Source: an uncultured Lachnospiraceae bacterium
Lineage (GTDB): Bacteria > Bacillota > Clostridia > Lachnospirales > Lachnospiraceae
Direction: 5' to 3'
NCBI GenBank assembly: GCA_946631295.1
Contig: CAMOZY010000023.1
Location: forward strand, 1 to 34,125
DNA: 34,125 nucleotides
Each line of letters starts with the position of its first letter. The first letter of the stretch is position 1. The position numbers and the translations under genes are program-made. This document shows positions 1 through 34,125 of this stretch, in pieces. Below the pieces are notes generated by a model. It made no database searches, had not been told where the DNA came from, and saw only the letters and a list, made by a program, of their open reading frames with translations.

Positions 1-396
1 TCTGCCGCCGCAAGGCGGCTATCATTTATGCCAGTACCGGTTATGCACCGTTTACATAAAAAGTATAGAGATACATTCAAGAATGTTCTTGTGGATTGCG
101 GCTATTCGTATGTTGAAGGCATGACATGGACAACAGACGCTTGTTATCGTGAAACAAGAGAAAAAGTGAACCGCAGGAAAGAACAAGGTGCAATCTGTGT
201 TGAAATGGAATGCGCCGGAATGCAGGCGGTATGCGATTTCAGAGGAACGGAATTCTTTCAATACTTTTATGCCGGCGACAATCTTGATCATTCTTCCTGG
301 GATCCGAGGAGCCTCTCGGGCGGTTCGCGCCTTGATGATAAGACGAAAATAATGTTTCTCGCATTTGAACTTGGACTGAGAATAATGCTCGATTAA
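1..396 (+). CDS. Nucleoside phosphorylase (uridine/purine phosphorylase family), 5'-truncated by window
   Basis: This is the C-terminal part of a phosphorylase-superfamily enzyme, which splits nucleosides with phosphate into base and ribose-1-phosphate. Visible family signatures are GMTWTTDACYRETREK, then CVEMECAG (the conserved Glu of the nucleoside site), then FFQYFYAGDNLDHSSWDPR near the end. The frame is open to base 1, so the true start lies left of the window; the ATG at 28 is probably internal, because the phosphate-binding N-terminal half is missing. The stop is at 394-396. Substrate (uridine, purine or both) cannot be told from this fragment. No gene follows until 592. Confidence 0.8.
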   Translation, partial: SAAARRLSFMPVPVMHRLHKKYRDTFKNVLVDCGYSYVEGMTWTTDACYRETREKVNRRKEQGAICVEMECAGMQAVCDFRGTEFFQYFYAGDNLDHSSWDPRSLSGGSRLDDKTKIMFLAFELGLRIMLD

Positions 397-591
397 ACAG
401 AGAACCACGAATGTTACACCAATATGGAACATCAGAACAAATTCTTTTTACACGAAAATAGGATATACGGAGATAAGACGTGACAATGATTTCGTTTATT
501 ACTCCAAGCAACGATAAAAATTTGTAAGTTATGCCGGAAGATAAAGAGTGTAGCAGTGTTATATATAGGAATATCATAAGAGGTCGTTTTA

Positions 592-1155
592 ATGCTTATT
601 TCAAAATATGGAAATGGATCATCAAAACTTGTTGAAGAATTTGAGAATAAAAATGGCATAGAGCTGGATGATCAATATCGCTGCTTTTTGATAAATTATA
701 ATGGTGGGGATACACCTAAAACAACAGTACGAATAAATGGTGTTTCATCTGATCTCAGATATCTTTTCGGGATTAATGCTAAAAAAGATATTGAGAATTA
801 TATGCAGATTTCGATGCTGAAAAACAAGCATTGTATTCCGATAGGTGAAGACTCATATGGAGATTACTATGCTATTGGGATAAACGATGACAATAAAGGT
901 GCTGTGTATTTCAGTGATCATGAAAAAGGATTTGAATTGATCAAGATTGCAGATTCATTCAGTGGATTTCTGTCCATCTGTAAAAGTGATCAAATTAATT
1001 CGAGATCACAACGATCTCCTGAGGAAAGGGAAGCTGAACTTATCGCTAAGGGTAAATCTGATAATATAACTGAAGGCCTTAGGGAGATGTGGAAAAGGGA
1101 GTATGAAAAATATAAGGATTTTATCCAGGAAGAAGTCACTGTGAAAGGAATGTGA
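592..1155 (+). CDS. SUKH (SMI1/KNR4) family protein, probable orphan immunity protein
   Basis: This 187-residue soluble protein fits the SMI1/KNR4 (SUKH-1) fold: an N-terminal helix with LVEEFENKNGIELDDQYRCFLINYNGG, then IPIGEDSYGDYYAIGI and GAVYFSDHE, then an FSGFLSI helix. In bacteria this superfamily mostly supplies immunity proteins that neutralise secreted polymorphic toxins; that is family knowledge, not shown here. The last ~50 residues (SPEEREAELIAKGKSDN then a charged helix) form a tail. No toxin, secretion gene or second immunity gene lies next to it. The gene is clearly more AT-rich than the genes from 1859 on, which suggests acquisition. An AGAGGT motif about 9 bases upstream supports ATG 592. 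No clear promoter was found in 397-591. Confidence 0.75.
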   Translation: MLISKYGNGSSKLVEEFENKNGIELDDQYRCFLINYNGGDTPKTTVRINGVSSDLRYLFGINAKKDIENYMQISMLKNKHCIPIGEDSYGDYYAIGINDDNKGAVYFSDHEKGFELIKIADSFSGFLSICKSDQINSRSQRSPEEREAELIAKGKSDNITEGLREMWKREYEKYKDFIQEEVTVKGM

Positions 1156-1187
1156 CAATTGTTTTCAGTTAAAGGATGAGAGTAAAA

Positions 1188-1712
1188 GTGAGAGCACATG
1201 ATTATGAGATAACAACTGAACGTTTATTGCTTCGCCCGATGACAGTTGCGGATATGGATGCTGTCTGGAAATGGGTAAGTGATGAACGCGTAGCAAGATA
1301 TATGGTATATCCGACATATACTGATAAAGAGAAACTTCGCGAATGGTTGAGTTCTATCGAAAAATTTAATGGAGAGTACAATTTCGGATATGTTCGCTTA
1401 TCTGATAATGAACTGATCGGTAGCGGAAGTATTGGTCCAAGTTCTACAAAAGAAGGATTTTGGGGATTTGGTTATAACTTCAGATACGATTGCTGGAAAT
1501 TGGGATATGCAACAGAAGCTGCTAAGGCAATGATCGATTTTGCCAAAAGGGAGTTCGGCATTACACATTTTTGTTCAAGTCATGTTGAACCTAATCTCGC
1601 TTCCGGACATGTTATGGAGAAATGCGGTCTTCATTTTGTTGGATATGGAGAATGTGAGAAACTTGACGGAACCTGTAAGTCCCGTTCGATGGAATATGAG
1701 GGTATTCTGTGA
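1188..1712 (+). CDS. GNAT N-acetyltransferase (RimJ/RimL type)
   Basis: This is an acetyl-CoA-dependent N-acetyltransferase of the Acetyltransf_3 group, about 174 residues. It begins with the typical ITTERLLLRPMTVADMDAVWKWVSD. The acetyl-CoA-binding region is YDCWKLGYATEAAKAMIDFAKREFG, and the C-terminal VEPNLASGHVMEKCGLHFVG is the usual RimJ/L closing motif. The acceptor (protein N terminus, antibiotic or small molecule) cannot be predicted. Start choice: the ATG at 1176 sits directly on its AAAGGA motif with no spacer, whereas GTG 1188 has that motif about 11 bases upstream, so 1188 is preferred. A strong terminator follows at 1757. Confidence 0.85.
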   Translation: MRAHDYEITTERLLLRPMTVADMDAVWKWVSDERVARYMVYPTYTDKEKLREWLSSIEKFNGEYNFGYVRLSDNELIGSGSIGPSSTKEGFWGFGYNFRYDCWKLGYATEAAKAMIDFAKREFGITHFCSSHVEPNLASGHVMEKCGLHFVGYGECEKLDGTCKSRSMEYEGIL

Positions 1713-1756
1713 TGCTTGGGACTTGTGGGAATGATGATTATTTTATGACGAGTATG

Positions 1757-1788
1757 GCGGGACCTATTTTGGTCCCGCTGATTTTTTT
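1757..1788 (+). terminator. Intrinsic terminator after the GNAT gene
   Basis: Perfect 8-bp stem GCGGGACC / GGTCCCGC with a 6-base loop (TATTTT), followed by TGA and seven T. It isolates the acetyltransferase gene from the ECF sigma operon downstream. Confidence 0.9.
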
Positions 1789-1795
1789 GAAAAAA

Positions 1796-1831
1796 GTGTA
1801 ACCATTTACCTCAAAAAATTGCTATATATGG
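1796..1831 (+). promoter_or_regulatory. Possible ECF-type promoter for the sigma/anti-sigma operon
   Basis: The only stretch between the terminator and the sigma gene that could hold a promoter contains GTGTAACC (1796-1803), an AAC-core -35-like element as used by many ECF sigma factors, and CTATATATGG (1822-1831) about 18 bases later. If correct, the sigma factor could drive its own operon. The -10-like box does not match the common CGTC type, so this is tentative. Confidence 0.3.
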
Positions 1832-1858
1832 TGAGAGGGCAAAAAGGAGACAGCAAAG

Positions 1859-2419
1859 GTGGAAGACAGTCAGATAATCGATATGTATCTTAACAGGGAT
1901 GAATCAGCAATTTCCCATACCGCGGATAAGTATGGGAGTATGTTAAGGTCCGTCTCGAAACGTATAACCGGTGATGCGGATGAGACGGAGGAATGTGTTA
2001 ACGATACATATCTTGAAGCCTGGAACAGAATACCGCCAAGTGATCCGAGGGATTATTTTCCGGCATTTCTGTCACGTATTGTCCGAAACATTTCGATAAA
2101 CAGATGCGTTCAAAAAGAAAGGCTCAAGAGAAAAGCCTTTATAACGGAACTGTCTGAGGAAATGGAGCAGTGTATTCCTTCTTCCGAAAATGTTGAAAGC
2201 CATATTGATGAGATGGAATTCGGAAGACTGATCAGTGGATTCCTGCGTAAACAATCCGAAGAAAAGAGGAAGATCTTCATAAGAAGATATTACTATCTGG
2301 ATACGGTACCGCAGATAGCCGAAGAATTCGGATGTTCGGAAAGCAAAGTAAAGACACAGCTTTTCAGGATGAGGAATGAACTCAGGAAATATCTTGAAAG
2401 AGAGGGGTATGAAATATGA
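1859..2419 (+). CDS. ECF-type RNA polymerase sigma factor
   Basis: This 186-residue sigma-70 family member has only regions 2 and 4, as in ECF factors. Region 2 spans about residues 10-80 (ITGDADETEECVNDTYLEAWNRIPP, the -10-binding helix). Region 4 spans about 120-182, with RRYYYLDTVPQIAEEFGCSESKVKTQLFRMRNELRKYL as the helix-turn-helix that reads the -35 box. The start is GTG 1859, with AAGGAGA nine bases upstream. It overlaps the next gene by four bases (ATGA), so the two are translationally coupled; that partner looks like a membrane anti-sigma factor. The inferred role is a switch responding to an envelope signal held off by the partner. The regulon is unknown. Confidence 0.92.
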   Translation: MEDSQIIDMYLNRDESAISHTADKYGSMLRSVSKRITGDADETEECVNDTYLEAWNRIPPSDPRDYFPAFLSRIVRNISINRCVQKERLKRKAFITELSEEMEQCIPSSENVESHIDEMEFGRLISGFLRKQSEEKRKIFIRRYYYLDTVPQIAEEFGCSESKVKTQLFRMRNELRKYLEREGYEI

Positions 2420-3411
2420 ACGGATATGATGCATTATTCGGAATGTCTGAGATAGATGCGGATCTTATTTATGAAGCCGGAACAGTAAAAAAGAAAAGAC
2501 ATACTTATGTATGGAGGTGGGCAGCCATTGCGGCAGCACTGATACTGTGTATGGGTATCACCGTTCCTGTCATGGCGATGAATGATAATGAAAAAGTATA
2601 TGAGCTGCTGTACAGAATATCACCGGGGCTTGCACAGAAACTTAAGCCTGTAAATATGTCCTGTGAAGATGAAGGAATACTTATGACAGTTGTAGCAGCT
2701 GATGTGCAGGGTGAAAATGCAGAGATACTTATTTCGCTGCGTGATATCACGGGTAACAGACTTGATGGCACAACGGATCTCTTCGACAGCTATAGTATAC
2801 ATACTCCCTATGATCAGTCAGGCGGATGCTCTCTTGTAAGCTTCGATGAAGAGTCAGGTGAACTTATATATATGATTTCCGTTGAACAGATGAATCATGT
2901 TCTCATTCCGGGGGATAAGATCACTTTTTCTGTCAGTCAGCTGCTAACAGGAAAGAAGCATTTTGATATGTGTATTGATCAGATTGATGTCTCAAATCTT
3001 CCGGTGATAACGGAGTACCTTGCAGATCCGTATTTCAGAGGATACAGCGGAAGCGATATAGAAGACGGAATACAGATTATCATTCCCGGAGACGGAATGT
3101 GTTTGGATGAAGGTGTCACCCTGACCGGTTACGGACTGGTGGATGGACAGCTCCATGTTCAGATAAAATATGATGATATTCTTCATACTGATAATCACGG
3201 ATTTTTATATCTTGAAAAAGAAGACTCTGACAGGGTAATATATGCAGGCAGTTATGCATTCTGGGATGAAAGCCATACAGACAGCTACGAAGAATATGTT
3301 TTCGATATCCCTGCTGAAGAACTGCAGGAATACAAAATAGGCGGAGAATTCTGGACCTGCACAGGCGGACTTGTTGAAGGCTACTGGAGCGTTACATTCC
3401 CGTTATCATGA
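2416..3411 (+). CDS. Membrane anti-sigma-like protein (DUF4179-like)
   Basis: This 331-residue protein has a short cytosolic N terminus (about 1-33), one membrane helix (about 34-55, WRWAAIAAALILCMGITVPVMA) and a large extracytoplasmic part. Just after the helix comes NDNEKVYELLYRISPGLAQKLKPVNMSCEDEGILMTVVAADV, the pattern of the DUF4179 group found beside ECF sigma genes in Clostridia. The rest is beta-rich and acidic with no recognised catalytic motif. The placement, four bases overlapping the sigma gene, is the main reason for the anti-sigma call. Family name moderately sure; inducer and release mechanism (possibly proteolysis) are unknown. A terminator follows at 3432. Confidence 0.75.
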   Translation: MNGYDALFGMSEIDADLIYEAGTVKKKRHTYVWRWAAIAAALILCMGITVPVMAMNDNEKVYELLYRISPGLAQKLKPVNMSCEDEGILMTVVAADVQGENAEILISLRDITGNRLDGTTDLFDSYSIHTPYDQSGGCSLVSFDEESGELIYMISVEQMNHVLIPGDKITFSVSQLLTGKKHFDMCIDQIDVSNLPVITEYLADPYFRGYSGSDIEDGIQIIIPGDGMCLDEGVTLTGYGLVDGQLHVQIKYDDILHTDNHGFLYLEKEDSDRVIYAGSYAFWDESHTDSYEEYVFDIPAEELQEYKIGGEFWTCTGGLVEGYWSVTFPLS

Positions 3412-3431
3412 AATAAATATGCATTATGTGC

Positions 3432-3469
3432 AAAGTGCTACCGGTGATCAAATCCCGATAGCACTTTTT
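3432..3469 (+). terminator. Intrinsic terminator after the sigma/anti-sigma operon
   Basis: Arms AAAGTGCTA (3432-3440) and TAGCACTTT (3459-3467) pair perfectly over 9 bp around an 18-base loop, with the T run overlapping the right arm. The A/T flanks could also let it work on the other strand, though no - strand gene is present. Confidence 0.8.
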
Positions 3470-3507
3470 GATTCATTTTTTGCAGATATTATTTTTTAAA
3501 TCTCTGC

Positions 3508-3536
3508 TTGACATATTTGGTTTATTGCGATAAACT
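3508..3536 (+). promoter_or_regulatory. Promoter of the blaI/blaR1 operon, overlapped by operator 1
   Basis: TTGACA (3508-3513), a 17-base spacer, then TAAACT (3531-3536): a near-consensus housekeeping promoter. The half-sites GGTTTA (3519-3524) and TAAACT (3531-3536) form an imperfect dyad with a 6-base centre inside the spacer and -10, so a repressor bound there would block polymerase. Dyads of this kind are typical BlaI/MecI sites. Confidence 0.8.
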
Positions 3537-3540
3537 GACG

Positions 3541-3562
3541 TTGGTTTACAGGGATAAACCAA
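3541..3562 (+). promoter_or_regulatory. BlaI-type operator 2
   Basis: Perfect dyad TTGGTTTA / TAAACCAA with a 6-base centre, directly upstream of and touching the AAAGGAG ribosome site of the blaI-like gene. It repeats the half-site of the imperfect dyad in the promoter 22 bases upstream, giving a two-operator arrangement. Autorepression by the BlaI homologue is inferred from position and from the family. Confidence 0.8.
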
Positions 3563-3572
3563 AGGAGTATAT

Positions 3573-3947
3573 ATGGAAATGAAGGATATGGAATTAGGAG
3601 CACTGCAGGAAAGATTCGCAGATGTCGTATGGGCCAATGAGCCTGTATCATCCGGCGAACTTGTTAAGATATGTGAGAAGGAGTTCAGCTGGAAAAAGCC
3701 CACGACATATACTGTGCTCAGAAAGCTCTGTGAAAAAGGCCTGCTGCAGAATGAAGACGGCGTAGTCACATCTCTTATAGACAGGGATGAATTCTATTCC
3801 GCAAAGAGTGAGCAGATAATTGAAGATTCATATGAGGGATCGCTTCCTGCATTTATTGCTGCATTCACTTCCCGTAAAAAACTTTCCAAAAAGGAAGTTG
3901 ACGAGATACAGAAGATGATCGACGGATTTAAGAAACAGGGGCGTTAA
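3573..3947 (+). CDS. BlaI/MecI/CopY-family transcriptional repressor
   Basis: This 124-residue protein has the Penicillinase_R layout: an N-terminal winged helix (LGALQERFADVVWANEPVSSGELVKICEKEFSWKKPTTYTVLRKLCEKGLL, about residues 8-58) and a C-terminal dimerisation part (about 75-121). The family represses beta-lactamase, mecA or copper genes and is inactivated by cleavage by a BlaR1 partner, which here begins two bases after its stop. AAAGGAG five bases upstream supports ATG 3573; ATG 3579 is an alternative. No beta-lactamase or penicillin-binding protein gene is in the operon, so its targets may be elsewhere or only its own operon. Confidence 0.92.
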   Translation: MEMKDMELGALQERFADVVWANEPVSSGELVKICEKEFSWKKPTTYTVLRKLCEKGLLQNEDGVVTSLIDRDEFYSAKSEQIIEDSYEGSLPAFIAAFTSRKKLSKKEVDEIQKMIDGFKKQGR

Positions 3948-3949
3948 GT

Positions 3950-5788
3950 ATGAGTGAAATATTTTTGAAGATATTGAATATGACACTGAACGCATCATGG
4001 CTGATACTTGCCGTGATGGCAGCAAGGCTTTTCCTGAAAAGAGCACCAAGATGGGTATCATGTCTGCTTTGGGCTCTTGTGGCATTCAGGCTTATATGTC
4101 CGGTCTCATTAACCAGTGCACTCAGCCTGCTTCCAAGCAGTGAAGTGATTCCGGTCAATATAACAATGCAGCAGGATCCTCATATCTATTCCGGAATAAG
4201 GATCATTGACAATACGGTTAATCCGGCTATGGCAGAAACGATGGCTCCGGATCCCGGATCAAGCGTCAATCCCATGCAGGTGGTTGCATATGCAGCCGGA
4301 ATTGTATGGATAGCAGGAATGATAATGATGTGCGGATATGCACTTATCAGCAGTCTTCTCCTGAAAAGAAAAGTCAGGATATCTGCTCCCATATCTGACG
4401 GAGTATTTGAGTGTGATGAGGTAAAGTCACCTTTTATCCTTGGGATATTCAGACCTTCAATATATGTTCCGTCCGGAATGGATAAGGAGACACTTGAATA
4501 TGTTACTGCTCATGAAAGAGCTCACCTTGCGAGATTCGATCATGTATGGAAACCACTGGGATTCCTGATCTTATCAGTATATTGGTTCAATCCTTTGTGT
4601 TGGTTTGCATATATCCTTCTTTGCAGAGACATCGAAAGCGCTTGCGATGAAAAGGTGATCCGTGATAAAGACAAAGATTTTATGGCAGCTTATTCACAGG
4701 CGCTTCTTGACTGCAGTATCCAGAGACATGTTATTGCTGCATGTCCGCTGGCATTTGGTGAGACGGATGTTAAGTCAAGAGTTAAGGGTGTTCTGAATTA
4801 TAAGAAGCCTGCATTCTGGGTGATCATCATATCGGTTGCGGTATGCGTTATCATTGGCATATGCTTTATAACCAATCCTCAAAAAGATAACGGACCGGGA
4901 ACGGTTCAGGCGGCCGAAGATGGAAATACAGAGCCGGCCGAGGATTTTGCTCAGTCCGAACCCGTTACAGATTCTTCAGAGATAGTCCTTCAGAATACAC
5001 AGACCTATTCATATACCGGCAATACCGGAATGACATACGGAAGAGGGTGGATTGATTTTGGTATTACGCTTAATCCTGATGGTACATATACATGGTATGA
5101 GTCTCCGATAAGCAGTTATATAGGATTCGGCGCTTACCAAATAGAAGACGGCATCCTGATAATGCGTGATGATCCAAGGATTGGTACAGATAGAGTAAAC
5201 AGATTCAGGATGGAAGGTGACAGCCTGTTCTTCATTGCAGATGGTTCCGATAATTTCAGCATGGTCCAGCTTGAAGATGGAGAAGAATTTGTTTTAATGG
5301 ATTATGAGGAGATTGCAGGAGATGAGTTTGCTCAGGATGATTCGATTCATGATGTGGATTCAGAATCAGATGATTCTCTCCAGACTGCAGATTCCCGGGC
5401 GGATAATCCTGTGACTTTGAATGCAGTGCCTGTTGAGGTGATCGTAATAACAAGATCCTTTGACGCGGATGAGCATCCCGAGACGGATTTTGCCGGACAG
5501 ACCGGCACTTCAATCTACGCTGTATGCGATGGAAGCGTCACGGAAGCAGGATTTGATGAAATAGACGGTAATTATATTATCATCACTCCGGATGCAAACC
5601 TTTCAGTTCGCATCACATACAGTCATCTGGAAGATATTAATGTTGAAGCAGGAGATGCATTTAAGGCCGGGGATGTAATAGGCACGCTCGGTAATACCGG
5701 AAATTCTACCGGTCCCCATCTTGGACTGATGATGACAGTGGGAGGAAATCCTGTTGATATCATGGAATCACTCCCCGTGGAGGAGTAA
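3950..5788 (+). CDS. BlaR1/MecR1-family M56 membrane metallopeptidase with degenerate C-terminal M23 domain
   Basis: This 612-residue signalling protease pairs with the BlaI homologue upstream. The N-terminal half has several membrane helices and an M56 peptidase core: HERAH at 188-192 (the HExxH zinc site) and ESACDEKVI further on. A last helix at about 290-310 is followed by an extracytoplasmic part: a linker, a small beta domain (about 355-450, NPDGTYTWYESPISSYIGFGAYQ) and a LytM/M23-like domain (about 490-608). That domain keeps HPETD (509-513) and YSHL (H559), but the usual closing HLH reads H590-L-G592, so one zinc ligand is missing and the domain is probably non-catalytic. It replaces the penicillin sensor of classical BlaR1. 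It may bind cell-wall material; the ligand is unknown. Confidence 0.88.
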   Translation: MSEIFLKILNMTLNASWLILAVMAARLFLKRAPRWVSCLLWALVAFRLICPVSLTSALSLLPSSEVIPVNITMQQDPHIYSGIRIIDNTVNPAMAETMAPDPGSSVNPMQVVAYAAGIVWIAGMIMMCGYALISSLLLKRKVRISAPISDGVFECDEVKSPFILGIFRPSIYVPSGMDKETLEYVTAHERAHLARFDHVWKPLGFLILSVYWFNPLCWFAYILLCRDIESACDEKVIRDKDKDFMAAYSQALLDCSIQRHVIAACPLAFGETDVKSRVKGVLNYKKPAFWVIIISVAVCVIIGICFITNPQKDNGPGTVQAAEDGNTEPAEDFAQSEPVTDSSEIVLQNTQTYSYTGNTGMTYGRGWIDFGITLNPDGTYTWYESPISSYIGFGAYQIEDGILIMRDDPRIGTDRVNRFRMEGDSLFFIADGSDNFSMVQLEDGEEFVLMDYEEIAGDEFAQDDSIHDVDSESDDSLQTADSRADNPVTLNAVPVEVIVITRSFDADEHPETDFAGQTGTSIYAVCDGSVTEAGFDEIDGNYIIITPDANLSVRITYSHLEDINVEAGDAFKAGDVIGTLGNTGNSTGPHLGLMMTVGGNPVDIMESLPVEE

Positions 5789-5833
5789 CAGACGGTCTGT
5801 ATTCTAAGCCTGATAATATAGGAAAATATAGTG

Positions 5834-5877
5834 AAAGATCCCTTAGTAGTGACTGAGGGATCTTTTGTTATTTTTTG
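5834..5877 (+). terminator. Intrinsic terminator after blaI/blaR1
   Basis: 13-bp stem (one G-T pair) formed by 5834-5846 and 5853-5865, core GATCCCT / AGGGATC, 6-base loop, then a T-rich run to 5876. The -35 box of the next promoter begins inside its tail. Confidence 0.88.
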
Positions 5878-5893
5878 CGGAATATTATATAAT
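5865..5893 (+). promoter_or_regulatory. Promoter of the EAL-ExbB-ExbD operon
   Basis: TTGTTA (5865-5870), exactly 17 bases, then TATAAT (5888-5893). The predicted start of transcription near 5900 leaves a leader of about 35 bases before ATG 5935. No other convincing promoter is seen down to 9856, so the four genes probably share it. Confidence 0.75.
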
Positions 5894-5934
5894 TAATGCA
5901 GTATGCAATGCATGTTCTCTGAAGGGGAGTAGAG

Positions 5935-8154
5935 ATGAAAAGCGGAAAAGAAAAACAGATCTCAAAACTGAAGAAGGGACACGGATGGCTTTCGCTTGTC
6001 CTTTTTTTGCTGTTCAGTGTTATTGCAGCAATTCTTTTGATCGACTGCGTTGTGACGGTCGGATATTATATGGTACAGACCAAGATCGCATCCGAGTATG
6101 AATCTGTTGCATACATGGCCAGAATCTATGATCACGGTCTGGAAAATGACTCAGAAGACCTGATGTGGGATATCCTTGATGAGGAAGGAAGGGATTATAT
6201 CATCAGGGATGAAGCCGGCAGGCTTTTACACGGAGATGCAGATAATACCTGCTACAATTCCGGAAGAACAACCCATATCGCAAATGTAGAGGGCGAGATC
6301 ACAATCTATCCGGATAAGGAAAATACCTATATCTGGGTTGATGATGACGGAGATATCACTTTTGATGTGATTAGAATGATCAAGCTGCTTGAAGAAGGCA
6401 GAGGCGAAGAAACTGCAGATATTCTGGTTGTCAATGATGACATAATCGATACGGAATCAAGCTTTTTCGGCGGATATGCATTTGCCTTTTCCACAGGTAT
6501 TCAGATAAGGCTTCCTTACTGGATTGGAATAGATGCTGATGGAGGAAATTCTAAGTTCATAGGCAGGGGATGTGTGTCGATCATGCTCGGAGACCTTGCC
6601 ATTATGGGAACGGCGATGATCTCAGTCGGTCTTCTTCTTGTTCTTATCTTCTTCCTTTTCCTCGGAAATATGATCAGCAATATCAGGAATACGTACAGGG
6701 TAAGAAAGGTACTGTTCAGAGATCTTGCAACCGGCGGCCACAACCAGACCTGGTTTACTTATTACGGTGAGAAGAAGCTTAAAACCGGGTTTGCCAAAGA
6801 GTCTACTTTTGCGGTAGTGGATCTTCATATCGTAAAATACAATTCATACTGTATGTGTCACTCTGTTGCTGACGGAGAAAAGCTTCTCAAGCAGACAAGT
6901 TCCTGTATAAAGAAGCATTTGAAAATGGGCGAGCTGAGTGCTTATGCAACAAATGGTGAATTCCATCTTCTGTTAAAAGCAGACAACCAGGATGCGCTTG
7001 TTCAGAGGCTTCGCACACTTATATCGGAACTTGAGAAGATTGATCAGGCACACGCTTTCACATATCATCTGGGTATTTCTCTGATCCCTCCTTTCAGGAC
7101 TGAAAGCGGAAAGATAAAGAAGCGCAAGTGGGTTGATCTTGATCAGGAATGCAATAATGCCGCAACCGCAAGAAAGACCATTGAAGGAAATGAAGGATCC
7201 GATATAGCCTTCTTCGATGTCAAACTCATAGAGGAAAGAAAGTGGCAGGATCAGGTTGAGGAGCATTGCAGGGAAGCACTTCAGAATGAATCCTTTATCG
7301 TATATTATCAGCCCAAGTATGATCCTTCATCGGGAATTTTGAAGGGAGCAGAGGCTCTGATAAGGTGGAGATCCACAGGCTTCGGAGGCTATAAGGAAGG
7401 TGAACTTATACCACCCGGGAGATTTATTCCTATTTTTGAGCATAACGGGTTTATTACCGAGATCGATCACTATATGTTAAAGCATGTTGCAGCTGATCAG
7501 AAGAGGTGGATTGATCAGGGATTTACCTGTGTGCCCGTTTCGGTCAATGTATCAAGAGCTCATTTCATCGAGCCGGATCTTGCAGAACAGATAAGGGATG
7601 TTGTTGATGCGGCCGGTGCTCCAAGAAATCTTATTGAGCTAGAGCTTACGGAGAGTGCATTCTTCGATGACAAGAATGCTCTTGTCCGCACGATAGATAA
7701 ACTGAAGGAATATGGCTTTGCCGTATCGATGGACGATTTCGGATCCGGATATTCATCACTCAATTCCCTCAAGGATATGCCTCTTGATGTGCTGAAGATA
7801 GATGCCGAATTCTTCCGCGGTGAAAATGCCGGAGAGCGTGGCAAGATCGTTGTTTCGGAGACGATAAAGCTTGCAAGAAGTCTCAATATGCGTACCGTTG
7901 CCGAGGGCGTTGAAGCCAAGGATCAGGTTGATTTCCTTGCAGGACAGGGCTGCGATATGATTCAGGGTTATTATTTCGAAAAGCCCATGCCCGGCAGCGA
8001 TTATGAAGAGATGATGAGAAGGCGTGTGAGCGACAAGCCTGCTGCAGGATTTTCCCCGGAGGCAGCATCTGAGGTGAATCCTGAAACGGCCACTGAAGCT
8101 GCCACTGCGGCGGTCGTTGAAGCAGAAAGCCCGGCTGAGACCTCTCAAGAATGA
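5935..8154 (+). CDS. Membrane c-di-GMP phosphodiesterase: extracytoplasmic sensor, degenerate GGDEF, intact EAL
   Basis: This 739-residue protein is predicted to hydrolyse cyclic di-GMP. A first membrane helix (about 20-45), an extracytoplasmic acidic region (about 46-215) and a second helix (about 222-247) make a sensor module. The cytosolic part has a GGDEF-like domain (about 275-430) whose signature reads TNGEF (339-343), so it should not synthesise c-di-GMP. An EAL domain follows (about 445-690) with E473-A-L, LELTES, D600-D601-FGSGYSS, K621-I-D623, AEGVE (E657, E660) and QGYYFEKP, all expected for activity. The tail from about 700 is Ala/Glu-rich and disordered-looking. AAGGGGAG supports the start. 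The ExbB-like gene begins 28 bases later. Confidence 0.93.
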   Translation: MKSGKEKQISKLKKGHGWLSLVLFLLFSVIAAILLIDCVVTVGYYMVQTKIASEYESVAYMARIYDHGLENDSEDLMWDILDEEGRDYIIRDEAGRLLHGDADNTCYNSGRTTHIANVEGEITIYPDKENTYIWVDDDGDITFDVIRMIKLLEEGRGEETADILVVNDDIIDTESSFFGGYAFAFSTGIQIRLPYWIGIDADGGNSKFIGRGCVSIMLGDLAIMGTAMISVGLLLVLIFFLFLGNMISNIRNTYRVRKVLFRDLATGGHNQTWFTYYGEKKLKTGFAKESTFAVVDLHIVKYNSYCMCHSVADGEKLLKQTSSCIKKHLKMGELSAYATNGEFHLLLKADNQDALVQRLRTLISELEKIDQAHAFTYHLGISLIPPFRTESGKIKKRKWVDLDQECNNAATARKTIEGNEGSDIAFFDVKLIEERKWQDQVEEHCREALQNESFIVYYQPKYDPSSGILKGAEALIRWRSTGFGGYKEGELIPPGRFIPIFEHNGFITEIDHYMLKHVAADQKRWIDQGFTCVPVSVNVSRAHFIEPDLAEQIRDVVDAAGAPRNLIELELTESAFFDDKNALVRTIDKLKEYGFAVSMDDFGSGYSSLNSLKDMPLDVLKIDAEFFRGENAGERGKIVVSETIKLARSLNMRTVAEGVEAKDQVDFLAGQGCDMIQGYYFEKPMPGSDYEEMMRRRVSDKPAAGFSPEAASEVNPETATEAATAAVVEAESPAETSQE

Positions 8155-8182
8155 TCTGATAAGAATCTGACAGGAGATAACC

Positions 8183-8917
8183 ATGAAGATACTTTGTGAA
8201 TTCTTAAATGTATTGGTAAATCCGCTCATATATCTGCTCGCAATTGCTGAGTTTGTTCTTATGTGGGTATCAATATGGACACTTACGGGATTCAGAAAGA
8301 GGATATCCGATCTTAACAGAGATAATATCCGTAAGATAAAGCTGAGCAAGACCAAGGGCAAGCGTGAGGTCAGCAAGACTGTAGAGAGGGTTGAATCCAG
8401 AAACTGGGACGATTTTGAGAGATTCCAGAGGGATTATCAGAAGGGAAGCGTGTGGTATTCCGCATTTTCACTGATCATCCAGTTGTTTACTCTTCTGGGC
8501 ATACTCGGAACCGTAGTAGGACTGTACATTGCGATGAACAATGGTGAAGATCTATACAGAGGCGTGGGTCTTGCACTTACCACAACGATAAACGGTATTC
8601 TTTTTGCCGTGATATTCAAGCTGGTCGATATAGGCATCACTGCGATGCTTCTGAATTTCATTGATGATGGTATAGATATTTTCGTTGATTCCTACAAGGC
8701 TGACAGCGATGATGCCACCAGAAATGCGATGCTGGAAAGCGGAAGGGAAACTGCCTTTGAAAAAGAAGGTGAAGCTGAAGGCAAAACCGGTACTGAAGCC
8801 GTAAGCACCCCGGACAGTGAACCGGTTAAAGCTAATGATAATGAGTCTGAATCTAAAGAGACTGTGACGGAAGAGAAAGAATCCGAAATCCAAAATGAGA
8901 AAAAGACGCAGGAATAA
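8183..8917 (+). CDS. MotA/TolQ/ExbB-family proton channel subunit
   Basis: This 244-residue membrane protein has a helix at about 10-35, a cytosolic loop rich in Lys/Arg (about 38-90), and two helices at about 92-115 and 125-155. The family signature is FTLLGILGTVVGLYIAMNN followed by GVGLALTTTINGILFAVIFKLVD, the pore-lining helices of ExbB/TolQ. Such subunits form pentamers around an ExbD dimer and turn proton flow into motion. The last ~70 residues are highly charged, low complexity and probably disordered. AGGAGA five bases upstream fixes ATG 8183. It overlaps the ExbD-like gene by 23 bases. No TonB, TolA or flagellar gene is nearby, so the driven partner is unknown. Confidence 0.88.
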   Translation: MKILCEFLNVLVNPLIYLLAIAEFVLMWVSIWTLTGFRKRISDLNRDNIRKIKLSKTKGKREVSKTVERVESRNWDDFERFQRDYQKGSVWYSAFSLIIQLFTLLGILGTVVGLYIAMNNGEDLYRGVGLALTTTINGILFAVIFKLVDIGITAMLLNFIDDGIDIFVDSYKADSDDATRNAMLESGRETAFEKEGEAEGKTGTEAVSTPDSEPVKANDNESESKETVTEEKESEIQNEKKTQE

Positions 8918-9434
8918 TTTAACAGAGATCAATCTGACACCGCTTCTTGATGTCCTGTTTTCCATTCTCTTTATCGTGATGATGACAGGCGCCAGAACCA
9001 GAGACATGGTTCAGAGCGAGCATGAAGAGCAGGTAGCGGTCCTCGAAGAGGAAAACGCAAGACTCAGCGAAGCCCTCAGGGCAAATGAGGAGCAGCTAGC
9101 CGCATATGAACTTCATGAGTCCGATTCCGTGATCATAACGGTGAGAAATACCGTAAGTGGAAGCAATCACGTTCTTCAGATATACAGAGGAGTCGAGGAA
9201 AGTGAGATCGCAAGTATCCGCATGGGACTTGATCAGACGGAGAATACAAGGACTCGTATCAGCAGCCTGATCGAGGAAATCGTTGAAGAAAACGGAGATC
9301 AGCCGGTTTATATAGTTTTTTACTGCGACAAGAGCAGGATATATACAAAAGAATATAATGTCGTTACGGATGCTTTTACGGAACTGCAGTCAAAATATAA
9401 GGAAGTGTTCTTCAAGGTAGGGGAGGAAGATTGA
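8895..9434 (+). CDS. ExbD/TolR-like proton channel subunit
   Basis: This 179-residue protein starts with the classical ExbD opening: a basic N terminus, TEINLTPLLDVLFSILFIVMM, one membrane helix (about 17-35) and Asp19 at the place of the conserved proton-carrying Asp. Unlike typical ExbD (about 140 residues) it has a coiled-coil stretch (about 40-78) between membrane and C-terminal domain. The C-terminal part (about 80-179, with QPVYIVFYCDKSRIYTKEYNVVTDAF) resembles the ExbD peptidoglycan-facing fold. It overlaps the ExbB-like gene by 23 bases, and its stop overlaps the next ATG by one base, so the subunits are likely made together. Confidence 0.85.
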   Translation: MRKRRRNNLTEINLTPLLDVLFSILFIVMMTGARTRDMVQSEHEEQVAVLEEENARLSEALRANEEQLAAYELHESDSVIITVRNTVSGSNHVLQIYRGVEESEIASIRMGLDQTENTRTRISSLIEEIVEENGDQPVYIVFYCDKSRIYTKEYNVVTDAFTELQSKYKEVFFKVGEED

Positions 9435-9856
9435 TGAAAAAACTGGCTAATATTGTTAAGGTCATACTTGTTCTGCTGATACTTGCGATACTTGTACTGT
9501 TTCTTCTTAATAAATTCGGATTCGGGTTCGGTAACGGACTGGGATTCGGAATCGGGGATACGATACAGAATTCTGACACATCGTCAAGAAATGTTGAAAC
9601 CAGTGAAGAAAATGTGAGAGGAACCGGTTCTTCATCGGAAGAGCTCCCTCTTCTGATCACGGTTACGATCCGTGAAGACAAGGTTTATGTCGAAGATAAA
9701 GAGATAGGCAGTGCTGAAGAATTAAAGGATTATATAGAGTCTATCAATACAGATGAGAGGGAATACAGACTTGTTGACGAGAATTCAATAAGAGCTACAT
9801 ACGAGTGGGTGACCGGAGTTTTCGATGAACTTAAGATTCCTATTTCCCAGGAATAA
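9434..9856 (+). CDS. Second ExbD-like extracytoplasmic protein lacking the transmembrane Asp
   Basis: This 140-residue protein has one N-terminal membrane helix (about 5-27), a Gly/Phe stretch (FGFGFGNGLGFGIG), a Ser/Glu linker and a C-terminal domain (about 72-139) beginning LLITVTIREDKVYVEDKEIGSAEELKDYIES. That domain has the beta-alpha pattern of the ExbD/TolR C-terminal domain. The membrane helix has no Asp or Glu, so it cannot carry protons as ExbD does. The ATG at 9434 is chosen over TTG 9431 because GGAGG lies seven bases upstream. It is the last gene of the operon. ExbD likeness is by pattern only and should be treated as tentative. Confidence 0.6.
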   Translation: MKKLANIVKVILVLLILAILVLFLLNKFGFGFGNGLGFGIGDTIQNSDTSSRNVETSEENVRGTGSSSEELPLLITVTIREDKVYVEDKEIGSAEELKDYIESINTDEREYRLVDENSIRATYEWVTGVFDELKIPISQE

Positions 9857-9863
9857 AAAGATA

Positions 9864-9892
9864 TTACCATAAACCTACAAATATGGTAGAAT
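9864..9892 (+). promoter_or_regulatory. Probable luxS promoter with overlapping dyad
   Basis: TTACCA (9864-9869), 17-base spacer, TAGAAT (9887-9892). The inverted repeat TACCAT (9865-9870) / ATGGTA (9883-9888) lies across both boxes, so a dimeric regulator could bind here. No SAM-type riboswitch fits in the short leader. Confidence 0.5.
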
Positions 9893-9944
9893 TAACAACG
9901 GTTTTGCACTGAAATCGTAAAGTTCATTTGTATGGAGGACAGAC

Positions 9945-10424
9945 GTGGAGAAGATAGCCAGTTTTACAATCGATCACATCAAACTACAGCCCGGTGTATA
10001 TGTATCCAGAAAGGACACCGTTGGAAGTGAGGTCTTAACAACATTTGATCTCAGAATGACAAGTCCCAACGAGGAACCTGTCATGAATACCGCGGAGATG
10101 CATACGATCGAGCATCTCGGAGCTACATATCTCAGGAATCATGCTGAATGGAAGGAAAGGGTCATATATTTCGGCCCCATGGGATGCAGGACAGGCTTTT
10201 ATCTGATCCTTGCAGGGGATCTTGCAAGTAAGGATATTGTTGATCTGGTCACCGGAATGTATGAATTTATAAGAGATTTTGAGGGAGATATTCCCGGAGC
10301 TTCACCCAAGGATTGCGGAAATTATCTTGATCAGAATCTTGGCATGGCATCATTTTTAGCAAACAGATATCTCAATAATGTATTGTATGGCATTACTGAG
10401 GAGAGGCTTATCTATCCCCAGTGA
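9945..10424 (+). CDS. luxS: S-ribosylhomocysteine lyase (autoinducer-2 synthase)
   Basis: LuxS splits S-ribosylhomocysteine into homocysteine and DPD, the precursor of autoinducer-2, in the activated methyl cycle. The 159-residue length is normal. The iron/zinc ligands H53 and H57 (in HTIEH) and C124 (SPKDCGNY) are present, as are the catalytic Cys81 in GPMGCRTGFY and E56. The start is GTG 9945, with GGAGG about 9 bases upstream. The next gene makes the LuxS substrate, and its start lies 11 bases after the luxS stop. All key residues are intact, so an active enzyme is expected. Confidence 0.97.
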   Translation: MEKIASFTIDHIKLQPGVYVSRKDTVGSEVLTTFDLRMTSPNEEPVMNTAEMHTIEHLGATYLRNHAEWKERVIYFGPMGCRTGFYLILAGDLASKDIVDLVTGMYEFIRDFEGDIPGASPKDCGNYLDQNLGMASFLANRYLNNVLYGITEERLIYPQ

Positions 10425-10435
10425 TCGGAGGGAAA

Positions 10436-11134
10436 ATGGTAAAAGTCGGAATAATCGGTGCAATGGAACTTGAGGTGAGCACTCTTAAGGGTCAGCTCAA
10501 GGGATGCAGCGTGAAGAAGAAAGCAGGAATGGAATTCTGTGAGGGCAGGATCGGCGGAGTTGATACCGTCGTTGTGCGCTGCGGCATCGGAAAGGTTAAC
10601 GCCGCATTATGCGTGCAGATACTGTGCGATGATTTCCACGTATCCCATGTCATCAACACCGGAGTTGCGGGATCACTTAATAACGACCTTAATATCGGAG
10701 ATATACTCATCTCGAAGGATGCGGTTCATCATGATGTTGATGTTACCATCTTTTCATATAAAGTCGGAGAAGTGCCTCAGCTCGGAGTAAGGGAATTCCC
10801 CGCAGACGCACATCTTATCGAGGCTGCCGAGATTTCGATAAAGGAAAACCAGCCTGACCTGAATTACCGTATAGGAAGAGTTGCGAGCGGAGATCAGTTC
10901 ATTTCCAGTTCTGAAGTAAAGGAACGCATAATCAGGGACTTTGAAGCTGACTGTGCCGAAATGGAAGGCGCATCCATTGCTCATGGTGCATATCTCAACG
11001 GTATTCCTTTTGTTATTATCAGAGCTATATCCGACAAGGCTGACGGATCCGCAGAGGAAGACTATCCTACATTTGAAAGAGCGGCTGCCGCACACTGTGC
11101 AAAACTTGTGGCGGACATGCTTAATCGTATTTAA
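10436..11134 (+). CDS. mtnN: 5'-methylthioadenosine/S-adenosylhomocysteine nucleosidase
   Basis: MtnN (Pfs) removes adenine from S-adenosylhomocysteine and methylthioadenosine, feeding S-ribosylhomocysteine to LuxS. The protein is 232 residues, the usual length. It shows the opening VGIIGAMELEV (catalytic Glu11), the NTGVAGSL glycine turn, ASGDQFISS, CAEMEGASIAH (the ribose-binding Met-Glu pair) and RAISDKAD with the catalytic Asp. ATG 10436 follows CGGAGGG; the upstream in-frame GTG 10421 overlaps the luxS stop and is less likely. Together with luxS this gives both steps of SAH detoxification in one operon. Confidence 0.96.
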   Translation: MVKVGIIGAMELEVSTLKGQLKGCSVKKKAGMEFCEGRIGGVDTVVVRCGIGKVNAALCVQILCDDFHVSHVINTGVAGSLNNDLNIGDILISKDAVHHDVDVTIFSYKVGEVPQLGVREFPADAHLIEAAEISIKENQPDLNYRIGRVASGDQFISSSEVKERIIRDFEADCAEMEGASIAHGAYLNGIPFVIIRAISDKADGSAEEDYPTFERAAAAHCAKLVADMLNRI

Positions 11135-11148
11135 CAAGGAGAATGATA

Positions 11149-11415
11149 ATGGAACAGACAATTGAATTTCGCTATGATACTCAGCTTCTCATCGAAAGTG
11201 AGAATGAAGATCTTGATGAAGATGAGATAAAGGACTATATCACGGAGCATTTTGTTGGAGACAGTCTTGTGGCTGCCGGTGATGAGGAACTCGTAAAGAT
11301 CCATTTCCACACCAACGAGCCCTGGAAGATACTTGAGTACTGCAGATCCCTCGGTGAAATCTACGATATCGTCGTCGAGGACATGGATCGTCAGGCAAGA
11401 GGCCTTCACGGCTGA
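11149..11415 (+). CDS. Stand-alone FakA C-terminal-like (DAK1_2) domain protein
   Basis: This 88-residue protein resembles only the last domain of the FakA/YloV fatty-acid kinase family: FRYDTQLLIE, an acidic helix, GDSLVAAGDEELVKIHFHTNEPWKILEYCRSLGEIYDIVVEDMDRQARGL. In full FakA this follows a DhaL ATP-binding domain (about 200 residues) and a middle domain; neither is present here. ATG 11149 is chosen because AAGGAG lies seven bases upstream; ATG 11143 would be too close. It is the third gene of the luxS-mtnN operon, which ends in a terminator 24 bases later. Without the kinase domain it cannot phosphorylate fatty acids itself; a binding or regulatory role is inferred. It may be an old remnant kept as a small protein. 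Confidence 0.75.
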   Translation: MEQTIEFRYDTQLLIESENEDLDEDEIKDYITEHFVGDSLVAAGDEELVKIHFHTNEPWKILEYCRSLGEIYDIVVEDMDRQARGLHG

Positions 11416-11438
11416 TAACAGTAATAGCAGTACTTTTT

Positions 11439-11476
11439 CTCCGGCCTGCCAAACGGGCCGGAGCGTTTTACGTTTT
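11439..11476 (+). terminator. Intrinsic terminator after the luxS operon
   Basis: CTCCGGCC (11439-11446) pairs perfectly with GGCCGGAG (11456-11463) around a 9-base loop, followed by CGTTTTACGTTTT. Confidence 0.88.
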
Positions 11477-11500
11477 AGATAAGAAAGATTTTTGTCAGTA

Positions 11501-13774
11501 ATGAGTAAGGAAAAAAAGGTTATACAAAAGAAAGCATCATATTCGGCATCGGCACTGCTTCTTACATTATTCTTCGGTCTGTCGTTTTTCTATATGGAGC
11601 TGGTGTTCAAATATTCCGTATCGGCGATGGTGCTTGATATTTCGGTTCTCCACATGCTGGTTTTCTCCTTCATAACAGGAGGAATCATCGCATTTCTGGT
11701 TTATATGCTGCCGTCAGTTCTTTCGCATATTACGGCGGTTTTATCACTTCTTTTATCAGCTGTTGCATTTCTTATTGAGCTGTTCATTCAAAGAGAATTC
11801 GCAGTTTTTTATGATCTGAATACGATACTTAATGCCGCAACGGATGCACTCGGTGGATTCGGAGGAGATATAAGGACCCTGATCTTCTGCAGAGACGGCA
11901 TAACACATATACTGCTTTTTATCGTCCCGCTTGTTTTATATGCTGTTTTTGTAAGAAGGATCGTAGCGGGTATAAGCAGGACAAGATGTATTGAAAAATC
12001 CTTCGTCATTCCCAAGGAAGATCAGGATATCGAAATGATCGATCTGAATGCAGTAGGGGATGAGGAGGAAGCTCCCAAAACCATGGAAGAACCTTCGGGA
12101 AGTCTGCTTTCCAACAGGGGAAGGCGTTATGTTGCCGGGCTTATATGTGCCGGAATATGCCTGCTTGCCATATCTGTCATGATGATCGGATCCGGAATAG
12201 GATTTCTTGATAATGAGACTTTTGGCGACAAATTCAGTTTTCAGAATTCTGTGGCTTCCTTCGGACTTGCCGGTTCTGTTTTCAGGGACGTAAAAAATAT
12301 CGGAAGAGCTCCTGCAGAGGAAGAAGAATTCATCATTGTTGATATTCCGTATGATGAACCTGTTCCCATGATCGTTGACGTAACGGAACCTGTTCCTGAT
12401 GACGGCAGTGGAAATGAGACAGCGCCCGAACCTGTTGTTTACGGAGTGAATGCCTTTGATATAGATTTTGCGGCGCTTGCTGAAGCAGGCGGCGCTTATT
12501 CAAGTCTGAATGCATATGTTGCATCGCTGACTCCTTCATCCAAGAATGAATATACCGGTCTTTTTGAGGGAAAGAATCTCATAGTATTTTGTGCGGAGGC
12601 GTTTTCTTCTGCGATTATTGATCCGGATCTTACACCGGCACTTTACAGGCTGACCACTAAGGGAATCAATTTTACGGATTATTATGAGCAGGCTACTGCG
12701 GGAACTACCGGAGGAGAATTCGAGCTCATCTACGGACTTATGCCTCTGAGGGGCGGAGATTCCATGCTTGCGATGACCGCACAGGGATCTTACACGAATA
12801 TCGGAGCTGTTCTTAGCGTAAATGAAGGCTATTACGGAATGGCTTTCCATGATAATGATGATCTGTACTACAGCAGGAATATCACACATAATCTTCTCGG
12901 ATACAGCGAGGGATTTATGGGATACGGAAACGGCATGGAGAAGCTGATCTCCAGACACTGGCCTGAGAGTGACTGCGAAATGATGGAGGCTACACTTCCT
13001 CTTTATACGGATCATCAGCCGTTCAACATTTATTACATGACCGTAAGCGGACACAGTGGATATAATTTCACCTCGAATGCCATGTCTGTAAGGAATAAGG
13101 ATCTTGTGAATGCATGGTGTGAGGAGAAGGGGCTTGAACTGAGCGAGACTGTAAGGGCCTATATTGCATGTCAGCTGGAACTTGAGAAAGCTCTTGAATA
13201 CACTCTTCAGTATCTTGAAGAGAATGATCTTGCCGATGATACGGTCATAGCACTTGCACCGGATCATTTCCCCTACGGACTTACAAACGGAGGATATCTC
13301 GGAAATCTTCCCTATCTTGACGAGCTGTACGGATATAAGGTCAACACTCAGATGGACCGTGATAAGAACACGGCTATAATCTGGTGCGGCGTTCTTGAGG
13401 ATATGGATCCTATCATAGTCGATAAGCCCACATCACCTCTAGATATCCTTCCTACTCTTCTTAACCTGTTCGGAGTTGAGTGGGATTCAAGACTATATAT
13501 CGGAAGGGATGTTCTGTCGAATGCTGAGGGTCTGTATTTTGACAGCGGATACAACTGGAAGACAGAAGTAGGGTATTACAGGGCTGCAACCGGTACATTT
13601 ACGCCGAATCCCGGATATGAGGAGGTCGGCGAGGCATATATCAAGAGGCACAATGCCATAGTTGCAAACAGGATCTCTTTTAACAGAAGTGTCATCAATA
13701 ATTCGTATTTCCCCTATGTTTACGGTCTGCTGGCTGAGCAGCATGCAGCGGAAGCTGATGCGGAGGGGAAGTAA
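11501..13774 (+). CDS. LtaS-family membrane sulfatase (lipoteichoic acid synthase-like phosphoglycerol transferase)
   Basis: A protein of about 757 residues with about five N-terminal membrane helices (to about 155), a further helix at about 207-230 and an extracytoplasmic alkaline-phosphatase-fold domain (about 350-690). Sulfatase/LtaS features are NLIVFCAEAF (metal-binding Glu366), ATAGTTGGEFELIYGLMP (nucleophile Thr402 or Thr403), YYMTVSGHSGYNF and ALAPDHFPYG. LtaS enzymes move glycerol-phosphate from phosphatidylglycerol to a growing teichoic chain; related members modify other glycans, so the substrate is open. An acidic, Pro/Glu-rich insert (about 265-315) separates membrane and catalytic parts. 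No good ribosome site decides between ATG 11501 and TTG 11492. It stands as a single gene. Confidence 0.85.
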   Translation: MSKEKKVIQKKASYSASALLLTLFFGLSFFYMELVFKYSVSAMVLDISVLHMLVFSFITGGIIAFLVYMLPSVLSHITAVLSLLLSAVAFLIELFIQREFAVFYDLNTILNAATDALGGFGGDIRTLIFCRDGITHILLFIVPLVLYAVFVRRIVAGISRTRCIEKSFVIPKEDQDIEMIDLNAVGDEEEAPKTMEEPSGSLLSNRGRRYVAGLICAGICLLAISVMMIGSGIGFLDNETFGDKFSFQNSVASFGLAGSVFRDVKNIGRAPAEEEEFIIVDIPYDEPVPMIVDVTEPVPDDGSGNETAPEPVVYGVNAFDIDFAALAEAGGAYSSLNAYVASLTPSSKNEYTGLFEGKNLIVFCAEAFSSAIIDPDLTPALYRLTTKGINFTDYYEQATAGTTGGEFELIYGLMPLRGGDSMLAMTAQGSYTNIGAVLSVNEGYYGMAFHDNDDLYYSRNITHNLLGYSEGFMGYGNGMEKLISRHWPESDCEMMEATLPLYTDHQPFNIYYMTVSGHSGYNFTSNAMSVRNKDLVNAWCEEKGLELSETVRAYIACQLELEKALEYTLQYLEENDLADDTVIALAPDHFPYGLTNGGYLGNLPYLDELYGYKVNTQMDRDKNTAIIWCGVLEDMDPIIVDKPTSPLDILPTLLNLFGVEWDSRLYIGRDVLSNAEGLYFDSGYNWKTEVGYYRAATGTFTPNPGYEEVGEAYIKRHNAIVANRISFNRSVINNSYFPYVYGLLAEQHAAEADAEGK

Positions 13775-13786
13775 GTTCCCTTTTTA
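13763..13786 (+). terminator. Short terminator overlapping the ltaS-like stop codon
   Basis: An 8-bp stem with one G-T pair (13763-13770 with 13776-13783, core GGGAA / TTCCC) closes a 5-base loop containing the TAA stop (13772-13774), followed by five T. Its strength is moderate. Confidence 0.55.
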
Positions 13787-13835
13787 AAAATTTTATAAAT
13801 TATTAACCGTCTGTTTAATCTTGTATTTTCGGTTA

Positions 13836-13844
13836 TGTTATACT
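13836..13844 (+). promoter_or_regulatory. Extended -10 promoter of the histidine kinase operon (leaderless mRNA predicted)
   Basis: TGT-TATACT (13836-13844) is an extended -10 element ending only seven bases before ATG 13852, which puts the transcript start at about 13851. A weak -35 (TTAATC, 13815-13820) lies 18 bases upstream. No Shine-Dalgarno motif fits between promoter and ATG. Confidence 0.6.
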
Positions 13845-13851
13845 TTTTTCC

Positions 13852-15333
13852 ATGAAGATCCAAACACGAATGATAATAACATTTGTGGCAGTGGCATTTA
13901 TTCCACTGATTCTTATAGTGCTCATATTTCTGCTTGTAAGGATGTCCATGAGCAGTCCATTTGTGGATGAGTACCCGGCCAATCAGGGTATAACCGGTCT
14001 CGGTATAGATATGGAAGAGATCGTGCAAAGGACTGACAGGGTATTTAACGAGCTTGAAGGCAAGGTACATTCTTCACCTGCTGCACTTGAAGACAGGGAA
14101 TATCTCAAGGATGTATGTAATGAGCTTTCCAGAATGTCCAGTACGCTTGTTGTGAGAAAGGGTGATGATCTTTTTTTTGCAGGAAGCGAGAGAATGGCAG
14201 AGGGAATATGGGGCAAACTTCCACCCTACGGATATATGGATCCGGGGAATAATTCCAGTCTGTACTTTGAAGACCTGGAGGAATATGTAAGACAGCTCGA
14301 CTTTACATTTTCTGACGGAAGTGAGGGTTCGATATTCATTGTCGTCAGGGTTAATTCGGGTATCAGCCGCAAGCTGAAAGTTGATATGCTGGTTGCCATG
14401 ATCCTCGTAATGCTGATCACGGCACTGCTCGTAACACTGTGGAACAAAAAGGGAATACTTGATCCCATGACCGAACTTTCGAAAGGTCTTACGCAGGTCA
14501 GGGAAGGTAATTTCGATTATGTCATAGAGCATAACGGAGTTTCCGGTGAGGTAGGCGATCTTCTCAGAAACTACGAAGACATGAGAATGAGGCTTCGTGA
14601 AAATGAGGAGAGGAATGCCGAGCAGGAAAAGAAGAACAAGGAGCTCGTCTCCAATATCACACATGATCTGAAGACTCCCATAACATCCATCAAGGGTTAT
14701 GTCGAGGGTATCCTGGACGGAGTTGCAGCCACTCCGGAAAAGCAGGAGAAGTACTTAAAGACCATCTACAACAAGGCTGTGGATATGGACAAACTGATAA
14801 ATGAGCTGACACTGTATTCAAGCGTTGATAATGACAGGATAAAGTATAATTTCCTGAGACTTAATGTCAGCGATTATTTCAGGGATTGCGTCGAGGAAGT
14901 CGGGCTCGACATGGAAACCCGGGGAATCAGGTTCGATTATAAGAATAATATTTCGGCGGATACGCTTATAATCGCCGATCCCGAGCAGCTCCGCAAGGTC
15001 ATAAACAACATCATCGGAAACAGCGTCAAGTACATGGATAAGCCGATCAAGATGATCTCCATGAGACTGATGGACGGTGGAGAGGATGTCATAATAGAGA
15101 TAGAAGATAACGGAAAGGGCATTGCATCTTCCGATATATCAAGGATATTCGAAAGATTCTACAGAGCAGACGCAGCGAGAACAACAGCGCAGGGCGGAAG
15201 CGGAATAGGACTTTCCATAGTAAAGAAAATAATCGAAGATCACGGAGGGCATATCTGGGCTACATCCAAAGAGGGAGAAGGAACCTGCATGCACTTTGTG
15301 ATAAGGAAGTATAAGGAGGATATACATGGCTAA
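13852..15333 (+). CDS. Two-component sensor histidine kinase (HAMP-HisKA-HATPase)
   Basis: This 493-residue kinase has membrane helix 1 (about 8-29), an extracytoplasmic sensor (about 30-178) with no recognised fold, helix 2 (about 180-202), HAMP (about 203-256), HisKA with the phospho-accepting His271 in SNITHDLKTPITSIKGYVEG, and HATPase_c (about 370-487) with VINNIIGNSVKYM (N box), IEDNGKGI (G1), IFERFYRADAAR (F box) and GGSGIGLSIVKKI (G2). It overlaps its response regulator by eight bases, with the kinase gene first. Downstream ABC and YtrA-like genes sit behind a terminator and are not clearly in the same operon. The signal is unknown. The start is unusual: no ribosome site, promoter very close. 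Confidence 0.94.
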   Translation: MKIQTRMIITFVAVAFIPLILIVLIFLLVRMSMSSPFVDEYPANQGITGLGIDMEEIVQRTDRVFNELEGKVHSSPAALEDREYLKDVCNELSRMSSTLVVRKGDDLFFAGSERMAEGIWGKLPPYGYMDPGNNSSLYFEDLEEYVRQLDFTFSDGSEGSIFIVVRVNSGISRKLKVDMLVAMILVMLITALLVTLWNKKGILDPMTELSKGLTQVREGNFDYVIEHNGVSGEVGDLLRNYEDMRMRLRENEERNAEQEKKNKELVSNITHDLKTPITSIKGYVEGILDGVAATPEKQEKYLKTIYNKAVDMDKLINELTLYSSVDNDRIKYNFLRLNVSDYFRDCVEEVGLDMETRGIRFDYKNNISADTLIIADPEQLRKVINNIIGNSVKYMDKPIKMISMRLMDGGEDVIIEIEDNGKGIASSDISRIFERFYRADAARTTAQGGSGIGLSIVKKIIEDHGGHIWATSKEGEGTCMHFVIRKYKEDIHG

Positions 15334-16021
15334 GATTCTTATTATCGAAGATGAAAAAGAGATAGCCGATCTTGAAAAGGATTATCTCGAGATGAACAAC
15401 TTCGAGGTTGAGATCTATGACAGAGGCGACACCGGTCTTGAGGCCGCAGAGAATAATGACTATGACCTTATAGTGCTGGATCTGATGCTTCCGGGAGTTG
15501 ACGGATTCGATATCTGCCGCAAGGTCAGGGCTGAGAAGGACATTCCCATAATAATGGTATCTGCCAAGAAGGATGATATCGATAAGATCAGGGGACTTGG
15601 TCTTGGAGCTGACGATTATATGACAAAGCCCTTTTCTCCCGGTGAGCTTGTTGCGAGAGTAAAGGCACATATCGCTCAGTATCAGAGACTGGTCGGAGCC
15701 GGCAATAAGAAGCAGGAAAACGACATCATTGAGATCCGCGGAGTTAAGATCGACAAGACTGCGCGCAGAGTATTTATAGACGGCGAAGAGAAGATATTCA
15801 CCACCAAGGAATTCGATCTTCTCACATTCCTTGCTGAGAACCCCAACAAGGTTTATACGAAGGACGATCTGTTCAGAACCATCTGGGGCATGGAATCTGT
15901 GGGTGATATTGCTACCGTTACCGTACACATTAAGAAGATCCGTGAAAAACTCGGTGATGTGAGTGGCGATTCCAAATATATCGAGACAATATGGGGCGTA
16001 GGATACAGATTTAAAATCTGA
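15326..16021 (+). CDS. OmpR/PhoB-family response regulator
   Basis: This 231-residue regulator has a receiver domain (about 2-115) with acidic E8/D9, phospho-acceptor Asp52 in IVLDLMLPGVDGF, a Ser in IIMVSAK and Lys in MTKPFSP, followed by a winged-helix DNA-binding domain (about 132-230) ending VTVHIKKIREKLGDVSGDSKYIETIWGVGYRFKI. It should be phosphorylated by the kinase encoded just upstream and then bind direct repeats at target promoters. AAGGAGGA before ATG 15326 is a strong ribosome site, in contrast to the kinase gene, so more regulator than kinase is expected. A UUCG terminator ends the operon. Confidence 0.96.
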   Translation: MAKILIIEDEKEIADLEKDYLEMNNFEVEIYDRGDTGLEAAENNDYDLIVLDLMLPGVDGFDICRKVRAEKDIPIIMVSAKKDDIDKIRGLGLGADDYMTKPFSPGELVARVKAHIAQYQRLVGAGNKKQENDIIEIRGVKIDKTARRVFIDGEEKIFTTKEFDLLTFLAENPNKVYTKDDLFRTIWGMESVGDIATVTVHIKKIREKLGDVSGDSKYIETIWGVGYRFKI

Positions 16022-16088
16022 CGAGCTCCGTTATCTGATACGCTGACGAAAGATTGAAACGATTTACACAGATTGACATGGCGGATTG

Positions 16089-16116
16089 ACACGGCCTTCG
16101 GGCCGTGTTATTTTAA
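16089..16116 (+). terminator. Intrinsic terminator with UUCG tetraloop after the two-component operon
   Basis: ACACGGCC (16089-16096), TTCG loop, GGCCGTGT (16101-16108), then TATTTTAA. An 8-bp perfect stem closed by the very stable UUCG loop. Confidence 0.88.
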
Positions 16117-16123
16117 TGTCACA

Positions 16124-16148
16124 AGTGTATTAAATGTCTTAATACACT
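16124..16148 (+). promoter_or_regulatory. Operator of the YtrA-like GntR regulator
   Basis: Perfect inverted repeat AGTGTATTAA, five bases, TTAATACACT, 20 bases before the GntR gene. Long AT-rich dyads in this position are typical autoregulatory sites of YtrA-type GntR proteins, so the downstream regulator-ABC operon is probably self-repressed. Inferred from position and symmetry. Confidence 0.8.
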
Positions 16149-16168
16149 AATTATGATCGGAGGCTTTT

Positions 16169-16534
16169 ATGATAGTACTTGATTATCGGGACAAACGCCC
16201 GCTCAATGAGCAGGTTGCAGAGAAACTTATGAATCTCATTGCCCAGGGAGGACTTGCTCCGGGCGAGAGGCTTCCAAGTGTTCGTAACCTGGCTCTTGAT
16301 CTGTCGGTTAATCCCAATACGGTTCAGAGAGCCTATTCATCACTTGAGGAGAAGGGCTATATCACGACTATTACCGGAAGAGGAAACTACGTCAGTGAGG
16401 AGTCGAGATGGAAGGACAGTCTTCTCGGAGAGGTGCTTTCGGAGCTGCGGGAAACTGCTGAGAGGGTAAAGGCAGCAGGCGTCGGGATGGAAGATGCTCT
16501 GAAATGCGTAAAAGAGGTTTATGAGAGGGTATAA
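16169..16534 (+). CDS. GntR-family regulator, YtrA subfamily
   Basis: This 121-residue protein has the GntR winged helix at the N terminus (PLNEQVAEKLMNLIAQGGLAPGERLPSVRNLALDLSVNPNTVQRAYSSLEEKGYI, about 10-65) and only a short helical tail for dimerisation, with no effector-binding domain. That architecture defines the YtrA subfamily, which usually controls a neighbouring ABC exporter, often in response to cell-wall-active compounds. GGAGG five bases upstream fixes ATG 16169. The ABC ATPase gene begins three bases after its stop. Confidence 0.93.
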   Translation: MIVLDYRDKRPLNEQVAEKLMNLIAQGGLAPGERLPSVRNLALDLSVNPNTVQRAYSSLEEKGYITTITGRGNYVSEESRWKDSLLGEVLSELRETAERVKAAGVGMEDALKCVKEVYERV

Positions 16535-16537
16535 GAG

Positions 16538-17443
16538 ATGATTGAAATAAGGGGAGTCGTAAAGAATTATGACGAGATAAGGGCTCTTAATGAAGTCTCC
16601 TTTGATATGCCGGAAGGGCAGGTATTCGGTCTCGTCGGAACCAACGGAGCGGGTAAAAGTACGCTTCTGAGATGTATCTGCGGTGTGTGCAAACCTGATA
16701 AGGGCGAGATATTTATTGATGGTGAGCCTGTATGGGAAAACCCGGATGTAAAGGAAAAGGTATTTTTTATATCGGATGATCAGTATTTCTTCCCGGGTAC
16801 AACGCCGAACGAAATGGCTTCTTATTACGGAACCATGTATCCGAAGACTTTTTCAAAGGAGAGATTCGATCAGCTGATGGATGCGCTGTCACTTGACAGA
16901 AAGCGCAGGGTTCAGACTTTTTCGAAGGGAATGAAAAAACAGTTGTCGATCATGCTGGGAATTGCTTCCGGGTGCAAGTATGTCCTTTGTGATGAGACTT
17001 TTGACGGACTTGATCCGGTGGTAAGACAAGCCGTAAAGAGGCTGTTTATCCATGATATGGATGAAGCGGGGATCACTCCGATAATCGCATCACACAATCT
17101 AAGAGAGCTTGAGGACATATGTGAATATGTCGGACTTCTTCATAAGGGCGGGGTGATACTGTCCAAGGATCTGGGCGACATGAAGCTCGGGATCTTCAAG
17201 GTACAGGTGGTATTCAGGGATGCTTCGTCGCTTGATACCGTTAAGAATAACTGCAATGTCATAGCAGAGGACCATCGCGGTTCACTGACCACACTTACCA
17301 TAAGAGGTCAGCGTACGGAACTGGAGACGATCATCACCTCACAGGTGCCTGTATTTTATGAGGTTCTTCCTCTTACTCTCGAAGAGATATTTATAAGTGA
17401 AACGGAGGTGCTGGGATATGACTTCGCCGGAATCACAAAATAA
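16538..17443 (+). CDS. ABC transporter ATP-binding protein (YtrB-like)
   Basis: This 301-residue ATPase powers the exporter formed with the next gene. Walker A is GTNGAGKST (34-42, Lys40), the signature is FSKGMKKQ (about 127-134, where LSGGQ is usual), and Walker B is YVLCDETFDGLD with D152 and E153. Then come the H loop (IIASHN) and a C-terminal extension typical of drug and bacitracin-type exporters. The context (YtrA-type repressor, ATPase, large permease) resembles the ytr and bcr-type operons of Bacillota. The substrate is unknown. The permease gene overlaps its end by 26 bases. Confidence 0.93.
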   Translation: MIEIRGVVKNYDEIRALNEVSFDMPEGQVFGLVGTNGAGKSTLLRCICGVCKPDKGEIFIDGEPVWENPDVKEKVFFISDDQYFFPGTTPNEMASYYGTMYPKTFSKERFDQLMDALSLDRKRRVQTFSKGMKKQLSIMLGIASGCKYVLCDETFDGLDPVVRQAVKRLFIHDMDEAGITPIIASHNLRELEDICEYVGLLHKGGVILSKDLGDMKLGIFKVQVVFRDASSLDTVKNNCNVIAEDHRGSLTTLTIRGQRTELETIITSQVPVFYEVLPLTLEEIFISETEVLGYDFAGITK

Positions 17444-19547
17444 TGTACAAAGTTCACAGCAGGCAGAATCTGCAGGTAAGATCATGAATACAGAAAAAAC
17501 AAAGAAAAGTGCAGCATCGCTTTGGAGTCTTATGAAAGAGGATCTTAAGCACAGAAGGTGGATGCTCATTATATCATCGGTGGTTCAGGGATTCGCAGGT
17601 CCGATAGTTGTTCTTTTCATGCTCTCGTCGCTGAAAAAGGCCAGGGATTACGGTTATTATTCCTATGCATATAATGGCGGAAATACGGAGCTTGATCTGA
17701 GCGCTATCCGGGAACTGGTCGATGGTGTCACTTCAGATTATATGCCGATCATGCAGCTTATCATTGCTGTTGTCGGAGCCCTGATAGTCGGAATCTTCGG
17801 ATACAGACATCTGTTTAACAGGCGTATGACTGACATGGTAAACTCGCTTCCCGTAAAAAGAGAGAAGCAGTTTTCGGTGATCTATCTGAACGGTTTTCTT
17901 ATATGGTTTGTTCCGTTTGTCATTTCCATGATTATATCAATGAGCATGTGTGCGTTTGAAACTCTTGGTTTCGGCTTTGGCGGGCTGATTGCAGCAAGAT
18001 GCTTCACCATCATCATCGGAAGTCTGTTTTGTTTTCTGGCAGTCTATACAATGATCGTGCTTGCTGTGGTGCTTGCAGGAACGGTATTCAACGCGATTCT
18101 GAACATAGCCTTTATCGGATTTGACCTGATACTCGGATTTGCTGTCTTGTATTGTCTTTGTGATAATTATTATGATACGTTCGTAAGACTTCCGTTTTCA
18201 TTTGAAACCATATTCTGGGTATCACCCCCAATCTCGGCATGCTTCTGCGGATATATCATTTCAAGAGGAGAAGAACTTCTTGCTGAGCTCCTGCATAATG
18301 GAGCATATGTTTTTGAACTGATAATGACTATCGCCATTACGGTCATGAACTATTTTCTTGCTCTTTTCATCTATTCAAAAAGAAAGAGTGAAGAGGCAGA
18401 AAGCGGTGTTTCAAATAAGCCTTACAGATTCCTTGTAAGAACACTGAATGCGATATATGCCGGTCTTCTCGTTTCATTTATTATTTCGGAAATAGTTTCA
18501 ACCTTTTACAGTTCATTTGCGGGATGGAGAATATTCTTTTCTGCATTCTTCACGGTACTTACATACGGACTGATCGATGTTTTCCAGGGAAGATCCTTCA
18601 AGGCGTTCTTTGCGCACTGGAAACAGATGATCGCAGTGACTGTGGTGATGGAACTGATACTGGTCGTATTTATATATGATCTTACCGGATTCGATACACG
18701 TATGATCTCACGCAGCAATATTAAGGGAGCTGTCATACATTACAGCAATTCATTCAGAAACAGCTCTTCATCTGATTATTATCTTGTTCCCGGAGAGGAT
18801 GGGTGTATGTTTGGTCCCTGGTATGACGGTTCATTCAGATCCGGTTATGATATTGAGATTGACGCAGACCTTGCTTACGATATCATCAGTTCAAGGAAGC
18901 TGTATTTTGAAAACGAGGGGCAGTATTTATATGATCCTGTTACCGGGGAAACCGTTCAAAGGTGGAGATATAGTGATCAGCCCTGGGATGAACGCCCTTT
19001 CTGCCAGTATGTGACGATTTATGCTGACAGAAAATTCGGCTTTGATTTCTGCAGAGGATACCGGGTTGCCGATCCCGATGTGATCGATGAGATATTATTG
19101 TCGGATGGATATAAGGAAAACCATTTTAAGGTAGAAACCGGAGAGGTCGGATATCCTATGTCCATATCGTTACAGATGTCTGATGGCTGGGATGATGGCA
19201 TAGAAATTCCGTATCAGTATATTCCGATGATCATGGAAGCTTATTATGCCGACTTTGAAGAAAACTATTCGGTCGAATATCTGGATGCTCCGATGGGGGA
19301 CATCAAACTGAATCTCCGATACAGGATATACTATTCCGAAGAGGATTACCGAAATGACAGATATTCCTCGAACAGATTCACCATATGCCCTGTTGAGGAA
19401 GACAGCAGGACAATGGAAGTGCTTAAACAGCTGGTCAGGATGGGCGTTATAGACTGGTCGGTCTGGGTGAGTGGCGGAGATCAGAATCTGAATGACTGGA
19501 TAGAGTATTACGAATATTATGAAGATGATTATTATCCTGCGTACTGA
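17418..19547 (+). CDS. ABC transporter permease with large C-terminal extracytoplasmic domain (YtrC/D-like)
   Basis: A 709-residue membrane subunit. About eight to ten membrane helices lie between residues 45 and 430 (for example the hydrophobic stretches starting MPIMQLIIAVVGALIVGIFG and TIIIGSLFCFLAVYTMIVLAVV), and the last is followed by about 270 mostly polar, aromatic and acidic residues with many Tyr (DYYLVPGED, YYEDDYYPAY at the end). That layout resembles YtrC/YtrD-type permeases with a DUF6449-like domain; the family name is tentative. ATG 17418 has GGAGGT eight bases upstream; GTG 17397 is an unlikely earlier start. It overlaps the ATPase gene and ends in a strong terminator. Confidence 0.82.
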   Translation: MTSPESQNNVQSSQQAESAGKIMNTEKTKKSAASLWSLMKEDLKHRRWMLIISSVVQGFAGPIVVLFMLSSLKKARDYGYYSYAYNGGNTELDLSAIRELVDGVTSDYMPIMQLIIAVVGALIVGIFGYRHLFNRRMTDMVNSLPVKREKQFSVIYLNGFLIWFVPFVISMIISMSMCAFETLGFGFGGLIAARCFTIIIGSLFCFLAVYTMIVLAVVLAGTVFNAILNIAFIGFDLILGFAVLYCLCDNYYDTFVRLPFSFETIFWVSPPISACFCGYIISRGEELLAELLHNGAYVFELIMTIAITVMNYFLALFIYSKRKSEEAESGVSNKPYRFLVRTLNAIYAGLLVSFIISEIVSTFYSSFAGWRIFFSAFFTVLTYGLIDVFQGRSFKAFFAHWKQMIAVTVVMELILVVFIYDLTGFDTRMISRSNIKGAVIHYSNSFRNSSSSDYYLVPGEDGCMFGPWYDGSFRSGYDIEIDADLAYDIISSRKLYFENEGQYLYDPVTGETVQRWRYSDQPWDERPFCQYVTIYADRKFGFDFCRGYRVADPDVIDEILLSDGYKENHFKVETGEVGYPMSISLQMSDGWDDGIEIPYQYIPMIMEAYYADFEENYSVEYLDAPMGDIKLNLRYRIYYSEEDYRNDRYSSNRFTICPVEEDSRTMEVLKQLVRMGVIDWSVWVSGGDQNLNDWIEYYEYYEDDYYPAY

Positions 19548-19601
19548 ATAACCTCCTGAACAAAAGCAGGGCAGATAATGGTCATGACAGACTGTTTATT
19601 G

Positions 19602-19631
19602 AAGGCCTTCGGTCATCCCGAAGGCCTTTTT
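19602..19631 (+). terminator. Intrinsic terminator after the YtrA-ABC operon
   Basis: 11-bp perfect stem AAGGCCTTCGG / CCGAAGGCCTT around a 5-base loop, then a T run. In 19548-19759 this and the promoter below are the only elements seen. Confidence 0.9.
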
Positions 19632-19668
19632 ACATGACGGATTTCTTCTAATTAATGGCAGTTTTTGA

Positions 19669-19674
19669 TATAAT
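19669..19674 (+). promoter_or_regulatory. Candidate -10 box for the glycosyltransferase-like operon
   Basis: Consensus TATAAT inside TTTTTGATATAATAAT; only a weak -35 (TTCTAA region) lies 17 bases upstream. The implied leader before ATG 19760 is about 80 bases and contains an almost perfect palindrome, CATCATTAC-T-GTAATGGTG (19719-19737), that could be an operator. Confidence 0.45.
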
Positions 19675-19759
19675 AATAATTTAGGATTGTATGCCTTGAT
19701 ACCGTTATGACAGGACGACATCATTACTGTAATGGTGCCGTATCTTTGAGAGAGGGATC

Positions 19760-21616
19760 ATGAATAAAAAGATAACTGAATTTATCAAATACAGACCTGT
19801 AAAAGCCGGGATTACGGGAATACTGGGCTTTTGCGGACTGTGCCGGCTTATGAATGATGCAGGCTTCAAAAGCGTATTTACATGGAGCTTATATTCCATC
19901 GTTTTTTTTGCGCTGATCGTGATCGCGGAATATAACCTTACGAGCCTTGTGGAAAAGGACGGGGATGATTCCCGTAAGATTCTGCGTTATGCATATATCT
20001 ACGGACTGCTTTTTGCAGTGGCTGCTGATCTTGGGTACCAGTTCCAAATGGCCGGAATGACTGCACCGGGAGCAAGGGGAAAACTTGGAATCCTGTTCAC
20101 GGGAATGTTTCTGAGCTTTGCCGTTTTGCCGGTGACTTACCGCATATTCAGATTTATCGCAGGTTTGTATAACTGTAAGATTTCAAATGATGCACCCGGC
20201 AAAAAGGTTAGAAGCTGCTTTCTGATCTCGTTTGTATTTATACAGCTATGCTGGCTGCCTGCATTTCTGGCATATTATCCTGCAATAATGAGCTATGACT
20301 TTCACAGACAGTTTGCCGAGGCAGTTAAGGGATATATATGGTTCTATGAATATCAGCCGCTTGCTCATACTTTCCTGATAAGAATGGCATATCTGCTCGG
20401 GACAAAGCTTGGCAGCGTTGCTGCCGGTATGGCTGTCTTTGTCTTTCTGCAGAGTATGCTGCTTAATGCCTCGATAAGTGCGGGAGTTACATATGTCTAT
20501 AAAAAAACGGGAAAAGGCGCAGCGGCATTTGTATGCTTAATGTTTGCATTTCTTCCATTTAATCCGGTGCTTGCGATAAGCATAACCAAAGACATCATAT
20601 TTACTGCTGTTTTTGCATTTCTTATACTGCTTCTTATCAGGGTAACGGAGAAGGACTCTGTTTTCGCAGCGATGCTGTTTTTGCTGACAGGCATTGTCAA
20701 TATCCTTTTCAGGAACAATGCTGTATATGCAATGATCTTTCTGATGCCTGTGTGTCTTGTTTTTCTGAAGGGCGGTAAAAAGAAGATCATGACTGCGGCT
20801 CTGATACTTGTTACTATTGCAGCCGGAATGGGCGGGAAGACGCTGATAAGAACAACAATGAACGCAATAACGGGCGACAGGATCGAGATGTTCAGTGTCC
20901 CTATAGTACAGATGGTCAGGGTTGTAAAGTATCAGGAAGCTAATCTTACACCTGAGCAGCAAAGCATACTGCATGAATATATCTCGGATGAATCCTGGGG
21001 GACGTATTATGTATCTATCGCCGATTCTCCCAAAGCGATCGCATCAAGAGACAGAAATGCCCAGTGGCTGGATAACCCGGGGCAGCTGCTTAAGGACTAT
21101 ATCACGATAGGAAAAGCATATCCTAATGATTATCTTGATGCATGGATAGGGCTTACGGCTGGTTACTGGTTTATAGATGACAGAACCCATGCTGAAATGC
21201 TCGGCTTCGGAGATGACTCGGATCTCGGACTTCTTTATACATTCAATGCTTCGGTAAATGACAGCTTTCCCGAAGGAATACCTTCACATTCATACCTTCC
21301 CGGACTTGAGAAGATATACTCCCATATCGTGAACGGTAATTCATATTATGACTGGCCTGTCATTTCACAGCTTATGAAGCCGGCGCTTTATTTCTGGATC
21401 TTTGTTCTTGTTATTTTTGCAGCTTTTTACAAAAGAAGCAGGAAGAGCGTTATCGTCCTTACATATCCGGTTATGTATTTTATGACCATGCTTCTCGGCC
21501 CCTGTGTAAACTTCAGGTATATGTATCCCTTTATTGTGGTGGTTCCTTTCCTTGCAGCATTTGTTCTTTCGGAGAAAGACTCTTCCTCTGAAGTTACTGA
21601 AGGTAAAAAAGATTGA
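19760..21616 (+). CDS. Multi-spanning membrane protein, DUF6020-like (probable GT-C-type glycosyltransferase)
   Basis: A 618-residue integral membrane protein with about 11-13 predicted helices. The feature that suggests a function is LPAFLAYYPAIMSYDFHRQFAEA (about 174-196) in the loop after an early helix, similar to the DUF6020 group and placed like the acidic loop of GT-C enzymes that use polyprenyl-phosphate sugars. A soluble loop (about 370-530) precedes the last helices. GAGAGAGG upstream supports ATG 19760. Its stop overlaps the TTG start of the next large membrane protein. A role in surface glycan or teichoic acid decoration is inferred; donor and acceptor are unknown. Confidence 0.65.
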   Translation: MNKKITEFIKYRPVKAGITGILGFCGLCRLMNDAGFKSVFTWSLYSIVFFALIVIAEYNLTSLVEKDGDDSRKILRYAYIYGLLFAVAADLGYQFQMAGMTAPGARGKLGILFTGMFLSFAVLPVTYRIFRFIAGLYNCKISNDAPGKKVRSCFLISFVFIQLCWLPAFLAYYPAIMSYDFHRQFAEAVKGYIWFYEYQPLAHTFLIRMAYLLGTKLGSVAAGMAVFVFLQSMLLNASISAGVTYVYKKTGKGAAAFVCLMFAFLPFNPVLAISITKDIIFTAVFAFLILLLIRVTEKDSVFAAMLFLLTGIVNILFRNNAVYAMIFLMPVCLVFLKGGKKKIMTAALILVTIAAGMGGKTLIRTTMNAITGDRIEMFSVPIVQMVRVVKYQEANLTPEQQSILHEYISDESWGTYYVSIADSPKAIASRDRNAQWLDNPGQLLKDYITIGKAYPNDYLDAWIGLTAGYWFIDDRTHAEMLGFGDDSDLGLLYTFNASVNDSFPEGIPSHSYLPGLEKIYSHIVNGNSYYDWPVISQLMKPALYFWIFVLVIFAAFYKRSRKSVIVLTYPVMYFMTMLLGPCVNFRYMYPFIVVVPFLAAFVLSEKDSSSEVTEGKKD

Positions 21617-23484
21617 ATTCAGAAATTCAAAAAAACAGTACAAAGAGGCGCTTTGACAGGGAAACGGTGACTGCGTTTGTTATCGTTCTGTCAGGAATAT
21701 TGATGTCATGTATCACTTCGTTTTTTGGATATGATATCCTTCCCGACTATCAGGACAAGCTTGTGCATCTCAGAAGGATCGCAGTTCTTGCGGATACTCT
21801 GAAAGCAGGATATTTTCCCGCAAGAATATATTTTGTCATGAATCAGGGAACGGGATATGCAATGCCTGTTTTTTACCCGGATCTGTTTTTATACGTTCCG
21901 GCATTTTTATATATTGCGGGAATTCCACTTGGCATGGCATATGACATATATGTCATTATCATAAATGCCCTGACAGGACTGATCGCATACTTTTGTCTGA
22001 AGGGATTCCTTGGCGGTGAAAAGATAAATGCTGCGGTTATGAGCTTTGTCTACACCCTTTCGGTGTACAGACTTACGGATGTTTATATAAGGGATGCTGC
22101 GGGAGAATATACCGCAATGGCATTTCTTCCCCTTGTTGTCTATGGATTCTATCGTATTTATGCGCTGAATCCCGGCAAAGAAAAAGGCGGAGAAAATAAC
22201 GGAGAAGATGACAGAGAAAAGAACTGCAGAAAAGGGAATCTGTCTGATGAAATAAAAGCAGGACTCCCTCTTGGTATAGGTATGGCCCTGCTCTTGTCGT
22301 CACATATACTGACCACATTTATGAGCTGCGCTTTTCTTGCGGTACTTGCACTTGTTCTTTTCAGGAGAACATTTACAAAAAAAGTTCTTATAAGACTCGT
22401 ATCCGCCGCGTTGATCTGCATCATGCTGTCCGCATATTTTTTAGTGCCGTTTGTTGACTATATGCTTGCAGATGAATATCTTGTAAGCGCATCATCAGAA
22501 ACCATGAGAGGTTTTTACCCGGGGATAAGCGATCTGTTCGAACTGATACCCGGAGGGAGCGGATCCGGAATTGTGTATGAACTCAGAATGCCCACTCAGA
22601 TTGGTGTCGCGGTTACCGTAATTCTTGCGGTGTGGATAATATACTTTCTGATTGCCTGCGCAGTTTTAGTAATTAAAGGAGAGTATGCAAAGTTTAAAAG
22701 TGAAAGAATGATCACTGGCATCATACTGTCTGCAATGTGCCTGGTGATGCTGTTTATCTCAAGCAGATATTTTCCCTGGGAAGCAATAGAATCGAAAGGA
22801 GGACTGGTTGCAAGACTGATGTGTTCGGTTCAGTTTTCCTGGAGATATATAGGACCTGCTACGGCGGTATCCGTTTTTCTCGGTGCGGTACTTCTTTCTC
22901 AGATGAGTGAAGTGACTCGTAAACGTGCCCGCATTTTCGGAATTCTCATTTTAATACTCGCTGTCGTGCCGAGCGTAATGCTTCAAAAAAGAGCGTGTGA
23001 AGAAAACAGGCATGTAGTTATATCTGCCGGCGAGGAAATAGGTATTGTAAGTGATGAGCTGTACTTTCCCGTATCATGGAACAGGGATGCTGAATATAAC
23101 GGGATTCCTGCCTCAAGCGAAGGGACGGAAGTGATATCTTATGATGTCGATAGATACAGATGGAAAGTGAACGTAAGCAATACGGGAAGCACTGATGGAT
23201 GTGTGCTGCTTCCGATTGTGTTTTATAAAGGGTATGAATCTGTAACCGATGACGGAATGGAATTAAATACACTTCAGAGTGTGGATGGAAGAGTAATGAT
23301 CATGATACCTTCCGGATATTCAGGGAACTTTACGCTTAAATACACAGAGCCCGGATACTGGAGATTATCGGAGATCATATCACTTATATCGATTGCTTTT
23401 GTATGTATGATGCTAAGTGCAGGAGACTGTCGAATTTATATCGGAGGAAAGAAAAATAAGAGTATTGATAACGGAATTGAATGA
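21613..23484 (+). CDS. Large membrane protein, PTPS-related/YfhO-like (probable glycosyltransferase superfamily C)
   Basis: A 623-residue membrane protein with about 12 helices. After helix 1 it reads LVHLRRIAVLADTLKAGYFPARIYFVMNQGTGYAMPVFYPDLFLYVPAFLY, then VYRLTDVYIRDAAGEYTAMAFLPLVVYGFY. This His-Arg, YPD and RDAAGE pattern is that of the membrane family labelled 6-pyruvoyl-tetrahydropterin synthase-related, which is thought to be glycosyltransferase-like despite its name. A charged insert (about 185-215) and a C-terminal extracytoplasmic beta region (about 470-590) follow. The start is TTG 21613 (AGG nine bases upstream), overlapping the previous stop; the next in-frame ATG would remove the first helix. 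Coupling with the DUF6020-like gene suggests a shared glycan pathway. Confidence 0.65.
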   Translation: MNSEIQKNSTKRRFDRETVTAFVIVLSGILMSCITSFFGYDILPDYQDKLVHLRRIAVLADTLKAGYFPARIYFVMNQGTGYAMPVFYPDLFLYVPAFLYIAGIPLGMAYDIYVIIINALTGLIAYFCLKGFLGGEKINAAVMSFVYTLSVYRLTDVYIRDAAGEYTAMAFLPLVVYGFYRIYALNPGKEKGGENNGEDDREKNCRKGNLSDEIKAGLPLGIGMALLLSSHILTTFMSCAFLAVLALVLFRRTFTKKVLIRLVSAALICIMLSAYFLVPFVDYMLADEYLVSASSETMRGFYPGISDLFELIPGGSGSGIVYELRMPTQIGVAVTVILAVWIIYFLIACAVLVIKGEYAKFKSERMITGIILSAMCLVMLFISSRYFPWEAIESKGGLVARLMCSVQFSWRYIGPATAVSVFLGAVLLSQMSEVTRKRARIFGILILILAVVPSVMLQKRACEENRHVVISAGEEIGIVSDELYFPVSWNRDAEYNGIPASSEGTEVISYDVDRYRWKVNVSNTGSTDGCVLLPIVFYKGYESVTDDGMELNTLQSVDGRVMIMIPSGYSGNFTLKYTEPGYWRLSEIISLISIAFVCMMLSAGDCRIYIGGKKNKSIDNGIE

Positions 23485-24286
23485 TACTTATCCGGATGAT
23501 CATGACAGGATGATCGGTATTGAAGAAAATCATGACATAGCTGTCAGGATTTTGTTCAAAGATATTTCGGGAACGAATATGTATTGTTCCGATGATGCTT
23601 CCGAAGAAATTCGCAGAAGGCTTTCTGCAGAGGATCATCCTGAAAGAGGCATACATTTTATCGATACCGGAAATTACCATTACATGTCCAGGATCTTCAC
23701 TTCTTTTATCGATGAAGAATATGATCTTGTGATGTTCGACCATCATACCGATATGCAGGATACGGCATTTGGAGGAATCCTGAGCTGTGGTTCCTGGGTA
23801 AAAGAGATTCTCGAAAAAGATGATCATCTAAGATCCGTGCTTGTGATAGGACCACCGGTTGCTGCTGAGGGAGGAACACCCGAATCCGTAAATACTGAAA
23901 AAGGGACGTATACCGGATGGAGATATTATGGTAAGAAGGGTTCTGTTACAGACGGAGGTCATCGGGAGGCTTCTGACACTGGGGAAACTGCAGACATTTT
24001 GCAGGCTGCAGACATTTCGCAGATTGCAGAAATTCCTTTGTACATATCCGTTGATAAGGATATACTTGACCGTTCGGAATGCATTACCAACTGGGATCAG
24101 GGCGAGCTTACACTTGATGAACTTGGAAAACTGATAAGAACGGTGGCATCGGGACGCAGGATTATTGGTGCGGACATATGCGGCGGAATATCGGTTAACG
24201 ATCCTGAATATGTATATGGGACGGATATGAAAAACACCGCATCCGATAAATTTCTGTATGAGCTTCTGTTACGGATGATGCGGTGA
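23417..24286 (+). CDS. Arginase/ureohydrolase-fold protein
   Basis: Up to 289 residues with the metal motifs of the arginase superfamily: VMFDHHTDMQ (D108-H109-H110-T111-D112, the DxHxD type) and YISVDKDILD (D213, D215, D218, the SxDxDxxDP type, here without the final Pro). Between them lie AFGGILSCGSWVKEIL and a variable insert made by an 18-base tandem repeat. Near the end is GADICGGISVNDPE. Members hydrolyse guanidino or formimino compounds or deacetylate amines; the substrate is unknown. The start is uncertain: GTG 23417 has no ribosome site, TTG 23465 has a distant one, and ATA 23456 sits eight bases after GGAGG. It overlaps the previous gene by 20-68 bases. Confidence 0.75.
   Translation: MQETVEFISEERKIRVLITELNDTYPDDHDRMIGIEENHDIAVRILFKDISGTNMYCSDDASEEIRRRLSAEDHPERGIHFIDTGNYHYMSRIFTSFIDEEYDLVMFDHHTDMQDTAFGGILSCGSWVKEILEKDDHLRSVLVIGPPVAAEGGTPESVNTEKGTYTGWRYYGKKGSVTDGGHREASDTGETADILQAADISQIAEIPLYISVDKDILDRSECITNWDQGELTLDELGKLIRTVASGRRIIGADICGGISVNDPEYVYGTDMKNTASDKFLYELLLRMMR
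23990..24034 (+). repeat. 18-base tandem repeat inside the arginase-fold gene
   Basis: Two near-identical 18-base units (23990-24007 and 24008-24025, each starting GCAGACATTT) plus a partial third (GCAGAAATT, 24026-24034). In frame they encode ADILQA, ADISQI and AEI, lengthening the loop before the second metal motif by six residues per copy. Confidence 0.85.
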
Positions 24287-24396
24287 AAACAGGATGATCC
24301 TTAAAGCCGGATGACAGAACATAGCATGATCAGAAATGACAGATCTGCGAAGAGCAGATAGTGAAAAGAAAAACATATAAACGAGGAGTTTTGGAA

Positions 24397-25803
24397 TTGA
24401 TACCCGATGGCTTCAAAAAGAATATGTTAAGCCTTCTTGGAGATGAGGAATATCATCTTCTTGAAAATTCTATGTCCGAACCCTGTGTACAGTCTCTGAG
24501 ACTGAACATCCTTAAGGGAAATGAAGAATCCCGGAACAGGATCATTGAAAAATTCGGTCTTGAGCCTGTTTCCTATGAAAAGACAGGATATTATTTTAAT
24601 CCGGAAACAGCACCCGGAAGAAGACCTTATCATGATGCCGGAGTTTATTACATTCAGGATCCGGGAGCAATGGTTCCGGGAGCGATACTTACCGGAAGGC
24701 TGTTTGGAACAGATAAAAAATGTGCAGATGCGGGCGGACTTAAGATCCTGGATCTGTGTGCCGCTCCCGGAGGAAAATCCACACAGATAGCGGCAGCGAT
24801 GCAGGGAAAAGGAATTCTTTTTTCAAACGAGATAAACAGGTCAAGGGCGGAGATCCTCTCGCGCAATATAGAAAGAATGGGAATCCGGAATGCGATAGTT
24901 CTCAATGAAACTTCCGAAAAACTTGCAGAGAGATTCGAAGGATATTTTGACGCGATCGTTGTCGATGCTCCGTGTTCCGGAGAAGGAATGTTCAGGAAGG
25001 ATCAGGAGGCTGTATCACAGTGGTCTGAAGAGAGCGTTGGAATATGCGCCGAAAGGCAGACGGATATCCTTGAAAATGCCTGCAGAATGCTGAAGCCCGG
25101 CGGGGTGATCGTATATTCCACCTGCACCTTTGAAAAGGAAGAGGATGAAGATGTTGTTCGAGGACTGTTGTCGCGGCATTCCGATATCAAAATGACAGAT
25201 ACGTCATTTTTTAAGAAGGAAGCGGAAGGGGTAAGAGACGGCTTTTCCGGATGTGAAGATGCTGTAAGGATCTGGCCGATGTATTTCAGGGGAGAGGGAC
25301 ATTTTGCCGCACTTCTGGAAAAAGAAGGCGAGGGCGTAAATGCTTTTCCTGCAGGCGGATATGAAGATGCTTCAGTTGTCAGAGAACTTAAGGCCCTTGA
25401 ATCATTCCTGAAGGAATCGCTGAGTAAGGATGCTGCATCACGCATACTGGGCTCAAAAGACAGATTCAGACTTTTTGGCGACAATCTGTTCGTGATGCCG
25501 GAAGATACTCCTTCACTGCATGGCCTCAAGGTGCTAAGATGCGGTCTTCACCTGGGTACATTCAAAAAGGACAGATTTGAACCTGCGCATGCACTTGCAC
25601 TTTCACTGAATGAATGCGATGTAAAGAATGTAAAAAATGTCACGGAAGATGAAGCTGAAAGCTTCGTAAAGGGAATGACTCTGGAAGGTGATGGAAACGG
25701 ATGGGTTCTGATAAGCCTTGATGGATTTTCTCTCGGATGGGGTAAGGCATCCGGCGGAAAAATAAAGAATCATTATCCTAAGGGACTGAGGATACCGGGA
25801 TGA
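24397..25803 (+). CDS. RsmF/NOL1-NOP2-Sun family rRNA cytosine-C5 methyltransferase
   Basis: A SAM-dependent RNA m5C methyltransferase, 468 residues. It has an N-terminal RNA-binding part (IPDGFKKNMLSLLGDEEYHLLENSM), the SAM motif ILDLCAAPGGKSTQIA, motif IV VDAPCSGEGMFRKD with Cys193, motif VI YSTCTFEKEED with catalytic Cys243, and a C-terminal extension (about 330-468) with NHYPKGLR at the end, as in the Bacillota RsmF-like group with a PUA-like tail. TTG 24397 is preferred: GAGGAG lies eight bases upstream and the product then begins MIPDGF, the usual family start. GTG 24361, 12 codons earlier, is the alternative. It overlaps the next gene by four bases (ATGA). Confidence 0.9.
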   Translation: MIPDGFKKNMLSLLGDEEYHLLENSMSEPCVQSLRLNILKGNEESRNRIIEKFGLEPVSYEKTGYYFNPETAPGRRPYHDAGVYYIQDPGAMVPGAILTGRLFGTDKKCADAGGLKILDLCAAPGGKSTQIAAAMQGKGILFSNEINRSRAEILSRNIERMGIRNAIVLNETSEKLAERFEGYFDAIVVDAPCSGEGMFRKDQEAVSQWSEESVGICAERQTDILENACRMLKPGGVIVYSTCTFEKEEDEDVVRGLLSRHSDIKMTDTSFFKKEAEGVRDGFSGCEDAVRIWPMYFRGEGHFAALLEKEGEGVNAFPAGGYEDASVVRELKALESFLKESLSKDAASRILGSKDRFRLFGDNLFVMPEDTPSLHGLKVLRCGLHLGTFKKDRFEPAHALALSLNECDVKNVKNVTEDEAESFVKGMTLEGDGNGWVLISLDGFSLGWGKASGGKIKNHYPKGLRIPG

Positions 25804-26465
25804 ATCTGAAAGCAGAGATAATATATGAAAATGATCATGTGATCGTAATATATAAGCCTGCCGGTCTTCCTGTACAGACTGCAAGGGCATCACAGGAAGA
25901 TGTGTGTTCCCAGCTCAAGAATCATCTGAAGGGTAGCTATCTCGGTGTGATCCACAGACTGGACCAGCCCGTGGAGGGCCTGCTTGTTTTTGCAAAGGAC
26001 AGTAAGAGTGCGGCATTTTTGACATCGGATCTTCAGTCGGGAAAGCTTAAGAAAACATACAGAGCTGTTTCTTTTGGCGAAGCATCATGCAGCGGAAGCG
26101 ATATCTGCTATATGAGAAAAACTTCCGATGGTAAGTGCGAGATAGGAGAAGGTGCGGAATTCAAAAAAGCAGAGCTGTCATATGAACTGCTCGGAAACTC
26201 CCAGGGAACATCCTGCTTCAGGATCTCGATAAAGACAGGCAGGTTTCATCAGATAAGGGCACAGATGGCTCATCTTGGATATCCTCTGCTGGGTGACCTG
26301 AAATACGGTTCTTCGGAGAGTATCAGTCATTCGGAAAAACTGGGAATTGCTACACCTGCGCTTTGTGCGGACAGGCTTGAGTTCAGGGATCCCGGAAGCG
26401 GAGAGATGAAAACTTTTGAGATCACCCCTGCAAATCCTGCATTTAAAATTTATGCTGACAGATAA
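25800..26465 (+). CDS. RluA-family pseudouridine synthase
   Basis: A 221-residue RNA pseudouridine synthase of the RluA group without an S4 domain. Visible are the opening IIYENDHVIVIYKPAGLPVQ, the catalytic loop GVIHRLDQPVEGLLVFAKD (Asp55), LKKTYRAV, TGRFHQIRAQMAHLGYPLLGD and ALCADRLEF. The usual family motif is HRLDxxTSGL; here PVEGL replaces it, as in a common Firmicutes subgroup. Translational coupling to the m5C methyltransferase (ATGA) suggests a shared rRNA maturation role; the exact uridine is unknown. Confidence 0.92.
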   Translation: MNLKAEIIYENDHVIVIYKPAGLPVQTARASQEDVCSQLKNHLKGSYLGVIHRLDQPVEGLLVFAKDSKSAAFLTSDLQSGKLKKTYRAVSFGEASCSGSDICYMRKTSDGKCEIGEGAEFKKAELSYELLGNSQGTSCFRISIKTGRFHQIRAQMAHLGYPLLGDLKYGSSESISHSEKLGIATPALCADRLEFRDPGSGEMKTFEITPANPAFKIYADR

Positions 26466-28173
26466 TCTTGAAAAATTAACAGGACTGAAATATGACTCCG
26501 CCCGCTACAGGGGTTTTTCCGGGTGGATCAGATTCGTGGCTGTCTTATGGGCTCATACGACGGTTTATCTTTATGTGATCCTTACGGCATGTGCTCTGCC
26601 TCTTTACGTTAATGAATATTCAACCTTGGGCACGGGCAAGGCGACCTTCTGGATGCAGGGGTATCAGTTCTGCGGAAAGCTCCTGATCGTCGTTCCGATA
26701 CTATTGTTCATTTCCTTTGTGGGCGGAGTGATCGCTTATTACGATGATGAGGATGAGGACAGGTCCCTTTTAGACAGTGGGTATGTTATTCCTGATCTGA
26801 AAGAAGGAACGATATCTTCCGTTCATATATGGACTCTTTTGTTCATGGCGGGGGCGGTCATATCTTTTTACCTGTCTGAATACAAGAATATTGCCGTATC
26901 CGGTGAACGCGGATGGCACCTTGGCATGCAGCAGTACATGGTCTTTGGAGTATGCGTATTTCTGATAGCTGTACTGAGGTGCAGGGAATATATCTTCATG
27001 ATGCTGATACTTCTGACTTCCTTTGCGGTCAGCGCTGCCGGGATAATAATGGATCTGTTCGGCAATGTTTTCCACATTGAGGACTGGTCAGAGGGCAAGG
27101 TATCCACAATGGGAAATGCCAATTGGTTCTGCGGTTATCTTGTCACGGTGGTTTTCATCGGAGTGGCGCTCTATTTTACGAAGAAGGATGAACACACGCT
27201 TGGGAGCAGAATCCTGAAGGCTCTCCTTGCTGTATATCTGTTTGTATGCTTTATGATGTACATTGCCCAGGGATCTCTCAGCGGTTTTGTGGCTCTGTAC
27301 GGAGTTTTTCTGACACTGAGTATCATTGCGGGAGAAGACCTTGAAAAGCTCTTAAGGATATCTGAGATGTCCGTGATCTTTTCGTTTTCGGCATTTGTCA
27401 ATTCTCTGATAAAAAGGGTCGATGAGGGGTCGAGGGCGAATGATGCTTTCGGCGCTCTTATGTCCAATTCGGTATTCACATTCATCTGCTTTGTTCTTAT
27501 GCTTGCGCTGATGATATTTGTCCTTTGCAGGAAAAGAAGCCAAATACAAAAGGCCCGGTTTAACTACGGCAGGATACTTGTAATAATGACAGGCGTGTCA
27601 CTTATTTTGTATCTGATGGTGCTTGTGATAAATACCATAGCAGGCGGGAAACTCATTGCGGGAAACGTGTTTTATCTTTCTCCCGGATGGGGAAGCAACA
27701 GAGGCGAAACGATCAGCGTGGGACTCAGACTTTTTGACGGGATGAGCTTCAGGGAAAAGCTGTTTGGAAAGGGGCCGGATACGTTTTATTCATTTCTGAC
27801 AGGGGGAAGATTCCCTGTTCTGTCGAGAGAAGTAAGCACGTATTTTGGCGGTGCAAGACTTACGAATGCCCACTGTGAACCGGTGACAATGCTCGTTAAT
27901 GTCGGTATTGTCGGAACCGTCACATTCTACGGAATGCTGGTAAGCGTTCTTATAAAGATATTCAAAATGATCCTGCCGGGCGTAAAAAAAGGATCCGGAA
28001 ACGGCGGTATAAAGTCCGGCAGCGGATTTTTGCTCGGGACGGCACTTTGCATAATGGCATATATCATAAATAATCTATTCAGTTTTCAGACACCCATGAA
28101 CATATCCCAGCTGGCTCTTATACTGGGCTTTGGTGCTGCGGCGGTCTGTAACGGATCTGTGGAGGAAAAATGA
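26452..28173 (+). CDS. O-antigen ligase-like (Wzy_C/WaaL family) membrane protein
   Basis: A 573-residue membrane protein with about 12 helices. The Wzy_C/WaaL signatures are STMGNANWFCGYLV (about 218-231), a long soluble loop holding RGETISVGLRLFDGMSFREKLFGKGPDTF (the conserved Arg and GxGPxTF) and ARLTNAHCEPVTMLVNVGIVGTVTFY, with the His used by ligases. The family joins polyprenyl-linked glycans to acceptors or polymerises them. The start ATG 26452 overlaps the RluA gene by 14 bases and has no clear ribosome site, so re-initiation from upstream translation is likely. Its end overlaps the J-domain gene by four bases. Confidence 0.8.
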   Translation: MLTDNLEKLTGLKYDSARYRGFSGWIRFVAVLWAHTTVYLYVILTACALPLYVNEYSTLGTGKATFWMQGYQFCGKLLIVVPILLFISFVGGVIAYYDDEDEDRSLLDSGYVIPDLKEGTISSVHIWTLLFMAGAVISFYLSEYKNIAVSGERGWHLGMQQYMVFGVCVFLIAVLRCREYIFMMLILLTSFAVSAAGIIMDLFGNVFHIEDWSEGKVSTMGNANWFCGYLVTVVFIGVALYFTKKDEHTLGSRILKALLAVYLFVCFMMYIAQGSLSGFVALYGVFLTLSIIAGEDLEKLLRISEMSVIFSFSAFVNSLIKRVDEGSRANDAFGALMSNSVFTFICFVLMLALMIFVLCRKRSQIQKARFNYGRILVIMTGVSLILYLMVLVINTIAGGKLIAGNVFYLSPGWGSNRGETISVGLRLFDGMSFREKLFGKGPDTFYSFLTGGRFPVLSREVSTYFGGARLTNAHCEPVTMLVNVGIVGTVTFYGMLVSVLIKIFKMILPGVKKGSGNGGIKSGSGFLLGTALCIMAYIINNLFSFQTPMNISQLALILGFGAAAVCNGSVEEK

Positions 28174-28958
28174 ACGGACTTAAGGCTGTAAAGGTGGCAG
28201 AACTCAGGAGCAGACTTGCTGCCATACCTGCCAAGATAATACTTGCACTGGTTGTTACCACAGTGCTTTCATGGGATACGGACTTTGGTACGACATTCGA
28301 TACGATGATCGCGGATCCGCTGAAGAGCGCAAAGCTCCTGGTCATTTTTTACGGAGTGATCTCATATGTGTATTTTTTTATCAGACTGTTCCATAACTAT
28401 ATTGTTGGAATTCTGGTTGCCGCAGCTGCAGCGTATGCGGTCTTCAGTATAAGGGACAGGTTCACCGCCGATCAGTTCATGCTCATTGAACTGTTCATGA
28501 TATTCGGCGGTCCGGTCATGGATGTACTGAGGTTCATCAGATATCTGAACATGAAAAGGGAGGTCCTGGCAGAGTCGAGGGATCTTAAGGATAAGATCGA
28601 TGATATCTATGACAACGTACACGGATATGAGGAAGGATTTGACAGGGGCTATGAGAGCGGATACTTCAGGGGCCGCAGCGAGAATATTTCATTTCGTGAA
28701 AGAGAAAGACTTGAAGAATACGACGATGAAGAAGGATATGATGACGGGTATGATGAGGAATACGATGAAGGTTTACTAGAAGAGCGAAATGAACCTAAAG
28801 GCCTTCCCGGCGGATTTTTCGAAGGATGCAAGACGCCCGAAGCCATAAAGAAGAGGTACCGCGATCTTTGCAAGGTATACCACCCCGACAGCGGCAACGG
28901 CTCCGAGGTCATTTTCAAAGCGGTATGTGACGAATATAACCGTTTAATGGACGAATAA
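28170..28958 (+). CDS. Membrane-anchored protein with C-terminal J (DnaJ) domain
   Basis: A 262-residue protein with about three membrane helices (about 20-34, 55-70, 73-95), a possible fourth (about 105-120), a cytosolic helical linker and an odd Gly-Tyr and Asp/Glu-Tyr rich region (about 148-208; YEEGFDRGYESGYFRGR, EGYDDGYDEEYDEG). At the end is a short J domain (about 214-262): GFFEGCKTPEAIKKRYRDLCKVYHPDSGNGSEVIFKAVCDEYNRLM, with the HPD tripeptide at 238-240 that stimulates DnaK ATPase. GGAGGA before ATG 28170 is a good ribosome site. Coupled to the ligase-like gene, it might recruit DnaK to a membrane glycan complex; this is inference. Confidence 0.8.
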   Translation: MNGLKAVKVAELRSRLAAIPAKIILALVVTTVLSWDTDFGTTFDTMIADPLKSAKLLVIFYGVISYVYFFIRLFHNYIVGILVAAAAAYAVFSIRDRFTADQFMLIELFMIFGGPVMDVLRFIRYLNMKREVLAESRDLKDKIDDIYDNVHGYEEGFDRGYESGYFRGRSENISFRERERLEEYDDEEGYDDGYDEEYDEGLLEERNEPKGLPGGFFEGCKTPEAIKKRYRDLCKVYHPDSGNGSEVIFKAVCDEYNRLMDE

Positions 28959-29004
28959 AGGCATTTGTGGTAGATTAATCTATTATATTTTCATTTCAGA
29001 TAAG

Positions 29005-29018
29005 AAAAGACGTCTTTT
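29005..29018 (+). promoter_or_regulatory. Perfect 14-base palindrome in the metG leader
   Basis: AAAAGACGTCTTTT lies about 29 bases before ATG 29047. A second palindrome, TAGATTAATCTA (28971-28982), overlaps the probable promoter region. Either could be an operator; no T-box or SAM riboswitch fits in the 88-base gap. Confidence 0.35.
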
Positions 29019-29046
29019 ATGTGACGCCGAAAGGACGGTGATCTTT

Positions 29047-31053
29047 ATGCAGAATAAGGGACCATATTACATTACAACTGCGATAGCTTATACATCGGGG
29101 AAGCCTCATATAGGCAATTCCTATGAGATCGTCATGGCGGATGCCGTAGCAAGACATAAGAGACAGCAGGGTTTTGAAGTATTTTTCCAGACGGGAACCG
29201 ATGAGCACGGTCAGAAGATCGAGGAAAAGGCCGAGGCTGAGGGAATCTCTCCCAAGGAGTTTGTCGACCGTATTGCCGGGATCATAAGAGGAATATGCGA
29301 CAGCCTTGATGTTTCCTATGACAAGTTCATCCGTACCACCGACAAGGATCATGAAGCTCAGATCCAGAAGATATTCAAGAAGATGTATGACAAGGGAGAT
29401 ATCTACAAGGGTGCTTATGAAGGACTCTACTGCACTCCCTGTGAGTCATTCTGGACAGAGAGCCAGCTTGTGGACGGAAAGTGCCCCGACTGCGGACGTG
29501 AGGTTAAGCCTGCCAAAGAGGAAGCTTACTTCTTCAAAATGAGCAAGTATGCCGATAAGCTCATGAAGTATTATGATGAGCATCCTGAATTCATACAGCC
29601 CGTTTCCCGTAAAAATGAGATGGTCAATAATTTCCTGAAGCCCGGTCTGCAGGATCTGTGCGTATCCAGGACCTCCTTTACATGGGGAATCCCTGTTTCA
29701 TTTGATGAAAAGCACGTCGTATATGTATGGCTTGATGCGCTCAGCAACTATATCACCGGTATAGGTTATGACGCTGACGGCAACAGTTCGGATATGTACA
29801 AGAAGTTCTGGCCCGCAGATCTTCATCTTATCGGAAAGGACATCATCCGTTTCCATACGATCTACTGGCCCATATTCCTTATGTCACTGGAAGAGCCTCT
29901 TCCCAAGAAGGTTTTCGGACATCCCTGGCTGTTACAGGGCGGCGAGAAGATGAGTAAGTCAAGGGGCAATGTTATCTATGCAGATGACCTCATCTCGCTT
30001 TACGGTGTCGATGCGGTGCGCTACTACGTGCTTCATGAGATGCCTTATGAAAATGACGGAACCATCACATGGGAACTCATGACCGAAAGATACAATTCGG
30101 ATCTTGCGAATATCCTCGGCAATCTCGTAAAGAGAACGATCTCCATGACCAATAAGTATTTTGGCGGTGTTGTTACAAAGACCGGTGTCGAAGGAGATGC
30201 CGATGCGGATCTTAAGGCTGTAGTTACTGCCGCAAGGGATAAGGTCACAGGCAAAATGGATGACCTCAGGGTTGCTGATGCCATCGACGAGGTGTTTGCG
30301 ATATTCAAACGTTCCAATAAATATATCGACGAGACCGAGCCCTGGACACTTGCCAAGGATGATGCAGGTAAGGACAGGCTTTCAGAGGTTATGTATAACC
30401 TTACCGAATCGATCGTGATCGGTGCAAATCTTCTTATGCCCTATATGCCCGAGACCGCTAAGGCTATCCTGGCACAGCTTTCAGAGGAAAAGCTCAGGGA
30501 CTATGAAGATCTTGACAGGTTCGGACTCTACGAGTCCGGAAAGAAGGTCACGGAAGACCCCGAGACTCTGTTTGCACGTCTGAACCTTGAGGATATCATG
30601 AAGAAGGTTGAGGAGATCCGTGCGGCACAGAGAGCAGAGTATGAAAGGGAAAACGGCATCACTTCCGAAGCATCATCCGAGAGTGCGGATGAGAAGTCTG
30701 ACGATGCCATCGATATTGAGCCCAAGGCTGAGATCAGCTATGACGATTTTGCGAAGCTCCAGCTGCAGGTAGGACAGATCATCTCCTGCGAAGAGGTTCC
30801 GAAGTCCAAAAAGCTTCTCTGCTCACAGGTTAAGATAGGAAGTAAGACCAGACAGATACTTTCCGGTATCAAGTCAGGTTATTCGGCAGAGGAAATGGTG
30901 GGAAAGAAGGTTGTTGTCCTTACCAATCTTGCTCCCCGCCAGATTGCGGGACTTACCAGCGAAGGAATGCTTCTTTGCGCAGAGAATGCTGAGGGTGTGC
31001 TTTCACTCCTGAGCGTTGATAAGGATATGCCTGCCGGAGCTGAGATCGGATAA
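29047..31053 (+). CDS. metG: Methionyl-tRNA synthetase
   Basis: This class I synthetase charges tRNA-Met, including the initiator, in the cytosol. It has 668 residues. The HIGH box appears as PHIGN near residue 20, followed by a zinc knuckle of C129/C132/C146/C149 (CTPC and CPDC), the catalytic KMSKS loop at 301-305, and an anticodon-binding helical domain (about 350-500). An acidic linker (about 535-560) leads to a C-terminal EMAPII/Trbp-type tRNA-binding domain (about 563-668, FAKLQLQVGQIISCEEVPKSKKLLCSQVKIG). ATG 29047 gives the usual start; GTG 29038 is possible. A lipase-like gene begins 16 bases after the stop. Confidence 0.97.
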   Translation: MQNKGPYYITTAIAYTSGKPHIGNSYEIVMADAVARHKRQQGFEVFFQTGTDEHGQKIEEKAEAEGISPKEFVDRIAGIIRGICDSLDVSYDKFIRTTDKDHEAQIQKIFKKMYDKGDIYKGAYEGLYCTPCESFWTESQLVDGKCPDCGREVKPAKEEAYFFKMSKYADKLMKYYDEHPEFIQPVSRKNEMVNNFLKPGLQDLCVSRTSFTWGIPVSFDEKHVVYVWLDALSNYITGIGYDADGNSSDMYKKFWPADLHLIGKDIIRFHTIYWPIFLMSLEEPLPKKVFGHPWLLQGGEKMSKSRGNVIYADDLISLYGVDAVRYYVLHEMPYENDGTITWELMTERYNSDLANILGNLVKRTISMTNKYFGGVVTKTGVEGDADADLKAVVTAARDKVTGKMDDLRVADAIDEVFAIFKRSNKYIDETEPWTLAKDDAGKDRLSEVMYNLTESIVIGANLLMPYMPETAKAILAQLSEEKLRDYEDLDRFGLYESGKKVTEDPETLFARLNLEDIMKKVEEIRAAQRAEYERENGITSEASSESADEKSDDAIDIEPKAEISYDDFAKLQLQVGQIISCEEVPKSKKLLCSQVKIGSKTRQILSGIKSGYSAEEMVGKKVVVLTNLAPRQIAGLTSEGMLLCAENAEGVLSLLSVDKDMPAGAEIG

Positions 31054-31068
31054 TTAGAGGGTGCTTCC

Positions 31069-32007
31069 ATGAAAAAAGAAGAATTCTTTTTTGATTCAAG
31101 AGACGGCGAAACAAGTATCCATGGCGTAAGATGGATGCCTGATTCGGGCGCGGACGGAGCAAAGGGCATAATCCAGGTGATTCACGGCATGGAAGAATAT
31201 GTCGGAAGATATGAGGATTTTGCACAGTTCATGACAGCCAGAGGATTCATTGTGACAGGCGAGGATCATCTGGGTCATGGCGGCACCGTGACCGACGGAG
31301 GACTGACGGGTTATTTTTGCGAACAGGACCCCGCAACCGTCGTTGTGCGTGATGTCCACAGACTTAAAAAGATCACCCAGGAGAAATTCCCGGGACTTCC
31401 TGTGATAATAATGGGTCACAGCATGGGATCTTTTATTGCAAGGAACTATATCTACCGTTACGGCAGCGGGATCAATATGGCTGTCATAATGGGAACGGGA
31501 AGTATGCCGAATTCCGTGCTTGGCGCAGGCAGTGCCGTTACCAAACTGACCGCTCTTTTCAAGGGATCAAAATGCAAGCCTGAGCTGGTCACCAAACTGA
31601 GCTTTGGCGGATATCTTAAGAAGATATCTTCACCAAGAACTCCCTATGACTGGCTCAGCGCAAATGAAAAGAATGTTGATGATTATATAGCCGATCCCAT
31701 GTGCGGATTCGGATTCACGGCAAACGGGTATATCACTCTTTTTGAGCTGATGAAGAGAATGCAGAATGACGATAACATTGCTGCTGTTCCCAAGACTCTC
31801 CCTCTTTTATTCGTAGCCGGTGAGGACGATCCGGTAGGTGCATACGGGGAGGGCGTTAAGGCTGCTGCGGACAGCTACAGGAATGCCGGAATAAGGGATA
31901 TTACCGTGAAGCTTTATCCGGGCGACAGGCATGAGATCCTTAACGAGGATAACAAAGAAACCGTCAAAGAGGATATCCTTGAATGGATAACGGCAAGACT
32001 TTCCTGA
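31069..32007 (+). CDS. Alpha/beta hydrolase (monoacylglycerol lipase/lysophospholipase type)
   Basis: A 312-residue serine hydrolase of the Hydrolase_4 group. It shows the oxyanion-side motif VIHGMEEYVGRYEDFAQFM, GEDHLGHG, the nucleophile elbow GHSMG (Ser118), probable acid Asp254 in GEDDPVG and His288 in GDRHEIL. Such enzymes cleave monoglycerides or lysophospholipids. No signal peptide is seen, so it should be cytosolic. GAGGG upstream and a 16-base gap to metG suggest co-transcription. The next acetyltransferase gene overlaps its end by 25 bases. Confidence 0.9.
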   Translation: MKKEEFFFDSRDGETSIHGVRWMPDSGADGAKGIIQVIHGMEEYVGRYEDFAQFMTARGFIVTGEDHLGHGGTVTDGGLTGYFCEQDPATVVVRDVHRLKKITQEKFPGLPVIIMGHSMGSFIARNYIYRYGSGINMAVIMGTGSMPNSVLGAGSAVTKLTALFKGSKCKPELVTKLSFGGYLKKISSPRTPYDWLSANEKNVDDYIADPMCGFGFTANGYITLFELMKRMQNDDNIAAVPKTLPLLFVAGEDDPVGAYGEGVKAAADSYRNAGIRDITVKLYPGDRHEILNEDNKETVKEDILEWITARLS

Positions 32008-32474
32008 AATCCCGAATAAGATATGAATGGGCCCTGCCGGAGGACTGGACGGAAGCGATGTCGCTTGTCTGGACGACCTTTATGGAATTCGAGGCGGCCG
32101 ATTACGGTCAGGAAGGCACGGGACATTTTTTCGAATTCATTACAGACGATGATCTTCACGAAGCGTTCCTGAAGGGGAATTATCCCGTGATGGTAGCGAG
32201 ACTTGACGGACATATCATAGGAGTCGGGTCACTTCGCGGCGGAAACAGACTGTCGCTTTTGTTTGTGCACAGGGATTACCATCACCTCGGTGTAGGAGCA
32301 GAGCTGGTGGACAGGCTGTGCAGATATCTTAGGGATATATGTCATGAGAACAATATGATCGTAAGGGCAGCGCCCTATGCGGTCGGTTTTTACAAAAAGA
32401 TAGGTTTTTTGGCGCTTGAGCCGGAGCGGAGTATTTCCGGGATCAGGGTAACGACCATGGAACTGGTCTTTTAG
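31983..32474 (+). CDS. GNAT N-acetyltransferase
   Basis: A 163-residue acetyltransferase. The core is YPVMVARLDGHIIGVGSLRGGNRLSLLFVHRDYHHLGVGAELVDRLCRYLRD, in which HRDYHHLGVGAEL is the acetyl-CoA pyrophosphate loop (Q/RxxGxG/A type), followed by PYAVGFYKKIGFLAL, the usual closing motif. ATG 31983 has AAAGAGGA nine bases upstream, inside the end of the hydrolase gene. The substrate is unknown. Confidence 0.88.
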   Translation: MDNGKTFLKSRIRYEWALPEDWTEAMSLVWTTFMEFEAADYGQEGTGHFFEFITDDDLHEAFLKGNYPVMVARLDGHIIGVGSLRGGNRLSLLFVHRDYHHLGVGAELVDRLCRYLRDICHENNMIVRAAPYAVGFYKKIGFLALEPERSISGIRVTTMELVF

Positions 32475-32485
32475 AAAGGTTTACT

Positions 32486-33181
32486 GTGAGATTTCTTAAT
32501 CCGGATTCAAAATTTATGGCTGTTCTTACGAAGATCAGCGACGTTATGCTGCTGAACCTTCTTACCATTATCATGTGCATACCGATAATTACGGCAGGCG
32601 CTGCATTTACGGCTAAGGACTATATGTGCTATAAGCTCGTAAAGAATGAAGAGGGAGGCATAACAAAGGGCTTTTTCCATTCTTTTAAGCAGAATTTCAA
32701 GCAGGCCACCATCATATGGCTCATGATGCTGGTCATAATAGGCGTTGCGGCTTTTGACGTGCTCTTTGCAAGCGGACTTGAAGGAGAGGGCACCGACATT
32801 GTAAAGGCTATAATGCTCGCCGTATTTTTCTTCATATTCATATCCTGCATTATGATCTTCCCCGTACTGGCAAGATTTGACAATACTGTTAAAGGAACGA
32901 TCAAGAGCGGGCTTCACATGACTGTTGCGATCCTTCCCAGGGCAATCCTCATGGGAATCATGTATATCATTCCCCCTGTCATCGGACTGTACTGGTTTTC
33001 ATCTGTTCCTGTCGTATTTCTTTTCGGCATAGCCGGTCCCGGATACCTGAGCGCCATGCTTTACCGCAAGGCTTTCGAGAAGGTTGAGGAGAGATTCTAT
33101 GAAGAACATCCTGAAGCTGCACCCGAAGTCGATCCCGTGGAAGAACAGATGAAGAAGTATATGGGAGAAAGCGATAAGTAA
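32486..33181 (+). CDS. YesL/DUF624-family membrane protein
   Basis: This 231-residue protein has about five membrane helices and the YesL opening FMAVLTKISDVMLLNLLTIIMCIPIITAGAAFTAKDYMCYKLVKNEEGGITKGFFHSFKQNFKQATI. The family usually sits in carbohydrate ABC transporter loci of Bacillota; its exact function is not established. Here the sugar-transporter ATPase gene follows, behind its own promoter. The start is GTG 32486, with AGAAAGG six bases upstream. The C-terminal tail is acidic and cytosolic. Confidence 0.85.
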   Translation: MRFLNPDSKFMAVLTKISDVMLLNLLTIIMCIPIITAGAAFTAKDYMCYKLVKNEEGGITKGFFHSFKQNFKQATIIWLMMLVIIGVAAFDVLFASGLEGEGTDIVKAIMLAVFFFIFISCIMIFPVLARFDNTVKGTIKSGLHMTVAILPRAILMGIMYIIPPVIGLYWFSSVPVVFLFGIAGPGYLSAMLYRKAFEKVEERFYEEHPEAAPEVDPVEEQMKKYMGESDK

Positions 33182-33279
33182 AATACGTCAAAACGACGAA
33201 AGCATCCGACATCTGGTTGGGCAATATGCCAATGAGTTTAGATTTTCTTTATTTTCCATGGCAAAATGACCAAACCACG

Positions 33280-33320
33280 CCCGAAAGTTTGTTTATCTCT
33301 GTTCTTTTCAAACTTCGGGG
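33280..33320 (+). promoter_or_regulatory. Long inverted repeat overlapping the -35 of the sugar-ABC ATPase gene
   Basis: Arms CCCGAAAGTTTG (33280-33291) and CAAACTTCGGGG (33309-33320) pair over 11 bases with one bulged A and a 17-base centre. The right arm contains the -35 box. There is no T run, so an operator is more likely than a terminator. Confidence 0.5.
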
Positions 33321-33334
33321 GAAAATAGTATACT
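33307..33334 (+). promoter_or_regulatory. Promoter of the MsmK/UgpC-like gene
   Basis: TTCAAA (33307-33312), 16-base spacer, TATACT (33329-33334). The leader before ATG 33391 is about 50 bases and includes AAAGGAG. Confidence 0.6.
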
Positions 33335-33390
33335 GCTAGAGTATTGGGCGGCAAATGCCCGGATTTATATTCTGAAAGGAGTATGTACTA

Positions 33391-34125
33391 ATGGCAAGTC
33401 TTTCACTTAAGCATATCACCAAGGTCTATCCTAACGGCTTCGAGGCAGTTAAGGATTTCAACCTGGAGATCAACGATCAGGAATTTATCATTTTCGTAGG
33501 ACCTTCCGGATGCGGTAAGTCAACAACTCTCCGTATGATCGCAGGTCTTGAGGACATCTCCGGTGGTGAGCTTTACATCGGCGACAAGCTCATGAACGAT
33601 GTTGAGCCCAAGGATCGTGATATCGCGATGGTATTCCAGAACTACGCTCTGTATCCTCATATGTCTGTTTACGACAACATGGCATTCGGACTTAAGCTTC
33701 GTAAGGTTCCCAAGGATCAGATCGACAAGATGGTTAAGGAGGCAGCTCGTATCCTCGACCTTACCTCTCTTCTCGACCGTAAGCCTAAGGCTCTTTCCGG
33801 TGGACAGAGACAGCGTGTTGCCATGGGACGTGCTATCGTACGTAACCCCAAGGTATTCCTCATGGACGAGCCTCTTTCCAACCTCGATGCAAAGCTTCGT
33901 GTACAGATGAGAATCGAGATTGCAAAGCTTCACCAGAGACTCGGAACCACCATCATCTACGTTACCCACGACCAGACAGAGGCTATGACCCTCGGCGACA
34001 GAATCGTCGTTATGAAGGACGGTATCGTTCAGCAGGTTGATTCACCTCAGAATCTCTATGACAAGCCTTGTAACCTCTTCGTTGCAGGATTCATGGGATC
34101 ACCTCAGATGAACTTCCTTGATGCA
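33391..34125 (+). CDS. Sugar ABC transporter ATP-binding protein (MsmK/UgpC/MalK type), 3'-truncated by window
   Basis: This ATPase subunit energises one or several carbohydrate importers. It opens [27 protein letters not shown]. Walker A is GPSGCGKST (about 37-45), the Q loop [22 protein letters not shown], the signature [17 protein letters not shown], Walker [17 protein letters not shown] and the H loop [11 protein letters not shown]. The last visible residues, [16 protein letters not shown], begin the regulatory C-terminal domain, so about 120 residues lie beyond the window. AAAGGAG nine bases upstream supports ATG 33391. Codon use is more biased (frequent CGT, CTC, AAG) than in neighbours, as expected of a highly expressed gene. 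It has its own promoter and dyad, so it is probably a shared ATPase. Confidence 0.95.

Follow-up and report, generated by a model that had tools for sequence, protein, structure and literature searches.

A recurrent ExbB-ExbD-P4 cassette, most likely inserted behind an EAL phosphodiesterase gene in three species of one Lachnospiraceae genus

Results

Gene organisation of the locus

The window analysed here, a stretch of 34,125 nucleotides from an uncultured Lachnospiraceae bacterium, carries a gene for an EAL protein followed by genes for an ExbB-like channel subunit, an ExbD-like subunit and a fourth protein, P4. These genes and the sites that border them are as follows.

5828..5871, plus strand: upstream terminator-like hairpin with a T run, at the end of the M56/M23 gene (pattern scan)
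5865..5893, plus strand: sigma-70-like promoter TTGTTA-17-TATAAT ahead of the EAL gene (10/12 matches)
5935..8154, plus strand: EAL phosphodiesterase, 739 aa (open reading frame, PF00563)
8041..8151, plus strand: approximate stretch of the extra EAL C-terminal tail (sequence comparison)
8183..8917, plus strand: ExbB/TolQ/MotA-type channel subunit, 244 aa, with an acidic cytoplasmic tail (PF01618, PDB profile matches)
8895..9434, plus strand: ExbD-type subunit, 179 aa, with LTPLLDV including Asp19, a long helix and an alpha/beta outer domain
9434..9856, plus strand: fourth protein, P4, 140 aa (open reading frame; model matches ExbD/TolR)
9864..9892, plus strand: luxS promoter-like site with the extended -10 element TGGTAGAAT at 9884-9892, bounding the operon downstream
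9945..10424, plus strand: luxS, the operon boundary and outside the system (Pfam scan); the usual EAL neighbour in cassette-less congeners

The preliminary description of this DNA had read four open reading frames on the plus strand with overlaps of 23 and 1 base, and both the coordinates and the overlaps (8895-8917 between ExbB and ExbD, 9434 between ExbD and P4) were borne out. It had also named one good promoter. The site at 5865-5893 was indeed the best of 8 sites detected, against a chance expectation of 8.6, and is plausible as a real promoter although not significant by the scan; it shares bases with the 3′ tail of the hairpin at 5828-5871, one of 2 terminator-like hairpins found by a pattern scan that expects 3.1 by chance. 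No RNA element in the window reached the Rfam gathering score. Upstream, positions 3573-5788 encode a BlaI-like repressor and then an M56 protein of the BlaR1 type that carries a fused M23 peptidase domain.

Downstream, 13/13 EAL-luxS loci compared have the pattern TGnTAnnAT, part of the extended -10 site, in the gap between luxS and the gene before it; when the corresponding stretch of the window was plainly shuffled, 82 of 2000 shuffles contained it. Because the pattern is kept in all 13 loci, luxS most likely begins its own transcript. A CGGTTTTG..AACTAACCG-like leader (window 9887-9930) is conserved before luxS in the genus and has no Rfam match. The luxS genes themselves are of different types: the window's gene (9945-10424) is 46% identical to those of L021 (11102-11644) and L022 (4762-5328), which are 94% alike and stand at the same place. 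The adjoining pfs genes are 88-94% identical across the three loci. This looks like replacement of luxS in place.

The EAL protein

The EAL call held, residues 445-684 matching PF00563 with an E value of 1.9e-60. The protein has a transmembrane segment at 22-40, an outer domain at about 41-224, a second transmembrane segment at 225-243 and, behind it, a degenerate GGDEF part, which passes its cut-off of 23.8 bits only narrowly, at 24.4, and has NGEF where the signature should be. The closest PDB match of the EAL domain is MorA (E 7e-53), and the end-to-end alignment showed that the EAL, N, E, DDFG, K, E and Q positions, which we take to be the metal and catalytic positions of an EAL domain, are kept in the window protein. 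By these residues, it appears to be an intact phosphodiesterase. It resembles MorA-type membrane GGDEF-EAL phosphodiesterases in the EAL domain and the degenerate GGDEF, and differs from them in its outer domain and in being joined, in three species, to a motor cassette.

From about residue 702 the protein continues in an acidic, Ala/Glu-rich tail. Such a tail was present only in the EAL proteins of the three cassette species, in which 58, 75 and 108 residues follow the QG(Y/F) motif, and in none of 14 cassette-less EAL proteins compared, in which 16-28 residues follow it. The extension could serve to touch the motor or, since it starts at the very point where the cassette-less proteins end, could be a scar of insertion.

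The ExbB, ExbD and P4 proteins

The channel subunit was recognised by PF01618 at 34.1 bits, above the cut-off of 22.9, which upholds its earlier reading as ExbB-like. Its PDB profile matches are MotA, PomA and TolQ, with MotA/PomA the best. Residues G106, G109, T110, T135 and G138 were invariant in 13/13 sequences, and this Gly/Thr pattern of the second and third membrane helices aligns with the GT and T..G of MotA/PomA.

The next protein had been called ExbD-like on account of Asp19. It scores 20.8 bits with PF02472, under the cut-off of 25.4; the same family was matched at E values up to 1 in 13/14 ExbD relatives (best 2.9e-5), and the membrane-helix Asp is the only invariant column among 43 aligned relatives. 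Below the Pfam cut-off when taken alone, the ExbD call becomes firm once its family and this invariant residue are considered.

For P4, the claim of a second ExbD-like protein was upheld for the outer domain and not for the membrane helix. P4 consists of one transmembrane segment, a GFGFGNGLGFG motif, a disordered linker and an outer domain (74-139) whose single-chain model matches the ExbD/TolR periplasmic fold, so that this fold is supported by modelling. By itself, the protein belongs to no family in the Pfam scan, and profile-profile comparison of ExbD with P4 gave no convincing similarity. The proton-carrying Asp is absent from the membrane helix of the window protein; LD[VI] within the first 60 residues was seen in 0/54 P4 relatives, and D or E in the best hydrophobic window in 3/54.

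Distribution and gene order of the cassette

Nearly all of the 71 loci examined come from a single order, and ExbB, ExbD and P4 were contiguous in 65 of them. The other six are L028, where an antisense open reading frame splits the set, L035, at a contig end, L119 and L121, where P4 comes first, L190, in which no P4 was found, and L201, whose ExbB frame was read and not called and which stands outside the neighbour counts, these covering 70 loci. Two loci were dropped from the set: L122, which is a MotA hit, and the spurious L020. With the host counted in each sample, cassette-type ExbB was detected in 11/31 genomes of the genus (ExbB alignment, E <= 1.8e-27), 29/397 of the family sample (E <= 1.1e-14), 44/392 of the order sample and 3/391 of the class sample (both E <= 1e-12), and its matches were well separated from MotA hits, which lay at E values above 1e-9. 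Gene context in the order sample covers 27 of the 44 ExbB genomes, 17 being left out. The class figure implies that the cassette is rare outside the order at E <= 1e-12. A viral collection searched with the ExbB alignment returned one short match of 22 residues (L202).

The neighbours of the cassette were diverse: AIM24, a second P4-like gene and an exported-looking protein of 320-340 residues in some loci; in others FecR, H-NOX/MCP, topoisomerase with ilvN, histidine kinases or a methionine-synthase-like gene, or nothing shared. By its gene order, ExbB-ExbD-P4 is a portable three-gene cassette with many different neighbours. Many family cassettes form a six-gene variant, AIM24-ExbB-ExbD-P4-P4-exported protein (e.g. 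L025:6988-10833). In another locus a LysM-glycosyl hydrolase 18 protein, presumably of the spore-cortex-lytic type, lies directly 3′ of the cassette (L120:7625-8797).

Pairing of the EAL gene with the cassette

The adjacency of the four genes is not peculiar to this genome. The order EAL-ExbB-ExbD-P4 is common to three species, with the four proteins 58-75% identical, and its retention at this divergence indicates that the arrangement is more than chance. However, EAL lay directly upstream of the cassette in only 3/71 loci, all of one genus, and a conserved four-gene unit was rejected on this count. What remains of the proposed four-gene operon is one apparent operon in the window, with the same order in two further species.

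The converse count pointed the same way. A match to the N-terminal 252 residues of the EAL protein was present in 18/31 genomes of the genus at E < 1e-30 and in 25/31 at E <= 0.001. Among the 18 strong-match genomes, which the context counts cover (the 7 weaker ones of the 25 being left out), the cassette stood behind EAL in 3 and EAL occurred without it in 15. The latter comprised EAL-luxS-pfs in 10 loci, EAL-pfs in 2, a divergent pfs in 1, L151, where EAL is cut by the contig end, and L152, with no luxS, pfs or sulfatase near EAL. Because the cassette mostly occurs without EAL and EAL mostly without the cassette, a machine tied to c-di-GMP, as earlier proposed, would at most be peculiar to a single small group.

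In the three species, 28, 9 and 32 bases separate EAL from the cassette, which is followed by the luxS promoter; EAL and cassette remain joined while the genes upstream of EAL differ. When EAL, pfs and sulfatase were put into an unrooted tree, the three species separated from the other 14 (support 100). A second tree, built from ExbB and ExbD of 63 loci, placed the three with L104 and then L111, both with support 100, and away from the remaining cassettes of their genus; the best outside match, at 46%, is in the genus of L104 and is not among the 63 loci of the tree. The position between EAL and the luxS promoter, together with the finding that the closest cassette relatives detected are in another genus, makes it most likely that the cassette was inserted in the EAL-luxS gap and joined to the transcription unit of EAL. 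Insertion is the simplest history, loss elsewhere being a less likely alternative.

Signalling genes beside the cassette

Direct same-strand signalling neighbours of the cassette were seen in five lineages: the EAL gene in the three species, an MCP with H-NOX in L031, a response regulator and kinase in L032, L101, and one genus with a hybrid kinase. The survey used five signalling-domain queries; the whole-EAL query missed the GGDEF neighbour of L101, which was found by Pfam. Signalling domains occurred in 16/138 genes within two genes of the cassette and in 15/424 genes elsewhere (p 0.0008). When each ExbB cluster was represented by a single locus, the median p became 0.017 within two genes and 0.14 for direct neighbours. 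A wider tie between motor and signalling across five lineages is, with these weak statistics, suggestive and not proven; a motor beside some signalling protein would be a looser version of the c-di-GMP proposal.

In L101 (2607-4295, minus strand) the neighbour is a membrane GGDEF protein of 563 residues, 18 bases behind the cassette; it would be a maker of c-di-GMP, and the window's neighbour a breaker. In the genus of G402, a 7TM hybrid histidine kinase of about 930 residues with a receiver and an Hpt domain lies directly 3′ of the cassette in 5/9 cassette loci (L217, L218, L220, L221 and L222).

Discussion

Relation to known motors

ExbB/ExbD-like proton-driven membrane motors have been studied mainly in Gram-negatives. 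The host here had been described as Gram-positive and our searches agree: in its genome, 91% complete, neither Omp85 (PF01103) nor the TonB C-terminal domain (PF03544) was matched, the two being found in 7/14 and 3/14 control genomes respectively, and no TolA, TolB or Pal was present among the neighbour genes read. The cassette resembles ExbB-ExbD of Ton and TolQ-TolR of Tol-Pal in its channel family, in the adjacent B subunit with an LTPLLDV-type Asp helix and in the modelled outer-domain fold of P4. It differs in that its host has no detected TonB C-terminal domain or Omp85, and in that the proton helix and the canonical outer domain appear to stand on two proteins, with the Asp-less P4 as a standing third member.

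Two sets come close in composition. Gram-negative ExbB-ExbD1-ExbD2 sets likewise have two ExbD-like genes beside one ExbB and, unlike the cassette, come with TonB and outer-membrane transporters. The second ExbD of such sets keeps its Asp. In the AglR-AglQ-AglS gliding motor, AglQ and AglS both carry the Asp. This motor has one channel gene and two B-type proteins, AglQ and AglS both being, according to PMC9389320, MotB homologues whose heterodimer is unknown; in contrast, the P4 of the cassette lacks the Asp, and the host group differs. Zorya ZorAB is a broadly similar motor that serves a purpose other than motility. Zorya was rejected, none of the four proteins having matched a PADLOC family at E values up to 1.

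Our searches of open-licence PubMed Central papers gave no description of an ExbB-ExbD-P4 set, and while the EAL-cassette pairing is local, the motor family looks real and undescribed. What we would count as novel is an ExbBD-type motor that recurs, whose host showed no outer-membrane markers and in which, on sequence and model together, the helix that carries the proton and the canonical domain of ExbD appear to be divided between two proteins.

A motor with a P4 arm, made together with a phosphodiesterase

From the gene families, their order and the insertion site, and from the modelled fold of P4, we infer the assembly, stoichiometry, ion flow and purpose of the motor. An ExbB pentamer would surround an axle containing ExbD, forming an ion-driven inner-membrane motor of the general ExbBD/TolQR type, a class termed generic ion transporters (GIT) in PMC12505986. 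The ion would be carried by Asp19 of ExbD. With its anchor next to the pentamer or inside it, P4 would be the working arm, its canonical ExbD outer domain turned towards the cell wall or towards an outer or wall-bound partner. In the three-species group the cassette, inserted between EAL and the luxS promoter, would form the 3′ part of the EAL transcription unit; motor and phosphodiesterase would be co-transcribed and made together, and the motor would therefore be produced while c-di-GMP is lowered, with possible effects on c-di-GMP or the wall. We give this account, of an ExbBD-type motor with a P4 arm captured behind EAL and made together with it, about an even chance of being right.

Going further, the cassette might represent a widespread, undescribed class of one-membrane motor in which the jobs of ExbD are split with P4 and which reports the state of the wall to a co-transcribed signalling enzyme; we consider this possible, if unlikely. 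The ExbD helix would carry the ion, and P4 would carry the outer domain on a TonB/TolA-like stalk made of its helix, Gly-Phe motif and flexible linker. For the axle one would expect either a heterodimer of ExbD and P4 or a dimer of ExbD that drives P4 against the wall, and in the three-species group the wall state would be reported to the c-di-GMP phosphodiesterase.

It is rather unlikely, in our judgement, that EAL and the cassette are mere neighbours without a shared task, the cassette having landed there and being read from the EAL promoter. The scarcity of the pairing (3/71 loci), the frequency of EAL without the cassette and the unrelated neighbours of other cassettes, such as topoisomerase, ilvN and methionine-synthase-like genes, fit this explanation, but EAL and cassette stay joined although the genes upstream of EAL differ in all three species, and signalling neighbours recur. 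Direct coupling, the earlier proposal, in which the outer domain of EAL responds to the envelope state that the motor also senses, or the cytoplasmic part of the motor touches EAL, so that the activity of the motor governs c-di-GMP turnover or is governed by it, seems to us improbable. It draws on the order kept in three species, on the 38-88 extra residues of acidic tail confined to their EAL proteins and on the signalling genes that adjoin the cassette in five lineages. Yet the tail may be an insertion scar and is a single evolutionary event, the per-cluster enrichment is weak, and the stretches retrieved for the nearest cassette relatives (L104, L111 and L216) encode no EAL or GGDEF protein.

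A functionless relic of a Ton or Tol system in a one-membrane cell is very improbable: the absence of TonB_C and Omp85 matches from the host genome would suit it, as would the complete Ton systems found occasionally in monoderm Clostridia and called likely non-functional in PMC12204202, but the open frames, the invariant Asp and the conserved channel residues across 43 relatives, with the recurrent three-gene order, argue for purifying selection and not decay. An accessory flagellar stator of the MotAB kind is hardly credible: the channel-subunit family is common to both, MotA/PomA are the best PDB profile matches of ExbB, and the host has flagellar genes and its own MotAB on another contig, but the cassette lacks a large cytoplasmic domain and an OmpA-like B subunit (no OmpA family in the Pfam scan of window proteins), and a stator was rejected because NCBIfam MotA models score 11-17 bits on ExbB against cut-offs of 237-380 and five cassette genomes (G182, G256, G282, G305 and G333, all candidates scored) have no MotA match.

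In its passages on Gram-positives, PMC9389320 supposes ExbD to be absent and leaves open, as untested, whether and how ExbB-family proteins function there. The Gram-positive ExbB genes reported here are accompanied, in 65/71 loci, by an ExbD that keeps its Asp and by a standing P4 with a modelled ExbD fold, and the cassette offers a concrete gene set with which that question could be tested. It would also be a natural case of two ExbD functions carried on separate chains and, in the host group, of a motor joined to a c-di-GMP enzyme.
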